Assembly: GCF_022698145.1 (NCBI RefSeq)
Contig: NZ_JALDAX010000023.1
Location: 1-64,000 of the forward strand
Direction: 5' to 3'
Source of the DNA: Streptomyces spinosisporus
GTDB lineage: Bacteria > Actinomycetota > Actinomycetes > Streptomycetales > Streptomycetaceae
DNA length: 64,000 nucleotides
The notes beneath the pieces are model-generated. The model saw only the letters and a program-made list of their open reading frames with translations, did not search any database and had not been told where the DNA came from. Positions within the stretch are counted from its first letter, which is position 1; every line of letters starts with the position of its first letter. The position numbers were made by a program, and so were the translations under genes. Below are positions 1 to 64,000 of this stretch, in pieces.

Positions 1-907
1 TGGGTTTGGGGGGGTGGGGTTGGGTGGTCGGGGGAGCGGTGTTGGTGGGCGGTGGGGTTGGGCGGTTCGGGGAGGTGGTGTTGGTGGTTGGTGGCGCCGG
101 GTGGTCGGGGGAGCGGAGTTGGTGGTCGGCGGGATCGGCCGCGATCCGGGCGAGCGGTCGGTGGTCGTCGGGACTGGCCGATCGGCCGAGCGGGGTGTCG
201 GTGGTCAGCGGGACCGGTCGGCCTGGGGGAGCGGAGTTGGTGGTTGGCGGGTCCGGTCGGCCCGGGCCTTCGGTGGGCGCCGGGTGCGGTTGGTTCGGGG
301 TGGGTGTTGACGGTCAGTGGGACCGACCGCGGTCCGGGCAGGCGGTTGTCGGTGGTCGCCAGGACCGGTCGGCCTGGGGGAGCGGAGTTGGCGGTCGGTG
401 GGATCGGCCGCGATCCGGAGGAGCGGGTGTCGGTGGTTGGCGGGACCCGTCGGCCTGGGGGAGCGGCGTTGGTGGTCGCCTGGACCGGTCGGCCTGGGGG
501 AGCTGCGTTGCCTGGTCGGCGGGACCGGTCGGCCTGGGGGGCTGGTGTCGGTGGTCGTCGGCTGCGGCTGGTTTGGGGTGGGTGTTGACGGTCAGTGGGA
601 TCGGCCGCGGCTCGGGCTGGCGGGTGTCCGCGGTTGCCAGGTCCGGTCGACCGCGGGCGCGTTGGCGGTTTCGGCCGGATCGGCGGGCGAGTGCGGGCGG
701 TCCGGGGCAGGTGTCGGTGGCTGGCGGGTGCGGCCGGCCGGGGGTGGGTGTTGGCGGTCGGCATGACCAGCAGGTTCCGGAACAGCGGTTGTAGGCGGTC
801 AGCGGGATTGGCCGGCCCCGGAGCCGAGTCGGGCGTCAGCGCGATCGGCTCGGGCCAGCCGAGTTGGGCGTCAGCGGGATTGGCGGCCCCGGGAGTAGCC
901 GCGCTGG
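1..907. repeat. G-rich imperfect tandem-repeat tract, no supported gene
   Basis: The plus strand is very rich in G and T and built of degenerate repeats. A unit of about 39-42 bases containing GGTCGGCCTGGGGGAGC recurs near 214, 366, 447, 486 and 528. A larger block containing GGGTGGGTGTTGACGGTCAG occurs near 298 and again near 578, a spacing of about 280 bases. The first 25 bases hold four G-runs compatible with a G-quadruplex. Open frames exist in several phases but are low-complexity W/G/R/S-rich translations with no ribosome binding site or recognisable domain. I see no gene here. Confidence 0.75.
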
Positions 908-1828
908 TCAGCCGGAGTGGCCCGGGCCCGCTGCTGGGGTCTTGCCGGAGAGGACGTCCTTGAGGCGCTGGGTGCCCTTGGTCGCCGCCTGGTCGGTGGA
1001 CTGTTGCTCGTCGCCTTCGAGGCCGCCTGCGGTGACGGTGATGGCGTCCTCGCCGACGCGTACGACGGCGACGTCGAGGGTGAGCGTGGTGGCCTCGCCG
1101 TTCGTGTCGCCCTGCACCACCACCCGCAGATCCTGCCGGGCGTCGCCCACGGCGGGCACCGACCCCTCGGTGACCTCGACGGTCCGCTTGGCGCCCTTGG
1201 AGTCGGTCACGGTGAACCGGTCGCACTTGACCGGCAGCGTCTTGAGCCAGGCCAGGGACGAGTTCAGCTGCCCGGAGTCGTAGGAGGCCACCTGGTAGAG
1301 GAGGCGGGAGTCGCCCTGTTCGAACCCTCTGAGCGCGGATGCGCCGGACGGCTTGCCCAGCAGTTGGTCGGAGTAGAGCGCGTCGAGGAACTTCTGGCAG
1401 TCGGCGGCGTCCGCCTTGGCGGTCAGGAAGTCGGCGACGTCGACCTTGCCGATCAGGAGGGTGTCATGCCACTTGGAGGCGTCCTTGACCTGGTTCCAGT
1501 GGTCCTCGATGTCCTCCTCGGTGATCAGCGCGGACCGGGCCCCGGCCTCGGTGAGCCGGGACGGGGCGGAGGTGGCGGGTGAGGACGCGGGGGAGGAGGC
1601 AGGCGAGGACGCGGGCGAGGTGGTGGGCGACGACGTGGGCGTCTGTGCCGCCAGCGGTGAGGCGGCGACGTCCGAGGCCCCGGAACCCGAGCCGCCGCCC
1701 TCCCCGTCGCCGGAACAGGCCGCGGTGGTCAGCAGCGCGGCCGTGGCCAGCGCGGACGCGACCACACGAGCGGTGGAGGCACCCACCGGGGCCTTGAGGT
1801 ATCGGGGCAGGGACGGGTGTCGGGACAT
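908..1828 (-). CDS. Putative secreted lipoprotein
   Basis: The 306-residue product starts at an ATG at 1828, followed by a charged N-terminus, a hydrophobic helix and a lipobox ending TTAAC at about residue 38. It is therefore probably acylated and held on the outer face of the membrane. A Ser/Ala/Pro/Thr-rich linker with repeated ASSP units follows. The C-terminal domain of about 200 residues is soluble-looking and I do not recognise a named fold; it may be a sensor-like or PknH-like extracellular domain, which is inference. It diverges from the potassium-channel gene across about 200 bases that must hold both promoters. Confidence 0.75.
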   Translation of the reverse strand: MSRHPSLPRYLKAPVGASTARVVASALATAALLTTAACSGDGEGGGSGSGASDVAASPLAAQTPTSSPTTSPASSPASSPASSPATSAPSRLTEAGARSALITEEDIEDHWNQVKDASKWHDTLLIGKVDVADFLTAKADAADCQKFLDALYSDQLLGKPSGASALRGFEQGDSRLLYQVASYDSGQLNSSLAWLKTLPVKCDRFTVTDSKGAKRTVEVTEGSVPAVGDARQDLRVVVQGDTNGEATTLTLDVAVVRVGEDAITVTAGGLEGDEQQSTDQAATKGTQRLKDVLSGKTPAAGPGHSG

Positions 1829-2031
1829 GGTGGACGCCTCCAGGGAAACCGCGACGGACAGGGGGGGGCTCTGTTCAGCGCACCACCGGCGACACCGGCC
1901 CACCAGCGCACCCGGTCCGTTCGGGGGAGTGCCCCGAGGGCCGACGTAGAACTCGAACGCCCCGCCCGGCATGCCCGCACCCCCGCCCGCGGTGACACTG
2001 GCCCCATGCCGACGCGTGCCAAGGAGTGACC

Positions 2032-2526
2032 GTGCTGCCCGGATTCCTCGCCAGGGCGGTCGAGTTGCTGCTCGGCCGGCCGGGCCGTTCGCTGCATCTG
2101 AAGGCGGCGGGTGCGGCCACGGCCGTCCTCGGGGTGGTGATGCTGCTCGGCGCCTGGGCCGTCGTCGCCGCCGAACACGACGCACCGCGCGCCAATCTGA
2201 AGACGTATCCCCAGGCTCTGTGGTGGTCGATCGAGACGGCCACGACCGTCGGCTACGGCGACTTCTTCCCCGTGACCCTCGGCGGCCGCGTCGTCGGGGC
2301 CGTCGTGATGATCGTCGGGATCACCACGTACGGCATGGTCACCGCGGCCCTGGCGACCTGGTTCGTCGGCCGGGAGCAACGCCGCCGCCACCATCTCGCC
2401 CACCACGCCGAGGAGTTGGGCGAAGAGACGGTCCGTGCGTTGCACGAGCGCTTCGACCGGCTGGAGCGAATGGTGGGCGGCGAAGGCGGCAGTGGTGGCC
2501 GCGAGCAACCCCCACAGCGCCACTGA
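2032..2526 (+). CDS. Two-helix potassium channel
   Basis: This 164-residue membrane protein has a hydrophobic helix (about 24-46), a pore loop with the selectivity filter TVGYGD (72-77), and a second helix (about 82-106). A charged cytoplasmic tail with a short helical segment follows. That is the minimal KcsA-type 2TM layout, which forms K+-selective tetramers. GTG at 2032 is chosen because AAGGAG at 2021-2026 sits five bases upstream; the in-frame GTG at 2026 would overlap that Shine-Dalgarno. No RCK domain is fused, so gating is probably by pH or voltage-like signals as in related small channels, but this is inference. Confidence 0.85.
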   Translation: MLPGFLARAVELLLGRPGRSLHLKAAGAATAVLGVVMLLGAWAVVAAEHDAPRANLKTYPQALWWSIETATTVGYGDFFPVTLGGRVVGAVVMIVGITTYGMVTAALATWFVGREQRRRHHLAHHAEELGEETVRALHERFDRLERMVGGEGGSGGREQPPQRH

Positions 2527-2689
2527 CCACCGGCCTGTGCCCCCACTCACGACCGACCAACGCCCCGCTGACTACCGACCAGTACCCCGCCCTGTGACCC
2601 GTGTGACCTCTGAGATACGGTCCCTCCCGGGTCCGCAAGCACCCGCAGCGTGCGGACCGTCACAGGCGGTGGCGAAGGGCGGCGGAGGC

Positions 2690-4141
2690 ATGGAGTTCCA
2701 CCTGGTCGACGGTGGCGAAGGCGACGGAGGGCACGCGACGCCGGACGGCACACGACTGGAGGACCTGGCGCCGGAGCCGCTGCTGACCCGGGACTACGAG
2801 ACCCGCCCCGAACTCGTCTACGAGCGGCTGCGCGAACGGCACGGCCCTGTCGCACCGGTCGACCTGCTGGGCGTGCCCGCCTGGCTGGTCCTCGGCTACC
2901 GCGAGTCGCTCCAGATCCTCCAGGACGACGCCGCCTGGCCCAAGGGTCTGGAGAACTGGCGGGCCCGTTCCGAGGGCCGAGTCCCCGCCGACTGGCCGCT
3001 CGGCCCCTCCCTGGAGGTCAACCATGTGCTGATCCAGGGCGGCCCGGGCTACCGTTCCCTGCGCGGCGCGTGGGACATGGCCCTGCGGCCGTTCCAGGAC
3101 CCGCGCAACCCGCAGGCCAAGCAGCTCAGAGCGGCCGTCACCGGCTACGCCGACGAGCTGATCACGCTGCTCGCGCAGGGCGGACGTACGGGTGTGGCCG
3201 ACCTGTCGGCGCAGTTCTCCCGGCCGCTGCCGCTGATGGCCGCGAGCCATCTGCTCGGCTTTCCCGGCTCCCAGGGCGACGACGCCCTGATGGACATGTG
3301 GCGGGTGCTGGACGCGGGACCCGACGCCGAGCCCGCTCTCGAACGTCTGCTGGTCACGCTCACCGAGCTGGCCGCCGCCAAGACCGAGAAGCCCGGCGAC
3401 GACTTCCCCTCCCACCTGCTGGCCGCCCACCCGGACCTGTCCGTGGACGCGCTGGCCCGGGAGCTGTTCATGCTGCTCGGCATGGTCTCCGACCACGTCG
3501 GCATCCTCATCTCCAACACCGTCGTCGAGGTGATCGCCGGGGAGAGCGACGGCGGAGTGCGCACCGCCCTGTCCGCCGGGATGATCCGGGAGACCATGAA
3601 CCGGGTGGTCATGCGCAAGCCGCCCCTGGTGAACTTCGTGCCGAGGTTCGCCGCCGAGGACTCCCCGCTCGGCAACCACACCATCCGGGCGGGCGACCCC
3701 GTGTGGGTCTCGGCCGCCGCCGCGCACGCCGACCCCCTCTTCGCCACCCGTACAACATCGGGCGCGGACGTCAGCACCCGGGCGCATCTGTCGTGGGGCG
3801 CGGGGCCCCGCCAGTGCCCGGCCCGCGAGCTGGCGTCGAGCATCGCGTCGGCGGGCGTGCGCCGCGTCTTCGAACGGTTCGGGCATCTGGAACTCGCCCT
3901 CCCGGTCGACCAACTGCCGTGGCGCTCCTCGCCGTTCATGCGGGGACTGCGGTCGCTGCCGGTGCGCTACGAGCTGGTCGGGCCGGTACCGCAGCTGGCA
4001 CCACCGAGCGTGCCGGACGTGCCGGACGCATCTCACGCATCGGACGCGTTGGACGCACCCGCCGTGGCGGACCGGCAGTCGGCCCGGCGGCGGTCCTCGC
4101 TGTGGCGCTACCTGACCGGGCTGATCAGGTCGAACACCTGA
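2690..4141 (+). CDS. Cytochrome P450, CYP157-like, without ExxR
   Basis: The 483-residue protein shows the P450 heme loop SWGAGPRQC with the thiolate Cys at 376. The K-helix position reads ETMN (301-304) instead of ExxR, and the I-helix segment (GMVSDHVGI) lacks the usual acidic-Thr pair. Loss of ExxR is the published hallmark of the Streptomyces CYP157 family, so I assign it there. CYP157 genes usually sit in conservon loci beside G-protein-like genes; none is seen here. The start at 2690 follows GGCGGAGG. The C-terminal 60 residues are a Pro/Asp/Ala-rich tail with repeated VPD-like steps. The substrate is unknown. Confidence 0.88.
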   Translation: MEFHLVDGGEGDGGHATPDGTRLEDLAPEPLLTRDYETRPELVYERLRERHGPVAPVDLLGVPAWLVLGYRESLQILQDDAAWPKGLENWRARSEGRVPADWPLGPSLEVNHVLIQGGPGYRSLRGAWDMALRPFQDPRNPQAKQLRAAVTGYADELITLLAQGGRTGVADLSAQFSRPLPLMAASHLLGFPGSQGDDALMDMWRVLDAGPDAEPALERLLVTLTELAAAKTEKPGDDFPSHLLAAHPDLSVDALARELFMLLGMVSDHVGILISNTVVEVIAGESDGGVRTALSAGMIRETMNRVVMRKPPLVNFVPRFAAEDSPLGNHTIRAGDPVWVSAAAAHADPLFATRTTSGADVSTRAHLSWGAGPRQCPARELASSIASAGVRRVFERFGHLELALPVDQLPWRSSPFMRGLRSLPVRYELVGPVPQLAPPSVPDVPDASHASDALDAPAVADRQSARRRSSLWRYLTGLIRSNT

Positions 4142-4188
4142 CCACGTAGGCTGGCGGGACCGTCGCCGTCCCCCACCGGAAGCAGGTC

Positions 4189-5049
4189 ATGTCCACCGCC
4201 CCCGCGCCCCTCCCGACCACCCCCGACCTGCCCAGCGGCTCCGCCGACATCCGGCTGATCGTCACCGACATGGACGGCACGCTCCTGGACGACGCGAAGC
4301 GGATTCCGCCGGGACTGTGGGAGACGCTGGCCGAACTGCGCCGCCGCGGGGTGCTGTTCAGCCCGGCGAGCGGACGCCAGTACGCCACGCTGGCACGGGA
4401 GTTCGCGGACGTGGCCGAGGGCATGGTGTTCATCGCCGAGAACGGCACCTATGTGGTGCGCGACGGCGTGGAGCTGAGCTCGGACCCGCTGGATCCCGAG
4501 GTCGCCGCCCGCATCGTGCGGGCCGTGCGCGGACTGGTCGCCGACGGGGTCGACGTGGGCGCCGTCGTCTGCGGCAAGCGCTCCGCCTATGTCGAGCGCT
4601 CCGACGAGCCGTTCCTCGCCGAGGTGCGCAAGTACTACGTCGAACATCGCGTCGTCGAGGACGCCACCGCGCTCGACGACGACGTCATCAAGGTCGCCCT
4701 CTTCGACTTCGGCTCCGCCGCGCACACCACCGCCCCCGCCCTGGCGCCCTTCTCCGCCACCCACCAGGTCGTCGTCTCCGGCGAACACTGGGTCGACGTC
4801 ATGAACCGCACCGCCGACAAGGGCGCCGCCCTGCGCCGGCTGCAGACCGAGCTGGGCATCACCCCCGCCCAGACCATGGTGTTCGGGGACTACCTCAACG
4901 ACCTGGAGATGCTCGACGCCGCCGAGTGGTCGTTCGCCATGGCCAACGCCCACCCCGACGTCATCGCCCGCGCCCGCCACCTCGCCCCGTCCAACAACGA
5001 CAACGGCGTACTGCGCACGATCAGACGGGTGCTGGGCCTGCGGGCCTGA
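4189..5049 (+). CDS. HAD-superfamily Cof-type sugar phosphatase
   Basis: The 286-residue cytosolic hydrolase carries HAD motif I as DMDGTLL near residue 29, in which the first Asp is the nucleophile and the second the acid/base. Motif II follows in the SPASGRQ region, a motif III Lys in DKGAAL, and motif IV as FGDYLND near 245. The C2-type cap between motifs II and III marks the Cof/YidA group, which dephosphorylates sugar phosphates and related small phosphoesters. It follows the P450 by 47 bases on the same strand but has no obvious functional link. The specific substrate cannot be told from sequence. Confidence 0.88.
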   Translation: MSTAPAPLPTTPDLPSGSADIRLIVTDMDGTLLDDAKRIPPGLWETLAELRRRGVLFSPASGRQYATLAREFADVAEGMVFIAENGTYVVRDGVELSSDPLDPEVAARIVRAVRGLVADGVDVGAVVCGKRSAYVERSDEPFLAEVRKYYVEHRVVEDATALDDDVIKVALFDFGSAAHTTAPALAPFSATHQVVVSGEHWVDVMNRTADKGAALRRLQTELGITPAQTMVFGDYLNDLEMLDAAEWSFAMANAHPDVIARARHLAPSNNDNGVLRTIRRVLGLRA

Positions 5050-5185
5050 CACACGGCGGGCCGCCGTGGGCCTCACCAGCGGCTCTGGCGCCCCGGTCGC
5101 TCCCGGCTGTTCAATGGGGCTGGACATCCGGCCAACGGGGCTGGACGTCCCGCACGTGGGCATCCCCCACCGGAGAGGAGCCGCC

Positions 5186-5842
5186 GTGTCTCCCGCCGCC
5201 GTGCCGCCGGTCGGGGCGCGCATCCGCCAGGCGCGCACCGCCAAAGGCGTGAGCCTGCGCGCCCTCGCCCGGGACGTCGGTGTCTCCGCGAGTCTGGTGT
5301 CGCAGATCGAGACCGGTAAGAGCCAGCCGTCGGTGAGCACCCTCTACGCCATCACGACGGCGCTCGGCATCTCCCTGGAGTCGCTCTTCGATGCCGCGGA
5401 GAGCACCGCCGCCCCACCGCTCGCCGCCGCCTCCTCGGCTGCCGCGGCACCTGGACCCGTCCTGCACGCCCTGGCCGCCTTCGCCGCAGATCCAGGCCGT
5501 CGTATCGGCCCGGTGGTCACGCCCGGGGAGCGGGAGGTGCTGGAGTTGGACTCGGGGGTGGTGTGGGAGCGCCTCGGGCACGTGCCCGGCACAGATGTCG
5601 ACTTCCTCCAGGTGACCTACCGGCCCGGCGGTGCCTCCTCCGGCTCGGGCGGTCTGATGCGGCACGCGGGCACCGAGTACGGCTGTCTGACCTCGGGCGA
5701 GCTGATCCTCACGCTCGGCTTCGAGGAGTACACACTGCGCCCCGGCGACGCGGTGTGCTTCGAGTCGACGACCCCGCACCGCTACCGCAACGATGGAGAG
5801 GAACCGGCCGTCGGAATCTGGTTCGTGTTCAGTGACACTTGA
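5186..5842 (+). CDS. XRE-family regulator with C-terminal cupin sensor
   Basis: The N-terminal 60 residues form a helix-turn-helix of the XRE/Cro type (VSASLVSQIETGKSQPSVST). After an Ala-rich linker the C-terminal 120 residues form a cupin barrel (GTEYGCLTSGELILTLG, then PHRYRN) that normally binds a small effector. GTG at 5186 is chosen because GGAGAGGAG lies at 5172-5180; the longer frame upstream has no site. This layout (SinR/PuuR-like) usually regulates an adjacent catabolic operon. Here the M24-E1-amidohydrolase genes start 46 bases downstream on the same strand, so it is the likely pathway regulator. Confidence 0.88.
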   Translation: MSPAAVPPVGARIRQARTAKGVSLRALARDVGVSASLVSQIETGKSQPSVSTLYAITTALGISLESLFDAAESTAAPPLAAASSAAAAPGPVLHALAAFAADPGRRIGPVVTPGEREVLELDSGVVWERLGHVPGTDVDFLQVTYRPGGASSGSGGLMRHAGTEYGCLTSGELILTLGFEEYTLRPGDAVCFESTTPHRYRNDGEEPAVGIWFVFSDT

Positions 5843-5887
5843 CACTCGTGCCGCATGGTCGTTCACTCCGAAGTGGGGGTGGTCGTC

Positions 5888-7222
5888 ATGGCGATCCGTA
5901 CCTACGGCCCCAATGCCGTCGACTGGGAAGAGCGCATCGACCTGGACCGGCTGCGCCGACAGCGGCTGGCCCGGCTCAACGACTCACTGAACCGCTCGTC
6001 GCTCGGCGCCGTGCTGAGCTTCGACTTCGCCAACATCCGCTACATGACCGCCACGCACATCGGCACCTGGGCGATGGACAAGCTGATCCGCTTCGCCCTG
6101 CTCGTGCGCGGCGGCGAACCGGTGGTCTGGGACTTCGGCTCCGCCGCCCGCCACCACCAGATCTACAACCCCTGGCTGGACTACAGCGACGGCAAGGACG
6201 GCCCGCCCACCGGCGCCCGCGCCGGGATCTCCACCCTGCGCGGCGCCTTCCACCCGAACGCCGGGATCGCCGAGGACGTCGCCCGCAAGATCGCCGCCGA
6301 ACTGCGCGAACACGGCCTCGCGAACGAACCCCTCGGCATCGACGTCGCCGAAATGCCCGTCCTCGCCGCACTGCGCGCCGAGGGCATCGACGTCGTCGAC
6401 GGCCAGCAGGTCTTCCTGGAGGCCCGCCGCACCAAGACCCGCGACGAGATCTCCCTGCTCACCCAGGCCTGCGCGATGGTCGACGCCGCCTACGAGGAGC
6501 TGTACGGGTACCTGCGCCCCGGGGTCCGCGAGAACGAGTGCGTAGGCCTGGTCAGCAAGGTGCTGTACGACCTCGGCAGCGAATACGTCGAAGGCGTCAA
6601 CGCCATCTCCGGCGAACGCTGTTCACCCCACCCGCACGTCTACAGCGACCGCCTGATCCGCCCCGGCGACCCCGCCTTCTTCGACATCCTGCACAGCCAC
6701 CTCGGCTACCGCACCTGCTACTACCGCACCTTCGCCGTCGGCAGCGCCTCCCGCGCCCAGCGCGACGCCTACGTCCGCTGCCGCGAGTACATGGACCAGG
6801 CCATCGCCCTCGTCCGCCCCGGCGCCACCACCGCCGACATCGTCCAAGTGTGGCCGCGCGCCGAGGAGTTCGGCTTCGCCGACGAGACGGCCGCCTTCGC
6901 CCTGCAGTACGGACACGGGGTCGGCCTGTCGATCTGGGAGAAGCCGATCTTCAGCCGGCTGGTCTCCCTCGACCACCCCGAAGTCCTCGAAGAGGGCATG
7001 GTGTTCGCCCTGGAGACCTACTGGCCGGCCGCCGACGGCTGGTCCGCGGCCCGGATCGAGGAGGAGCTGGTCGTCACCACCGACGGTTGCGAGGTCATCA
7101 CCAAGTTCCCGGCCGAGGAACTGCTCGTCGCGGGCCGCAAGTACTGGACCGTCGGCGGCGAGCTCAACACCCGCCGCGAGTCCCAGTCCCACCTCAACAC
7201 CCGGGCCGACGGGGGTGCTTGA
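5888..7222 (+). CDS. M24-family metallohydrolase, one metal ligand replaced by Cys
   Basis: The 444-residue protein has a creatinase/prolidase N-domain (to about 175) and a pita-bread M24 domain. Expected ligands are visible: D266 (FFDIL), H343 (YGHGVG), E376 (ALETYW) and a Glu in EEEL (391-394). The second Asp of the usual D-x10-D pattern is replaced by C277 (GYRTCYYRTF, where typical enzymes have GYVSDITRTF). M24 enzymes include Xaa-Pro peptidases, creatinase, ectoine hydrolase and the DMSP lyase DddP; the N-domain phrase LSFDFANIRYMT recalls the DddP/creatinase side. ATG at 5888 follows GGGGGTGG; the ATG at 5855 lacks a site. It leads the operon after the regulator and its stop overlaps the next start. 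Confidence 0.85.
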   Translation: MAIRTYGPNAVDWEERIDLDRLRRQRLARLNDSLNRSSLGAVLSFDFANIRYMTATHIGTWAMDKLIRFALLVRGGEPVVWDFGSAARHHQIYNPWLDYSDGKDGPPTGARAGISTLRGAFHPNAGIAEDVARKIAAELREHGLANEPLGIDVAEMPVLAALRAEGIDVVDGQQVFLEARRTKTRDEISLLTQACAMVDAAYEELYGYLRPGVRENECVGLVSKVLYDLGSEYVEGVNAISGERCSPHPHVYSDRLIRPGDPAFFDILHSHLGYRTCYYRTFAVGSASRAQRDAYVRCREYMDQAIALVRPGATTADIVQVWPRAEEFGFADETAAFALQYGHGVGLSIWEKPIFSRLVSLDHPEVLEEGMVFALETYWPAADGWSAARIEEELVVTTDGCEVITKFPAEELLVAGRKYWTVGGELNTRRESQSHLNTRADGGA

Positions 7223-8226
7223 TGACCGACCGCGACGAATCCCGTGACGAACTGCGCGATGAACTCCTCGCCCTGTACGAGCAGATGGCCGTCATCCGCC
7301 GTACGGAGAAGGCCGCCCACGACCTGTTCATGTCCGGCCTGGTCAAGGGCACCACCCATCTCGCGGCCGGCCACGAGGCGATCGCCGTCGGCGCGAGCGC
7401 CGCCCTGCGCGACGACGACTACGTCTTCGCCACCTACCGCGGCCACCACCACGCCATGGCCCGCGGCGCCACCCCCGAGGAGTGCCTCGCCGAACTCATG
7501 AGCCGCGCAACGGGGTTGTGCCGGGCCAAGGGCGGCTCCATGCACCTCACCAAGGCCTCCGGCCACATGCTCGGCTCCTACGCCATCGTCGGCGCCCACC
7601 TTCCGATGGCGGTCGGCGCCGCCTGGTCGGCCCGGCTGCGCGGCACCGGACAGATCGCCGTCGCCTTCTTCGGCGACGGCGCCACCAACATCGGCGCCTT
7701 CCACGAGTCGCTCAACCTGGCCGCCGTATGGAAGCTGCCGGTGCTGTTCGTCTGCGAGAACAACCTGTACATGGAGTACACGCCCATCGCCGACGTCACC
7801 GCCGTCGCCCGCCCCGCGGCCGACCGCGCCCCCTCCTACGGCATCCCGGGCGAGGTCGTCGACGGCAACGACGTCGTCGCCGTCCGGGACGCCGTGGCCG
7901 CGCTGGCCCGACGGGCCCGGGCCGGAGAAGGGCCCGCCCTGCTGGAGGCCGAGACCTACCGCCACTTCGGGCACAGCCGCGCCGACCCGGCCACCTACCG
8001 CCCGGCCGAGGAGGTCGAACGCTGGCTCAAGCACGACCCGTTGGACCTCGCGCGCGGCCGGCTCGCCGAACTGGGCGTGCCCGAGGAGACGCTCACGGCG
8101 GCCGACGAGCGCGCCCGTGACGCCGTAGAGGAAGCGGTCGACGCGGCGAAGAACGCGCCACCGCCCGATCCGGCCGAGGCGCTGACCGACGTATGGGCGG
8201 ACGGAGGTGCGGCATGGCGGACGTGA
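7222..8226 (+). CDS. Thiamine-dependent 2-oxo acid/acetoin dehydrogenase E1 alpha subunit
   Basis: The 334-residue protein has the E1-alpha signature: THLAAGHEAIAVG near the N-terminus, RGHHHAMARG, and the ThDP-binding GDGATNIGAFHESLN near 152-166. It should pair with the following beta subunit to decarboxylate a 2-oxo acid, or acetoin, using thiamine diphosphate and Mg2+. Its start codon overlaps the M24 stop (TGATG), giving translational coupling. Length matches the acetoin dehydrogenase/PDH-alpha family rather than branched-chain E1 alpha. No E2 or E3 gene is nearby, so partners must be encoded elsewhere or the enzyme transfers to another acceptor; its substrate is therefore uncertain. Confidence 0.88.
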   Translation: MTDRDESRDELRDELLALYEQMAVIRRTEKAAHDLFMSGLVKGTTHLAAGHEAIAVGASAALRDDDYVFATYRGHHHAMARGATPEECLAELMSRATGLCRAKGGSMHLTKASGHMLGSYAIVGAHLPMAVGAAWSARLRGTGQIAVAFFGDGATNIGAFHESLNLAAVWKLPVLFVCENNLYMEYTPIADVTAVARPAADRAPSYGIPGEVVDGNDVVAVRDAVAALARRARAGEGPALLEAETYRHFGHSRADPATYRPAEEVERWLKHDPLDLARGRLAELGVPEETLTAADERARDAVEEAVDAAKNAPPPDPAEALTDVWADGGAAWRT

Positions 8227-9212
8227 CGACGGACCGTGACGTGATCAGCTACCGGGACGCGGTCGCCGAGGGCATCGCCCGCGAGATGCGGCGCGACGCC
8301 ACCGTCGTATGCCTGGGTGAGGACATCGGCGAGGCCGGCGGGGTGTTCAAGACGACCGTCGGGCTGTTCAAGGAGTTCGGGCCCGAGCGGGTGTGGGACA
8401 CGCCCATCTCCGAACAGGCCATCGTGGGCGCGGCGATGGGCGCCGCCATGACCGGGATGCGCCCGGTCGCCGAGATCATGTTCTCCGACTTCCTGGCCTG
8501 TTGCTGGGACTACCTCGCCAACGAGATCCCCAAGGTCCGCTATATGACGGGCGGTCAGGTCACCGTTCCGCTCGTCGTGCGGACCGCCAACGGTGGCGGG
8601 CTCGGCTTCGGCGCCCAGCACTCGCAGTCCACCGAGAACTGGGCGCTCACCGTCCCCGGCCTGAAGATCGCCGCACCCGCCACCCCCGCCGACGTCATCG
8701 GCATGATGGCGGCGGCCGTCCGCAGCGACGACCCCGTCGTCTTCTTCGAGCACAAGGGGCTGCTGGCCAGCAAGGGCGCCCCGCCGCCGCCCGGCCATGT
8801 CGTCGAACTGGGCCGCGCAGCCGTCGTCCGCGAGGGCGCCGACGTGACGCTGGTGGCGCTCGCCGCCATGGTGCCGATGGCGCTGCGGGCCGCCGAGCGG
8901 CTCGCCGAGGAGGGCATCGACGCGGAGGTCGTGGACCTGCGCTGCCTCGTCCCCCTGGACACCGCCACCGTCCTCGCCTCCCTGGCGAAGACCTCACGGC
9001 TCGTGACCGTCGAGGAGAACCCGTACCAGGGCGGCTGGGGCGCCACCCTCGTCTCGGTCGTCGCCGACGAGGGGTTCGCTCTCCTCGACGCGCCCGTGCG
9101 CCGGGTCGCGGGGGAGTGCGTGCCGCTGCCGTTCGCCGACGCGCTCGAGGAACGGGTCATCCCCACCGTCGACAAGCTCGTGGCGGCCGTCCGCAGTCTC
9201 GCCGCGTATTGA
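8214..9212 (+). CDS. Thiamine-dependent dehydrogenase E1 beta subunit
   Basis: The 332-residue partner of the preceding subunit has the transketolase pyrimidine-binding domain (CLGEDIGEAGGVFKTT, then WDTPISEQAIVGAA with the catalytic Glu). A C-terminal transketolase_C domain follows (DLRCLVPLDTATVLASL, VEENPYQGGWGA). ATG at 8214 is preferred, with GGAGG at 8201-8205; the frame start at 8193 lies deeper in the alpha gene. The 13-base overlap with the alpha gene argues for equimolar synthesis of an alpha2-beta2 heterotetramer. Substrate identity shares the uncertainty of the alpha subunit. Confidence 0.88.
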   Translation: MADVTTDRDVISYRDAVAEGIAREMRRDATVVCLGEDIGEAGGVFKTTVGLFKEFGPERVWDTPISEQAIVGAAMGAAMTGMRPVAEIMFSDFLACCWDYLANEIPKVRYMTGGQVTVPLVVRTANGGGLGFGAQHSQSTENWALTVPGLKIAAPATPADVIGMMAAAVRSDDPVVFFEHKGLLASKGAPPPPGHVVELGRAAVVREGADVTLVALAAMVPMALRAAERLAEEGIDAEVVDLRCLVPLDTATVLASLAKTSRLVTVEENPYQGGWGATLVSVVADEGFALLDAPVRRVAGECVPLPFADALEERVIPTVDKLVAAVRSLAAY

Positions 9213-9244
9213 GCACCCCGTACTGAACACCCCGTACCGAACAC
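9203..9244 (+). repeat. Three tandem copies of a 14-base unit
   Basis: Units at 9203-9216, 9217-9230 and 9231-9244 follow the pattern CCCGTACTGAACAC with one to four differences. The first copy contains the E1-beta stop codon and the last ends just before the amidohydrolase ribosome binding site (GAGGAGG). It looks like a local slippage expansion in the intergenic spacer. Confidence 0.8.
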
Positions 9245-9262
9245 CCCTGAGGAGGAAGCGCG

Positions 9263-10613
9263 ATGACCGATCGGATCCTGCTTCGCGCGGGGCACGTGAT
9301 CTCCATGGACGCCTCCGTCGGGGACCTGCCGAGGGGTGACGTCCTCATCGAGGACGGGAAGATCGCCGCCGTGCAGCCGGAGATCAGCGCCGACGCCGAG
9401 GTCCTCGACATGACCGGGCGCATCGTGATCCCCGGCTTCGTCGACACCCACCGCCACACCTGGGAGGCCTCCATCAGGGGCGTCGCCCCCGACGCCACGC
9501 TCGACGACTACTTCGTCGACATCCTCGACACCTTCGCCCCGCTGTACACCCCCGAGGACGTGTACGCGGCCAACCTGGCCGGCGCACTGGAGTGCCTCAA
9601 CGCCGGCATCACGACGCTCGTCGACTGGTCCCACATCAACAACACGCCCGCACACCCGGACGCGGCGATCCAGGCACTCACCGAGTCCGGCATCCGCGCC
9701 CAGTACGCCTACGGCAGCGCCAACACCTCCCTCGCCGACTACTGGTTCGAGAGCAAGATCGCGATCCCCGGTGACGACGTGCGCCGCATCCGCGACACGT
9801 ACTTCGCCTCCGACGACGGCCTGCTGACCATGGCCCTCGCCACCCGCGGCCCCGGCTTCTGCCTGGGCGACGTCGTCACCTCCGAGTGGGCGCTCGCCCG
9901 CGAACTGGACATCCCGATCACCGTGCATGTGGCGATGGGCCGGCTCGCCGGCCGCTTCGGCATGGTCAAGCAACTCAGCGACCTGGGGCTCCTGGGCCCG
10001 GACACCACCTACGTCCACTGCTGCTATCTGAGCGAGGACGAGTGGCGGATGGTCGCCGACAGCGGCGGCACGGTGTCCGTCGCACCGCAGGTCGAGACCC
10101 AGATGGGACACGGCTGGCCGCCCGTGATGAAGGCCATCGAGTACGGACTGCGGCCCTCGCTCAGCATCGACGTCGTCACCACCGTGCCCGGCGACATGTT
10201 CACCCAGATCCGCGCGGCCTTCGGCGCCGAGCGGGCCCGGGTCAACGCCGACTGCTGGAAGGCCAACATGCCTGTTCCGGACACCATGTTGACGGCCCGT
10301 CGGATGCTGGAGATCGCGACGGCGAACGGCGCGCATGTCGCGGGACTGGAGCACCGCACCGGTTCCCTGACCCCCGGCAAGCGCGCCGACGTCGTCGCCC
10401 TCGACGCCACCGCGCTCAACGTGGCCCCGGTGCACGACGCGGCCTCCGCGGTCACGCTGTGCGCGGACGTGTCCAACGTCGAGACGGTCGTCGTCGACGG
10501 CGTGATCCACAAGCGCGACGGGAAGCTGACGGGCGACGTCGCGCGCCCGGCGGCTCGTCGAGGAGTCCCGCGACCGGCTCCTGGCGGCGAAGGAGGCGAA
10601 GCAGACGGCATGA
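9263..10613 (+). CDS. Metal-dependent amidohydrolase/deaminase, C-terminus frameshifted
   Basis: This is a TIM-barrel amidohydrolase of the TrzN/AtzB/guanine-deaminase-like group, about 450 residues. The metal-binding HxH is H63/H65 (VDTHRHTWEAS). Further His residues sit in ITVHVAMG and YVHCCYLSEDE, and the Asp in LSIDVVTT. It should hydrolyse a C-N bond of a heterocyclic or ureide substrate. The main frame does not stop but runs on into the bicupin. In a second frame, 10542-10613 reads RARRLVEESRDRLLAAKEA and stops at TGA 10611-10613, overlapping the bicupin ATG. A loss of one GC step in the GCGCGC run near 10541-10547 would explain this, so native separate proteins are likely. Confidence 0.82.
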
Positions 10614-11485
10614 CCCGGCATCTGGTGCGGCGGGCCGCCGAGGTGCCCGAGCCGCCGTACGACACACACGGCCACCGGCGCCGGACACTGGTCGGCGAGG
10701 ACGACGGCAGCGTGCACACCGGCTTCGGCCTGTGCCAACTGCGCTCGGACGGACGGGTATTGGCGCATGTGCACTCCTACGAGGAGAGCTTCCACATCCT
10801 CGACGGCGCCGTCGTCCTCGACGTGCCGGACGGCTCGTACCTCCTGGAGGAGGGCGACTACGGCATCCTCCCGACGGGCGTGCCCCACGCCTGGCGCGGC
10901 TCCGGCGACACGGCCGCGCGCTGGGCGGACATGCTGGCGCCCGTGCCGCGGGCGCGCTACGACCACGACACGCAGCGGGTGTCCGACCTGCCGGAGCGCG
11001 ACCCCGTACGTATCGACGTGCGCGATCCGCGCACCCGCCGCTTCGGCCACTTCGAGCCCGCCCAGATGGACCCGGGCAAACAGTCCCAGGACCTGCTGGC
11101 CGTCTCGGCGAGCATGCGCACCGCACTGCTCGTCTACAGCGGCATCACGGTCAAGATGATGGTCGACAGCGATCTCGGCGCGGTCGCCTCGACGATGTTC
11201 ATGGTGCAGTACGCACCCGACGGGGTCGCCGGCACCCACGACCACCCCTTCGAGGAGACGTACTACTTCCTCGAAGGGGAGGCGGACGCCGTCTTCGACG
11301 GCGAGCGCTACCGCCTCGGACCCGGCGACTGCGCCTGGGCGGGCGCCGGTTGTGTGCACGGCTTCGCCAACGCCGGTCAGGGACCGCTGCGTTGGCTGGA
11401 GACACAGGCACCGCAGCCGCCGCCGCGCCACTCGTACCGGTTCACCCGGGACTGGGACTATCTGAGGGAGGCCCTGGAGTCATGA
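10610..11485 (+). CDS. Bicupin protein, (S)-ureidoglycine aminohydrolase-like fold
   Basis: The 291-residue protein has two cupin barrels. The first spans about 45-115 (AHVHSYEESFHILDG, then TGVPHAWRG). The second spans about 195-270 (GTHDHPFEETYYFLEG, then GAGCVHGFANAG). Both keep His/Glu metal-ligand patterns, so each may bind Mn or Fe. Bicupins of this shape include ureidoglycine aminohydrolase and several isomerases or dioxygenases; the exact reaction is not predictable. As the sequence stands the ATG at 10610 lies inside a continuous frame with the amidohydrolase, but its ATGA overlap with the out-of-frame stop indicates an independent start. Its own stop overlaps the SDR start. Confidence 0.82.
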   Translation: MTRHLVRRAAEVPEPPYDTHGHRRRTLVGEDDGSVHTGFGLCQLRSDGRVLAHVHSYEESFHILDGAVVLDVPDGSYLLEEGDYGILPTGVPHAWRGSGDTAARWADMLAPVPRARYDHDTQRVSDLPERDPVRIDVRDPRTRRFGHFEPAQMDPGKQSQDLLAVSASMRTALLVYSGITVKMMVDSDLGAVASTMFMVQYAPDGVAGTHDHPFEETYYFLEGEADAVFDGERYRLGPGDCAWAGAGCVHGFANAGQGPLRWLETQAPQPPPRHSYRFTRDWDYLREALES

Positions 11486-12171
11486 GCAGCGTCCTGGTCG
11501 TCGGCGGCACGTCGGGCATCGGCCGCGAGTTCGCCCGCGTCCGCGCGGAACGGGGCGACGAGGTCGTCCTCACCGGCCGTGACCCCGACCGCGCCGACGC
11601 CGTCGCCAAGGAGATCGGCGCCCGCGGCCTCGCCCTCGACCTGTCCCGCCCGCACGACCTCGCGGACGGCCTCGCGGACGTGGGACGCGTCGACCATCTC
11701 GTCCTCGCGGGCATCTCGCGCGACGAGAACCGCGCCACCGAATACGACATCGGCGCCGCGCTGCGCCTCGTGACCCTCAAACTCGTCGGCTACACCGAGG
11801 TCGTGCACTGTCTGCGGCCGCGCATGCCCGACGACGGCGCGATCGTCCTGTTCGGCGGCCAGGCCAAGGAGCGCCCCTACCCCGGCGCGACGACGGTGGC
11901 GACGGTCAACGCGGGCGTACGGGGCCTGGTGAACACCCTCGCGGTCGAACTCGCCCCGATCCGCGTCAACGCCGTCCACCCCGGGGTCGTCGGTGACAGC
12001 CCCCACTGGCGCGACAAGCCCGAGGAGGTGCTGGCCGGACTCCGCGCGAAAACACCGACCGGACGGCTGGCCACCATGGCGGACGTCGTGGACGCGGTGG
12101 ACTTCCTGCTGCGCAACAGGTCGGTCAACGCGGTGGAGTTGAGTGTGGACGGGGGGTGGCTGCTGGGGTGA
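11482..12171 (+). CDS. SDR-fold protein lacking the catalytic Tyr-Lys
   Basis: The 229-residue Rossmann-fold protein has a cofactor motif (VVGGTSGIGREF, residues 6-17) and the late RVNAVHPG segment typical of short-chain dehydrogenases. The YxxxK site is replaced by VATVN (139-143), so neither catalytic Tyr nor Lys is present. It may be a degenerate dehydrogenase, a binding protein, or an enzyme using other residues. The start overlaps the bicupin stop (ATGA), making it the last gene of the coupled operon that begins with the M24 protein. A hairpin overlaps its stop codon. Confidence 0.82.
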   Translation: MSSVLVVGGTSGIGREFARVRAERGDEVVLTGRDPDRADAVAKEIGARGLALDLSRPHDLADGLADVGRVDHLVLAGISRDENRATEYDIGAALRLVTLKLVGYTEVVHCLRPRMPDDGAIVLFGGQAKERPYPGATTVATVNAGVRGLVNTLAVELAPIRVNAVHPGVVGDSPHWRDKPEEVLAGLRAKTPTGRLATMADVVDAVDFLLRNRSVNAVELSVDGGWLLG

Positions 12172-12185
12172 GTCGCCACTCACCC
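12166..12185. terminator. Stem-loop between convergent genes
   Basis: GGGTGAGT (12166-12173), loop CGCC and ACTCACCC (12178-12185) form a perfect eight-pair stem spanning the SDR stop codon. It lies between convergent genes and lacks a U-run, as is common for Streptomyces terminators. Confidence 0.55.
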
Positions 12186-12222
12186 AGGAGAACCGTCGAC
12201 GTGAGCGGATCGACGTGAGTCG

Positions 12223-12867
12223 TCATGCCGCCCGGCGCCGGCTCTCCTCGACCACGTCCTTGTCGAGTGCGGCGCGCACCAACGCGGCGGCCAGTACGGC
12301 CGGTTCGGTGTCACCCGCCAGCCGTATCCGGTCGGAGTCCTTCGGCAGGCCCAGCCGGGCCGCACCGTCGAGGGCCTTGCGGTCCAGGTACGGTGCGACC
12401 TCCGGCCAGACCCGCTGGACCTCGCGCAGGAAGATGTCGGCGCCGGCCGGGCCCAGGCCCGGGACCTGCTGGAGCAGATCGCGCAGTCGGCCGGTGTCGC
12501 CGTCCGCCTCCTTGCGCATACGGCGCAGATCACCGCCCCAGCGCTCGGTCAACAGCTCGGCGCCGTCACCGAGTTGAGTGGCCGTGCGCTCGTCGTAGCG
12601 CCGGTAGCCGCCCCGGCCGAGGGCGTCCACGCGCTGCTGCCAGTCCGCCCCGGCCATCCGGCGCGGGTCGCGCAGCCCCGCCGCGTACAGCTCACGGGCG
12701 GTGGCCACGGCGACGGACCCGCGGATGCGGGCGCTGAGCAGCAGCGCGAGGACCAGCAGCCGGTACAGCGGCTGGGGCGTGTCCCTGAGCGTGATGCCCG
12801 CCTCCTCGGCGAACGTCCGCCCGTGCGAGCCGACGAGCGCCCGCACCACGTCCTTGTGGCCGGTCAC
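12223..12867 (-). CDS. Helix-hairpin-helix (endonuclease III-like) protein
   Basis: The 214-residue helical protein contains an HhH element (VPGLGPAGADIF near 150-161) in the position it holds in HhH-GPD DNA glycosylases. It has no C-terminal Fe-S cysteines, and I cannot identify the catalytic Lys/Asp pair of Nth. It may be a DNA-binding relative or an AlkA/Nth-type glycosylase of short length. The GTG start at 12867 overlaps the stop of the upstream DUF3140 gene by four bases (GTGA), so both are translated from one mRNA. Confidence 0.7.
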   Translation of the reverse strand: MTGHKDVVRALVGSHGRTFAEEAGITLRDTPQPLYRLLVLALLLSARIRGSVAVATARELYAAGLRDPRRMAGADWQQRVDALGRGGYRRYDERTATQLGDGAELLTERWGGDLRRMRKEADGDTGRLRDLLQQVPGLGPAGADIFLREVQRVWPEVAPYLDRKALDGAARLGLPKDSDRIRLAGDTEPAVLAAALVRAALDKDVVEESRRRAA

Positions 12868-13196
12868 GGCTTGAGGGGGTCGTGGCCGATCGTCATCAGC
12901 CGGTGCCGGCGCTCGGAGTCCTCGGCAACGGGCTCGTCCGCCACGTCCGCCTGATCCTCCACCGTGTCCACCACCTGGTACATCACCCGGATGTCCTCGT
13001 CGGTGAGGTCGGTGCGCCGCTTCTGCAGGATGGCGAGAACGTGCTGTCCGGTCGGCGTACCCGCCCGGTCCGGCAGCGGTTCGAAGCTCTCGGTGGCGTC
13101 ACTGACCCGCAGCCAGGCGGCCAGTTCCTGCGACGTCATGTTGACCGCGCGGTGGAAGTCCTCCCACAGCGCGTCCAGTTCGAGGGCGTCGGTCAT
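12864..13196 (-). CDS. DUF3140-family small protein
   Basis: The 110-residue acidic protein begins MTDALELDALWEDFHRAVN and contains TSQELAAWL, typical of the DUF3140 family (function unknown; often predicted to be DNA-associated). It is preceded by GAGAGGGGTG. It lies 23 bases after the Dps gene and overlaps the HhH gene, giving a three-gene minus-strand unit that looks like a DNA-protection and repair set. The link to stress is inferred from these neighbours only. Confidence 0.75.
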   Translation of the reverse strand: MTDALELDALWEDFHRAVNMTSQELAAWLRVSDATESFEPLPDRAGTPTGQHVLAILQKRRTDLTDEDIRVMYQVVDTVEDQADVADEPVAEDSERRHRLMTIGHDPLKP

Positions 13197-13219
13197 CGCG
13201 CACCCCTCTCCACGGCGGC

Positions 13220-13702
13220 TCAGTTGTCCCGGGGCCAGTTCTCCGCGTCGAACATCCACCGCTGCTTCTCCAGCTCGGCGGTGATGGAGATCAGCAGGTC
13301 CTGGGTGACCGGGTCCGCCTCGTCGGTCGCGGCGATGCGCTCGCGCAGCCGCCCGATCGCGGCCTCCAGGGCGTCCACGATCACCTGGACGACCTCGGTG
13401 TCCTTCAGCCAGCCGTCCTTCGGGCCGGGCAGCGTGCAGGTCGCCGCGATGGTCTCGGGCCGGCCGTCGGGCGGCAGGCCGAGCGCGGCGGAGCGCTCCG
13501 CCACCGTGTCCGAGAAGGTGCGTGCCGTGCTGACCACCTCGTCGAGCTGGAGATGGATCGACCGGAACCGCGGGCCGACGATGTTCCAGTGCGCCTGCTT
13601 CCCGATCAGCGAAAGTCCGAGAAGATCCACGAGAGTGCTCTGCAGGGCCTGGCCGACGACCTTCTGCGCCGATTCCGGAAGCGTGCTCTTCACGACAGAC
13701 AT
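13220..13702 (-). CDS. dps: Dps-family DNA-protection ferritin
   Basis: The 160-residue four-helix protein has the Dps ferroxidase pattern KQAHWNIVGPRFRSIHLQLD near 35-54 and the later DxxxE contacts of helix B. Dps forms dodecamers that oxidise and store iron and bind DNA under oxidative or stationary stress. ATG at 13702 follows GAGAGGAAC. It heads a minus-strand group with the DUF3140 and HhH genes. Streptomyces have several Dps paralogues (DpsA, B, C); which one this is cannot be decided here. Confidence 0.88.
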   Translation of the reverse strand: MSVVKSTLPESAQKVVGQALQSTLVDLLGLSLIGKQAHWNIVGPRFRSIHLQLDEVVSTARTFSDTVAERSAALGLPPDGRPETIAATCTLPGPKDGWLKDTEVVQVIVDALEAAIGRLRERIAATDEADPVTQDLLISITAELEKQRWMFDAENWPRDN

Positions 13703-13785
13703 GGGGTTCCTCTCCTCTTGGCGTAATGTCCCCAGTGCCCAGGTCGGACCGGTGCAAACACCGTCCCGGTACGCCCGGATTCGTC

Positions 13786-14595
13786 TCAGCCAGTGAGCAC
13801 GCCGTCCAGGAAGCGGATCAGATCGGCGAAGGCCTCCGCCTTGTTCGTCTCGTTGAACACCTCGTGCCGGGCACCGTCGTAGACCCGCTCGGTGAGGTGG
13901 CCGCCGTCCAGCTGCTCGACGCCGATCCGGCTCCCGGCCAGGGGCACGATCCGGTCGTCCGCGCCGTGCAGCCACAGCAGCGGGAGCCGGCCGATGTCGC
14001 CGATCTCGGTGATCGTCTCGAGCATCCGGGCGAACGCCACGACGGTCGGCCGCTTCATCGGACCGTGCCAGACCAGCGGATCGGCGGCATAGGCGGCGCC
14101 GACCGCCGGGTCCCGGGAGAGCGCGGAGGGACTGATGGGTGTGTCGGGGATCTCGTCGAGCGCCAGCAGCCGCCCCGGCAGCTCCCAGGCGCCGATCACC
14201 GGTCCCGACAGCACGAGCGCGGCGAGTTCGTCGCCGTGGCGCTGGGCGTAGCGGGCGGCGATCAGGCCTCCCATGGAGTGCCCGATCAGGACGAGCGGTA
14301 CCCCCGGATGCGTGCGGCGGGCCAGGTCGGCGACGGCGTGGACGTCGTCGACGACCTCCTCGAAGTCCTCGATCAGCACCCGCTCGCCGGCCGAGGCGCC
14401 GTGCCCCATGTGGTCGGGGCCGAACACGGCCGCGCCGTGTGCGGTCAGCACACCGGCCAGTTCCTCGTACCGCCCGACGTGCTCGCCGTACCCGTGCACC
14501 ACCAGCGCGACGTACCGCGGCTGCTCCGGGGGCCACTCGCGTGCGGTGATCGTGCCCCGGGTGCCGGTCAGCACGTGCTCGCGGGCCTCGGCCAT
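13786..14595 (-). CDS. Alpha/beta hydrolase, monoacylglycerol-lipase-like
   Basis: The 269-residue hydrolase has an oxyanion segment (VVHGYGEHVGRY), the nucleophile elbow GHSMGG near 107-112, an Asp in HGADDRIV and a late His in GARHEVFNE, giving a full Ser-Asp-His triad. The HGYGEHxGRY phrase is typical of the monoglyceride lipase/lysophospholipase (YtpA) group. No signal peptide is seen, so it is cytosolic. ATG at 14595 has GGAGGAGAC directly upstream. It is divergent from the TauE gene with about 100 bases between them. Confidence 0.87.
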   Translation of the reverse strand: MAEAREHVLTGTRGTITAREWPPEQPRYVALVVHGYGEHVGRYEELAGVLTAHGAAVFGPDHMGHGASAGERVLIEDFEEVVDDVHAVADLARRTHPGVPLVLIGHSMGGLIAARYAQRHGDELAALVLSGPVIGAWELPGRLLALDEIPDTPISPSALSRDPAVGAAYAADPLVWHGPMKRPTVVAFARMLETITEIGDIGRLPLLWLHGADDRIVPLAGSRIGVEQLDGGHLTERVYDGARHEVFNETNKAEAFADLIRFLDGVLTG

Positions 14596-14693
14596 GTCTC
14601 CTCCAGCGGTCGGTGAACGGTGCTGCCTGTGGTGGCCAACAGGCGAGACGGTACTGACCGGACCGTATGTCTGCACATACCATCGGTCTCCGC

Positions 14694-15473
14694 ATGGACA
14701 CGATGACGCTCTGGCACATATCCGGCTGGGAGTTCGCCGCCCTCGCCTTCGCGGCTCTCCTCGTCGGCTTCTCCAAGACGGCCGTGAGCGGGGCGAACAC
14801 GGTGAGCCTCGCCATCTTCGCGGCGGTCCTGCCGGCCCGCGCCTCCACCGGCGTACTGCTGCCCGTCCTGATCGTCGGCGACGTCCTCGCCGTCCTCACC
14901 TACCGCCGGCACGCCCACTGGCCGACCCTGTGGCGGCTGTTCCCGGCGGTCGCCGCGGGCGTGGTCGTGGGCACGCTCTTCCTGGTGTGGGCCGACGACG
15001 CGGTCGTACGCATCTCGATCGGCGCGATCCTGCTGCTGATGGCGGGCGTGACGATCTGGCGGCGGCGTACGGCGAAGGCCGAGGACGAGGACGAACCGGA
15101 CTCCGTGGCCACCCGCTCCGGCCGCATCAAGGCCCGCTCCTACGGCGTCCTCGGCGGCTTCACCACGATGGTCGCCAACGCGGGCGGCCCGGTGATGTCG
15201 ATGTATCTGCTCTCGGCGGGTTTCCGCAAGCTCGGCTTCCTCGGCACGTCGGCGTTCTTCTTCCTGATCGTGAACGTCTCGAAGGTGCCCTTCAGCGCCG
15301 GGCTCGGCCTGATCGACGGGCACTCGCTGCTCCTCGACGCCGCGCTCGCCGTGTTCGTCGTCCCCGGCGCGTTCATCGGGAAGTGGGCCGTCGACCGCAT
15401 CAACCAGCGCCTTTTCGAACAGCTCGTGATCGCGGCGACGATCGTGGGCGGCCTGCAGCTGCTGCTGCGCTGA
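14694..15473 (+). CDS. TauE/SafE-family anion exporter
   Basis: This roughly 259-residue integral membrane protein has seven or eight hydrophobic helices, with the conserved repeat phrases GFSKTAVSGANTVSLAIFA (first half) and GGFTTMVANAGGPVMSMYL (second half). That twofold layout defines TauE/SafE permeases, which export sulfite or organosulfonates. ATG at 14694 is my choice; ATGs at 14667 and 14703 are alternatives and none has a strong Shine-Dalgarno. No sulfur-metabolism gene is adjacent, so the substrate is open. Confidence 0.83.
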   Translation: MDTMTLWHISGWEFAALAFAALLVGFSKTAVSGANTVSLAIFAAVLPARASTGVLLPVLIVGDVLAVLTYRRHAHWPTLWRLFPAVAAGVVVGTLFLVWADDAVVRISIGAILLLMAGVTIWRRRTAKAEDEDEPDSVATRSGRIKARSYGVLGGFTTMVANAGGPVMSMYLLSAGFRKLGFLGTSAFFFLIVNVSKVPFSAGLGLIDGHSLLLDAALAVFVVPGAFIGKWAVDRINQRLFEQLVIAATIVGGLQLLLR

Positions 15474-15474
15474 G

Positions 15475-15497
15475 CCCCGCGAGAGGGTGTCGCGGGG
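15475..15497 (+). terminator. GC-rich stem-loop after TauE gene
   Basis: CCCCGCGA (15475-15482) pairs with TCGCGGGG (15490-15497) across a seven-base loop, immediately after the stop codon. There is no U-run. Confidence 0.5.
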
Positions 15498-15588
15498 GCG
15501 GGAATGCGGCGGGGGGTCGCCGCGTTACAGCCACTGTGATTGACATGCTCGGATCAGTGATCCAGGGCGTGGGCGAAGGGAGGACCTC

Positions 15589-15753
15589 ATGGCACGCAGC
15601 ACCGCGCGTCCCGTCATCAGGCTGAAGTCGACGGCCGGCACCGGTGTCACCTATGTGACCCGCAAGAACCGCCGGAACAACCCCGACCGACTGGTCCTGC
15701 GCAAGTACGACCCGGTGGCCGGCGAGCACGTCGCGTTCCGCGAGGAGCGCTGA
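15589..15753 (+). CDS. rpmG: Ribosomal protein bL33, zinc-free form
   Basis: The 54-residue basic protein begins [19 protein letters not shown] and contains [20 protein letters not shown], a clear bL33. It lacks the CxxC pairs of zinc-binding bL33, so it is the C-minus paralogue used when zinc is scarce. GGGAGG lies eight to nine bases before the ATG. It is followed closely by genes for C-minus bL31 and bL36, the arrangement known from the Zur regulons of actinobacteria. I could not find a convincing Zur box in the 110 bases upstream. Confidence 0.93.
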
Positions 15754-15799
15754 ACGAACCAGCGCCGCCCGGCACCCAGGGCACCGAGGAGGTAACCCC

Positions 15800-16066
15800 A
15801 TGAAGCCCCGCATCCACCCCGACACCCGCCTCGTGGTCTTCCGCGACCGCGCCGCGAACGCCGCGTTCCTGACCCGCTCCACCGCCGACTCGTCGAAGAC
15901 GATCGAGTGGGAGGACGGGAACACGTACCCGCTCATCGACGTGGAGATCTCGTCGGCGAGCCACCCCTTCTACACCGGCAAGTCGCGGGTCCTGGACACC
16001 GCCGGCCGCGTGGAGCTCTTCGAGCGCCGCTACGGCCGCACCGCGACCCGTCACCAGGAGAGCTGA
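15800..16066 (+). CDS. rpmE: Ribosomal protein bL31 type B, zinc-free
   Basis: The 88-residue protein ([15 protein letters not shown], then [20 protein letters not shown]) is bL31 of the longer type B, which has no CxxC zinc site. It can replace zinc-loaded bL31 on the ribosome and so free zinc. ATG at 15800 follows GAGGAGG. It lies 46 bases after rpmG and three bases before rpmJ. Confidence 0.95.
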
Positions 16067-16069
16067 ACC

Positions 16070-16192
16070 ATGAAGGTGCGCAATTCCCTGCGCTCGCTGA
16101 AGGCCAAGCCCGGGGCCCAGGTGGTCCGCCGCCGCGGCAGGGTCTTCGTCATCAACAAGAAGGACCCGCGCTTCAAGGCCCGCCAGGGCTGA
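16070..16192 (+). CDS. rpmJ: Ribosomal protein bL36, zinc-free
   Basis: The 40-residue very basic protein starts [19 protein letters not shown] and ends with [19 protein letters not shown]. The Cys/His zinc ligands of canonical bL36 are absent, so this is the C-minus paralogue. It closes the rpmG-rpmE-rpmJ unit, with AGGAGAG at 16056-16062 as its ribosome binding site, and is followed by a strong terminator hairpin. Confidence 0.93.
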
Positions 16193-16215
16193 CGCGCCAG
16201 GCAGCTGACGAGCAA

Positions 16216-16253
16216 GGCGAAGGGCGGCCTCCCGACAGGAGGCGCCCTTCGCC
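16216..16253. terminator. Strong terminator hairpin between convergent units
   Basis: GGCGAAGGGC (16216-16225) with GGCCTCC pairs with GGAGGC and GCCCTTCGCC (ending 16253). This forms a stem of about 16 pairs with one bulged G and a short loop, between rpmJ and the convergent hydrolase gene. Confidence 0.8.
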
Positions 16254-16275
16254 ATGTCACCCTCGGCGGCATTGT

Positions 16276-17730
16276 TCAGGGGGCGATCCCGACCCCGTCG
16301 ATCTTGCTCCACTTCTTCTCCTGCGCCGCCGACATGGCGGGCCACTGCAGCCCGCCCGGCCGCGGCCGGATGCGCGAGGCGTAGGGGGAGGGGTGGAAGC
16401 CGGGCTCGTAGAAACAGCCCGTGCCGTACGTCCGGTCGAAGGCGCCGCACGAGTCCGCGAGCGACTGGGGCGTCGGCTTGTGGCCGGTGCGCACCCAACT
16501 GTCCAGCGCCGCGATCGAGTTGGCGTACTCGGAGTTGCTCAGCTGGCTGTGCTCGTGCTCGTCGGTGAAGGACTGCACCAGATAGCGGTCCCGGTGCGCG
16601 CCCTGAAGCGTCGCCCGGTAGGCCGCCTCGTGTTCCACGAACGCCGTCGGATCGTCGATCGCGTGCATCGTGAGCACCGGGATGGACACCTTGCCGGTGA
16701 GATCGCTGTCGTAGGACAGATCGCGTACGGCGGTCGGGTCGGCGGAGAACCGCTCGACACCGGCGTTCAGCGCCTTGTCGTCATGCGAACCGGAGTACCA
16801 CACGCCCTCGTTGGAGAACGGGTTACGACCGCCGAGCCGGTCGTGCACGATGTCACGGAACGTGAAGGTCGCGAACCGCAGATGCGACTCCAGCGTGCGC
16901 TCGGGGATACGCGTGACGGCCAGGATGTCGTCGAGGTTGCGCTGCTGCAGCGCGGTGCGCTCCTCGGGGGCCGAGGCGTAACCGGTGCACTCCTGCAGCC
17001 GGGCGCGCAGCCCCGCGCTCGTCATCGTCGACCCGGCCCGCAGCCCCTCCCAGAGCGGGTACTGCACCTCGGTCGGGCGGGGATGGTTGTGGCAGTAGTA
17101 CTGGTAGACCACGCGCAGGTCCACGCGGTAGTCGTACCCCCGCGAACCGCCGCCCAGGACACCGCTGGTGAGCAGCGCACCGTCGTAGGGACCGTTCTTC
17201 TTCCCGTACGTCTCGACGACCTTCGCGGCGACGTCACCGCCCCAGGACTGACCGTGCACATACGTCCGCTCCGGCTTGCCGAACCGCTCGACGAACAGCC
17301 GGCGCACGTTCTCGGTGTCCTCGGCGCCCATCCGCGTGCCGTAACCGCCCCTGCGGTACGACGAACCCGCCCAGGCATACCCCTCGTCCACCATCACCGA
17401 CCAGCGGGCCAGGTCGTCCACACTGCGCTGCGGGTCCGAGGTGGCGCCGAGGTCGGGGCCGCCGTGCGCGTGCACGACGAGGGAGCCGTTCCAGTCCTTG
17501 GGGACGGCGATCGCGTAGTACGCGCCGTTGGCGTCCTGGCCGGTGTAACACGTTGCCTTGTCGGCCAGTTCGGCCGGGCAGGCGGCGACCGACGGCGGCG
17601 GCGCGGTCGCCTGTGCGGGAGGCGCTCCGGCCAGGGCGGTGGAGACCGTGGCCGCCAGGACGGCCAGTACTCCCGTACGCCGGCGGCGGCTCGCCGCGCG
17701 GATCAGTGCGCGCGTTCTCGATCTGTCCAA
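16276..17730 (-). CDS. Secreted alpha/beta hydrolase
   Basis: The 484-residue product has a twin-Arg-rich N-terminus, a hydrophobic helix and an AQA-like cleavage site near residue 41, so it is exported. The mature protein shows an alpha/beta-hydrolase nucleophile elbow GQSWGG near 160-165, an oxyanion-type HGGPD and an acidic residue in HAIDDPTAFV. Several Cys residues may form disulfides. It resembles large secreted peptidase-like hydrolases of actinobacteria, but the substrate is unknown. The start is TTG at 17730, supported by GAGGAG seven bases upstream; no better start is seen. Confidence 0.78.
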   Translation of the reverse strand: MDRSRTRALIRAASRRRRTGVLAVLAATVSTALAGAPPAQATAPPPSVAACPAELADKATCYTGQDANGAYYAIAVPKDWNGSLVVHAHGGPDLGATSDPQRSVDDLARWSVMVDEGYAWAGSSYRRGGYGTRMGAEDTENVRRLFVERFGKPERTYVHGQSWGGDVAAKVVETYGKKNGPYDGALLTSGVLGGGSRGYDYRVDLRVVYQYYCHNHPRPTEVQYPLWEGLRAGSTMTSAGLRARLQECTGYASAPEERTALQQRNLDDILAVTRIPERTLESHLRFATFTFRDIVHDRLGGRNPFSNEGVWYSGSHDDKALNAGVERFSADPTAVRDLSYDSDLTGKVSIPVLTMHAIDDPTAFVEHEAAYRATLQGAHRDRYLVQSFTDEHEHSQLSNSEYANSIAALDSWVRTGHKPTPQSLADSCGAFDRTYGTGCFYEPGFHPSPYASRIRPRPGGLQWPAMSAAQEKKWSKIDGVGIAP

Positions 17731-17915
17731 GACGCTGCTCCTCGTCCTCGTCGGCGCGTCGTCGCGCCGTCGGCGGCGATGCTAAGGAGCGGGGGCGGCC
17801 GGGAACCATGCTCTGACCGTTGTGTTCATAGTGTTCGGCGGCGCGGCGGCCCTCGGACGGCGCCGTGGCGGGCCCTGCGCTCTCCCTCTGGACGGCGACC
17901 TCGTACGCTCGCCCC

Positions 17916-18662
17916 ATGTCCCCCCACGTCCTGATCCTCGGCGGCACCGCCGAGGCCCGTGAACTGGCCGCCGCGCTCGCGGCACGCCCCGGCGTGCACG
18001 TCACGACCTCCCTCGCGGGACGCGTGAGCCGGCCGGGCGCCCTGGCGGGGGACGTACGCGTCGGAGGCTTCGGTGGAGTGCGGGGGCTCGCGGACTGGCT
18101 GCGCGAACAGCGCGTGGACGTGCTCGTCGACGCCACGCATCCCTTCGCGGCCGGGATCACCGCGAACGCGGTACAGGCCGCGGCGGCGAGCGGTGTCCCG
18201 GCCGTCGTGCTGCGCCGCCCGGGCTGGCGGCCGGGCCCCGGCGACCACTGGCACCTGGTCCCGTCGCTCGCCGCGGCCGCGGACCTGCTGCCGCACCTCG
18301 GCTCCCGGGCATTCCTGACCACCGGCCGCCTCGGCCTGGCGTCCTTCGCCCATCTGACGGACCAGCACTTCGTCGTACGCTCGGTCGAACCTCCCGAACC
18401 GCCGCTGCCACCGCACACCGAAGTACTGCTCGCCCGCGGGCCGTTCACGGTGACGGACGAGACGGCACTGCTGCGCGAGCACCTCATCGACGTACTGGTG
18501 ACGAAGGACAGCGGGGGTTCCGCTACGGCCGCCAAACTCACGGCAGCGCGCCAACTCGGGCTGCCTGTGGTGATGGTGGAGCGGCCGGTGCTGCCGGATG
18601 GGGTGAGTGTGGTGCCGGATGTGGCGGGGGTGCTGACGCTGTTGGAGGGTCAACTGCCGTAA
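17916..18662 (+). CDS. cobK: Precorrin-6A reductase
   Basis: The 248-residue protein has the CobK/CbiJ layout: an N-terminal ILGGTAEARELA nucleotide-binding motif, DATHPFAAGITANA near 78-91, and TKDSGGSATAAKL near 195-207. It reduces precorrin-6A (or cobalt-precorrin-6A) with NAD(P)H in the cobalamin corrin-ring pathway. ATG at 17916 aligns with the family start; a longer frame upstream is not needed. Another cobalamin gene, cobF, lies about 2.3 kb away on the other strand, but the two are separated by a drug exporter. Confidence 0.92.
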   Translation: MSPHVLILGGTAEARELAAALAARPGVHVTTSLAGRVSRPGALAGDVRVGGFGGVRGLADWLREQRVDVLVDATHPFAAGITANAVQAAAASGVPAVVLRRPGWRPGPGDHWHLVPSLAAAADLLPHLGSRAFLTTGRLGLASFAHLTDQHFVVRSVEPPEPPLPPHTEVLLARGPFTVTDETALLREHLIDVLVTKDSGGSATAAKLTAARQLGLPVVMVERPVLPDGVSVVPDVAGVLTLLEGQLP

Positions 18663-18686
18663 CAGCTCGTCCCGTTGCTCTCAGTT

Positions 18687-18797
18687 AACCCCCACCGCCG
18701 CCGGTTCCGGCTGTCGTTGGGGGCAGGCCGTGGGTGAGGTTGTTGGCGTCAGCCAACCCCCACCGCCGCCGGTTCCGGCTGTCGTTGGGGCAGGCCG
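18687..18797. repeat. 68-base direct duplication at the 3' end of the exporter gene
   Basis: Two near-identical 43-44-base copies, each containing CACCGCCGCCGGTTCCGGCT, lie at 18687-18730 and 18755-18797. Weaker similarity continues to their left, so the duplicated unit is about 68 bases. The right copy encodes the last residues of the MFS protein; the left copy lies downstream of its stop. Confidence 0.85.
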
Positions 18798-20830
18798 GTG
18801 GAGAGGTCCTCGACCAGGAGGCGTTTGGCGATCGTGTCGACGGCGGCGCGGAGGTCGGTGCCCGGTGGGCGGCCGAAGTCCTGTTGGACGCGGTCCTCCA
18901 GCCAGGTGCCCCACGCCCGGCCGATGACCGCCGCCTCGCGTGCGCCCGCCTCCGTGTGGGAGAGGAGAGAGCCGTCACGTGTCAGATATCCCTCCTCGAC
19001 CATGCGGTCGAAGACCGGGAGCAGCACCTCGGGCGGCATGTGTCTGCGGGCCGCGATCAGACCGAGCCCGGCGTGGCCGACCAGCCGGGTGAGGAGTTCG
19101 ACCTGCATCACGGCCCAGGCGCCCGCGATGTCCAGCCGGGTGTCGCTCCCCGCCATGATCCGGCGCGCGGTGTTCAGATCCGTACCGGCGATGATCTTCC
19201 CCACGGCCGCCTCCAGCAGCCGTTGCGAGTCCGCGCCGCGCGGTGAGGCGAACCCCTCGCCCAGGTCGGTCGACCCCTGCCGCGCACTGTCGCGCAGCTC
19301 GACCTGCTTGAGGAACAGCGAGACCACGAAACCGACGGCCGCGACCGGCACGGTCCACAGGAAGACGGTCTGCAGCGTGTCGGCGTAGGCGTCGATGATC
19401 GGTGCCGCGACACCGGACGGCAGCCGGTGCACCCCCTCCGGGCTGGTCGCCGCCCTGGCGAGCGTCCCCGGGTCCACCCCGCCGCCCCGCGCGGCCGCGG
19501 CGATCCCGTCGGACAGGTTCGGCTTGAGCGCGTTGGTGTAGATCGTGCCGAACACCGCGGTGCCGAACGAACTGCCCAGCGTACGGAAGAAGGTGACACC
19601 GGAGGTCGCGGTGCCGAGGTCGGCGTAGTCGACGGTGTTCTGCACGGCGATCGTCAGGACCTGCATGCACAGCCCGATGCCGGTGCCGAGCACGAACATG
19701 TACAGCGACTCCAGCCACGCCCCGGTCTGCGGCCCCATCAGGGACATCAGATACAGGCCGAGCCCCATCACCAGGGACCCGGCGACGGGGAAGTACCGGT
19801 ACTGGCCGGTCTTGCTGACCACGTTCCCGCTGAACACGGACGCGATCAGCAGCCCGACCACCATCGGCAGCGTCCGCACCCCGGAGATCGTGGCCGAGTC
19901 GCCGTCGACGTACTGCAGATAGCTCGGCAGATAGGTCATCGCGCCGAGCATCGCGAACCCCACGATGAAGCTGAGGATCGAGCAGACCGTGAACACCGGG
20001 TTGGAGAACAGCCGCATGGGCAGCATCGGTTCGCTCGCCCGCGTCTCCACCCAGCAGAACAGCCCGAGCGCGAGCGCACCGCCGGCGAACAGTCCGATGA
20101 TGACGCCCGAACCCCATGCGTACTCGTTGCCGCCCCAACTCGTCGCCAGGATCACCGCACTCGCGCCGACCGCGACGAGCGCGATGCCCAGATAGTCGAT
20201 GACGGGCCGGGACGCCGACTTCACCACCGGAATCGTGCGGGCGGCCGCCGCGACGACGACGATCGCGATCGGGACGTTGATGTAGAACGCCCACCGCCAG
20301 GTCAGATGGTCGGTGAACACCCCGCCGAGCAGCGGCCCGACGACCGTCGCCACCCCGAACACCGCGCCGATCGCGCCCTGGTACTTGCCGCGCTCCCGCA
20401 GCGGGATCACATCGGCGATCAGCGCCATCGCCGTCACCATCAGACCGCCGGCGCCGATGCCCTGCATCGCCCGCCACGCGATCAGCAGCGACATGTTCGT
20501 GGCCAGACCGCACAGGAACGAGCCGGTGATGAACACGACCGCCGAGACCTGGAAGACCACCTTGCGGCCGAACAGGTCGCCGAACTTGCCGACCAGCACG
20601 GTCGAGACGGTCTCTGCGAGCAGATACGCCGTCACCACCCACGACATGTGCTCGGCACCGCCCAGGTCCGACACGATCGTCGGCAGAGCCGTCCCCACGA
20701 TCGTCTGGTCGAGGGCCGCGAGCAGCACTCCGAGCATGATCGTCACGAAGACGACGTTGCGCCGGCGCGCATCCAGCACGGGCGGCTGAGGGGCTGCGGC
20801 GGGCGGGGCGGAGTCCTCGGCGACGGTCAC
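18749..20830 (-). CDS. DHA2/EmrB-QacA-type multidrug exporter with C-terminal extension
   Basis: The roughly 693-residue membrane protein has about 14 hydrophobic helices. The MFS signatures are [19 protein letters not shown] in helix 1 and [10 protein letters not shown] between helices 2 and 3, with the antiporter motif in the fifth helix ([16 protein letters not shown]). It should export drugs or metabolites by proton antiport. After about residue 500 there is a cytoplasmic extension of 170 residues with a winged-helix-like stretch ([20 protein letters not shown]), seen in some Streptomyces exporters. I use GTG at 20830 because upstream sequence is not coding-like; the site is weak, so the start is uncertain. 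Confidence 0.87.
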
Positions 20831-20942
20831 GAGGTCACGATCACACCGGTGGACCACCCCCGCATGCGGGACCGTCCGCTCGGGTGGCCCACGCACGGGC
20901 CCGCGCGGGCTGCTCCCGGGCGGCTCCCGGACTGCTCCCGGA

Positions 20943-21740
20943 CTACTTTTCGGGACGGCGCTCGGGACGGCGTTCGGGATGGCGCCGCAGCAGATAGGTG
21001 TCCATGATCCACCCCTTGCGCTCGCGCGCCTCGGCCCGCAGCCGCTCGATCCGCGGCCCGGCCTCACCGATCGGCCCGGAGACGAGGATCTCGTCCGGAG
21101 TGCCGATGTAGGCACCCCAGTAGATGTCGATGTTCTCCTCGGCGTACTGCCGGAACGTCTGGTGCGCGTCCAGCATCACCACGACATCGTCGACCCCCTC
21201 GGGAAGGCCCTCGGACAGCCGCCGCCCGGTGGTGATCTGCACGGGCCGGGCGACCCGATTGAGCCCCGTACGATGCCGCGCGACGAGCGCCGAGACGCTG
21301 CTGATGCCCGGCACGACGTCGTACTCGAATTCGACTCCGCCCCGCTCCCGCACCTCTTCGAGAATCCCGAGCGTGCTGTCGTACAACGCCGGATCCCCCC
21401 ACACCAGGAACGCGCCGCTCTCGTCCTCGCCGAGCTCCTCGGCGATCAGCCGCTCGTAGATGTCGGCGCGGGCGCTGCGCCAGTCACCGACCGCGGGGGA
21501 GTAGGCCGCGCCGCCCGCGCGGCGGTCCCGCTCCGGGTCGCGTGCCTCGACCACTCGGTACGACGCCGGGTCCGGTATGTGCGCATCGAGCATGTCCCGG
21601 CGGAGCCGCGTGAGGTCGTCCTTCACCTCGCCCTTGTCGAGGATGAAGAACACGTCCGTGCTCCGCAGCGCCTTGACCGCCTGCAGGGTGAGCTGGTCGG
21701 GGTCGCCCGCGCCGATACCGATGACATGAATCTTTCGCAC
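20943..21740 (-). CDS. cobF: Precorrin-6A synthase (deacetylating)
   Basis: The 265-residue tetrapyrrole methylase begins with [19 protein letters not shown], has the SAM-binding [11 protein letters not shown], and continues with [14 protein letters not shown]. It matches CobF, which methylates precorrin-5 at C1 and releases acetate in the aerobic B12 route. GTG at 21740 is the start. The C-terminus is a repetitive Arg/Pro/Glu tail ([12 protein letters not shown]). cobK nearby acts on its product, precorrin-6A. Confidence 0.92.
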
Positions 21741-21776
21741 ACGCCGAGTCTGCCGTACGCCACTGACAGTGCAGGG

Positions 21777-22304
21777 CTAGGGGGTCCGCAGGCGGGGAGC
21801 CCGTGCCCCGGCGTCGACCGGCGCACCCCCGTTCTCCACCTCGCCCGCCAGCGCACGCGCCCACCCGGCCAGGCCCGCCAGATCCATCCCGTACGGCCGC
21901 GGCTGCCCCGATTCCACCGCCCAATCCTGTACGGCCCCGGCGCCCCGCCGCAGCAGCCGGGCGCCGCCCGTGACATTGCCCCGGGCGGCATGCGTGAGCC
22001 CCACGGCGAGCTGCGCCAGACCCCGCCACAGGGACCGCTCCTGCTCCGGCCCCGACTTCCAGGCGTCCTCGAACACCTCGTGCGCATGGAAGGGCTTGCC
22101 CGCGTCCAGCAGCTCCTGCGCCTCGGCTACGGTCCGGTCCGGTGTACGGACGACGCCCTCGGGCTGCCGGTCCACCCCGTCCGCGCCGTACGGCAACGGC
22201 CGCCCGAGCCCGTCCCGCGGCCGGGCATTCCGCGCCCGCCCCTCACCGTCCCGGTCCCGCGGGACCACCGACCGTCCCGAGTCCTCTGAGGATGTCCCTG
22301 CCAT
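21777..22304 (-). CDS. DUF309-family protein
   Basis: The 175-residue protein carries the DUF309 helical bundle near 60-130, with the conserved [20 protein letters not shown] and [18 protein letters not shown]. The function of the family is unknown; the His/Glu pattern (FHAHEVFE) hints at metal or small-molecule binding. The first 55 residues are charged and probably disordered. It lies 36 bases upstream of cobF on the same strand and may be co-transcribed. Confidence 0.82.
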
Positions 22305-22406
22305 ACACCGATTGTCGCGCGCCCCCGCCGACCGCTTCGAGGGCGGGCCCCGGCGTGGGGTAAAGTACTCACGGCGCGATCACGTGGTCCACCACGCGAA
22401 GCGCAC

Positions 22407-22483
<77 letters not shown>

Positions 22484-22502
22484 GCTTCATGGCAGGTCGG
22501 AG

Positions 22503-22535
22503 GCCGTTCTCTCGTTTGCGGGAGGGCGGCTTTTT
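22503..22535 (+). terminator. Intrinsic terminator after tRNA-Pro
   Basis: GCCGTTCTCTCG (22503-22514) and CGGGAGGGCGGC (22519-22530) pair fully if G-U pairs are allowed, with loop TTTG, and are followed by TTTTT at 22531-22535. This is a textbook Rho-independent terminator, unusual in having a U-run here. The next 240 bases to the antitoxin gene hold nothing I can identify. Confidence 0.8.
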
Positions 22536-22774
22536 CGCGTTTCTGGAGGGCCGGTGGTCGTGGGCCGGGTCGGGGGCCGGGGCGCAGAAGGGCGGCGCGG
22601 CAAGGGAGCCGAGCCGGTGAGGGTTTCCGGGAGCCGTGGGGCCGGTGTGGCTGACCCGGCGGCGCTGTCGTCGGAACCCAGCCTGGACGATGAGCCTGGT
22701 GCCCGCTGACATGGTCACGGGCTCGGGACGCCGACGCTATCGTGGACGGACGGCGCGGTGGAGAGGAAACTGCC

Positions 22775-22993
22775 ATGACCTCGGCGTACGACTACAGGGA
22801 ACTGCACGAGCTCATCGATCGCCTGGAGCCCGAGCAGGCAGAGGAGCTGCGTCGTCACGCTCTGCGTCTGGTGAAGCCCGCGCCGAGTCGGTTCCGGATT
22901 CTGCGAAGCTTCGACGGCCCGGCGACCGATCTAGGTGCCCGTGCGAAGGACGTCGCGCGGGAGGAGATCGGCGAGGACGATGCTGATCGTTGA
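22775..22993 (+). CDS. Small antitoxin-like protein (VapB position)
   Basis: The 72-residue acidic helical protein (YRELHELIDRLEPEQAEELRRH) ends 14 bases inside the start of a PIN-domain toxin gene, the usual antitoxin-toxin overlap. GAGAGGA lies eight bases before the ATG at 22775. The long amphipathic helix fits a toxin-neutralising or dimerising role; I do not see a clear RHH or AbrB fold. Because its toxin is broken, it may be a relic. Confidence 0.65.
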   Translation: MTSAYDYRELHELIDRLEPEQAEELRRHALRLVKPAPSRFRILRSFDGPATDLGARAKDVAREEIGEDDADR

Positions 22994-23284
22994 CACCGGA
23001 CCGCTTGTCGCCTTCCTCAATCGCAACGATCCAGATCACGAGCGGTGCGCCGAGCTACTGGAAATCGTAGGACGGCGATGGTGCAGGTGTTTCCCGATGC
23101 CCGGGACATGGCCCGGATCGCTGAGCTGATGCACCGCTACCGTGGCTTTCCGCTGGGCGTGGCTGATGCTTCAGTAGTCGCTGTGGCGGAGCGGCTGAAG
23201 CTGACGGATGTTGCGACACTGGACCATCGGCACTTTCGTGCGCTCGTGCCCGAGCACGTCCCTGCGTTCACACTGCTTCCCTAA
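22980..23284 (+). pseudogene. VapC-type PIN-domain toxin, internally deleted and frameshifted
   Basis: The N-terminal part (MLIVDTGPLVAFLNRNDPDH, with the first PIN Asp) begins at 22980 overlapping the antitoxin gene. From about 23078 the PIN C-terminus continues in another frame (MARIAELMHRYRGFPLGVAD, then TLDHRHFRAL) to the stop at 23284. Together the pieces give about 100 residues where VapC has about 130, so a central stretch of the fold is lost and the frame is shifted. The last PIN acidic residues remain (GVADASVVA). It should not make an active RNase. Confidence 0.8.
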
Positions 23285-23469
23285 GGGCTCCGCTCAGGCT
23301 TCCTCGGCCCGCCGCCGGGGGCGTTCCCGAAGACTTTGCCGATCGAGGCGGTGGGAGGGGCCTGCCCGTCCGGGGTCATGGAGGGCGGCCCCGCACCTGG
23401 TGAGGCCGGTGTGGCGGATGACGTGGTCGCCGCACCCGACCTCCATGATCACCGCGCACGCGCGTCGGG

Positions 23470-23952
23470 TCAGTATCGCAGCGCCCTCGCGACCTCCGCC
23501 TGCACCGTGCCGGACAGGGTGCGGTTGCTGCGGGCCGTGCCCGTGCCGGGCTTGCCTGCCGGGACGTCGGAGACGGTGACCACGGCCGTGTCGAGGAGAT
23601 TGCCCCCGGAGTCCTTGAAGTTGATCTGGATGGTGAAGGACTTGGTGGACGACGTCGCGTTCTCGGCGGTCACGTCCACGGTCGTGCGCCCGCCGTCCGT
23701 CGTCGGCCGGCCGAGCCGCACCGCGTCCTTGGCGTCGACACCGCCCTTGATCTCGTCCAGCTTCCGGTTCGCCTCCGCGCTCGCCGAGGAGAGCGCGTCC
23801 GCGCCGCGCGAGGCGAGGGAGGAGGCGGCCGAGGCGGCCTTGCTCACGGAGGAGGCGGGGGTGTCGTCGTCCGAGCAGCCGGCCAGTCCGGCGCCGACGA
23901 CTGCCGTCAGTACCGCACACGCCGTCCAGCGCATCGCGTTGCGTGCGATCAT
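23470..23952 (-). CDS. Lipoprotein with FxLYD-like beta domain
   Basis: The 160-residue product has a basic N-terminus, hydrophobic helix and lipobox LAGC (Cys near 26). An Ala/Ser-rich helical spacer follows, and then a beta-rich domain with TTVDVTAENATSSTKSFTIQ and NLLDTAVVTVSDVPAGKPGT. The second half resembles FxLYD-type extracellular domains that decorate the cell surface. GAGGGAGG lies before the ATG at 23952. The 185 bases between it and the PIN relic hold no gene that I can support. Confidence 0.78.
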   Translation of the reverse strand: MIARNAMRWTACAVLTAVVGAGLAGCSDDDTPASSVSKAASAASSLASRGADALSSASAEANRKLDEIKGGVDAKDAVRLGRPTTDGGRTTVDVTAENATSSTKSFTIQINFKDSGGNLLDTAVVTVSDVPAGKPGTGTARSNRTLSGTVQAEVARALRY

Positions 23953-24040
23953 GCCGCCGCCTCCCTCACACTCGCCCTCGCGGCCCAGTGAAGTACGAAT
24001 GCTCCGCATCTGCATGCCGAAGTCGAGCCGAAAGCCGCAC

Positions 24041-24109
24041 CGGCCCGTCTCCACTTCGGCCTGGCTCCACATCGGCCCGGCCCCGCAGCGGCCCGTCTCC
24101 ACTTCGGCC
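24041..24109. repeat. 21-base direct repeat in a divergent promoter region
   Basis: A 21-base word beginning CGGCCCGTCTCCACTTCGGC occurs at 24041-24061 and 24089-24109, 48 bases apart. Related CGGCCCG and CTCCAC words lie between the copies. It lies between the divergent lipoprotein (minus) and membrane-protein (plus) genes, so it may be regulatory or a slippage product. Confidence 0.75.
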
Positions 24110-24165
24110 CCTCGCTCCAGCCCCGCCCCAACCCAACCCATCCCGCTCCGCGGCATCATGACCCC

Positions 24166-24720
24166 ATGCATCTCACTCCGGTGGAAGCCACCCTCATCGG
24201 CGCCACCGTGGGTGCCCTGGCCTCGTTCGGCGGTACCTGGTTCATCCAGCGGGCCACGCTGGCGCGCGAGCGCGAGAACCGGATCTGGGAGCGGCGGGCC
24301 ACGGTCTACGAAGAGGCGCTCACCTCCGTCAACCGGGGTGAACGCTTCCGCGCGGGGGTGCTGGCGACGGGCGATCTGCCCCGGGTGCCCGAACAGCGCG
24401 GGCGCGAGGTGGAGGCCGACCTGGTGCTGGCGCGGCTGAGGATCTACGGCTCGCCCCGGGTGGTGGACGCGCATGTGCGCACCGTCGCGGCGATGACGCG
24501 ATGGATCACGCACTTCGCCGCCTGGAAGGAGCAGGCCGCCCACGGCACCACACCCGTCCGGGCCCAGACCGACCCTCTCTGGGCGGCCGTCCTGCAGGAG
24601 GCGGAGCGCGCAAGCGGCGTGGAGCAGCAGTTCGTGAGCATCGTGCAGGCCGAGATCCAGGCCGAGGAGGCCGTACGCCCGCTCCGGTCGCGCGTGCCGT
24701 GGCGGCGGCGCCGTTCGTGA
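24166..24720 (+). CDS. Membrane-anchored protein of unknown function
   Basis: The 184-residue protein has one N-terminal hydrophobic helix (ATLIGATVGALASFGGTWFI, about 8-27), then RATLARERENRIWERRATVY and a long soluble helical region, ending in a basic tail. This looks like a single-pass anchor with a cytoplasmic coiled-coil-like domain. I do not recognise a family beyond similar small actinobacterial membrane proteins. It precedes the trypsin-fold gene on the same strand with about 135 bases between them, so it might belong to the same locus, but this is not certain. Confidence 0.65.
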   Translation: MHLTPVEATLIGATVGALASFGGTWFIQRATLARERENRIWERRATVYEEALTSVNRGERFRAGVLATGDLPRVPEQRGREVEADLVLARLRIYGSPRVVDAHVRTVAAMTRWITHFAAWKEQAAHGTTPVRAQTDPLWAAVLQEAERASGVEQQFVSIVQAEIQAEEAVRPLRSRVPWRRRRS

Positions 24721-24726
24721 CGGTGC

Positions 24727-24757
24727 GGGGCGGCCGGGGTGGTAGGGGCGGCAGGGG
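24727..24757 (+). repeat. Four-run G tract with nine-base periodicity
   Basis: GGGG runs at 24727-24730, 24736-24739, 24745-24748 and 24754-24757 are separated by five-base spacers (CGGCC, TGGTA, CGGCA). This gives a nine-base tandem repeat that could fold into a four-layer G-quadruplex on the coding strand. It lies upstream of the trypsin-fold/repeat-protein pair. Confidence 0.8.
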
Positions 24758-24855
24758 TGGCCGCCCACGATCTCGATTCGTACCAACTGCCGCGCTATCC
24801 TTGACGATTCAGGATCGTGGCCACGGCGATCCTGCTGGCGATCGGGGGATCACTG

Positions 24856-25743
24856 GTGACGTCGGCCGAATACACGGTGGAGCTGTCCCGCAACGACAGG
24901 ATCCTCGGTGGCGGATTCCGTATGACGCGGCATTTCGTCCTCACCGCCGACCATCACCTCGGGACCGAGATCCGTGAGCACGGCTCGGTGGATCTGCAGC
25001 TGCCGCAGGGGCTCAGGGTCGCCGGCACCGTCGAACAGCGGTGCCCGGACGCGGACTTGGCCCTGATCAGGCTCTACAGCGACGACCTGCCCGCGCCGGA
25101 GATCTATTTCGACCAGGCCAGAAGAGGCGAGCCCTGGCGCACCTCCCGCCCCACCTCCTACGGCGGCATGCTGCACGGCACCGTGCTCAGGGCCTCGTTC
25201 CACCACGCGGACCCCGGCCGTTCGGCCGTAGAGATCCTGGTGCTCGACTGCGCCGGTGCCGACGACGAGGAGCAGCAGGCCAACCGCGCCGCCTACACCG
25301 GACGCGCGGGCATGCCGATCGAACGCGCGGGAGCGGCCCGCTTCCCCGTCGTCCTCGGCGTCGCGATCCGGCTGCACGGCACCGGCAACAGCGACTCCAA
25401 CGGCACCGCGCACACCGCGAACGGCCGGCCGGAGCTGGTCGCCGCGACGGTCAAGGAGGCGCTGCGGCGCTTACGTTGTCTGCGTCTGACCGAGGTGGTC
25501 GAGTCCCTGTGGCCCACGATCTCGGGCACGGACGCGGCATCGCAGCCCGGAGCGACGGTGGAACCCGCCCCGCCCATGGAGCTGTTCAGGATCGACGAGG
25601 TGCCGCAGGAGAACGTGGTGCCGTACCGTGTGAAGTACGCCAGCGAAGTCCAGACCCGCCTGAGCGAGTTCGGCTGGATCACCCCCGTCACCATCACCAG
25701 CGCTCTGACGCGTGCGAACGACGAGACGGAGGGCCAGTCGTGA
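24856..25743 (+). CDS. Trypsin-fold protein with Ser-to-Ala in the catalytic motif
   Basis: The 295-residue protein follows the chymotrypsin layout: GGGFRMTRHFVLTADHHL (His equivalent at 33), DADLALIRL (Asp at 67), and GRAGMPI where active enzymes have GDSGGP, so the Ser position is Ala (151). It is probably a non-proteolytic binding module or pseudo-enzyme. GTG at 24856 is chosen for GGGGGA upstream; GTG at 24817 is possible. A TTA codon at 25471-25473 suggests bldA-dependent translation. Its stop overlaps the GTG of the next gene (GTGA), so the two are coupled. Trypsin-like domains beside repeat proteins occur in bacterial conflict systems; that role is inference. Confidence 0.7.
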   Translation: MTSAEYTVELSRNDRILGGGFRMTRHFVLTADHHLGTEIREHGSVDLQLPQGLRVAGTVEQRCPDADLALIRLYSDDLPAPEIYFDQARRGEPWRTSRPTSYGGMLHGTVLRASFHHADPGRSAVEILVLDCAGADDEEQQANRAAYTGRAGMPIERAGAARFPVVLGVAIRLHGTGNSDSNGTAHTANGRPELVAATVKEALRRLRCLRLTEVVESLWPTISGTDAASQPGATVEPAPPMELFRIDEVPQENVVPYRVKYASEVQTRLSEFGWITPVTITSALTRANDETEGQS

Positions 25744-27446
25744 GTACGGATCTCGATGCGGCCGTCGATCTGGCCGAGGATCTGCTGCTGGGCGGCACAC
25801 ACCCGGCCGAGGAGTCGCACCGGTCGGCGTTCGAACGGTACGCGGCGGCCCTGGAGGCGACGTCCCTGGAGTCGGCCGCCCTCCCACCGGAGTCGGCGCA
25901 GCGGCTCGTCCACCTGTCCAAGCTGCTCCTGGCGTTACGGCTCGAAGAGCTGTCCCTGCGTCTGGTACGCCTGGCCGTACGGCAGTTGGAGCTCACCGAG
26001 GCAGGCCCCTACGCCTTTGGGGCCGAGGTCTGGAGCGACGCGGCAGCACTCCTCGCCGAGCACGAGCAGCTGGACCAGGCGCGTGCGGCTTTGATCACCG
26101 GCCTCGGTAAGGCGCGCAGGGGAGCGGAGGGCGGGGGAGCGAAGGGTCTGCTGCCCCGGATCCTCGCCAATCTCGCCGCCGTGAACCTCCGTTCGGGGAA
26201 CACGGAGGACGCCGACCGGTGGGCGCGGCTGGCCGAGCGGGCGCTCGACGAGCCCGGCCGTCCGCACACGGGTGAGAAGGAGGAGGCCACCGTCCGGCTG
26301 CTGGTGCACTGGGTGCGGGCGGCCACCAGGACGACCCCGGCCGGTGCCGAGGACGAGACGGCCATGACCTCCTTCGCCCGGGCCGCACGGCACTTCTCCG
26401 AGATCGCGGGCGACGGCCATCGGCTGTCCCTGAGCTCCGCCTTCGACCTGGCGCTGAGGGCGATCAGGGACGCCGACGCGACCGGCCGGCCCGAGCAGGC
26501 GGCCCGTGGCCGGGAGGCCCTGGAGATCGTCGGCCTCCATGTGTCCGCCACCTACGGCACCGAGGACCCCCGTGCGCTCGCGGCCCGCGCCGTCCTCGCG
26601 AACGCCGAACTCGAAGCGACCGACGCCGAGTCCGACCCCGGCCGCAGCACCGCCCTCGCCGCCCTGGAGCACATCGCCGGCGCCACCTCCGCCGTCCTCG
26701 GCGTCGACCACCCGCAGAGCCTCGCGACGCTCGACAGCCGCGCCCGTATACCGGCGGACCTGCCGTCCTCGCTGGAACTGCCGTACCACATCGACCACTT
26801 GTATCTCCCGCAGGACGGCGAGGAGCGCAACGCCGCGAAGAAGGAGGCCCTGCGCAAGGAGGGCTCACTGGTCAGGCTCATCGCCCACGGCGGGGCGTCG
26901 TATCTGCTGGAGGGCGCCCACCGCTTCCGGCCGGTCATGCTCGAAGCACTGGAACGGCACGTCCACTTCGAGATCATCATCAGCAACCCGTGGAACAGCC
27001 TCGGCGTGTTCATCAACAGGGATCTGCACCCCGACGTGGAGGTCACCGCCGACAACATCATCGACCACATCAGGAACAGCCCGTACTACCGCGAGACGTT
27101 CGTCGCGGTGACCGAGGCCTACGAGGAGCTGCGGGCGACGTACGGCGAGGCGATCGAGCTGCGCCTGACGCCCATGGACATCCCGGCGACCACCCTGCTG
27201 ACCTCCGAGGGCGGCTTCTACGAGCCCTATGTCACGACCGACCCGGAGTACCGCACCAACCACGGCATGAAGACGTTCGAAGTCCGCTTCAACCGTGCCA
27301 CCCGTCTCTACGAGGACAGCCTGGCCGGCTTCGCCACCCAGTGGGAACTCGCCGGCAGCCTTGCGCACTTCCGCCAGTTCGAGGAGCAGTACCAGTCGCG
27401 GCTGCGCTTACTGATGACGACCCTCACGCACCCCAAGTCGCCGTAG
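25740..27446 (+). CDS. Helical-repeat protein with C-terminal effector-like domain
   Basis: The 568-residue protein has an N-terminal 330 residues of alternating helices with TPR-like spacing ([40 protein letters not shown]). A compact alpha/beta domain follows from about 375 ([49 protein letters not shown]). The latter recalls PLD-like or DUF5919-like domains found in conflict proteins, but catalytic HxK motifs are not clear. TTA codons occur at 25935-25937 and 27408-27410. The GTG start overlaps the trypsin-fold stop. The 3' end overlaps the convergent Nudix gene by 23 bases. I do not know its activity. Confidence 0.7.
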
Positions 27447-27864
27447 ACACCGCCCGGTTCAGATGCAGCGACCCCGCCCGCACACTGTCCAGCACCGTGA
27501 CCGAACCGACGAACAGGGCCTCGGGCAGCGCATCGAGCGGGAAGAACCGCCAGCCCGCGCAGCGGTCGGGCTCGCGGACCGTGATCCGTCCCTCGTAGCC
27601 GAGGACCTCGACCCCGATCTGCATATGGTGGTTGGCCTCGGGCTGCGGATCGGTGACGCAGGCGACCCTCAACCCGAGCGGCCGGATGCCGACTTCCTCC
27701 ATGAGTTCCCGCGTGGCCGCCTCGAAGATCGTCTCCCCGATCTCCAGATGCCCGCCGGGAAGTCCCCAGGTGCCCTCGCCGAAGGTGTTCTTGCGCAGCC
27801 CCAGCAGGACACCGTCGTCCGACCGCACGACGGCCTGTACCCCGACACGCACCACCGAGCTCAT
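27424..27864 (-). CDS. Nudix hydrolase, NUDT15/MTH2-like
   Basis: The 146-residue protein has a perfect Nudix box [20 protein letters not shown] followed by [15 protein letters not shown] just before it and [11 protein letters not shown] after it resemble the NUDT15/MTH2 group, which hydrolyses nucleoside triphosphates. It is cytosolic and Mg2+-dependent. Its ATG overlaps the stop of the radical SAM gene (ATGA, 27861-27864), so the two proteins are made together. That pairing suggests it acts on a nucleotide made or altered by the radical SAM enzyme. Its 3' end runs 23 bases into the convergent repeat-protein gene. Confidence 0.85.
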
Positions 27865-28763
27865 GACGCTCCCTCTGCCGTGGGATCCGGATATGTGCCG
27901 GAGAAATTACCGGCGTTCCTCGTGTGATCGATCGCGCCGCGCAGACCCGCCGCCACCATGTCCGGCTCCTGGAAAAGGTGACCGATGCGCCGTTCCTGTC
28001 CGTCGTCGATGACGACGGCCTGGCCGTCGGGGTCGATGAACAGATAACTGCCGCTCCGCTTGGAATTCCGGTACACCTCGAGCCGGATCCCGCGATTGGC
28101 GGCGGCCTTCTCGCACCGGGCGACCACGTCCTCGAACTGCTGGTCGCCGACGGAGAGCCAGTCCCGGTTGTCGGCGCCGTAGTTGGTCTCGGACATCTGA
28201 TAGACCTTCCACACATGCGGAAGCCAGGCGTCCTCGATCAGGTCCAGGACGTCGGGCGCTCCGGACAGGTTCAGCCGGGTGACGACCGTGCCGAGTTTCA
28301 CCTGTACGCGGTCGTGCCGTGTGCGTACTTCCTCAAGGAGCCGCAGGACGCGTGCGCGGTGCGGTGCGACTCCGGTGCGCATGAGCCGGTGCTGTTCAGC
28401 GTCGGCGGACTCCAGGGGCAGGGCGATCCAGGAGAGCTGCGGCAGGATCCGCTCCATCGTGCGCAGCGGGGCCAGCCCGTTGGTGGACAGCACCACGCGC
28501 GGACCCGGCAGACCCGACGGCAGCGGCCGGCTCAACTCCGCCAGCAGGTCGGCCAGATAGGGCAGCAGCGTCGGTTCCCCACCCGAGACGACCACGCCCC
28601 TGACTTCTGCCCGGCGCAGCAGCCCCACAACCCGGAACGCCTCCTCTTCCGTCATGGACGGAACCTCGTGCCGCGGCCCGAAACAGAACGGGCAGCTCAG
28701 ATTGCATTTGCCGAGCAGCCGAAGATCGACATAGGCCGGCAGCCGCAGCGTGGGGTCGGGCAT
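27861..28763 (-). CDS. Radical SAM enzyme, viperin-like
   Basis: The 300-residue enzyme binds a 4Fe-4S cluster through C20, C24 and C27 ([11 protein letters not shown]) and SAM via VVSGGEP (58-64). Later segments match the pattern of viperin: [11 protein letters not shown] (155-165), HVWKVYQM (183-190), and [15 protein letters not shown] (233-247), which parallels the conserved Asn...SYLxxDxxxR region of that family. Prokaryotic viperins make 3'-deoxy-3',4'-didehydro nucleotides that stop phage RNA synthesis. A general MoaA-like enzyme is the alternative. It is coupled to a Nudix hydrolase. ATG at 28763 follows GGAGAG. Confidence 0.75.
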
Positions 28764-28963
28764 TGCTCTCCAGATGACGTGCCTGCGAAGGAAGAGAGTA
28801 GCGAGGCGAAAGCAACTTGAGTGACGGCTCGGGTAACGAGTCGGCCGACGTCACCCGGCGTGAAGGTGACGGTGCCGGATAAAACGCTTGGACGCCGTGG
28901 GTCCGGTCGCGGGACACTCCATAGCTCTGCCTGCCCGTACTGCCACAAAGACACAGGATCGGG

Positions 28964-30805
28964 ATGGGATCACCTGAATCGCGTGAATCTCCGCCGCGCA
29001 GGGGCGCCGTGCTCCTCGCGCTTCGTTACTACGGACGGGAGTTGGTCCGGCTTCGGTTGCCGGCGGTGCCCGGGATGTTGTTGCCGGCGCTGGGCAACAT
29101 CGGACTGGCGTACATCGCGCCGCTGATCGTCGCGAAACTCGTCGGCCGCATCGCCGGGGGCGCCGGCGGCGGCATCCGTACCAACCTCTCCTACGTCCTC
29201 GCCTTCGCCGGCGTCCTGCTCCTGTCGGAGGGGCTGTGGCGCGTCGGCCTGCACTGTCTGAACCGTCTCGACGCCCTCGGCATCGAGCATCTGTATGTGA
29301 TCGGCATGGACGAACTGTTCGCCAAGGACGCGACGTTCTTCCACGACAACTTCGCGGGAGCGCTGACCAAGCGGGTGCTGAGCTTCGCCTCCCGCTTCGA
29401 GGAGTTCGCCGACACCCTGACGTTCAACATCCTGGGCAGCCTGGTGCCGCTGGTGTTCGGTTCGGTGGTGCTGTGGCGCTACGAACCGCTGCTCGTCGTC
29501 GGCCTGTTGGCGATGATCCTGCTGACGGCACTGTGCGCCGCGCCGCTGATCCGGCGCCGACAGGCGCTGGTCAACCGGCGTGAGGAGGCCCTCGCCCAGG
29601 TGTCGGGCCATGTCGCCGACAGCCTGATGAACATGGACACGGTCCGGGCGTTCGCGGCCGAGCGCCGCGAGGCCGCCGAGCACCGGCGCCGCGTCGCCCA
29701 CTCGCGGCGGCTGATGCTGAAGTCGTGGGACTACGGCAACCTGCGCATCGACACCTTCATCGCGCCGATGTCCGTACTGACCAACGTCCTGGGCCTGCTG
29801 CTCGCGGTCGCGCTCGGCGGCGGCGAGCACGGGGTCGAGGCCGTGATCGTCGCCTTCACCTACTACACCAACGCCACGAAGATCATGTTCGAGTTCAACC
29901 AGATCTACCGCCGTCTGGAGAGCTCGATGACGGAGGCCGCACAGTTCACCGAACTGCTGCTCGTCAAGCCCACCGTGCTCGACCCGGTCTCGCCCGAGCC
30001 GCTGCTGCCCGGACCCGCCGACGTCCGCTTCGAGAAGGTGAACTTCGCCCACGGCGGCGGCGATCCGCTCTTCGAAGGGCTCGACCTGGCCGTGGCCGCC
30101 GGGACGAAGATCGGACTCGTCGGCCGGTCCGGCGGCGGCAAGACCACCCTGACCCGGCTGCTGCTGCGGATGACGGACATCGACGGCGGCCGGATCCTGA
30201 TCGGCGGCCAGGACATCAGCCGGCTGCGCCAGAGCGACCTGCGCGGGCTGATCGCCTATGTCCCGCAGGACCCGGCGATGTTCCACCGCACCCTGCGGGA
30301 GAACATCGCCTTCGCCCGGCCGGACGCCACCGACGCCGAGATCCGCCGCGCGGCCGAGGCGGCGCACGTCACGGAGTTCGCCGACGCGCTGCCGAACGGC
30401 TTCGACACCATGGTCGGCGAGCGCGGCATCAAGCTGTCCGGCGGCCAGCGCCAGCGGGTCGCGCTGGCCAGGGCGATCCTGCGGGACGCGCCGGTCCTGC
30501 TGCTCGACGAGGCGACCAGCGCACTGGACTCCGAGAGCGAGCTCCTCGTCCAGGCCGCGCTGTGGCGGCTCATGGAGGGACGTACGGCGCTGGTGGTGGC
30601 GCACCGGCTGAGCACCGTCGCCACCATGGACCGCCTCGTCGTCCTCGACCGCGGCCGGATCGTCGAGCAGGGCACCCACCAGCAACTTCTCGCATCCGAC
30701 GGCGCCTACGCCAAGCTGTGGCGGCACCAGTCGGGCGGCTTCCTGGCCGAAGGCCCCGACGCGGACGTCGAGGACAACGCCCCGGACGCCGAAGTCCTGG
30801 GGTAG
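28964..30805 (+). CDS. ABC exporter with fused membrane and ATPase domains
   Basis: The 613-residue half-transporter has about six membrane helices in residues 1-330 and an ATPase domain with Walker A GRSGGGKTT (about 385), Q-loop YVPQDP, signature LSGGQRQR, Walker B VLLLDEATSALD and switch His in VVAHRLST. It should act as a homodimer exporting lipid, peptide or drug. ATG at 28964 follows GGATCGGG. It is divergent from the viperin-like gene across 200 bases, so a shared regulatory region is possible. No peptide precursor is seen nearby. Confidence 0.9.
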   Translation: MGSPESRESPPRRGAVLLALRYYGRELVRLRLPAVPGMLLPALGNIGLAYIAPLIVAKLVGRIAGGAGGGIRTNLSYVLAFAGVLLLSEGLWRVGLHCLNRLDALGIEHLYVIGMDELFAKDATFFHDNFAGALTKRVLSFASRFEEFADTLTFNILGSLVPLVFGSVVLWRYEPLLVVGLLAMILLTALCAAPLIRRRQALVNRREEALAQVSGHVADSLMNMDTVRAFAAERREAAEHRRRVAHSRRLMLKSWDYGNLRIDTFIAPMSVLTNVLGLLLAVALGGGEHGVEAVIVAFTYYTNATKIMFEFNQIYRRLESSMTEAAQFTELLLVKPTVLDPVSPEPLLPGPADVRFEKVNFAHGGGDPLFEGLDLAVAAGTKIGLVGRSGGGKTTLTRLLLRMTDIDGGRILIGGQDISRLRQSDLRGLIAYVPQDPAMFHRTLRENIAFARPDATDAEIRRAAEAAHVTEFADALPNGFDTMVGERGIKLSGGQRQRVALARAILRDAPVLLLDEATSALDSESELLVQAALWRLMEGRTALVVAHRLSTVATMDRLVVLDRGRIVEQGTHQQLLASDGAYAKLWRHQSGGFLAEGPDADVEDNAPDAEVLG

Positions 30806-30807
30806 CG

Positions 30808-31347
30808 CTACGCCCGCGTCGCGGCCACGGCGAACTCCAGCATCACCTTCCTGCCCACCATCCCCCGCCCCCAACTGATCCCCCAGTGCGTACGGTCGAT
30901 GACCGCCCTGCCGGTGAAGCCGACGCGGGAGCCGCCCGGTGCGTCGCTCTCCGCGTCGGTCAGCCGCAGCTCCACCGTGACCGGCCCGGTCACACCGCGG
31001 AGCGTGAGATCACCGGTGACCCTGAAGTCGGTCCCGGTGATCCGCTCCACCCCGGTCGAGGCGAAGAGGATCGCCGGGTGCTCGTCCACGGCGAGGAAGT
31101 CGCCGCTGCGCAGATGGTCGTCGCGCTTGGTGTTGTGGGTCTGGACGCTGTGGCTCTGGATCACCAGCCGTACGTCGGACCTCGACGGCTCGTCGCCGTC
31201 CAGATGCGCGCTGCCCTGGAAGTCGTCGAAGTGCCCGCGCACCTTGGCGAGCAGCATCGCCCGGCCGATAAAACCGATCCGGGTGCGGGTGGGGTCGAGC
31301 ACGTAGTCGCCGGTCAGCTCGCCGCCGGCGTTGATCGTGGTAGTCAT
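30808..31347 (-). CDS. YceI-family lipid-binding protein
   Basis: The 179-residue protein has the YceI lipocalin-like pattern: YVLDPTRTRIGFIGRAM, AVDEHPAILFAST, GDLTLRGVTGPVTVELRL and RTHWGISWG. Members bind long polyisoprenoid lipids in a beta barrel. No signal peptide is present, so this one is cytosolic. ATG at 31347 follows GGGAGA. It diverges from the ECF41 sigma gene across 160 bases; ECF41 factors usually control a directly adjacent gene, so this may be the sigma target. It also converges with the ABC exporter with two bases between stops. Confidence 0.9.
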   Translation of the reverse strand: MTTTINAGGELTGDYVLDPTRTRIGFIGRAMLLAKVRGHFDDFQGSAHLDGDEPSRSDVRLVIQSHSVQTHNTKRDDHLRSGDFLAVDEHPAILFASTGVERITGTDFRVTGDLTLRGVTGPVTVELRLTDAESDAPGGSRVGFTGRAVIDRTHWGISWGRGMVGRKVMLEFAVAATRA

Positions 31348-31510
31348 GGCTGATATCTCCCAGTCGTCTCGACGGGTACGACGACACCGCCCCCCGGAAT
31401 GTGAGGTGCGGGATGCGGCCGGGCGACGGCTCACACTTCACCGCGCTGTCTCGTCGGACAGGTGTGGGCACAGGGGTGCGCACGGGTCCGACCGAGGGAG
31501 TTGGAGCACC

Positions 31511-32446
31511 ATGACCAGCCGGTCCGAGCCAGGAGACGGCCCGCCCGACCCGGGCCTGGACGCGGTCATGAGCGAGCGCCGGCAGCTGATCAATCTCGCC
31601 TACCGGCTCCTGGGCTCGCTGGCCGACGCCGAGGACGTCGTACAGGAGACGTACGCCCGCTGGTACGCCATGTCGGCGCGGGAACAGCGGGCGATCGTCT
31701 CACCCGGCGCCTGGCTGACGAAGGTCGCCGGCCGTATCTGCCTCGATCTGCTCCGCTCGGCGCGGGCCCGGCGCGAGAGCTACGTCGGCGAATGGATTCC
31801 GGAGCCGCTGCCCGACCGTGCGGAGTGGATCACCGGATGGTCGGGGGGCGGCGGAGCGGACCCGGCCGACCGGGTCACCCTCGACGAGTCGCTCACCATG
31901 GCGTTCCTCGTGGTGCTGGAGTCGATGACCCCGGCCGAGCGCGTCGCGTTCGTCCTGCACGACGTCTTCCGCTACCCCTTCGCCGACGTCGCCGAGATCG
32001 TCGGGCGGACCCCCGCGGCCTGCCGCCAGCTGGCCTCGTCGGCCCGGCGCCGTATCCGCGCGGCACAGGCGCCCGAGACTCCCGCGGCGCGGCGCGCCGA
32101 TGTCGTCAGGGCCTTCAAGGAGGCATGGGAGGCCAAGGACATCGACGCGCTCATCGGCGTCCTGGACCCGGGCGCCACGGCGGTCGGCGACGGAGGCGGT
32201 CTGGTCAGCGCCGTGCTGCACCCGGTCGAGGGCGCCGAGCCGATCGCCCGCTACCTGGTCGAACTCCGCGACATGGCACCGGACCTGACCTTCCTGGAAC
32301 GCCATGTCAACGGACAGCCCGGGCTGGTGGCCGAGCAGGACGGCGTGACCGTGGTGGTGATGGCCTTCGACCTCGCGGGCGACCGGATCAGCCGCATCTG
32401 GGCCGTGCGCAACCCGGAGAAGCTCCGGCCCTGGACGACGGACTGA
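31511..32446 (+). CDS. ECF41-type RNA polymerase sigma factor
   Basis: The 311-residue sigma factor has region 2 (LINLAYRLLGSLADAEDVVQ), region 4 (MTPAERVAFVLHDVFRYPFA, then VGRTPAACRQLASSARRRI), and a C-terminal SnoaL-like domain ending IWAVRNPEKLR. That extension is the hallmark of ECF41, in which it acts as a built-in regulator instead of a separate anti-sigma factor. ATG at 31511 follows a weak GGAG. ECF41 genes normally sit beside their target; the divergent YceI gene is the natural candidate. Confidence 0.92.
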   Translation: MTSRSEPGDGPPDPGLDAVMSERRQLINLAYRLLGSLADAEDVVQETYARWYAMSAREQRAIVSPGAWLTKVAGRICLDLLRSARARRESYVGEWIPEPLPDRAEWITGWSGGGGADPADRVTLDESLTMAFLVVLESMTPAERVAFVLHDVFRYPFADVAEIVGRTPAACRQLASSARRRIRAAQAPETPAARRADVVRAFKEAWEAKDIDALIGVLDPGATAVGDGGGLVSAVLHPVEGAEPIARYLVELRDMAPDLTFLERHVNGQPGLVAEQDGVTVVVMAFDLAGDRISRIWAVRNPEKLRPWTTD

Positions 32447-32489
32447 CCGGGACGGCACATTCGTCGCAGCGGCGTTCCGGGCGGCCGTG

Positions 32490-33272
32490 TCACCGGCTCA
32501 CCAGCAGCTGGAAGTCGAAGGCGTAGCGCGAGGCCCGGTAGATGTGCGAGCCGTACTCCACCGGGCGTCCCGTGTCGTCGTACGCGGTGCGCTGCATGGT
32601 CAGCAGCGCGGCGCCCTCCTCCTCGTCGAGGCGCTGCGCCTCCTCGGCGGTGGCGGAGCGGGCGCCGACGGTCTGGCGGGCGCTGTGCAGGGTGATGCCG
32701 GCCGCGCGCATCATCCGGTAGAGGCCCGTCGCCTCCAGCCGTGCGGTGTCGAGGTCGAGCAGGGTCGCGGGCAGATAGTTGACCAGGAGGGCGACCGGCT
32801 GGCCGTGGGTCAGGCGCAGCCGTTCCAGGACGACCACCTCGCTGCCCTCGGCGATGCCGAGTGCGGCCGCCACGTCGGGCACGGCCGGCCGGCGCTCGTT
32901 GCGCACCACCTGGGTGGTGGGACCCTGGCCGGCCGCCTCCAGGTCGTCGTAGAGGCTGGAGAGCTCCAGCGGGCGTTTGACCTGGCTGTGCACCACCTGC
33001 GTGCCGACACCGCGGCGGCGCACCAGCAGCCCCTTGTCGACCAGGGACTGGATGGCCTGCCGCACCGTCGGTCTGGACAGGCCGAGGCGGGTGGAGAGAT
33101 CGATCTCGTTGCCCAGGAGGTTGCCCGGGGCGAGGACGCCGTGCTCGATGGCCGCCTCCAGCTGCTGGGCGAGCTGGTAGTACAGCGGCACCGGGCTGGC
33201 CCGGTCCAGGGCGAAGTCCATCGAGTCGACAGCGGCCGTCGCGGTACGTGCGCCGACGCCGGTCCGAGCCAT
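32490..33272 (-). CDS. GntR/HutC-family regulator of the inositol operon
   Basis: The 260-residue regulator has a GntR winged helix (VPLYYQLAQQLEAAIEHG, LGLSRPTVRQAIQSLVDKGL) and a C-terminal UTRA effector domain (ALLVNYLPATLLDLDTARL, ARSATAEEAQRLDEEEG). Such proteins repress catabolic operons until a sugar or its phosphate binds. It is the last gene of the iolB-iolD-mmsA-gntR unit, with GGAGGGAGG before its ATG. A perfect TGTA-N2-TACA palindrome at 37839-37848 in the divergent promoter region is a plausible operator. Confidence 0.9.
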   Translation of the reverse strand: MARTGVGARTATAAVDSMDFALDRASPVPLYYQLAQQLEAAIEHGVLAPGNLLGNEIDLSTRLGLSRPTVRQAIQSLVDKGLLVRRRGVGTQVVHSQVKRPLELSSLYDDLEAAGQGPTTQVVRNERRPAVPDVAAALGIAEGSEVVVLERLRLTHGQPVALLVNYLPATLLDLDTARLEATGLYRMMRAAGITLHSARQTVGARSATAEEAQRLDEEEGAALLTMQRTAYDDTGRPVEYGSHIYRASRYAFDFQLLVSR

Positions 33273-33305
33273 GGGCGTACCTCCCTCCGAAGAACTGATC
33301 GCGTG

Positions 33306-34799
<1,494 letters not shown>

Positions 34800-34828
34800 G
34801 GTGCAAGGGCCTTTCGCATACGGGGAGT

Positions 34829-36706
34829 TCAGAGGTGGCGGCGCCGGTCGGCGGAGAGCCGGTCGTACTCCTCGCGGGCCTGTACGGCGGCCTCGCGGGA
34901 GGCGGTCTCGGCGACCGGCACGTCCCACCAGGCCTCCGCCGGGGGAGCGGCCGGGCCGGCGGTGCCGGTCTCGACGTAGACACAGGTGGGGCGGTCGGAG
35001 GCGCGGGCCGTGGCGAGCGCCTCACGCAGTTCGCGGACCGTCTTGGCGCGCAGCACGTCCATGCCGAGGCTGCCGGCGTTGGCCGCGAGGTCGACGGGCA
35101 GCGGGGCGCCGGTGAAGGTGCCGTCGGCCGCGCGGTAGCGGTAGGCGGTGCCGAAGCGCTCGGCGCCGACGGACTCGGACAGGCCGCCGATGGAGGCGTA
35201 GCCGTGGTTCTGCAGCAGGACCAGGTTGACGGGCAGGCCCTCCTGGACGGCCGTGACGATCTCGGTCGGCATCATCAGATAGGTGCCGTCGCCGACCAGT
35301 GCCCACACCGGGGTGTCGGGCGTGGCCTGCTGCACGCCGATGGCGGCCGGGATCTCGTAGCCCATGCAGGAGTAGCCGTACTCCAGGTGGTACTGGCGCG
35401 GGCCGCGTGCCCGCCAGAGCTTGTGCAGGTCGCCCGGGAGCGAACCGGCCGCGTTGATCACCACGTCGTCGTCGCCGACGACCGCGTCCAGCGCGCCCAG
35501 CACCTGCGTCTGGGTCGGCACGGCGCTCTCGTCGTCCGCGGCGTAGGCCGCCTCCACGACCCGCTCCCAACGCTCCTTGCCGACGCGGTACTCGGCCTCG
35601 TACCGGCTGTCGACGTGATGATCCGCGAGCCCTCCGAGGAGCGCCTGCAGACCGGTGCGCGCGTCGCAGACGAGGGTGCGCGCCGCGAGCTTGTGGGCGT
35701 CGAACGCGGCGATGTTGAGGTTGACGAACCGCACGTCCGGGTTCCGGAAGAGGGTGCCCGAGGCGGTGGTGAAGTCGGTGTAGCGGGTGCCGACGCCGAT
35801 CACCAGGTCGGCGGTGCGCGCGAGGTCGTCGCTGACCGCCGTGCCGGTGTGGCCGATGCCGCCGAGGTCGGCGGGGTGGTCGTGGCGCAGTGAGCCCTTG
35901 CCCGCCTGGGTGGAGGCGACCGGGATGCCGGTGGCGTCCACCAGCGCCTTCAGCGCCTCCTCGGCCCGGCTGTGGTGGACTCCGCCGCCCGCCACGATCA
36001 GCGGGCGCTCGGCGGCCCGGACCGCCCGCACCGCCTCGGCCAGCTCGAGCGGGTCCGGCGCGGGACGCCGTACGTGCCACACGCGCTCGGCGAAGAACTC
36101 CTCGGGCCAGTCGTACGCCTCTGCCTGCACGTCCTGGGGGAGGGCCAGGGTGACCGCGCCTGTCTCGGCCGGGTCGGCGAGGACCCGCATGGCGTTCAGG
36201 GCCGACGGGATCAGCGACTCGGGGCGGGTGACGCGGTCGAAGTGGCGGGAGACCGGCCGCAGGGTGTCGTTGACCGACACGTCCGCCTGCGTCGGGTGCT
36301 CCAGCTGCTGCAGCAGCGGGTCGGCCGGCCGGGTGGCGAAGTAGTCGCCGGGCAGCAGCAGGACCGGGATGCGGTTGATCGTCGCCAGGGCGGCGCCGGT
36401 GACCAGGTTGGTGGCGCCCGGACCGATGGACGTGGTGACCGCCTGCGCGGAGAGGCGGTCGAGCTGGCGGGCGTGGCCGACGGCCGCGTGCACCATGGCC
36501 TGTTCGTTGCGGCCCTGGTGGAACGGCATCGTGTCCTCGCCGGCCTCCAGCAGGGCCTGGCCGATCCCGGCGACGTTGCCGTGGCCGAAGATGCCCCAGG
36601 TGCCCGCGATCAGCCGGTGGCGCACTCCGTCGCGCTCGGTGTACTGGACCGACAGGAACCGCACCAGGGCCTGGGCGACGGTCAGGCGGCGGGTGGGGGT
36701 GCTCAT
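34829..36706 (-). CDS. iolD: 3D-(3,5/4)-trihydroxycyclohexane-1,2-dione hydrolase
   Basis: The 625-residue thiamine-diphosphate enzyme begins RLTVAQALVRFLSVQYTERD and shows IFGHGNVAGIGQALLEAG, TTSIGPGATNLVTGAALATI, and the ThDP-binding GDGTYLMMPTEIVTAVQEG with following N. This is IolD, which opens the cyclohexane ring in the myo-inositol pathway. Its ATG at 36706 overlaps the iolB stop by four bases (ATGA), so the two are coupled. Confidence 0.95.
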   Translation of the reverse strand: MSTPTRRLTVAQALVRFLSVQYTERDGVRHRLIAGTWGIFGHGNVAGIGQALLEAGEDTMPFHQGRNEQAMVHAAVGHARQLDRLSAQAVTTSIGPGATNLVTGAALATINRIPVLLLPGDYFATRPADPLLQQLEHPTQADVSVNDTLRPVSRHFDRVTRPESLIPSALNAMRVLADPAETGAVTLALPQDVQAEAYDWPEEFFAERVWHVRRPAPDPLELAEAVRAVRAAERPLIVAGGGVHHSRAEEALKALVDATGIPVASTQAGKGSLRHDHPADLGGIGHTGTAVSDDLARTADLVIGVGTRYTDFTTASGTLFRNPDVRFVNLNIAAFDAHKLAARTLVCDARTGLQALLGGLADHHVDSRYEAEYRVGKERWERVVEAAYAADDESAVPTQTQVLGALDAVVGDDDVVINAAGSLPGDLHKLWRARGPRQYHLEYGYSCMGYEIPAAIGVQQATPDTPVWALVGDGTYLMMPTEIVTAVQEGLPVNLVLLQNHGYASIGGLSESVGAERFGTAYRYRAADGTFTGAPLPVDLAANAGSLGMDVLRAKTVRELREALATARASDRPTCVYVETGTAGPAAPPAEAWWDVPVAETASREAAVQAREEYDRLSADRRRHL

Positions 36707-37596
36707 AGGGACGTCTCCGGTGCCGTGTAGAGGGGGAGTCGGGGGTCGACCGGCTGCTCGGGCCAGGTGTCGCGGACCCAGGCGTGGTCCGGGTGGTCGC
36801 AGATCAGCCAGGCGCGCTCGGGCTCGGGGCCCGCCATGACGTTGAGGTAGTACATGTGGTGGCCGGGCACCGCCATGGACGGCCCGTGCCAGCCGTCGGG
36901 GATCAGGACGACGTCGCCGTCGCGCACCTCGGCCAGGACGTCGGTGCCCCGGCCGTTGCCGGAGGGGGAGACGCGCTGGTAGCCGAGGCCGGGGATGCCG
37001 TCGTGGTCGGCGAACTCGAAGTAGTAGATCTCCTCCAGCACCGATTCCTCGCCGGGCCGGTGCTCGTCGTGCTTGTGCGGCGGGAAGGACGACCAGTTGC
37101 CGCCCGGGGTGATCACCTCGACCGCGATGAGCTTGTCGCACTCGAAGACGCCCGCCGCACCGAAGTTGTTGACCTGCCGCGAGGAGTTCCCGGTGCCGCG
37201 CAGCTCCACCGGCACCGACGAGGCCGGGCCGTAGCGCGCGGGCAGCCTGCGGGTGCAGCGCGCCCCGGTGAGCGCGAACCGTCCGCCGCCGGTGGAGGTG
37301 ACGGTCGTACGGGAGTCCCTCGGCACATAGGCGAAGTCGCTCACCCCGCTGAACACGCCGGCGCGGCCGGTGAGGTAGAAGGTGTCATGGCCGAAGTCGT
37401 CGGCCGTCGACACCGTGCAGCCGCCGCTCAGCGGCAGCACGATCCACTCGCTGTCGCCGGTGTCGAAGCTGTGCGTGCCGCCCGGCGGCAGCTCCAGGAC
37501 GCGCAGGCCGGAGTAGCCCCAGCCGGCCTTCTGGGGCGAGACGTCGACGACGTAGGGGCCGCCGAGGGCCTTGCCTGCGGGAAGGTGGTACGTCAT
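36703..37596 (-). CDS. iolB: 5-deoxy-glucuronate isomerase
   Basis: The 297-residue bicupin shows the IolB phrases GWGYSGLRVLELPPGG, EWIVLPLSGGCTV, WSSFPPHKHDEHRPGEES and VLEEIYYFEF, with the His/Glu metal site in the second cupin. It isomerises 5-deoxy-glucuronate to 2-deoxy-5-keto-gluconate, after IolD. ATG at 37596 has GGAGGAAC directly upstream. Kinase IolC, which would act next, is not in the window. Confidence 0.95.
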   Translation of the reverse strand: MTYHLPAGKALGGPYVVDVSPQKAGWGYSGLRVLELPPGGTHSFDTGDSEWIVLPLSGGCTVSTADDFGHDTFYLTGRAGVFSGVSDFAYVPRDSRTTVTSTGGGRFALTGARCTRRLPARYGPASSVPVELRGTGNSSRQVNNFGAAGVFECDKLIAVEVITPGGNWSSFPPHKHDEHRPGEESVLEEIYYFEFADHDGIPGLGYQRVSPSGNGRGTDVLAEVRDGDVVLIPDGWHGPSMAVPGHHMYYLNVMAGPEPERAWLICDHPDHAWVRDTWPEQPVDPRLPLYTAPETSL

Positions 37597-37623
37597 TGCG
37601 TTCCTCCGTGTCACAACACCGGG

Positions 37624-37827
37624 TCACAACAGGCCGCCTACGGCGTATCGCATGTTTTCGGCCACTTCCTGGCCGGAGAGCGGCCCGTGGGCGGGGGTCC
37701 GGGTCGCTCCAATGGCGAAGAAGTCCAGCTCCTCGGTGGGTACCGCCAGGTCAGGCGCCTTAGGCTGCGAGTAGAAGTACGAAGGGAAGTCGTTCGCATC
37801 CCAGGTGTAGGCCTCGAAGGGTGGCAC
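37624..37827 (-). CDS. Small coding-like frame upstream of iolB
   Basis: A 67-residue frame (for example PPFEAYTWDANDFPSYFYSQ, then GPLSGQEVAENMRYAVGGLL) has strongly GC-biased third codon positions, as real Streptomyces genes do. It ends 28 bases before iolB on the same strand. GTG at 37827 or TTG at 37833 could start it, but no clear ribosome binding site is seen and the upstream part of the frame is not coding-like. I do not recognise it. It may be a short leader protein or the 3' remnant of a lost gene. Confidence 0.4.
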   Translation of the reverse strand: MPPFEAYTWDANDFPSYFYSQPKAPDLAVPTEELDFFAIGATRTPAHGPLSGQEVAENMRYAVGGLL

Positions 37828-37838
37828 TGTCAATAGTT

Positions 37839-37848
37839 TGTACTTACA
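37839..37848. promoter_or_regulatory. TGTA-N2-TACA palindrome, candidate GntR operator
   Basis: TGTACTTACA is a perfect inverted repeat of TGTA around CT. It lies between the iolB-side genes and the divergent ABC transporter, in the most AT-rich part of the region. CTGTCAATA (37827-37835) and its inverted copy TATTGACAG (37884-37892) flank it. The GntR/UTRA protein of the operon is the likely ligand; this is inference. Confidence 0.45.
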
Positions 37849-37885
37849 TTCGGACCTGACGGTGAAATGATGTCTTAACAAAGTA

Positions 37886-37914
37886 TTGACAGCGGGCGCG
37901 GCCAGGGGTTTGAT
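37886..37914 (+). promoter_or_regulatory. Housekeeping-type promoter of the sugar ABC operon
   Basis: TTGACA at 37886-37891 and TTTGAT at 37909-37914 are separated by 17 bases, a good match to the principal sigma-factor consensus. The leader to the binding-protein start would be about 115 bases. The -35 hexamer lies inside the inverted copy TATTGACAG, so a bound repressor would block it. Confidence 0.6.
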
Positions 37915-38035
37915 CCCGTCCCAGGCCGACAGCCGCGTTTGCGGCGCACGACCCGGGCATGCCAAGATCCCGGGTTCGGATCTTCGTGATCCCCTTCTCC
38001 TTTCCCCCGCAACGCACAGTGAGGTGCCAGGAAAG

Positions 38036-39055
38036 ATGGACCGCGTTTCTCATTCCCGCTCCCGCAGACTCGTCCCCGTCGTCGCGGTGGCCGCGGCTGC
38101 CGCCCTGACCCTCGCCGGCTGCTCCAGCAGCTCGGGGGGCAAGAAGTCCGAGGAGGGCGGCAACAACGCCTCCGCGGGCAAGGCCACCACGCCCCGGATG
38201 ACCGTCGCGCTGGTCACGCACCAGTCGCCCGGCGACACCTTCTGGGACATCGTCCGCAAGGGTGCCGAGGCCGCCGCGGCCAAGGACAACATCAAGCTGA
38301 TCTACTCGGCCGACCCGAACGCCGGAAACCAGTCCAACCTGGTGCAGAACGCGGTCGACCAGAAGGTCGACGGCATCGCGGTCACCCTCGCCAAGCCCGA
38401 CGCCCTCAAGGGCGCCATCGACAAGGCGAAGTCGGCGAACATACCCGTCGTGGGCCTCAACTCCGGCGTGAGCGACTGGAAGAAGCTCGGCCTGATGGAG
38501 TTCTTCGGCCAGGACGAGTCCGTCGCCGGCGAGGCGTTCGGCAAGAAGCTCAACGAGGTCGGCGCCAAGCACGTCGTCTGTGTCGTGCAGGAGCAGGGCA
38601 ACGTCGGTCTGACGCAGCGCTGCGACGGCCTGGAGAAGACCTTCTCCGGCAAGAGCGAGGTGCTCAACGTCAACGGCACCGACATGCCCTCCGTGAAGTC
38701 GACGATCACCGCCAAGCTCAAGCAGGACTCCTCCATCGACTACGTCGCCACGCTCGGCGCGCCCTTCGCGCTGACCGCCGTGCAGTCGGTGGCCGACGCG
38801 AACAGCAAGGCGAAGGTCGCCACCTTCGACCTCAACAAGGACCTCACCAGCGCCATCAGCAAGGGCACCATCCAGTTCGCCGTGGACCAGCAGCCGTATC
38901 TGCAGGGCTACCTGGCGATCGACTCGCTGTGGCTCTACAAGAACAACGGCAACTACATGGGCGGCGGTGAGCAGCCCGTCCTGACCGGACCGGCCTTCGT
39001 CGACAAGAGCAATGTCGAGGCCGTCGCCAAGTTCGCCGCGAAGGGCACCCGGTGA
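38036..39055 (+). CDS. Sugar/inositol ABC transporter substrate-binding lipoprotein
   Basis: The 339-residue product has a lipoprotein signal with lipobox LAGC (C29) and a periplasmic-binding type-1 (ribose/inositol-like) fold: VALVTHQSPGDTFWDIVRKG, NLVQNAVDQKVDGIAVTLAK, IPVVGLNSGVSDW. It captures a sugar or cyclitol outside the membrane. ATG at 38036 follows AGGAAAG. It leads a three-gene transporter operon divergent from the iol genes, so inositol or a related cyclitol is the likely ligand. Confidence 0.92.
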   Translation: MDRVSHSRSRRLVPVVAVAAAAALTLAGCSSSSGGKKSEEGGNNASAGKATTPRMTVALVTHQSPGDTFWDIVRKGAEAAAAKDNIKLIYSADPNAGNQSNLVQNAVDQKVDGIAVTLAKPDALKGAIDKAKSANIPVVGLNSGVSDWKKLGLMEFFGQDESVAGEAFGKKLNEVGAKHVVCVVQEQGNVGLTQRCDGLEKTFSGKSEVLNVNGTDMPSVKSTITAKLKQDSSIDYVATLGAPFALTAVQSVADANSKAKVATFDLNKDLTSAISKGTIQFAVDQQPYLQGYLAIDSLWLYKNNGNYMGGGEQPVLTGPAFVDKSNVEAVAKFAAKGTR

Positions 39056-40131
39056 CGAGTATGACCCAACACGCTGAGCCGGCGGTGAAGACACCGCCGG
39101 CCTCCGGCCCCGGGCAGTCCGACGGCCGCACGGCCCAACGGTCGCTGCTCGTCAAGACGTTGGCCCGCCCCGAGGTGGGCGTCTTCCTCGGTGCCGTCGC
39201 CGTGTACGTGTTCTTCCTGATCGCCGCGCCGCCGGTGCGGGAAGCCAGCGCGATGGCGAACATCCTGTACCAGTCGTCCACCCTCGGCATCGTGACCATC
39301 CCGGTGGCGCTGCTGATGATCGGCGGCGAGTTCGACCTGTCCGCCGGTGTCGGGGTGATCACCTCGGCGCTGACCGCGAGCATGCTCGCCTACCAGCTGA
39401 CGCTGAACGTGTGGGTGGGGGTCGTCGCGGCTCTCGTCGTGTCGCTGGCGATCGGCTTCTTCAACGGCTGGATGGTCGTCAGGACCGGACTGCCCAGCTT
39501 CCTGGTCACGTTGGGCACCTTCCTGATCCTCCAGGGCGTCAACCTCGCCGTGACCAAGCTGGTCACCGGCAATGTCGCCACCGACGACATCAGCGACATG
39601 GACGGCTTCGACCAGGCCAAGAAGGTCTTCGCGTCGTCCTTCGACATCGGCGGCGTCCAGGTCAAGATCACCGTGTTCTGGTGGCTGCTGTTCGCGATCA
39701 TCGCCACCTGGGTGCTGATGCGCACCAGGTACGGCAACTGGACCTTCGCGGTCGGCGGCAACAAGGACAGCGCGCGGGCCGTCGGTGTGCCGGTGGCGTT
39801 CACCAAGATCTCGCTGTTCATGCTGGTCGGCTTCGGCGCCTGGTTCGTGGGCATGCACCAGCTGTTCTCGTTCAACACCGTGCAGTCCGGCGAAGGCGTG
39901 GGCCAGGAGCTCATCTACATCTCCGGCGCGGTGATCGGCGGCTGTCTGCTGACCGGTGGCTTCGGCACCGCGATCGGCCCGGTCTTCGGCGCCTTCATGT
40001 TCGGCATGGTGCAGCAGGGCATCGTCTACGCCGGCTGGAACCCCGACTGGTTCAAGGCCTTCCTCGGCGTGATGCTGCTCGGCGCCGTCCTGATCAATCT
40101 GTGGGTCCAGCGCACCATGACCCGGAGGTGA
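39052..40131 (+). CDS. Sugar ABC transporter permease (RbsC family)
   Basis: The 359-residue membrane protein has about ten helices and the RbsC-type phrases [40 protein letters not shown], and [19 protein letters not shown]. It forms the membrane channel for the preceding binding protein. GTG at 39052 overlaps the upstream stop (GTGA); ATG at 39061 is an alternative start. The late [19 protein letters not shown] segment contacts the ATPase. Confidence 0.92.
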
Positions 40132-40135
40132 CCCG

Positions 40136-41053
40136 GTGAAAGAAAAGAACTCCGAAACCCACGGCGAGATCATCCCGGACAGCGGGCCCCAGGGCGAGGA
40201 CGGCGTGCTCGTCGAGCTGCGCAACGCGGGCAAGTCCTACGGCAACATCCGTGCCCTGCACGGCGTCAGCCTCCAGGTCCGCCCCAACCAGGTCACCTGT
40301 GTGCTCGGGGACAACGGCGCCGGCAAGTCCACCCTGATCAAGATCATCTCCGGGCTGCACCAGCACACCGAGGGCGAGTTCCTCGTCGACGGCGCCCCGG
40401 TGCGCTTCGCCAGCCCGCGCGACGCGCTCGACAAGGGCATCGCCACCGTCTACCAGGACCTGGCGACCGTGCCCCTGATGCCGGTGTGGCGCAACTTCTT
40501 CCTCGGCTCCGAGATGACCAAGGGGCCGTGGCCGGTCCGCCGCCTGGACATCGAGAGGATGAAGAAGACCGCCGACCACGAGCTGCGCGAGATGGGCATC
40601 GTCCTCGACGACCTGGAGCAGCCCATCGGCACCCTCTCGGGCGGCCAGCGCCAGTGCGTGGCCATCGCCCGCGCCGTCTACTTCGGCGCCCGGGTCCTCA
40701 TCCTGGACGAGCCGACGGCCGCGCTCGGCGTCAAGCAGTCCGGTGTGGTGCTCAAGTACATCGCCGCCGCCCGCGACCGCGGCCTCGGCGTCATCTTCAT
40801 CACCCACAACCCGCACCACGCCTACATGGTCGGCGACCACTTCAGCGTGCTGCGCCTGGGCACCATGGAGCTCTCCGCCTCCCGCGCCCAGGTCAGCCTG
40901 GAGGAACTCACCAACCACATGGCGGGCGGCGCCGAACTCGCCGCACTCAAGCACGAGTTGTCCCAGGTCAGCGGCGTCGACGTCGAGGGGCTCCCGGAGA
41001 AGGAAGACCTCACCGCACCCCTCGCGGCGGGCGGCCCGGAAGGAAAGGCCTGA
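40136..41053 (+). CDS. Sugar ABC transporter ATP-binding protein
   Basis: The 305-residue ATPase has Walker [10 protein letters not shown], the Q-loop VYQDLATVP, signature LSGGQRQC, Walker [13 protein letters not shown] and switch His in [10 protein letters not shown]. It has a single nucleotide-binding domain, whereas RbsA/XylG-type partners have two, so it probably functions as a homodimer like the FrcA group. The GTG start lies four bases after the permease stop with GGAGG just upstream. It ends the transporter trio. Confidence 0.93.
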
Positions 41054-41094
41054 CATGGCGGGCGCTCGCGGCCGGACCCGGGCCGGCTCGGCGA

Positions 41095-41127
41095 CCGGTT
41101 CGCAGGACACGAACCCCTGCGAACCGG
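41095..41127 (+). terminator. Perfect 12-pair stem-loop after the ABC operon
   Basis: CCGGTTCGCAGG (41095-41106) and CCTGCGAACCGG (41116-41127) form a perfect stem with a nine-base loop. It lies between the ABC ATPase gene and the Gfo/Idh dehydrogenase, and may terminate or attenuate transcription. Confidence 0.65.
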
Positions 41128-41222
41128 ACCAGCCGCCGCCCGTCGCGGAGCGCACCGGCAGGTTTCCGGGGTCCTGCGGCGCCTGACCGACCCGGCGTCC
41201 GACCACCCGAAGGGGGACCAGC

Positions 41223-42248
41223 ATGGCTTCGCCCGGAACGCTGAAAGTCGCCGTCGTCGGCACCGGCAAGATGGGCGCCGACCACGTCCGCCGTATCCAG
41301 GAGGTCATCAGCGGTGCCCGGGTGACCGCGGTCGTGGACGTCGACGCGGAACGCGCGAAGGCCGTGGCGGCCCGCGTGGACGGCTGCACCGCCCACACGG
41401 ACCCCGCCGAGGCCATGGCGAGCGCCGACGTGGACGCCGTCCTGATCGCCTCCCCGGGGCCCGCGCACGAGGCGGCCCTCCTCGCGGCGTTCGCCCGCGA
41501 CCTGCCCGTGCTGTGCGAGAAGCCGCTCACCCCGGACGCGGCCTCCGCGCTGCGGGTGCTTCAGGCGGAACTGAGCCTTGGCCGACGCCGAGTCCAGGTC
41601 GGCTTCATGCGGCGCTACGACACCGAGTACGTGAAGCTCAAGTCCCTGCTGGACACCGGCCAGTTGGGCCGCCCCCTGCTGCTGCACAACCGGCACCGCA
41701 ATCTCGCCTCCCCGCCCGGCTGGACGAGCGAGATGCTCATCAACGACTCCGTCGTGCACGAGATGGACGTCACGCGCTGGCTGCTCGGCCAGGAGATCAC
41801 CGGCATCACGGTGCTGCGCCCCACGCCGTCCGCGAACGCGCCGGACGCCGTGCAGGACCCGCAGTTCGTCCTGTTCGAGACCGACGGCGGCGCGATCGTC
41901 GACACCGAGATCTTCGTCAACTGCGGCTTCGGCTACCAGGTCCAGGCCGAGGTGGTCTGCGAACGCGGCACCGCCCGCATCGGCGACGGCCACGCCATGG
42001 TCACCACCATGGCCGGGCGCTGGGGCGGCACCGTCGCCCAGGACTTCGTCGAACGCTTCGCCGACGCCTACGACCGCGAGGTCCAGGCCTGGGTCGACGC
42101 CACCCGCCGCGGCGAGGTCGGCGGCCCGAGCGTCTGGGACGGCTACGCGGTGGCCGCGGTGTGCGAGGCGGGGGTGCGGTCGCTGCGGGAGGGCGGCCGG
42201 GTGGCGGTGGAGCTGGTGGAGCGGCCCGCGCTGTACGCGGTCAGCTGA
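41223..42248 (+). CDS. Gfo/Idh/MocA dehydrogenase, probable inositol 2-dehydrogenase
   Basis: The 341-residue NAD(P)-dependent enzyme has the Rossmann motif [11 protein letters not shown], the EKP motif ([11 protein letters not shown]) and the catalytic region [16 protein letters not shown] with the D-x3-H-like pattern of inositol dehydrogenases. It lies just downstream of the cyclitol ABC transporter on the same strand, with GGGGGACC before its ATG. Oxidation of myo-inositol or scyllo-inositol to the inosose is likely. Its 3' end overlaps the convergent GNAT gene by eight bases. Confidence 0.88.
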
Positions 42249-42711
42249 GCGCCCGCCGGAAGACGACCCGCGTCTCACCGGGGCCGTTGTAGTCCTCCTC
42301 CGTGCGGACCTCGAAACCGAGACTGCGGTGGAAGGCCACGGAACCCGTGTTGCCGGTGCTCGTGATGGCCTTCAGCCGGACCGCCCCCTGCCGCCGTGCC
42401 GCCTCGGTGAAGGCGGCGTACAGCTCGCGCCCCAGGCCCGTGCCGCGGGCGTCGTCCCGCGTCGCGACCAGATGCACATAACCGGTGCGGTCGGGCGTGA
42501 CGAAGCCGATCAGATAGCCGAGGACGCCACCGCCCTCACCCTCGTGCCCGCCGTCGTCCGCCGCGCGCGCGACCAGGCACGTCTCGCCGAACTCCTGGAC
42601 CAGCGCGAGCAGATGGAGGTGGCGCAGATCGCGCTCGCCCCAGTAGCGGGCGTGGTCTGAGAGGACCTGCCGGATGTCGGTGACGGTGGCGGGTGTGATG
42701 CGTACGGCCAT
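42241..42711 (-). CDS. GNAT-family N-acetyltransferase
   Basis: The 156-residue protein has the acetyl-CoA-binding motif A ([20 protein letters not shown], where RGTGLG is the Q/RxxGxG/A loop) and motif B ([15 protein letters not shown]). It probably acetylates a small amine or a protein; nothing in the sequence gives the substrate. It is convergent with the dehydrogenase gene and is separated from the next minus-strand gene by 56 bases, so it may be the last gene of that operon. Confidence 0.88.
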
Positions 42712-42767
42712 GGCGCCGATCCTCTCAGAGCCATGGCCGCGGACTGCCTGCGGCTACAGCCCTCCGG

Positions 42768-43784
42768 CTACAGCCGCATGCGCGGCCGGGGTTCGAACCC
42801 GGCCGACCGGTAGCACGCGTCGATCAGCGTCATCGTCGCCAGCGCGTCGTCCGCGCCGAGCGGCAGCGCGGAGCCCTGGCGCACACGCGCCGCGAACGCC
42901 TCCAGCTGGTAGGTGTACGACGACGTGGTGCCCAGGTGCTCCGTCCGCTCGCCCTCCGTCGTGCGCACCACGATCCGGTCGTCCAGCTGGGGCAGGACGT
43001 AGTTCGGGGCCACCGCCTCACCCAGGCTGCCGACGATCCGGCAGCTCATCTCCAGCTCGTCGTAGGCCATGTGGCAGCGCGCGCTCGCGGTGGCCCCGTT
43101 CGGGAACTCCAGATCGGCGTCCAGCCACTCGTCGACCCCGGGCGCGCCCGCACGCTCCCCGCCGCGTGCGGAGACGAGCCGGGGTGCGCCGCCCGCCCAG
43201 GGCGCCAGCATCCGCGCCGCGTGCAGGCTGTAGCAGCCGAGGTCCATCACGGCGCCGCCGGCCAGCGGCAGGGACCAGCGCGGGTCGGATTCCGCGGGCG
43301 CCGGGATCGCGACCATGGTTTCCACCCGCTGCAGCTCGCCCAGTTCACCGCTCGCGAGGAGTTCGTGCAGCCGGCGGGTCAGCGGGTGGAAGAGGTAGTG
43401 GAACCCCTCCATGAACGCCGTGCCGGCCTTCGCCGCCGCCTCGCGGACCTCGGCGGCCTCCTCGGCGTTGCTCGCCGACGGCTTCTCGCTCAGGACGTGC
43501 TTGCCGGCCGCGAGGGCGGCGAGGTTCCACGGGCCGTGCAGTCCGTTGGCGAGCGGGTTGTAGACGACCTCGACCTCGGGGTCCGCGAGCAGGTCGGCGT
43601 AGGAGTCCACGACCCGCTCCACGCCGTGCCGGGCGGCGAAGGCCTCGGCGCGGGAGCGGTCGCGGGCGGCCACCGCGACCACCCGGTGGCCGCCCGCGCG
43701 GGCCGGGTCGATCAGGGCGCGCTCGGTGATCCGTGCGGCGCCGAGGACGCCGATGCGCAGGGGTGCGCCGACCGGTTCGCTCAT
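42768..43784 (-). CDS. Gfo/Idh/MocA-family dehydrogenase
   Basis: The 338-residue protein has a Rossmann segment IGVLGAARITERAL, EKP motif (HVLSEKPSASNAEEAA) and the DLGCYSLHAARML sequence of the trans-1,2-dihydrobenzenediol dehydrogenase/ glucose-fructose-oxidoreductase subgroup. It probably oxidises or reduces a sugar or cyclitol derivative with NAD(P). ATG at 43784 overlaps the stop of the FAD enzyme gene (ATGA), so they are coupled. Confidence 0.87.
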   Translation of the reverse strand: MSEPVGAPLRIGVLGAARITERALIDPARAGGHRVVAVAARDRSRAEAFAARHGVERVVDSYADLLADPEVEVVYNPLANGLHGPWNLAALAAGKHVLSEKPSASNAEEAAEVREAAAKAGTAFMEGFHYLFHPLTRRLHELLASGELGELQRVETMVAIPAPAESDPRWSLPLAGGAVMDLGCYSLHAARMLAPWAGGAPRLVSARGGERAGAPGVDEWLDADLEFPNGATASARCHMAYDELEMSCRIVGSLGEAVAPNYVLPQLDDRIVVRTTEGERTEHLGTTSSYTYQLEAFAARVRQGSALPLGADDALATMTLIDACYRSAGFEPRPRMRL

Positions 43785-45097
43785 GACTTCCGTTCCTCCT
43801 TGATCCGTTGCTGCGGGTTCAGTGTGCCGTCCGCGGGCGGGAAGTGGCGGCGGACGAGGTCCTGGGCGTGGGCGACGGTGCACTCGACCAGCTCGAAGGC
43901 GGGCAGCCCGCCGGCGTAGTACGTGCGGTCGCGGCCCTGCAGCGCGTCCAGCCGGTCCAGGGCGCCGGCTTCGAGGTCGGCACTGCCGAAGTGCGGCATG
44001 AACGCCCAGGGTTGGTGCAGATGCACGTCCCGAAGCCGCCCGCCGAGCCGGGCCACGTCCTCGTGCAGCAGCTCCGTGACGTCCCCGGGGCGGCCGTAGG
44101 AGTAGAAGGTCCGCACCTCGCTGTCCGGGTAGCGGTGGTGGTACGAGACGCAGTGGCCCCGCGCCTCGCGGTGCGCGGTGTGGCGGTCGAGGAAGTAGAA
44201 GGCGTCACCGGGCAGGCCGGGCGCGGTGGCGACGGTGGTGTGGTAGGCGTTGCTGCGGATCCGCCCGGCGAGGTCCCGCTCCTCGGGGGTGGCGTCCAAG
44301 GCCGGCAGGATCCGGTCCAAAGTGACAGCGAGCACCAGGTCGTCCGCCTCCAGGAGGCCCGAGTCCGTGTGCACCCGCACCCCCTCCGCCCTCCGTTCGA
44401 CCGACCGTACGCGTACCGAGCAGCGCACGTCCTTCAGCTCGGCGGCGACCCGGCGCCACAGCGTGGCGAACCCGCCCGTGACGGTGAACGCGCCCGCGTG
44501 GCCGAGCAGTTCGGGCCCGCTGGACAGTAACCCGGTCATCTCCGCGTACTTGACGAAGTACAGCGCGGGCACGTCGTCGTCGAGATAGCCGTACCCGGCC
44601 GCCGTATAGCCGGTGCCGAACGACTCGGCCATGGCTTCGAGACGGTGTTCGGTGATCCACTCGGCGACGGGTGCGGCGAGCACCCGCGCCGAGTGGGCGA
44701 GCCCGGGCTCGGCGATGCGCGGGAACTCCCGCGCGCGCAGGGCGCGGTAGCGTCCGAAGGCCTCGTCCCGCAGGAACGCCATGGTCTGGCGCGAGGCGGT
44801 ACCGTCTTCGACGTCCAGGACGCGGTAGCGGCTGGTGCGCTCCGTCGTCACGTCCAGCTCCGTCATCAACCGGGCCGTCCGCTCATAGCGGTTGGTGCAT
44901 ATGTGGCCGCCCAGGTCGTGGGCCAGGCCGTCGACGGTCACGCTCTGGCACTTCCCGGCGACCGCGTCCTGCTCCTCCAGGACCGTCACCCGGTGCCCGG
45001 CACGCTCCAGTTCACGTGCCGCCGACAGCCCGCTCGGTCCGGCGCCGACGACGATCACACTGCGGGGTCCCGGCCGGGACGTCTCGGCGGTGTTCAT
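43781..45097 (-). CDS. FAD-dependent amine-oxidase-fold oxidoreductase
   Basis: The 438-residue protein has an N-terminal FAD-binding motif VVGAGPSGLSAARELERAGH, the second glycine region DLGGHICTNRYERT, and a C-terminal FAD contact (TYYAGGLPAFELVECTVAHA). The fold is that of NAD(P)-binding Rossmann-like flavin oxidases. It may oxidise an amine or alcohol of the pathway substrate, or act with its Gfo/Idh partner. Its ATG at 45097 is 93 bases downstream of the iolG-like gene. Confidence 0.85.
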   Translation of the reverse strand: MNTAETSRPGPRSVIVVGAGPSGLSAARELERAGHRVTVLEEQDAVAGKCQSVTVDGLAHDLGGHICTNRYERTARLMTELDVTTERTSRYRVLDVEDGTASRQTMAFLRDEAFGRYRALRAREFPRIAEPGLAHSARVLAAPVAEWITEHRLEAMAESFGTGYTAAGYGYLDDDVPALYFVKYAEMTGLLSSGPELLGHAGAFTVTGGFATLWRRVAAELKDVRCSVRVRSVERRAEGVRVHTDSGLLEADDLVLAVTLDRILPALDATPEERDLAGRIRSNAYHTTVATAPGLPGDAFYFLDRHTAHREARGHCVSYHHRYPDSEVRTFYSYGRPGDVTELLHEDVARLGGRLRDVHLHQPWAFMPHFGSADLEAGALDRLDALQGRDRTYYAGGLPAFELVECTVAHAQDLVRRHFPPADGTLNPQQRIKEERKS

Positions 45098-45190
45098 TCT
45101 CGTCACTCCTTGGTCCGTCGGGGCTTGAGTGGATCTCATGGTGGTACGAGGAGATCCGGTGCTCCCGGCCGTCAGGGGCAACGTGGTGGT

Positions 45191-46264
45191 TCACACACTC
45201 TCGTGCTCCGGGTGCCGGAGGCCGCCCCAGCACCCGGAGCACGAGGGACTGGGGTGCCGCCAGGCCGTGCGGACCTCGGCGATCGTCACCGGCCGGTGCT
45301 CCTGCAGCGACAGCGTGCAGGCGTCCGCGATCCAGCCGGCCTCCAAGGCGTCGGCGACCGTGCAGGGAGAGGGGCGCTTCCCGGCGACGACCTCGGTGAA
45401 CGCGGTGAGTTCGGCGCGGTAGGCCGCCGAGAAGCGGTCCATGAAGAAGTCGTACGGCGTGCCGGCCGGGAAGGTCACGCCGGGCTCGACGGAGCGCAGC
45501 GGCAGCCTGTCCTCCAGGCCGACCGCGATGGAGTCCGTGAAACCGTGGAGCTCCATCCGTACGTCGTGCCCCCGGGCGTTGTGGCGGGAGTTGGAGACCA
45601 CCGCGATCGTGCCGTCGTCGAGGGTGAGGAGCGCGCCGGTGGTGTCGGCGTCGCCCGCCTCCTTGATGTACTCGGCGCCCCGGTTGCCGCCGGTGGCGTA
45701 CACCTCGACGACCTCGCGACCGGTCACCCAGCGGATGATGTCGAAGTCGTGCACCGAGCAGTCGCGGAAGATGCCGCCGGAGGCGGCGATGTACGCGGCC
45801 GGCGGGGGCGCCGGGTCCAGCGTCGTCGACCGCACGGTGTGCAGCTTGCCCAGTTCGCCGCTCTGCACGGCGGCGCGGGCGGCGACGAAGCCTGCGTCGA
45901 AGCGGCGGTTGTAGCCGATCTGGATCGGCACGTCGGTGCCCTCGACGGCCTTGAGCACCTGCACGCCCTCGGCCATGGTCTTCGCCACCGGCTTCTCGCA
46001 GAAGACGGGGATGCCGGCCTCGACCCCGGCCAGGATCAGCGCGGGGTGGGCGTCGGTCGCGGCGGCGATCACGATGCCGTCCACACCGGCGGCCAGCAGC
46101 GCCTCCGGCGAGTCCACGACCTCGCCGCCGAACCGCTCCGCGGCCGACTTGGCGGCGTCCGCGAACGGGTCGGTCAGGACGAGCGACTCGACCGCGTCGA
46201 GTCCGGAGAGGGTCTCGGCGTGGAAGGCGCCGATACGGCCGAGGCCGAGGATTCCGATACGCAT
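45191..46264 (-). CDS. iolG: Inositol 2-dehydrogenase
   Basis: The 357-residue Gfo/Idh/MocA protein has Rossmann ILGLGRIGAFHAETL, EKP motif IPVFCEKPVAKTM, QIGYNRRFD, and RDCSVHDFDIIRWVTGREVV, matching bacterial inositol dehydrogenase with the catalytic Asp-His pair. It oxidises myo-inositol to 2-keto-myo-inositol with NAD+. The last 20 residues are atypical, since the 3' end of the gene forms a strong hairpin (45201-45244). It lies in the LacI-controlled minus-strand operon. Confidence 0.9.
   Translation of the reverse strand: MRIGILGLGRIGAFHAETLSGLDAVESLVLTDPFADAAKSAAERFGGEVVDSPEALLAAGVDGIVIAAATDAHPALILAGVEAGIPVFCEKPVAKTMAEGVQVLKAVEGTDVPIQIGYNRRFDAGFVAARAAVQSGELGKLHTVRSTTLDPAPPPAAYIAASGGIFRDCSVHDFDIIRWVTGREVVEVYATGGNRGAEYIKEAGDADTTGALLTLDDGTIAVVSNSRHNARGHDVRMELHGFTDSIAVGLEDRLPLRSVEPGVTFPAGTPYDFFMDRFSAAYRAELTAFTEVVAGKRPSPCTVADALEAGWIADACTLSLQEHRPVTIAEVRTAWRHPSPSCSGCWGGLRHPEHESV
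45201..45244 (-). terminator. Perfect 15-pair stem-loop inside the iolG 3' end
   Basis: TCGTGCTCCGGGTGC (45201-45215) and GCACCCGGAGCACGA (45230-45244) form a perfect 15-pair stem with a 14-base loop, all within coding sequence just before the stop at 45191. It could cause partial termination or protect the upstream mRNA from 3' exonucleases. Confidence 0.6.
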
Positions 46265-46322
46265 GAGGGTGTTGCTCCTAGAGAGGGTGCGGTTGTCGTG
46301 ACCACTGGTTCTCAGTCGAGTC

Positions 46323-47099
46323 TCAGTCGAGGCCGCCGAGCACGTTCTGGTCCCAGTCGATCACCGATCCGGTGACCACGCCGGAGCGGTCGGACAGCAG
46401 GAGGACCACGAAGTCGGCGATCTCGTCCGGCTGGCCGAGCTTGCCCATCGGCAGCTTCGCCGCGGCCTCCTCCCGCCACTCGTCACCGGCGCCGTGGAAC
46501 CTCCTCTGGGTGGCGTCCTCGCCCTCGGTCTCGGTCCAGCCGATGTTGAGCCCGTTGATCCGGATCCGGTCCCAGCGGTGCGCGTGCGCCGCGTTGCGGG
46601 TCAGGCCGATCAGACCGGCCTTCGCGGCGACGTACGGCGCCAGGAACGGCTGCCCGCCGTGCGCCGAGGACGTGATGATGTTGACGATCGTGCCGGGCGC
46701 CCTGCGGGCGACCATGTCCGCCACGGCGGCCTGCATCGCGAAGAACGGCGCCTTGAGGTTGATCGCGACGTGCTGGTCGAACAGCTCCGGCGTGGTGTCC
46801 AGGAGCGTGCCCCGCGAGGTCAGGCCCGCGGAGTTGACCAGGCAGTCGATCCGCCCGTACGCCGCGACCACGTCGCCCACGGCGGTGCTCGCCTGCCCGG
46901 CGTCCGCGAGGTCGGCGCGGATGAACATCGCCTTGCCGCCCTCGGCCGTCAGCTCCGACACCAGCGCCTCGCCCGGTGCCGGGCGGCGCCCGGTCAGGGC
47001 CACCACCGCGCCCTCGCGGACCGCCGCCCGCGCCACGGCGGCACCCACGCCCTGACTGCCGCCGTTGACGAGCACGACCTTGTCGTCCAGAAGTCCCAT
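46323..47099 (-). CDS. Short-chain dehydrogenase/reductase
   Basis: The 258-residue classical SDR has GGSQGVGAAVAR for the cofactor, NSAGLTSRG, the catalytic Ser in NIITSSAHGGQ and YVAAK for Tyr and Lys, so it should be active. It probably uses NAD(P) to interconvert a hydroxyl and a keto group on the pathway sugar or cyclitol. It begins 15 bases after the PhyH gene and precedes iolG in the same direction. Confidence 0.9.
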   Translation of the reverse strand: MGLLDDKVVLVNGGSQGVGAAVARAAVREGAVVALTGRRPAPGEALVSELTAEGGKAMFIRADLADAGQASTAVGDVVAAYGRIDCLVNSAGLTSRGTLLDTTPELFDQHVAINLKAPFFAMQAAVADMVARRAPGTIVNIITSSAHGGQPFLAPYVAAKAGLIGLTRNAAHAHRWDRIRINGLNIGWTETEGEDATQRRFHGAGDEWREEAAAKLPMGKLGQPDEIADFVVLLLSDRSGVVTGSVIDWDQNVLGGLD

Positions 47100-47114
47100 G
47101 CTGTCCCTGCCCTC

Positions 47115-48278
47115 TCAGCTTTCCCGGCGCCCGGCGTGGGCCCGCAGCTCGTGCCGTAGTGCCTCGGCAGTCCATCCCTCGCGCAGTGCGCGCCGTACGA
47201 CGTCCGCCTGTGAGGGCGGGGCGAGTCCGTCGGCCGGCGGGTCGCTGTCGAGGTTGGTGGGGAAGGGGTAGCCCTCGGCGCTGGCGGCGATCACGTTCCC
47301 CAGCCACTGGTCGCCCGCCCCCTCGGCCCTGCGCGCGAGCAGCACGGGGTAGACCGCGCTCGTCACGGCCTCGCGGTCCACCGTCTCCATGGCCCGCCCG
47401 AACGCCGAGGACACCTGCAGCAGATTGGCCGTGCGCCGGATGTCCGCGGAGCGGTTGGTGCCGGCCGCGTGGAACACCGCCGGGTTGAAGAAGGCCGCGT
47501 CGCCCTTGGCGAGCGGGAGCTGGACGTGGTGGTCGTCGAAGTACGCCTGGAACTGAGGCAGCCGCCAGGCCAGATAGCCGGGCTCGTACTGCTGCGAGTA
47601 CGGCAGATACAGCGTCGGTCCCGACTCCACCGGCATGTCGCAGTGGGCGACCGCGCCCTGCAGGGTGAGCACGGGGGACAGGACGTGCACATGGGCCGGG
47701 TAGGCGGCCGCCGCCTCGTTCGACAGGAAGCCCAGGTGGTAGTCGCGGTGCACGGTCTGCGCCTTGCCGCCCGGATTGACCACGTTGACCTGCGAGGTGA
47801 CCTGGTAGCCGGGGCCGAGCCAGGCCGTCGAGACCAGCGCCAGGATGTCGTTGGCGTAGTAGTCGGCGAACGCCCCGGGGTCGTGCAGGGCCGCCTTCTC
47901 CAGCGCGTTCCACACCCGGTCGTTGGCGCCCGGCTTGGCGAAGTGGTCCCCGGCCCTCGCGCCCGAGGCGCGCTGCTCGGCGATCAGCGCGTCGAACACC
48001 GCGCTGAGCCGGTCGACGACGGACAGGTCGCCGAAGGCGCCCCGGAAGACCACGATGCCCGGGCCCTGCGTGAGCGCCCGGACCAGCTCGGCGCGCACGG
48101 GGCGCGACTCGGCCGTGCGCAGCCGGTCGCTGTCGTAGACCAGGACGCCCTGCTCCACCTCGGAGGCGTGCGGGTAGTCGGTGACGTCGGTGGTCCGCTC
48201 GACGAGCCGGCGCAGGTCAGCCAGGTCGCAGTCCTGTTCGGACAGCCAGGCACGGTGTTCCACAGGGGTGAGGGACAT
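47115..48278 (-). CDS. PhyH-family Fe(II)/2-oxoglutarate dioxygenase
   Basis: The 387-residue protein has the double-stranded-helix iron motif VHRDYHLG (H-x-D), a distal His in FFNPAVFHAAGTN and an Arg after it (SADIRRTANLLQ) that would bind 2-oxoglutarate. Phytanoyl-CoA dioxygenase-type enzymes hydroxylate small molecules, often natural products. It is the first gene of the six-gene minus-strand operon and is divergent from a LacI regulator with a palindrome in between, so it is probably part of the catabolic route for the inducer. Confidence 0.85.
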   Translation of the reverse strand: MSLTPVEHRAWLSEQDCDLADLRRLVERTTDVTDYPHASEVEQGVLVYDSDRLRTAESRPVRAELVRALTQGPGIVVFRGAFGDLSVVDRLSAVFDALIAEQRASGARAGDHFAKPGANDRVWNALEKAALHDPGAFADYYANDILALVSTAWLGPGYQVTSQVNVVNPGGKAQTVHRDYHLGFLSNEAAAAYPAHVHVLSPVLTLQGAVAHCDMPVESGPTLYLPYSQQYEPGYLAWRLPQFQAYFDDHHVQLPLAKGDAAFFNPAVFHAAGTNRSADIRRTANLLQVSSAFGRAMETVDREAVTSAVYPVLLARRAEGAGDQWLGNVIAASAEGYPFPTNLDSDPPADGLAPPSQADVVRRALREGWTAEALRHELRAHAGRRES

Positions 48279-48344
48279 CGTCGTTCCTTCGCTCGGGGGT
48301 GCCGCACAGTGCTCGGTGACAGTCCTGGCGCGGCCCTGCCATTC

Positions 48345-48356
48345 TTGTCATGACAA
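48345..48356. promoter_or_regulatory. Perfect palindrome, candidate LacI operator
   Basis: TTGTCATGACAA is a perfect 12-base palindrome in the 140-base gap between the divergent PhyH gene and LacI-type regulator gene. It is AT-rich against its surroundings. The adjacent regulator is the obvious candidate to bind it. Confidence 0.6.
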
Positions 48357-48421
48357 ACCTGTCGAACAACCAGCACGGTGCCATCAAAAACCCCTCAAGG
48401 AGCCGAGGTAAGGAGCCACGG

Positions 48422-49453
48422 ATGGGCCACCCGTTCCCGATCCGGGAGATCGCACGTCAGGCGGGCCTGAGCGAGGCCACCGTGGACCGGGTCCTCAACG
48501 GCAGGGGAGGAGTGCGCGAGAGCACCGCACGGGAGGTCCAGCAGGCCATCGCCGACCTCGACCGGCAGCGCACCCAGGTCCGGCTCGTCGGCCGCACCTT
48601 CATGATCGACATCGTGATGCAGGCGCCGGAGCGGTTCTCCACCGCCGTACGCGCCGCCCTGGAGACGGAACTGCCCTCGCTGCACCCGGCCGTCGTGCGC
48701 TCGCGCTTCCACTTCCGCGAGACCGGGCCGGTGGCGGAGCTGACCGCCGTCCTGGACCGGATCGCCCGGCGCGGCTCGCAGGGCGTGATCCTCAAGGCGC
48801 CGGACGTCCCCGAGATCACGGCCGCCGTGGGCCGGCTCGCCGAGGCGGGCATCCCCGTCGTCACCCTGTTCACCGATCTGCCCGCCACCGCCCGCCTCGC
48901 CTACGTCGGCATCGACAACCGCGCGGCCGGCGCGACCGCCGCCTACCTCATGGGCCAGTGGCTGGGCGAACGCCCCGGCAATGTGCTCACCAGCCTCAGC
49001 AGTGGCTTCTTCCGCAACGAGGAGGAGCGCGAGATGGGCTTCCGCAGCGTCATGCGCGCCCGCCACCCGCAGCGGGCGCTGGTCGAGATCGCCGAGGGGC
49101 AGGGGCTCGACGCCACCCAGTACGACCTGGTCCGCGCCGCCCTCGAACGCGACCCGGACATCCGCGCCGTCTACTCCATCGGCGGCGGCAACAACGCCAC
49201 CCTGCGCGCCTTCGAGGACCTCGGCCGCGAGTGCGCGGTGTTCGTCGCGCACGACCTCGACCACGACAACACCCGGCTGCTGCGCGCGAACCGCATCTCC
49301 GCCGTCCTCCACCACGACCTGCGCCAGGACATGCGCGAGTCCTGCCACACCGTCATGCGCGCCCACGGCGCCCTACCCCCCACGGGACCTACGCTCTCCT
49401 CAGCAATCCAGGTGGTGACGCCTTACAACATGCCGCCGCAGGTTGGGGGGTGA
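48422..49453 (+). CDS. LacI-family transcriptional regulator
   Basis: The 343-residue protein has a LacI-type headpiece (FPIREIARQAGLSEATVDRV with hinge LNGRGGVRESTAREVQQAI) and a periplasmic-binding-protein-like effector domain (VVTLFTDLPATARLAYVGID, RNEEEREMGFRSVM). It should bind a sugar or cyclitol and control the divergent PhyH-SDR-iolG-FAD-Gfo operon. ATG at 48422 follows AAGGAGCC; the upstream ATG at 48350 lacks a site and sits in the operator. Confidence 0.9.
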   Translation: MGHPFPIREIARQAGLSEATVDRVLNGRGGVRESTAREVQQAIADLDRQRTQVRLVGRTFMIDIVMQAPERFSTAVRAALETELPSLHPAVVRSRFHFRETGPVAELTAVLDRIARRGSQGVILKAPDVPEITAAVGRLAEAGIPVVTLFTDLPATARLAYVGIDNRAAGATAAYLMGQWLGERPGNVLTSLSSGFFRNEEEREMGFRSVMRARHPQRALVEIAEGQGLDATQYDLVRAALERDPDIRAVYSIGGGNNATLRAFEDLGRECAVFVAHDLDHDNTRLLRANRISAVLHHDLRQDMRESCHTVMRAHGALPPTGPTLSSAIQVVTPYNMPPQVGG

Positions 49454-49483
49454 GTGAGTGGGGGGCGGCGTTGGGCGCGGGGT

Positions 49484-49517
49484 GTGGGTTGGGGAGGGGT
49501 CGTGGGTTGGGGAGGGG
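49484..49517 (+). repeat. Duplicated G-rich word in a G-rich leader
   Basis: GTGGGTTGGGGAGGGG occurs at 49484-49499 and 49502-49517, followed by further G-runs to about 49560. The tract precedes the hydrolase gene at 49598 and would be in its mRNA leader if transcribed from upstream; it could form a G-quadruplex. Confidence 0.75.
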
Positions 49518-49597
49518 ATCATCGGGGGAGTGGTGGGCCGCGGGTTGAGGCGGTGGGCGTGGGTTGACGAGAGGGGCGCGGGTTGAGGAGAGGGTTG

Positions 49598-50218
49598 ATG
49601 ACGAGGACGGAGCTCGTGGAGATCGAGGGCGTCCGCCTGCTCGCCACGCTCACCACGGGCGGCGAGGTCGGCCTGCTCGCGCTGCACGGCAGCAACGAGG
49701 GCGGCACGGCCGAGCTGGCCCGGTCCGTGGCCGAGCGCTGCGGCGCGACGAGTCTGGTCTTCACCCAGCCGGGCGTTCCGGAGCCGGTGCACATCCCCTC
49801 CCCGCGCATGGCGGTGGAGCACTGCGACCTGCTGCGGATGTTCCTGTCCCAGGTGACGGTCGCGGTCTCGCTGCACGGCCACATGAGACGGGCGACGCCG
49901 CGGTCCATCTTCCTCGGCGGCGCCAACCGCCCGGCGGCGCATCTGCTCGCCTCGGGCCTGAGTGCCCTGCGCCCGCAGTTCGACCCGGTCACCGACCTCG
50001 CCGAGATCCCGGCCTCGCTGCGCGGGGTGCACGCCAGGAACCCGGTGAACCTGCCCCGCCACGGGGGCGTTCAGGTCGAACTCCCGCTGTCTGCCCGCAC
50101 CCGCAGACCCGGCTGGGACCCGGAGGTCCCCGACAACCCGCCGCGCCCCGTCGTCGACGCCCTCGTCGCCGGCGTCCGGTTGCTGGCCGCGAAGTCCGTC
50201 ACGCCGCCGGGACGTTGA
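49598..50218 (+). CDS. Poly-gamma-glutamate hydrolase family protein
   Basis: The 206-residue protein (LLATLTTGGEVGLLALHGSN, AVEHCDLLRMFLSQVTVAVS, LHGHMRRATPRSIFLGG) matches the PGA-hydrolase/DUF867 family, related to zinc carboxypeptidases, with His residues in ALHGS and SLHGH as likely metal ligands. Phage relatives cleave poly-gamma-glutamate capsules; bacterial members are mostly uncharacterised. ATG at 49598 follows GAGGAGAGGG. It has no signal peptide. Its 3' end is part of a tandem duplication. Confidence 0.8.
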   Translation: MTRTELVEIEGVRLLATLTTGGEVGLLALHGSNEGGTAELARSVAERCGATSLVFTQPGVPEPVHIPSPRMAVEHCDLLRMFLSQVTVAVSLHGHMRRATPRSIFLGGANRPAAHLLASGLSALRPQFDPVTDLAEIPASLRGVHARNPVNLPRHGGVQVELPLSARTRRPGWDPEVPDNPPRPVVDALVAGVRLLAAKSVTPPGR

Positions 50219-50603
50219 CCCAGGCCCGGCCCCGCTCTCGGCCGACCGCACCATCGCCGCGACCGCGACCGCGACTGCGACCGCGACCGCGACAGCGCTG
50301 TGCACGGCCTCCTGCAGAGCGCCGGGCCTCGTTCACCTTCAGGTCGTCGTGCCCCCGGCATTCGCCGCGCCCCGTCGCCGACGCCCTCGTCGCCGGCGCA
50401 CGGCTGCTAACCGCGAAGTCCGTCACGCCACCGGGACGTTGACCCAGGCCCCCCTCTCGGCCGACCGCACCATCGCCTCCACCGCGGCAGCACTGTGCAC
50501 GGCGTCCGGCAATGTGGCCCCGCACGGTGTGCCCTCTGTGATCGAGCGTACGAAGCGGTGGGCCTCGATGACCTTCAGGTCGTCGTAGCCCATGGCGTTC
50601 GCC
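50143..50603. repeat. Tandem duplication covering the 3' ends of two convergent genes
   Basis: Copy A (50143-50366) starts in the hydrolase 3' end and continues into a damaged copy of the Gfo/Idh 3' end. Copy B (50367-50603) starts with a damaged copy of the hydrolase 3' end and continues into the intact Gfo/Idh 3' end. The offset is 224 bases. Shared words include GCGAAGTCCGTCACGCC and CTCTCGGCCGACCGCACCAT. Copy A also carries a run of GCGACC-type hexamers at about 50259-50293 and an internal deletion. Neither duplicated fragment is functional coding sequence. Confidence 0.88.
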
Positions 50604-51583
50604 GCGCCCGGCTGGAACGCGGCGAACTCGCCCGCGCCCGGACCGACGTACACCGTGCTGACCGGCTGGTCCTGGTAGCCCGTGCCGCGGCTGACGCCCA
50701 GCTCGTTCATCCGGCGGAAGTCCCAGAAGACGGCGCCCTCGGTGCCGTGCACCTCGAAGCCGTAGTTGTTCTGCTCGCCGACCGAGACCCGGCAGGCCTC
50801 CAGGACGCCGCGGGCGCCGGAGGCGAAGCGCAGCAGGCAGTTGACGTAGTCCTCGTTCTCGACCGGGCCCAGCTCACCGCCGGTGGCGCGGGCGTGGCCC
50901 GCGGTGGCGCCGGTGGGGCGGGCCCGCTCGGGGATGAACACGGCCGTGTCGGCGGTCAGCGACTCGATGTCGCCGAGCAGGAAGCGGGCGAGGTCCGCGC
51001 CGTGCGAGGCGAGGTCGCCCAGCACCCCGCTGCCGCCGCGCTCCTTCTCGTAGCGCCAGGTCAGGGCACCCTCGGGGTGGGCGGCGTAGTCGCTGAACAG
51101 CCGGATGCGCAGGTGCGTGACCCGGCCGATCGCGCCCGAGGCGATGAGCTCGCGGGCCGTCTCGACGGCGGGCGCGTTGCGGTAGTTGAAGCCGACGGCG
51201 CCCTGGACGCCCGCCGCGGCGACCGCGTCGGCCACCGCCCGCGCGTCCGCCGTGCTCAGCCCGACCGGCTTCTCGATCCAGATGTGCTTGCCCGCCTCGG
51301 CCATCGCGACGCCGATCTCGCGGTGCAGGAAGTTCGGGGCGGTGATGGACACCGCCTGCACGCGCGGGTCCTTGGCGACCTCGCGCCAGTCCCGGGTGGT
51401 GGCCGCGAAGCCGAACTGCGCGGCGGCCTCCTCGGCCCGGCCCGGCACCTCCTCGGCGACGGTCACCAGCTGCGGGCGCAGGCCCAGCCGCGGGTAGTGG
51501 TGCAGGAGGCGGGCGTACGCCTGGGTGTGCACCCGGCCCATCCAGCCGAACCCGACGACGGCGACACCGAGCGTATCCACCAT
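50423..51583 (-). CDS. Gfo/Idh/MocA-family dehydrogenase
   Basis: The 386-residue protein has Rossmann motif VVGFGWMGRVHTQAYARL, EKP motif HIWIEKPVGLSTADA, NYRNAPAVE, and GDLASHGADLARFLLG. It fits a larger subgroup of sugar/inositol dehydrogenases that act on 3-keto sugars or glycosides. It is divergent from a LacI regulator with palindromes between them, so it is likely sugar-inducible. Its 3' end is the source of the duplication described at 50143-50603. Confidence 0.88.
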   Translation of the reverse strand: MVDTLGVAVVGFGWMGRVHTQAYARLLHHYPRLGLRPQLVTVAEEVPGRAEEAAAQFGFAATTRDWREVAKDPRVQAVSITAPNFLHREIGVAMAEAGKHIWIEKPVGLSTADARAVADAVAAAGVQGAVGFNYRNAPAVETARELIASGAIGRVTHLRIRLFSDYAAHPEGALTWRYEKERGGSGVLGDLASHGADLARFLLGDIESLTADTAVFIPERARPTGATAGHARATGGELGPVENEDYVNCLLRFASGARGVLEACRVSVGEQNNYGFEVHGTEGAVFWDFRRMNELGVSRGTGYQDQPVSTVYVGPGAGEFAAFQPGAANAMGYDDLKVIEAHRFVRSITEGTPCGATLPDAVHSAAAVEAMVRSAERGAWVNVPVA

Positions 51584-51596
51584 GACAGCCCCTCTT

Positions 51597-51608
51597 TGGA
51601 CCGGTCCA
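51597..51608. promoter_or_regulatory. LacI-type operator palindrome
   Basis: TGGACCGGTCCA is a perfect 12-base palindrome with a central CG step, typical of LacI-family sites. It is 14 bases upstream of the dehydrogenase start and lies in its divergent promoter region with the LacI gene at 51706. Confidence 0.6.
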
Positions 51609-51681
51609 CAATCTGTCCACGCCACCCTGAAGGCCCGATTCCGAGGCTGTCAACCCTCCCCGGACCCTTTGACAAGCCTCA

Positions 51682-51698
51682 ACCGTTCATGGAACGGT
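51682..51698. promoter_or_regulatory. Inverted repeat before the LacI gene
   Basis: ACCGTTC (51682-51688) and GAACGGT (51692-51698) form a perfect inverted repeat around ATG, eight bases before the LacI start codon. It may be a second operator for autoregulation. A TTGACA hexamer lies at 51669-51674 but I see no good -10. Confidence 0.45.
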
Positions 51699-51705
51699 CC
51701 AGGCC

Positions 51706-52710
51706 ATGAAACCGCCGACCATCCGCGACGTGGCCGAACGGGCCGGGGTGTCCAAGTCGCTGGTCTCCCTCGTGCTGCGCGGCTCGGGGCAGGTGCGGCC
51801 GGAGAAGCGGGACGCCGTGCTGCGGGCGGCGCGCGAGCTCGGCTACCGGCCCAACGAGGCGGCGCGCGCCCTCAGCGAGCAGCGCACGCGCACCGTCGGC
51901 GTGCTCCTCAATGATCTGCGCAACCCCTGGTTCGTCGACCTGCTCGACGGCCTCAACCCACTCCTGCACGACAGCGGTCTGCGCATGCTGCTGGCGGACG
52001 CCCGGCTCAACCGCCGCACCGGCCAGGACCCCGCCGAACCGCTCCTCGACCTGCGTGTGGACGGCCTGGTCGTCGTCGGCACCCTGCCCGACCCGGCCGC
52101 CCTCGGCACGGCCGCCGAACGGCTCCCGGTCGTCGTCGCGGGCGCCCGCGAACCGGTCCCGTCCGGCGTGGACGTCGTGGCGTGCGACGACGAGCGGGGC
52201 GCCCGGCTGGTCGCCGAGCACCTCATCGGGCTCGGCCACCGGCGCATCGCCCACATCGCGGGCTACGGCGCCGTCGGCGAACTGCGCAGACGCAGCTTCG
52301 AGACGACGATGGCGGCGCACGGCCTCGCCGGTCAGGCCCTGGTCGAGCCGAGCGACATGACCGAGGAGGGCGGCTACCGCACCACCGTCCGGCTGCTCAG
52401 CCGCCCCGAGCGGCCCACCGCCCTGTTCGCCGTCAACGACATCGCCTCCGTCGGCGCGCTCTCGGCCGCTGAGGAGCTGGGACTGCGCGTCCCGCAGGAC
52501 GTGTCCGTCGTCGGCTGCGACAACACGAGCATCTCCCGGCTGCGCCACGTCTGGCTGACCACGGTCGACAACGCCGGGCACGAGATCGGCCGGCGCGCCG
52601 CCCGCTGTCTCCTGGACCGTTTCGAGCGGCCCGGCGGAGCGGGTCAACTGCACTTGACCGCACCGACGTTGGAGATCCGCGGCACGACCGCACCGCCACC
52701 GGCACAGTGA
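51706..52710 (+). CDS. LacI-family transcriptional regulator
   Basis: The 334-residue regulator has a canonical LacI helix-turn-helix and hinge (TIRDVAERAGVSKSLVSLVL, then GYRPNEAARALSEQRT) and an effector domain with VGVLLNDLRNPWFVDLLDGL and LFAVNDIASVGALSAAEELG. It should repress the divergent Gfo/Idh gene and itself through the palindromes at 51597 and 51682. The start at 51706 is the family start, and its Shine-Dalgarno is weak (AGG). Confidence 0.92.
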   Translation: MKPPTIRDVAERAGVSKSLVSLVLRGSGQVRPEKRDAVLRAARELGYRPNEAARALSEQRTRTVGVLLNDLRNPWFVDLLDGLNPLLHDSGLRMLLADARLNRRTGQDPAEPLLDLRVDGLVVVGTLPDPAALGTAAERLPVVVAGAREPVPSGVDVVACDDERGARLVAEHLIGLGHRRIAHIAGYGAVGELRRRSFETTMAAHGLAGQALVEPSDMTEEGGYRTTVRLLSRPERPTALFAVNDIASVGALSAAEELGLRVPQDVSVVGCDNTSISRLRHVWLTTVDNAGHEIGRRAARCLLDRFERPGGAGQLHLTAPTLEIRGTTAPPPAQ

Positions 52711-52884
52711 GCACCCTCGCGCAGGCGCCCACACACGGCCGGGTCCCCCGCACGGTCGACCCCGTGCACGGATCGACGGCGTACACCTTTGGAAGGGATC
52801 CGGAACCGTGCCGCCACCGGGAAATCACATGATGGCGCCACGGACCCGCCTTCCTGCCATAAGGTCTGCCGCGTGGGGACCGAC

Positions 52885-53466
52885 ATGGATGGCGCCATCG
52901 AAAGCCGCTCGGCCGACGGACGCTGGCAGATGGAGTTCGACCTTCTCGACTTCCGGCCGCCCCGGGACTACGTCGCCTGGGACTGTCTGTTCGGCGTGCG
53001 CGGGACGGGAGACGTGGAGCGCCCGCTCTTTCCCGGCCGCGGACTGCCGGACGACGTATCGGAGCCGGTACGGGAGCATGCGCACGGCGATCACCAGCAC
53101 AGCCACACGCATCTCACCTGGGCCGAGGTGTGCGCGGTCGACTGGGACGAGCCGCTGGCCTCCCGGCCCGCCTGGTACTGGACGCACTGCTCGGACCCCG
53201 AGGGCGAGCACCTGGTCCGGGTGACGCCCACCCTGCGCGAGGCCGCCGGCAAGGTCTACGGGGGAGGCCTGCACCTGGCGCCGCCGGAGTGGCCCCCCGG
53301 CGCCGAGGTGCACCTGAACGGCGCGGTGTACCGGCCGGTGGTCCTCACCGCCCGGATGCTCGCCCCGCCGGACGAGGGATGCTGGGCAGAGGTATGGAGC
53401 GCCATGCGTGACCTCGCGGCCGAGCGGGGCGACGAGCACGTACGGCTCATCGTCTGGTTCGGTTGA
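52885..53466 (+). CDS. Protein of unknown function
   Basis: The 193-residue acidic protein (GRWQMEFDLLDFRPPRDYVA, EHAHGDHQHSHTHLTWAEVC, ARMLAPPDEGCWAEVWSAMR) has a His-rich stretch near 70 that could bind metal. I recognise no family. ATG at 52885 follows GTGGGGACC; the frame extends further upstream without a site. It precedes the intradiol dioxygenase by 26 bases on the same strand but does not look like an aromatic-pathway protein. Confidence 0.6.
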   Translation: MDGAIESRSADGRWQMEFDLLDFRPPRDYVAWDCLFGVRGTGDVERPLFPGRGLPDDVSEPVREHAHGDHQHSHTHLTWAEVCAVDWDEPLASRPAWYWTHCSDPEGEHLVRVTPTLREAAGKVYGGGLHLAPPEWPPGAEVHLNGAVYRPVVLTARMLAPPDEGCWAEVWSAMRDLAAERGDEHVRLIVWFG

Positions 53467-53492
53467 ACCGCGCACCCGGGAAGGGAGCCGAC

Positions 53493-54368
53493 ATGACCAC
53501 CGACGCCACCGACGCCCTCGACACGACCGTCACCGACGAAGCGGTGAACAGCCTGGCCGGCACCGCCGACCCGCGCCTGCGCGAGCTGCTGACCGGACTC
53601 GTCCGCCATCTGCACGCCTTCGCCCGCGAGACGCGGCTGACGCAGGAGGAGTGGGAGCGGGCCGTCGCCTTCCTGACCGCGACCGGGCAGACCTGCACGG
53701 ACACCCGGCAGGAGTTCATCCTCCTGTCCGACGTGCTGGGCCTGTCCATGCTGGTCGAGACGCTCAACGGCGACCGCGCCCCCGGCGCGACCGAGTCGAC
53801 GGTCCTCGGGCCGTTCCACATGACCGAGTCCCCGGTCCGCGCCCTCGGCGCCGACATCGACCTGGTGGGCGGCGGCGAGCCCTGCGTGGTCAGCGGCCGG
53901 GTGCTGTCCCGGGACGGCACACCGCTGCCGGGCGCGCTCCTCGACGTCTGGCAGGCCGACGGCAACGGCTTCTACGACGTCCAGCGCCCGGACGTGCAGC
54001 CGCCGGGCAACGGCCGCGGACTGTTCACCGCCGACGCCGAGGGCCGCTTCTGGTTCCGCACCTGTGTGCCGAGCCCGTACCCGATCCCCACGGACGGCCC
54101 GGTCGGCGGCCTGCTGCGCGCGACCGGCCGCCACCCCTACCGCCCGGCCCACATCCACTTCATCGCCACGGCCGCCGGGCACACCCCCGTGACCACGCAC
54201 ATCTTCGTCGCGGGCAGTGACTATCTCGACTCCGACGCCGTGTTCGCCGTCAAGCCGAGCCTGGTGCAGGACTTCGCCGAGACGGACGATCCCGCGCTGG
54301 CGGGGGAGTTCGGCGTCGCGAACCCGTTCCGGCACGCCCGCTTCGACCTCGTACTGGAGCGGTCGTGA
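53493..54368 (+). CDS. Intradiol dioxygenase, hydroxyquinol 1,2-dioxygenase-like
   Basis: The 291-residue protein has an N-terminal catechol-dioxygenase helical domain (RLRELLTGLVRHLHAFARET) and an intradiol barrel with GALLDVWQADGNGFYDVQ and the Fe(III) ligands Tyr (FYDVQ, PYPIPTDG) and His (YRPAHIHF). The maleylacetate reductase gene overlaps its stop by four bases, which supports hydroxyquinol (giving maleylacetate) or a chlorocatechol-like substrate over catechol. ATG at 53493 follows AAGGGAG. Confidence 0.9.
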   Translation: MTTDATDALDTTVTDEAVNSLAGTADPRLRELLTGLVRHLHAFARETRLTQEEWERAVAFLTATGQTCTDTRQEFILLSDVLGLSMLVETLNGDRAPGATESTVLGPFHMTESPVRALGADIDLVGGGEPCVVSGRVLSRDGTPLPGALLDVWQADGNGFYDVQRPDVQPPGNGRGLFTADAEGRFWFRTCVPSPYPIPTDGPVGGLLRATGRHPYRPAHIHFIATAAGHTPVTTHIFVAGSDYLDSDAVFAVKPSLVQDFAETDDPALAGEFGVANPFRHARFDLVLERS

Positions 54369-55447
54369 AGGGCGTCCTCGACTTCTCGCACCAGTCCCGG
54401 CCGGTCCGGGTCGTCTTCCGCTCCGGCGCCGCCACGAACGCGACCCCCGGCGAGGCCGCCGCCCTCGGACTGCGCCGGCTGCTGGTGGTCTGCGGCAGCC
54501 GCGGTGCGGCCACCGCACGCGCGGTCGCCGACGCATTGGGCCCCGCCTGTGTGGGCCTGCACGACGGCGCCCGGATGCACGTCCCCGTCGAGGCGGCCGA
54601 CCGCGCCGTCGAGGCGGCCCGCGCGGCGGGCGCCGACGGCTGTGTGGCCGTCGGCGGCGGCTCCTCGATCGGCCTCGGCAAGGCGGTCGCCCTGCGCACC
54701 GGCCTGTCGCTGATGGCGGTGCCCTCCACCTACGCCGGCTCGGAGATGACCCCGGTCTGGGGCCTGACCGAGCACGGCGTCAAACGCACCGGCCGCGACC
54801 CCGTGGTCCTGCCGCGCAGCGTCGTCTACGACCCCGACCTCACCCTCTCCCTGCCGGTGCCGCTCTCCGTCACCAGCGGCATCAACGCGATCGCCCACGC
54901 CGTCGAGGCGCTGTACGCCCCCGACACCTCGCCGCTGATCGACCTGATCGCCGAGGAGGGCGTACGGGCCATGGCGGGCGCGCTGCCCGCGGTGGCCGCC
55001 GACCCGGAGTCCAAGGAGGCCCGCGGTCGCGCCCTGTACGGCGCCTGGCTGTGCGGCTCCTGCCTCGGCGCCACCACCATGGGCCTGCACCACAAGCTGT
55101 GCCACGTCCTGGGCGGCACCTTCAATCTGCCGCACGCCGAGACGCACACGGTGGTCCTGCCCTACACCCTCGCCTACAACGCGCTCGCGGCCCCGGACGC
55201 GTCCGCCGCCGTGGCCCGTGCCCTGGACGCGACGGACGCCCCACGCGCCCTCAAGGCCCTGGCCGAACGTCTCGGCGCCCCGCGCACACTGGCCGAACTG
55301 GGCCTGAAGGAAGCCGACTTGGCGGAGGCGGCCGCCCAGACCGCGGGTCAGGCGTACGCCAATCCACGGTCGGTCACGGCGGCGGACGCACTCGCGGTGC
55401 TCCGGGCGGCGTACGAGGGCGGCCCGCCGGAGTTCCCGGCGGCCTGA
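54365..55447 (+). CDS. Maleylacetate reductase
   Basis: The 360-residue iron-alcohol-dehydrogenase-family protein has the MAR phrases RVVFRSGAATNATPGEAAAL, CVAVGGGSSIGLGKAVAL, VPSTYAGSEMTPVWGLTEHG, NAIAHAVEALYAPDTSPL and GLHHKLCHVLGGTFNLPHAE, with conserved His metal ligands. It reduces maleylacetate to 3-oxoadipate with NAD(P)H. GTG at 54365 overlaps the dioxygenase stop (GTGA), so the two enzymes form a resorcinol/hydroxyquinol-type lower pathway. Confidence 0.93.
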   Translation: MKGVLDFSHQSRPVRVVFRSGAATNATPGEAAALGLRRLLVVCGSRGAATARAVADALGPACVGLHDGARMHVPVEAADRAVEAARAAGADGCVAVGGGSSIGLGKAVALRTGLSLMAVPSTYAGSEMTPVWGLTEHGVKRTGRDPVVLPRSVVYDPDLTLSLPVPLSVTSGINAIAHAVEALYAPDTSPLIDLIAEEGVRAMAGALPAVAADPESKEARGRALYGAWLCGSCLGATTMGLHHKLCHVLGGTFNLPHAETHTVVLPYTLAYNALAAPDASAAVARALDATDAPRALKALAERLGAPRTLAELGLKEADLAEAAAQTAGQAYANPRSVTAADALAVLRAAYEGGPPEFPAA

Positions 55448-55543
55448 GCCACTGGAATTCCCGGCGGCCTGCCCTCCGCCCACGCCATCCGTGAACCCTG
55501 AGTGCGTCGCGCCCATCAGTGTGCGTGCAATACGGCAGACAAA

Positions 55544-55577
55544 ATTGTTGACAATCTTGTTTGGCTAGATTTACGTT
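55544..55577 (+). promoter_or_regulatory. GntR operator overlapping a promoter
   Basis: ATTGTTGACAAT (55544-55555, arms ATTGT/ACAAT around TG) overlaps a -35 TTGACA (55548-55553). A -10-like TACGTT follows at 55572-55577 (18-base spacer). The same core ATTGTTGACAA recurs at 59939-59949 before the importer. A shared site is expected for the GntR/FCD protein encoded just downstream. Confidence 0.65.
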
Positions 55578-55606
55578 CGACACGCACTCACTCAGGGAGG
55601 GCAGCG

Positions 55607-56257
55607 ATGCCGAACCAAGCCCGTCCGAGCACCGGAGAGCAGGCCAAACAGCATGCGTTCACGCAGCTGCGGCAGGCGATCCTGCACGGCGAGATGGCAC
55701 CGGCGCAGCGGCTGGTGGAGAACGAACTCGCCGAGCAGTTCGGTGTGACACGGGCCAGCATCCGGGCGGCACTCATCGACCTGGAGGCCCAGGGCCTGGT
55801 CGAGCGGATCCGCAACCGCGGCTCGCGGGTGCGGGTGGTGACCGTCGAGGAGGCGGTCGCCATCACCGAGTGCCGCATGGTCCTCGAAGGGCTGTGCGCG
55901 GCCAAGGCGGCCACGCTGGCCAGTGACGAACAGCTCGCCGAGCTGACCGAACTGGGCACGGCGATGACCAAGGCCGTGGCCGACGGCGAGCCGGTGACCT
56001 ACTCCGAGCTCAACCAGGAGCTGCACGCCAAGGTCCGGGACCTGTCCGGGCAGCGTACGGCGGTGGATCTGCTGGAGCGGCTCAACGCCCAACTGGTGCG
56101 CCACCGCTTCCAGTTGGCGCTTCGGCCGGGCCGCCCGCAGCACTCCCTGAACGAGCATCTGGCGATGATCGAGGCGATCAGGGCCAGGGATCCGCAGGCG
56201 GCCGAGGCGGCCGTCCGCGCCCACCTCACCAGCGTGATCGAGGCGCTGCGCGACTGA
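55607..56257 (+). CDS. GntR/FCD-family regulator of aromatic catabolism
   Basis: The 216-residue regulator has a GntR winged helix (AFTQLRQAILHGEMAPAQRL, FGVTRASIRAALIDLEAQGL) and an FCD effector domain with metal-binding His residues (NQELHAKV, SLNEHLAMIEAI, AVRAHLTS). FCD proteins sense organic acids. It lies 62 bases upstream of the 4-oxalomesaconate genes, has an operator-like palindrome in its own promoter, and that palindrome is repeated before the importer, so it probably controls both units. Confidence 0.92.
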   Translation: MPNQARPSTGEQAKQHAFTQLRQAILHGEMAPAQRLVENELAEQFGVTRASIRAALIDLEAQGLVERIRNRGSRVRVVTVEEAVAITECRMVLEGLCAAKAATLASDEQLAELTELGTAMTKAVADGEPVTYSELNQELHAKVRDLSGQRTAVDLLERLNAQLVRHRFQLALRPGRPQHSLNEHLAMIEAIRARDPQAAEAAVRAHLTSVIEALRD

Positions 56258-56318
56258 CGCGACCGCGCCGGACGCGGGGGAGGCGGGCGCCCCACCCGTC
56301 CACCAAGGAGATTCGAGC

Positions 56319-57104
56319 ATGACCCAGGCCAACGCGCCCGCCTCCCCGCCACCCGACGGCGCCGGCGCGGGGAGAACACCCGCACGCTCCACCCTGGTCG
56401 TCACCGCGCACGCCGGGGACTTCGTGTGGCGGGCCGGCGGCGCCATCGCCCTGGCCGCCTCGCGCGGGGAGAAGGTCACCATCGCCTGTCTGACCTTCGG
56501 CGAGCGCGGCGAGTCCGCCAAGGCGTGGCGCGAGGGCTGGAAGCTCGACGAGATCAAGGCGATACGCAGGGACGAGGCCGAGCGTGCCGCGGCCACCCTC
56601 GGCGCCGAGGTCCGCTTCTTCGACGCCGGTGACTATCCCCTGGTGGAGAGCGCCGAGTTGACGGACCGGCTCGTGACCGCCTACCGCGAGACCCAGCCCG
56701 ACGTCGTGCTCACCCACCCGGCCGAGGACCCCTACAACGGCGACCACCCGGCCGCCCACCGCATGGCCCTGCAGGCCCGCATCCTCGCCCAGGCGATCGG
56801 CTACCCGGGCGAGGGCGACATCATCGGTGCCCCGCCGGTCTTCTACTTCGAGCCGCACCAGCCCGAGATGTGCGGCTTCACGCCCCAGGTGCTGCTCGAC
56901 ATCACCGAGGTCTGGGACACCAAGCGCAAGGCGATGGAGTGCCTCGCGGCCCAGCAGCACCTGTGGGACTACTACACGGACCTCGCCGTGCGCCGGGGCG
57001 TCCAGCTCAGGCGCAACGCCGGACCGAACCTCGGTCTGGCCCACAGGACCATGGCCGAGGCGTACATGCGTCCCTACCCCCAGATCGCGAAGGAGCTCGC
57101 ATGA
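56319..57104 (+). CDS. PIG-L-family hydrolase/hydratase, probable 4-oxalomesaconate hydratase
   Basis: The 261-residue protein has the PIG-L fold with the zinc motif as TAHAGDFVWRAGG and a later His pair (NGDHPAAHRMALQARI). The AHxxDFVWR form is that of GalB-type 4-oxalomesaconate hydratases, not sugar deacetylases. It would hydrate 4-oxalomesaconate to 4-carboxy-4-hydroxy-2-oxoadipate. ATG at 56319 follows AAGGAG; its stop overlaps the aldolase start (ATGA). Confidence 0.85.
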   Translation: MTQANAPASPPPDGAGAGRTPARSTLVVTAHAGDFVWRAGGAIALAASRGEKVTIACLTFGERGESAKAWREGWKLDEIKAIRRDEAERAAATLGAEVRFFDAGDYPLVESAELTDRLVTAYRETQPDVVLTHPAEDPYNGDHPAAHRMALQARILAQAIGYPGEGDIIGAPPVFYFEPHQPEMCGFTPQVLLDITEVWDTKRKAMECLAAQQHLWDYYTDLAVRRGVQLRRNAGPNLGLAHRTMAEAYMRPYPQIAKELA

Positions 57105-57805
57105 GCGGCGTCATCGTCACCAACCCCCCGAAGGCCGACGCCAAGGACGTCGAGGCGCTGGCCGGCTTCGGAGTGGCCACGGTCAGCGAGGCGATGGGGC
57201 GCACGGGCCTGCTGGGGCCCGGGATCCGGCCCATCCAGCAGGGCGTACGCGTCGCGGGCACCGCGGTGACCGTCCTGAGCTGGCCCGGCGACAACCTCAT
57301 GATCCACGCGGCCGTGGAGCAGTGCGGCGAGGGCGACTTCCTCGTCGTCACCACCACCTCCCCCTCCACCGACGGCATGTTCGGCGAGCTGTTCGCGACC
57401 GCGCTGCACCGGCGGGGAGTGCGGGGACTGATCATCAACGCCGGCATCCGGGACACCCAGGAGCTGCGCGAGATGGGCTTTGCCGCCTGGTCCCGGGCGG
57501 TCTCCGCCCAGGGCACCGTCAAGGCCACCGGCGGTTCCGTCAACGTCCCCGTCGCCGTGGACGGTCAGGTGATCCGCCCCGGCGACGTGATCCTCGCCGA
57601 CGACGACGGCGTGGTGGTCGTACCGCGCGAACGCGCACGGGAGGCGGCCGAGAGGTCGGAGGCCCGCGAGGCCAAGGAGGCCAAGTCCCGCGCCGCCTTC
57701 CTCGATGGCCAACTCGGGCTCGACCGCTACGGGTTGCGCGAGAAGCTGAAGGAACTCGGGGTCGAGTACAAGACGTTCGAGGAGTACGAGGGGGAGCGGC
57801 CGTGA
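57101..57805 (+). CDS. RraA-family aldolase, probable 4-carboxy-4-hydroxy-2-oxoadipate aldolase
   Basis: The 234-residue RraA-fold protein (ATVSEAMGRTGLLGPGIRPI, RRGVRGLIINAGIRDTQELR) carries the catalytic Arg-Asp pair of LigK/GalC-type aldolases. It would cleave 4-carboxy-4-hydroxy-2-oxoadipate to pyruvate and oxaloacetate. The C-terminal 50 residues are charged and helical. The gene starts within the stop of the hydratase and ends overlapping the tautomerase start (GTGA). Confidence 0.88.
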   Translation: MSGVIVTNPPKADAKDVEALAGFGVATVSEAMGRTGLLGPGIRPIQQGVRVAGTAVTVLSWPGDNLMIHAAVEQCGEGDFLVVTTTSPSTDGMFGELFATALHRRGVRGLIINAGIRDTQELREMGFAAWSRAVSAQGTVKATGGSVNVPVAVDGQVIRPGDVILADDDGVVVVPRERAREAAERSEAREAKEAKSRAAFLDGQLGLDRYGLREKLKELGVEYKTFEEYEGERP

Positions 57806-58914
57806 CCGAGGAACTGCCCTGTCTGCTGATGCGCGGCGGCACCTCCAAGGGTGCCTACTTCCTCGCCGACGACCTGCCGGCCGAACCCGCCCTGCGCGAC
57901 GCCCTGTTGCTGCGCGTGATGGGCAGCCCGGACGAGCGCCAGATCGACGGCCTGGGCGGTGCGCACCCGCTCACCAGCAAGGTGGCCGTGGTCTCGCCGT
58001 CGGCCGATCCGCAGGCCGACGTCGACTACCTCTTCCTCCAGGTCGTGGTCGACCGGCCCGAGGTGAGCGACCGTCAGAACTGCGGGAACCTCCTGGCCGG
58101 CATCGGGCCGTTCGCCGTCGAGCGCGGACTCGTCCCGGCAGGGCAGGAGCACACCTCCGTCCGTATCCGCATGGTCAACAGCGGTGACTACGCGACGGCG
58201 ACCTTCCCGACCCCGGGCGGCCGGGTCGACTACACGGGCGACGCCGAGATCTCCGGCGTGCCCGGGACGGCCGCCGCCGTGGTGATCGAGTTCCCGCCGA
58301 GCGTGAACCCGCTGCTGCCCACCGGCCGTGTCCGCGACGAGATCCAGGGCGTGCCCGTGACCTGCGTGGACAACGGCATGCCGACCGTGCTCATCGCGGC
58401 CTCGTCCCTGAAGGTCACCGGCTACGAGTCGCCCGAGGAACTGGAGAAGGACGGCGCGCTCGCCGACCGGCTGCGCGAGATCCGGCTGGAGGCCGGCCGG
58501 CTGATGGGCCTCGGCGACGTCTCCGGCACCACCGTGCCCAAGCTGACACTGCTCGCCCCGCCCCGGGACGGCGGCGCGGTCACCACCCGCACCTTCATCC
58601 CGATCCGCTGCCACACGTCGATCGGCGTGCTCGGCGCCGCCAGTGTGGCCGCCGGGCTGCGGATCGAGGGCAGCGTGGGCGCGGACCTCGCGCGCGTCGA
58701 CCCGGGCGAGGACCGCGTCCGTATCGAACACCCCACGGGATTCCTGGACATCGAGAGCAGCCTCACCGCCCCGCCCGGGGAACTGCCCACCGCCCGCCGC
58801 ACCGCCGTGGTGCGCACCGCCCGCAAGATCTTCGACGGCACCGTCTTCCCGCGGTCCGCCGACACGGCACCCCTCCCCACTAACGACCCGCAGGACCAAG
58901 GAGGTCAGCGATGA
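57802..58914 (+). CDS. PrpF-family isomerase, probable 4-oxalomesaconate tautomerase
   Basis: The 370-residue protein has the PrpF/GalD phrases CLLMRGGTSKGAYFLADDLP, GSPDERQIDGLGGAHPLTSK, DRQNCGNLLAGIGPFAVERG and CVDNGMPTVLIAA, including the Cys and the second Cys/His region used in proton transfer. It would isomerise keto- and enol- forms of 4-oxalomesaconate so that the hydratase can act. Coupled by four-base overlaps to the genes on both sides. Confidence 0.9.
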   Translation: MTEELPCLLMRGGTSKGAYFLADDLPAEPALRDALLLRVMGSPDERQIDGLGGAHPLTSKVAVVSPSADPQADVDYLFLQVVVDRPEVSDRQNCGNLLAGIGPFAVERGLVPAGQEHTSVRIRMVNSGDYATATFPTPGGRVDYTGDAEISGVPGTAAAVVIEFPPSVNPLLPTGRVRDEIQGVPVTCVDNGMPTVLIAASSLKVTGYESPEELEKDGALADRLREIRLEAGRLMGLGDVSGTTVPKLTLLAPPRDGGAVTTRTFIPIRCHTSIGVLGAASVAAGLRIEGSVGADLARVDPGEDRVRIEHPTGFLDIESSLTAPPGELPTARRTAVVRTARKIFDGTVFPRSADTAPLPTNDPQDQGGQR

Positions 58915-59861
58915 CACCGCCGCTCGGCGACATCGCCCACGTCGGCCATGCCCAGCTGTTCACCCCCGATCTGGACGCCAGCGTCGCCTTCTTCACCGAC
59001 TTCCTCGGCCTGACGGTCAACGGCGAGGACGGCGACACGGTCTACCTGCGGACCTTCGACGACTACGAGCACCACAGCCTGGTCCTCACCGCCCGCGAGC
59101 AGCCCGGCCTCGGCCGGCTCGCCCTGCGCAGCTCCAGCGAGGAGGCACTGCACCGCCGTGTCGAGGCCGTCGAGGCGGCGGGCGGCAGCGGCAAGTGGGT
59201 CGAGGACGAACCCGGCCTCGGCAGGCTGTACCTGACCACGGACCCCGACGGCCACGAGCACGCCCTGTACTGGGAGAGCGAGCACTACCAGGCTCCCGAG
59301 GAACTCAGGCCCGCGCTGAAGAACCAGCCGCAGGCCAAGCCCAACCGGGGCGTGGGCGTGCGCCGTCTGGACCACATCAACTTCCTCGCCGCGGACGTGC
59401 TCGCCAACGCCGAGTTCCAGCAACAGGTGCTGGGCGCCCGGCCGACCGAGCAGATCCGGCTCGACTCCGGGCGGATCGCGGCGCGTTGGCTGACGTACAC
59501 GAACAAGTCGTACGACGTCGTCTACACCGAGGACTGGACCGGCTCCGAGGGCCGGCTGCACCACATCGCCTTCGCCACCGACACCCGCGAGGACGTGCTG
59601 CGTGCCGCCGATCTCGCCATCGACAGCGGCGTGTTCATCGAGACGGGCCCGCACAAGCACGCCATCCAGCAGACGTTCTTCCTCTACGTCTACGAACCGG
59701 GCGGCAACCGCATCGAGCTGTGCAACCCGCTCACCCGGCTCGTCCTCGCGCCGGACTGGCCGCTGATCACCTGGACGGAGGAGGAGCGCAAGAAGGGGCA
59801 GGCCTGGGGCCTGAAGACCATCGAGTCCTTCCATACGCACGGGACGCCTCCGGTCGCGTAG
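58911..59861 (+). CDS. VOC-family extradiol (type I) ring-cleavage dioxygenase
   Basis: The 316-residue protein has two vicinal-oxygen-chelate modules. The catalytic C-terminal one supplies Fe(II) ligands H (RRLDHINFLA), H (GRLHHIAFATD) and E (GNRIELCNP), as in catechol 2,3-dioxygenase. The PrpF stop overlaps its start (ATGA). Its place beside hydratase, aldolase and tautomerase of the oxalomesaconate route suggests that it makes the ring-cleavage product for them; LigAB-type gallate dioxygenases that normally do so are not here. Confidence 0.88.
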   Translation: MTPPLGDIAHVGHAQLFTPDLDASVAFFTDFLGLTVNGEDGDTVYLRTFDDYEHHSLVLTAREQPGLGRLALRSSSEEALHRRVEAVEAAGGSGKWVEDEPGLGRLYLTTDPDGHEHALYWESEHYQAPEELRPALKNQPQAKPNRGVGVRRLDHINFLAADVLANAEFQQQVLGARPTEQIRLDSGRIAARWLTYTNKSYDVVYTEDWTGSEGRLHHIAFATDTREDVLRAADLAIDSGVFIETGPHKHAIQQTFFLYVYEPGGNRIELCNPLTRLVLAPDWPLITWTEEERKKGQAWGLKTIESFHTHGTPPVA

Positions 59862-59938
59862 CAGGTCGCTGGCGGGACCCGGCCCGGATCGCCCACAGAG
59901 CCACGGCTCGACCGTCAGCCGGCTTGATTGTCGATGAG

Positions 59939-59983
59939 ATTGTTGACAAAAACGTTGACTGTTGAGTCGTGGCTCCCTAGCGT
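59939..59983 (+). promoter_or_regulatory. Operator and promoter before the aromatic-acid importer
   Basis: ATTGTTGACAA at 59939-59949 repeats the core before the GntR gene (55544). It is followed by TTGACT (59955-59960), a 17-base spacer and TAGCGT (59978-59983), a reasonable housekeeping-type promoter. The operator lies just upstream of the -35. Confidence 0.6.
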
Positions 59984-60014
59984 CTAGCCACCCCGCACGA
60001 GAGGAAGAACAACG

Positions 60015-61337
60015 ATGTCCCGCCTCGCCCCATCCGCCCGCGGCAGCCGGTTGGCCCTTCTGGTCGTCGGACTGTGCTGGCTCGCCGTGCTCTTCGACGG
60101 CCTCGACATGTTCATCTACGGCTCGGTGCTGCCGCACCTGCTGGAGACGAAGACCTTCGGCATCACCGCCGACCAGGCGGGCGACCTGGGCAGCTACGCC
60201 ACCTTCGGCATGCTGGTCGGCGCCCTGACCGCGGGGACCGTCGCGGACCGGATCGGCCGCAAGAGGCTGATGATCGGCTGTGTGACGCTGTTCTCGCTGG
60301 CCTCCGGGATCTGCGCCCTCTCCGGCAGCGTCGCCGTCTTCGGCCTCGGCCGGACCCTGGCGGGCGTCGGCCTCGGGGGCCTGCTGCCCACCGCCATCAG
60401 CATGGTCTCCGACTACGCGCCGCGCGGCCGCGGCGCCCTCGTCATCGGCCTGCTGATGACCGCGCACCACGCGGGCGGCATCCTCTCGGCGTACGTGGCC
60501 AAGTGGCTGGTGGACCCGGTCGGCTGGCGCGCCGCCTTCTGGGTCTGCGTCGTCCCGCTCGCCTTCGCCCCGGTGCTGGTCAAGCTCCTGCCCGAGTCGC
60601 TGAGCTTCCTCGTCGCCAAGGGCCGCACCGACGAGGCGCACGCACTGGCCGCCCGCTACGACGTCGAACTGCCCGCCGCCGACGGCAAGAAGAGTGCCGC
60701 CGACCGCTGGGACGCGCTGCTCGCCCTCTTCCGCGGCCGCGAGTGGATCCAGACCCTGCTGTACTGGCTGGCCTCCTTCGGCGGCCTGCTCCTGGTCTAC
60801 GGCGTCGCCACCTGGCTGCCCACCCTGATGCGCACCGAGGGCTACGAACTCGCCAGCGCGCTGACCTTCGTCGTCGTCTTCAACCTCGGCGGCATCGTGG
60901 GCATGCTGGTCGCGGGCCGGGCCGCCGACACCTTCGGCGCCCCGCGCATCTCGGCGATCTGGTTCGCGCTCACCGCGGCCGGTGTCTACCTGCTCAGCGT
61001 CCACCTGCCGATGGGCGTCACCACCCTGGTCGTCTTCCTCACCGGCGTCTTCCTCAACAGCGCCCAGACGATGATCTACGCCACCGTCTCGATCCGCTCC
61101 ACCCCGGACAACCGCGCCACCGCCGTCGGCTGGACCTCCGGCATGGGCCGCTTCGGCGCCGTCTTCGGCCCGTGGCTCGGCGGCCAACTGCTCGCCGCGG
61201 GCCACGGCGACTGGGGCTTCACCGCCTTCGCACTCGCCGGCCTGTCGTCCATGGTCTTCATCGGCATCGCCGCCCTGCGCACCGCCCGTCCGGGCGCCCG
61301 CGCCGGCGTCGACCAGGAACTGGTCACCGCCCACTGA
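60015..61337 (+). CDS. MFS aromatic acid:H+ symporter
   Basis: The 440-residue transporter has 12 hydrophobic helices and the AAHS signatures LFDGLDMFIYGSVLPHLLET in helix 1, TADRIGRKRLM-like motif A after helix 2 (GTVADRIGRKRL), and a motif-A repeat in the second half. The early Asp in DGLD is essential in PcaK-type importers of benzoates such as 4-hydroxybenzoate, protocatechuate or gallate. It has its own promoter with the shared operator. Confidence 0.93.
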   Translation: MSRLAPSARGSRLALLVVGLCWLAVLFDGLDMFIYGSVLPHLLETKTFGITADQAGDLGSYATFGMLVGALTAGTVADRIGRKRLMIGCVTLFSLASGICALSGSVAVFGLGRTLAGVGLGGLLPTAISMVSDYAPRGRGALVIGLLMTAHHAGGILSAYVAKWLVDPVGWRAAFWVCVVPLAFAPVLVKLLPESLSFLVAKGRTDEAHALAARYDVELPAADGKKSAADRWDALLALFRGREWIQTLLYWLASFGGLLLVYGVATWLPTLMRTEGYELASALTFVVVFNLGGIVGMLVAGRAADTFGAPRISAIWFALTAAGVYLLSVHLPMGVTTLVVFLTGVFLNSAQTMIYATVSIRSTPDNRATAVGWTSGMGRFGAVFGPWLGGQLLAAGHGDWGFTAFALAGLSSMVFIGIAALRTARPGARAGVDQELVTAH

Positions 61338-61457
61338 CCTGCGCAAGGCGTACGGCTGGGGGAAATCCCCCAGACGAACACGGAGGTCAGCCGCGTTCCG
61401 GGGGCCGGGCCGCGCGCATAGCTTCGGTGGCATGAGCACAGCCACCAAGGAGCACCG

Positions 61458-62201
61458 ATGATCGAAGCGCGCGGTCTCAGCAAACGGTACGGCCCGACCC
61501 TCGCCGTGGACGGCCTCGGCTTCGACGTCCGGCCGGGCGCCGTCACCGGCTTCCTCGGCCCCAACGGGTCCGGGAAATCCACCACCATGCGCCTGATCAT
61601 GGGCCTGGACCGCCCCGACGCGGGCACCGTCCGCATCGACGGCCGGGCCTACCACCAGCTGCGCCGACCCCTGTGCGAGGTCGGCGCACTGCTGGAGGCC
61701 CGCACCTACCACCCGGGCCGCAGCGCCGAGAAGCACCTGGCGGCACTCGCCGCCGCCAACGGCATCGCCCGCTCCCGGGTGGCCGCCGTCCTGGACACCG
61801 TCGGCCTGACCGACGTGGCCCGCAAGCGGGCCGGCGGCTTCTCGCTCGGCATGGCCCAACGGCTCGGCATCGCCGCCGCGTTGCTCGGCGACCCGGCCGT
61901 GCTGCTCTTCGACGAGCCGGTCAACGGGCTCGACCCGCAGGGCGTGCGCTGGATCCGCGAACTGATGAAGTCCCTGGCGGCCGAGGGGCGCACCGTCCTG
62001 CTCTCCAGCCACCTCATCAGCGAAATGGCCCTGACCGCCGACCACTTGATCGTGATCGGGCAGGGGCGGCTGCTCGCCGACACCAGCGTCGCCGAACTGA
62101 CCGCGGGCGGGCGGACGTTGGAGGAGGCCTTCTTCGCGATCACCGGGAGCAGTGCCGAGTACCGGGGCGTCGCCCCCGCCGAGCACAGGAGGCAGCCGTG
62201 A
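61458..62201 (+). CDS. ABC-2 transporter ATP-binding protein
   Basis: The 247-residue ATPase has Walker A GPNGSGKST, a DrrA-like signature FSLGMAQRLGIAAALLG, Walker B VLLFDEPVNGLDPQG and a switch His in LLSSHLISEM. It energises the permease encoded next, whose GTG overlaps its stop (GTGA). Export of a drug or peptide, or peptide sensing with the histidine kinase downstream, is likely. ATG at 61458 follows AAGGAGC. Confidence 0.92.
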   Translation: MIEARGLSKRYGPTLAVDGLGFDVRPGAVTGFLGPNGSGKSTTMRLIMGLDRPDAGTVRIDGRAYHQLRRPLCEVGALLEARTYHPGRSAEKHLAALAAANGIARSRVAAVLDTVGLTDVARKRAGGFSLGMAQRLGIAAALLGDPAVLLFDEPVNGLDPQGVRWIRELMKSLAAEGRTVLLSSHLISEMALTADHLIVIGQGRLLADTSVAELTAGGRTLEEAFFAITGSSAEYRGVAPAEHRRQP

Positions 62202-62995
62202 GCGCCGTACGGACGGGACTTCCCGTGGGCCACCACCGCTTCACGTTCACGCATGCCGCACGCATGGAGTGGATCAAACTGAGCAGCCTGCGCTCGACGC
62301 TGTGGGCGCTGCTCGCCACCGTGGCTGGGATGATCGCCATCGGGGTGGTCACGATGGCCAACACCAAGGCGCCGGGCGCGGACCACGTGGACACCTTCGA
62401 CCCGGTCAACAACGTGCTGGCCGGGATCGCCCTCGGCCAGATGATCGTCGGCGTGCTGGGCGTGCTCGTGATGACGGGCGAGTACGCGTCCGGCGCGATC
62501 AGATCCACCCTCGCCGCGGTCCCCGACCGGCCGGTCCTGCTCGCCGCCAAGGCCGGTGTCCTCGGCCTGCTCACGCTGATGGTCGGCGAGATCGTCACCT
62601 TCGCCACCTTCCTGGCCGGGCGGCTCGCACTGACCGACGCGGTGCCCCGGCCGGGGATCGGCGATCCCGGGGTGCTGCGGGCACTCGTCCTGTCGGGCGC
62701 CTACCTCGCGATGGTCGGCCTGCTCGGCCTCGCGCTGGGCACGGTGGTGCGGCACACCGCCCTGGCCGTCGGACTGCTGGTCGGGGTGCTGTACGTCGTC
62801 CCCGCGGTGTTCTCCGGACTGACCGGGATGACCGTCGCGAAGTTCTTCCCGACCATGATCGCGGCGAACTCCCTGGCCGTGAGCAAGTCAGTCGCGGGAT
62901 GTCTGTCGCCGTGGGCGGGGTTCGCGGTGCTGTGTCTCTACGTGGCGGTCGCGCTCGGGGTGGGCGGACGGCTGCTGGTACGCCGTGACGCGTAG
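62198..62995 (+). CDS. ABC-2 transporter permease
   Basis: The 265-residue membrane protein has about six hydrophobic helices (for example TLWALLATVAGMIAIGVVTM, LGQMIVGVLGVLVMTGEYAS). The GEYASGAIRSTLAAVPDR segment is typical of ABC-2-type permeases. The partner is the preceding ATPase. The GTG start overlaps its stop. The coupled pair followed by a two-component kinase suggests a resistance-type export/sensing unit. Confidence 0.9.
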   Translation: MSAVRTGLPVGHHRFTFTHAARMEWIKLSSLRSTLWALLATVAGMIAIGVVTMANTKAPGADHVDTFDPVNNVLAGIALGQMIVGVLGVLVMTGEYASGAIRSTLAAVPDRPVLLAAKAGVLGLLTLMVGEIVTFATFLAGRLALTDAVPRPGIGDPGVLRALVLSGAYLAMVGLLGLALGTVVRHTALAVGLLVGVLYVVPAVFSGLTGMTVAKFFPTMIAANSLAVSKSVAGCLSPWAGFAVLCLYVAVALGVGGRLLVRRDA

Positions 62996-63048
62996 CCACG
63001 TCCTGCCTGACCGGCGCGGACGACGAGCGGGAACGGGACACTGGGACC

Positions 63049-64000
63049 ATGCGTGACACACAGACGGGGGCGGCACGGCTGCGGGGCGTGCTGCGGGCTC
63101 CGTTCACCCGGCGGGCCTGGTGCGAGGCCGCGTACTGCCTGGCCGGCTTTCCGGTCGCCCTCGTGGGGTTCGTGCTCGTCCTCGTGCTGCTCGCCCTCGG
63201 TGCCGGGCTCACCGTCTCGCTCGTCGGCGCCGTACTGGGGCTGCTCTTCGTGGTCGTCGCGACCGCGCTGGGCCGGGCGTTCGCCGGGGTGCACCGCACA
63301 CTGGCGGTCGGCCTGCTGGGGGAGCGGGTGGCCGCACCGCCGCGACTGCGGCCCACGGGGCGGATGTTCGCGCGGCTCGACACACGGCTGCGGGACGCCG
63401 CGGGATGGCGCTCGGTGGCGTACGTCCTCGTCAAGCTGCCCGTCGCCGCCGTCCAGTGGTACGCGCTGACCTGGTGGGTCACCGGCCTGGTCAATCTGTC
63501 CGCGCCGCTGCGCTGGGCGGCCTTCGGACAGCGCCCGCACCCCGGCCAGGAGGGCATGGCGACCATCACACCGATCCCGGCCGGCGGCGGCGCCCCGCAC
63601 AGCACCTCCTTCGCGGGGACCTTCGTGGCCGCCGCGATCGGCGCCGCCACCCTGCTCGCGGCGCCGTGGGTCACCCGCGGCATCGTCGCCGTGGACCGCT
63701 GGCTGGTCCGCGCGCTGCTGGGCCCGAGCGAACTCGCCCAGCGCGTACGGAACCTGGAGGAGACCCGGGCGCTCGCCGTCGACGACTCCGCGGCCCTGCT
63801 GCGCCGGCTGGAGCGGGATCTGCACGACGGCGCGCAGGTACGGCTCGTCGCGCTGGCGATGAGCCTCGACATGGCGAAGGAGCGACTGGGCGCCGAGGGC
63901 GAACCGGTCGCCGACCCCGAGCGGCTGCGCCGGCTGATCGAGACCGCCCACACCAATGCCACCGAGGCCCTCACCGAGCTGCGCGACCTGTCCCGCGGCA
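63049..64000 (+). CDS. Sensor histidine kinase, cut by the window edge
   Basis: The visible 317 residues have about four hydrophobic helices near the N-terminus (GFPVALVGFVLVLVLLALGA and others). A HisKA_3-type dimerisation domain follows with the phospho-acceptor His in LERDLHDGAQVRLVALAMSL. The ATPase domain lies beyond 64000. NarL-type kinases of this form regulate adjacent transport genes; the response regulator should follow. The N-terminal domain of about 200 residues is of the DUF1707/sensor type common in actinobacteria. Confidence 0.88.
   Translation, partial: MRDTQTGAARLRGVLRAPFTRRAWCEAAYCLAGFPVALVGFVLVLVLLALGAGLTVSLVGAVLGLLFVVVATALGRAFAGVHRTLAVGLLGERVAAPPRLRPTGRMFARLDTRLRDAAGWRSVAYVLVKLPVAAVQWYALTWWVTGLVNLSAPLRWAAFGQRPHPGQEGMATITPIPAGGGAPHSTSFAGTFVAAAIGAATLLAAPWVTRGIVAVDRWLVRALLGPSELAQRVRNLEETRALAVDDSAALLRRLERDLHDGAQVRLVALAMSLDMAKERLGAEGEPVADPERLRRLIETAHTNATEALTELRDLSRG

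What the first reader, a model, noticed from the sequence alone, without database searches (positions are those of the whole stretch)
27424..28763. Viperin-like radical SAM enzyme coupled to a nucleotide-type Nudix hydrolase
Seen: a 300-residue protein with CxxxCxxC and SGGEP, plus [17 protein letters not shown] and [15 protein letters not shown] segments in viperin order, overlapping a perfect Nudix box protein by ATGA. Known: viperins make antiviral ddh-nucleotides, often beside nucleotide kinases. Inferred: the Nudix enzyme makes, clears or edits the nucleotide, giving a small two-gene antiphage or self-protection module. A Nudix partner would be unusual.
Basis: partly seen in the sequence, partly recalled or inferred. 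Interest (0 to 1): 0.75.

Follow-up and report, generated by a model that had tools for sequence, protein, structure and literature searches.

The report
Viperin-like enzyme in Streptomyces gene cassette
A soil bacterium carries a distant relative of the antiviral enzyme viperin, encoded together with a nucleotide-cleaving enzyme and facing a conserved set of sensor-like proteins; this recurring five-gene cassette looks like an undescribed defence module, but its activity is untested.

Summary
A 300-residue radical SAM protein (27861-28763, minus) overlaps a canonical Nudix gene (27424-27864, minus) by ATGA. The rSAM's nearest family is viperin/SAND: profile match E 2e-29 over 225 columns including the C-terminus, against 1e-15 to 1e-17 for MoaA, NirJ and a third group. 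It is not a viperin proper: 89 bits against a curated cut-off of 180, outside the monophyletic viperins (98/96), and six positions fixed in viperins are replaced in all 11 relatives, while the cluster cysteines and the equivalents of mouse K220, K247 and Y302 are kept.

The unit is larger than two genes. The pair converges on a membrane-type protein, a trypsin-fold protein (triad serine usually lost) and a TPR protein ending in a PLD fold without HxK motif. Among 13 such cassettes in Streptomycetaceae, rSAM is present in 11, Nudix in 11, both in 9. The neighbouring ABC transporter is not conserved. Ten genuine prokaryotic viperin neighbourhoods show no annotated Nudix; four show nucleotide kinases.

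Most likely a defence-type cassette making a modified nucleotide whose level Nudix controls. The function is inferred, not shown.

The parts
24166..24720 (+). Small protein, 184 aa: one N-terminal hydrophobic (probable transmembrane) segment followed by a charged helical region (RERENRxWxRR). No Pfam family.
   Evidence: Homologue in the same position in 11 of 13 cassettes, 26-39% identity in alignment A3; no Pfam match. Membrane placement is read from the sequence, not computed.
24817..25743 (+). Trypsin-fold protein, 308 aa as listed; the GTG at 24856 fits the homologues' starts better. His and Asp of the triad kept, serine position is Ala: probable pseudo-protease.
   Evidence: Pfam Trypsin_2 9e-4, sub-threshold; homologue in 13 of 13 cassettes; serine position Ala or Tyr in 8 of 9 aligned, Ser only in L014.
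25740..27446 (+). TPR protein, 568 aa; N-terminal TPR solenoid, C-terminal ~210 aa PLD-fold domain without HxK motif (pseudo-PLD). Start overlaps the stop of the trypsin-fold gene (GTGA).
   Evidence: TPR hits in 5 of 7 homologues, TPR fold hits; C-terminal domain modelled at pLDDT 86.7, Foldseek hits TrmBL2, Nuc, NucT, Zucchini (E 7e-8 to 9e-5); no HxKxxxxD motif in 11 sequences.
26787..27446 (+). Pseudo-PLD domain of the TPR protein; also found fused to an APH/TCAD9-like kinase-fold domain in a second gene cluster with another radical SAM gene and an HD-domain gene
   Evidence: second cluster L053, L054, L124.
27424..27864 (-). Nudix hydrolase, 146 aa, canonical box; 3' end overlaps the convergent TPR gene by 23 bases
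   Evidence: Pfam NUDIX 5.3e-19; closest solved relatives plant Nudix hydrolase 1, MutT-like proteins and NUDT15 (E 2.6e-22 to 2e-14); present in 11 of 13 cassettes; Nudix/TPR 3' overlap of 23-77 bases in 8 of those 11.
27861..28763 (-). Viperin-sister radical SAM protein, 300 aa (C20, C24, C27; GGEP 61-64; K156, K186, Y240)
   Evidence: present in 11 of 13 cassettes.
27861..27864 (-). ATGA stop/start overlap of rSAM and Nudix genes (translational coupling likely)
   Evidence: Read from sequence; 4-base overlap also in L010, L011, L012, L013, short gap in L009.

Best explanation
The finding is the enzymatic half of a conserved five-gene Streptomycetaceae cassette: membrane-type protein - trypsin-fold protein - TPR/pseudo-PLD protein, facing Nudix - viperin-sister radical SAM. 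Most likely it is a defence or biological-conflict module. Proposed mechanism: the radical SAM enzyme binds SAM on a [4Fe-4S] cluster, makes the 5'-deoxyadenosyl radical and uses viperin-type chemistry (conserved Tyr as electron/proton donor) to dehydrate or otherwise modify a nucleotide or nucleotide-linked metabolite, probably not exactly the viperin NTP, because positions fixed in viperins are changed. The translationally coupled, NUDT1/NUDT15-type Nudix enzyme cleaves the diphosphate of that product or precursor and so limits self-poisoning or trims it to the active form. The three catalytically degenerate or non-enzymatic partner proteins act as a membrane-linked sensor/scaffold that reads the infection state or the modified nucleotide. 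Shown here: gene content, conservation, family kinship, residue changes, folds. Inferred: chemistry, substrate, Nudix role, sensing, anti-phage purpose.
For: Nearest family is viperin (hhalign E 2e-29 over 225 columns incl. C-terminus, vs 8e-16 MoaA, 2e-15 NirJ, 7e-17 for a third rSAM group; PDB profile search). Cluster motif, K220/K247 equivalents and the C-terminal Tyr are kept in 11/11. 13 cassettes found by TPR or pseudo-PLD searches that did not ask for rSAM: rSAM in 11, Nudix in 11, both in 9, trypsin-fold 13, membrane-type protein 11. Flanking genes differ between cassettes (about eight contexts by reading the gene lists), so the cassette travels as a unit; it is rare (7 of 296 Streptomyces have the rSAM). 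Nudix is closest to nucleotide-type NUDT1/NUDT15. The pseudo-PLD domain has a second, independent pairing with a radical SAM gene and an HD-domain gene in 3 of 3 genomes. Degenerate trypsin domains are typical in published conflict systems of multicellular bacteria (PMC7159879). Two other cassettes lie near defence-type genes: Vsr plus C5-methyltransferase in L051 and a possible toxin-antitoxin pair in L120.
Against: No activity or phage data. The window cassette is not in an evident defence island; tested neighbours are MFS, TP-methylase, DUF309, YceI, sigma factor, GntR and Aldedh genes. Six positions invariant in viperins are changed, so substrate and chemistry may differ. Two cassettes lack rSAM and two lack Nudix, so neither enzyme is strictly required. 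The position of the clade next to viperins is not firmly resolved once long outgroups are dropped (AU p 0.41 for ours+viperins, 0.16 for ours+MoaA-like). No MoxR/vWA or other published core component was recognised.
Confidence: 0.5

Rival explanations
1. A true prokaryotic viperin (SAND) making a ddh-NTP chain terminator, with Nudix as a housekeeping or self-protection NTP pyrophosphatase replacing the usual nucleotide kinase.
For: PADLOC pVip E 1.5e-26; nine viperins are the top PDB hits; cluster, K220, K247, Y302 equivalents retained.
Against: 89 bits vs curated cut-off 180; outside the viperin clade (98/96); N77, H79, K/R120, N222, R/K245 and E293, all fixed in 14 viperins, replaced in all 11 relatives, and the conserved Gly-Arg at 193-194 is displaced.
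Confidence: 0.2
2. A signalling system: rSAM and Nudix make and destroy a small-molecule signal that the TPR/pseudo-PLD protein binds, and the trypsin-fold and membrane proteins are the output, so that the modified nucleotide is a messenger and not a polymerase poison.
For: PLD-fold domain without catalytic motif whose fold matches include the TrmB family, in which this fold senses ligands (from memory); convergent, often overlapping gene ends; second cluster with rSAM plus HD-domain protein.
Against: No ligand known; a degenerate trypsin-fold protein makes a poor protease effector; L051 and L052 keep the proposed sensor without the rSAM.
Confidence: 0.2
3. A metabolic or natural-product gene pair: a radical SAM tailoring enzyme of a nucleoside or other metabolite, unrelated to defence.
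For: Streptomyces have radical SAM tailoring enzymes such as BlsE, which acts on a nucleoside derivative (PMC3715490); Nudix relatives include a geranyl diphosphate hydrolase.
Against: No biosynthetic, transport or resistance genes were seen to travel with the cassette; the adjacent ABC transporter is not conserved; conserved partners are TPR, trypsin-fold and membrane-type proteins; flanks vary.
Confidence: 0.13
4. The radical SAM enzyme modifies a peptide or protein (for example the trypsin-fold or TPR partner) and Nudix is incidental, as proposed for the radical SAM in the FtsH ternary systems of Kaur et al. 2020.
For: Published conflict systems carry a radical SAM thought to act on a peptide (PMC7159879).
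Against: Closest family by sequence acts on nucleotides; Nudix is overlapped with rSAM in most cassettes; no short peptide gene was noticed between the genes, though none was searched for systematically.
Confidence: 0.1

Closest known systems
Viperin / SAND (RSAD2; prokaryotic viperins, pVip)
   Same: Radical SAM core; C-terminal region with WK(V/I)(F/Y)Q and N-x(4-5)-SY-x-x-(I/V)D order; CxxxCxxC; GGEP; K220, K247, N229, Y302 equivalents
   Different: Separate clade on a long stem; N77->D, H79->R, K/R120->G, N222->G, R/K245->V/I/T, E293->Y; clade-specific C-terminus with NF-x2-TYP; Nudix partner instead of nucleotide kinase; TPR/trypsin-fold partners
MoaA / NirJ-type radical SAM enzymes
   Same: Radical SAM core domain
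   Different: Match ends near residue 176-184, without the viperin-type C-terminal part; E values more than 10 orders weaker
MoxR-vWA ternary and related conflict systems of multicellular bacteria (Kaur et al. 2020, PMC7159879)
   Same: Found in Streptomyces; degenerate trypsin domains; TPRs; one published subtype has a radical SAM gene; a TCAD9-like domain occurs in the second cluster found here
   Different: No MoxR, vWA, VMAP, FtsH, iSTAND or GTPase component recognised; viperin is not mentioned in that paper
NUDT1/NUDT15/MutT-type Nudix hydrolases
   Same: Canonical Nudix box, whole-domain match E 2.6e-22
   Different: Coupled by overlap to a viperin-sister gene; substrate unknown
TrmB / DUF5919 / inactive PLD-fold regulatory domains
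   Same: PLD fold without HxK motif
   Different: No sequence-level link to DUF5919 could be shown (hhalign probability below 1%); fused to TPRs

Membership tests
Viperin / SAND (pVip) | CxxxCxxC [4Fe-4S] motif and GGEP | tested here: met
   C20, C24, C27 and GGEP in 11/11 relatives
Viperin / SAND (pVip) | Score above curated NCBIfam cut-off for prokaryotic viperin (180 bits) | tested here: not met
   89.3 bits for the window protein; 76-78 bits for three relatives
Viperin / SAND (pVip) | Position inside the viperin clade with MoaA-like outgroups | tested here: not met
   14 viperins form a clade without it (98/96); sister to it in one tree (94/90), unresolved in the other
Viperin / SAND (pVip) | Residues fixed in viperins (N77, H79, K/R120, N222, R/K245, E293; K220, K247, Y302) | tested here: inconclusive
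   Six replaced in all 11, three retained; that they line the NTP site is from memory of the mouse structures
Viperin / SAND (pVip) | Viperin-type C-terminal region beyond the radical SAM core | tested here: met
   Profile alignment to residue 252, PDB viperin alignments to about residue 245
Viperin / SAND (pVip) | Converts NTP to 3'-deoxy-3',4'-didehydro-NTP | not testable with these tools
   Needs enzymology or LC-MS
Nudix hydrolase superfamily | Nudix box GX5EX7REUXEEXGU | tested here: met
   [23 protein letters not shown] at 38-60; PF00293 5.3e-19
MoxR-vWA / VMAP ternary conflict systems | MoxR AAA+ and vWA proteins encoded with effector | tested here: not met
   None among Pfam hits of cassette proteins or of the flanking window proteins tested; genes further away were not scanned
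Active phospholipase D / PLD nuclease | HxKxxxxD motif | tested here: not met
   Absent in 11 sequences although the fold matches PLD
Trypsin-like serine protease, active | His-Asp-Ser triad | tested here: not met
   His and Asp kept, serine position Ala in the window; Ser only in L014 of 9 aligned
Anti-phage defence system | Protection from phage | not testable with these tools

The most novel reading that the evidence does not exclude
A previously undescribed defence system of filamentous actinobacteria in which a viperin-sister radical SAM enzyme with a remodelled pocket makes a new modified nucleotide (not a known ddh-NTP), Nudix controls it, and a TPR/pseudo-PLD protein with a pseudo-trypsin and a membrane protein senses infection or the nucleotide itself. 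A second cluster (kinase-fold/pseudo-PLD, radical SAM, HD) would be a parallel member of the same design.
Probability: 0.35. Interest if true: 0.82.

Novelty: new variant of a known kind. Interest (0 to 1): 0.62.

Why it matters
Viperins are among the few immune enzymes shared by animals, archaea and bacteria. A sister clade that keeps the radical machinery but has exchanged six otherwise fixed positions tells where viperin specificity can change, and could give a new class of antiviral or regulatory nucleotide. The conserved Nudix partner makes the question of how cells keep such nucleotides from harming themselves directly testable. The pseudo-PLD domain, beside a radical SAM gene in 14 of the 16 loci seen here, offers a handle for finding related systems.

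Tried and rejected
ABC transporter 28964-30805 as a partner: rejected, not conserved in homologous loci. DUF5919 kinship of the pseudo-PLD domain: suggested by eye, not supported by hhalign; the fold-level PLD match stands. Homology of the small membrane proteins of the two clusters: not shown (hhalign probability 13%). Pattern scan of GTDB contigs: only one weak hit. Phage records, IMG/VR and plasmids: no close relative of the rSAM (plasmids gave four viperin-type proteins at 26-28% identity), none in viral contigs for rSAM or pseudo-PLD. Wider Actinomycetota: 347 genomes gave only the window genome itself. tRNA-Pro at 22407 as an integration site: no repeat of 14 bases or more of its sequence elsewhere in the window; cassette GC 0.698 is close to its flanks (0.706-0.707), so composition gives no sign of recent import. 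Literature: no held paper joins viperin with Nudix hydrolase.

Full report
What is there. Both reported genes exist as described: a 300-residue radical SAM protein at 27861-28763 and a 146-residue Nudix hydrolase at 27424-27864, both on the minus strand, overlapping by ATGA. A GGAGAG motif lies a few bases before the rSAM ATG and GAGGGAG before the Nudix ATG (read).

Is it viperin? Family searches agree on viperin as the nearest family: PADLOC pVip 1.5e-26, NCBIfam prokaryotic viperin 2.3e-25 but only 89 of the required 180 bits, and nine viperins as the best PDB matches. A control warned against reading too much into this: the same NCBIfam model reaches up to 77 bits with other radical SAM proteins, matches in 108 of 247 Actinomycetota genomes and rings in control genomes such as E. 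coli. I therefore compared family profiles. The clade profile matches viperins with E 2e-29 over 225 columns, through the C-terminal part to residue 252; MoaA, NirJ and a third rSAM group give 8e-16, 2e-15 and 7e-17, the first two ending near residue 180. Viperins and MoaA match each other with E 1.8e-28, so the distance between this clade and viperins is one between families.

Phylogeny. In a 57-protein tree the clade is sister to all viperins (94/90). With six long outgroups removed, viperins are a clade of their own (98/96) and the clade's exact place is open: grouping with viperins is not rejected (AU p 0.41), nor with MoaA-like proteins (0.16); grouping with NirJ is rejected (0.002). Either way it lies outside viperins proper on a long stem.

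Residues. On an alignment of 11 relatives and 14 viperins (mouse numbering), C84, N85, C88, C91, GGE (125-127), K220 (13 of 14 viperins), N229, K247 and Y302 are shared by both groups. Fixed in viperins but replaced in all 11 relatives: N77 to Asp, H79 to Arg, K/R120 to Gly, N222 to Gly, R/K245 to Val, Ile or Thr, E293 to Tyr; the conserved Gly-Arg at 193-194 is displaced by one column. That several of these bind the NTP, and that Y302 is the catalytic tyrosine, I recall from the mouse structures of Fenwick and co-workers; PMC9642334 mentions a conserved tyrosine as possible electron and proton donor without naming it in the passage read. The replacements are themselves nearly constant, which points to a changed substrate, not decay.

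The larger unit. tblastn of the window's proteins against six homologous loci showed that the rSAM always faces a TPR protein (25740-27446, plus strand), usually with Nudix in between. Upstream of the TPR gene are a trypsin-fold gene and a small membrane-type gene. The ABC transporter next door is not part of it. Searches made with the TPR protein or its C-terminal domain, without asking for rSAM, brought the number of cassettes to 13: trypsin-fold protein in 13, membrane-type protein in 11, Nudix in 11, rSAM in 11, both enzymes in 9. L014 and L123 lack membrane-type protein and Nudix; L051 and L052 lack rSAM. Two cassettes (L120, L121) are in another genus of the same family. By reading the gene lists, the cassettes sit in about eight different contexts. 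Tail-to-tail overlaps of 23 to 77 bases between TPR and Nudix occur in 8 of the 11 with Nudix, and of 65 bases between TPR and rSAM in L014 and L123.

The partner proteins. The C-terminal domain of the TPR protein gave a confident model (pLDDT 86.7) that matches PLD-fold proteins: TrmBL2 (7e-8), Nuc, NucT, Zucchini. It lacks the HxKxxxxD motif. The trypsin-fold protein keeps His and Asp but the serine position is Ala or Tyr in 8 of 9 aligned homologues. Kaur et al. 2020 report that nearly all effector-position trypsin domains of their conflict systems are inactive (PMC7159879). The Nudix protein is closest to NUDT1, MutT-type and NUDT15 enzymes.

A second cluster. The pseudo-PLD domain also occurs fused to an APH/TCAD9-like domain in three genomes (L053, L054, L124), each time next to a different radical SAM protein (51-55% identical among them) and an HD-domain protein (52%). 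Over both kinds of cluster the pseudo-PLD domain lies beside a radical SAM gene in 14 of 16 loci.

Contrast with genuine viperins. Ten plasmid-borne viperins, taken with their neighbours, showed nucleotide kinases beside four (tmk or deoxynucleoside kinase) and no annotated Nudix. That gene table is incomplete, and ten is a small sample.

Reading. The best explanation is a defence- or conflict-type cassette whose radical SAM enzyme makes a modified nucleotide or nucleotide-linked compound under control of Nudix, with three degenerate or non-enzymatic proteins as sensor and scaffold. Gene content, conservation, kinship and fold are shown; chemistry, substrate, sensing and anti-phage role are inferred. 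No held paper joins viperin and Nudix hydrolase, and the Kaur paper does not mention viperin; the library lacks many subscription papers, so an earlier description cannot be excluded.

Noticed in passing
L053 4833-9525, L054 3890-8607, L124 5818-10566: Second conserved cluster: small membrane-type protein, APH/TCAD9-like kinase-fold protein fused to the same pseudo-PLD domain, a different radical SAM protein (CPADCGYCYLG motif, perhaps spore photoproduct lyase-like) and an HD-domain protein. I know of no description of it.
   Followed up: partly
L051 14238-15685: Vsr endonuclease and C5-cytosine methyltransferase about 4 kb from a cassette that lacks the rSAM
   Followed up: partly
L120 4374-5106: Possible toxin-antitoxin pair (RelE-type toxin and XRE antitoxin by eye) about 2 kb from the cassette
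   Followed up: partly
L052 6140-8610: TPR gene appears as fragments followed by a full-length copy, as if partly duplicated
   Followed up: no
window 27424-27446: Convergent TPR and Nudix genes overlap at their 3' ends; such overlaps recur in most cassettes and may mean antisense coupling
   Followed up: partly
window 32490-39055: GntR/UTRA regulator, aldehyde dehydrogenase and neighbours that look like an inositol catabolism operon; only the regulator and dehydrogenase were tested by Pfam
   Followed up: partly
window 27861-28763 and 247 Actinomycetota genomes: NCBIfam NF038283 (prokaryotic viperin) gives E below 1e-15 with other radical SAM proteins, control genomes such as E. coli included; sub-cut-off hits should not be called viperin
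   Followed up: yes
window 27424-27864: The Nudix protein weakly matches PADLOC candidate family PDC-S07 (3.9e-9, residues 1-61), probably through the general Nudix fold
   Followed up: no
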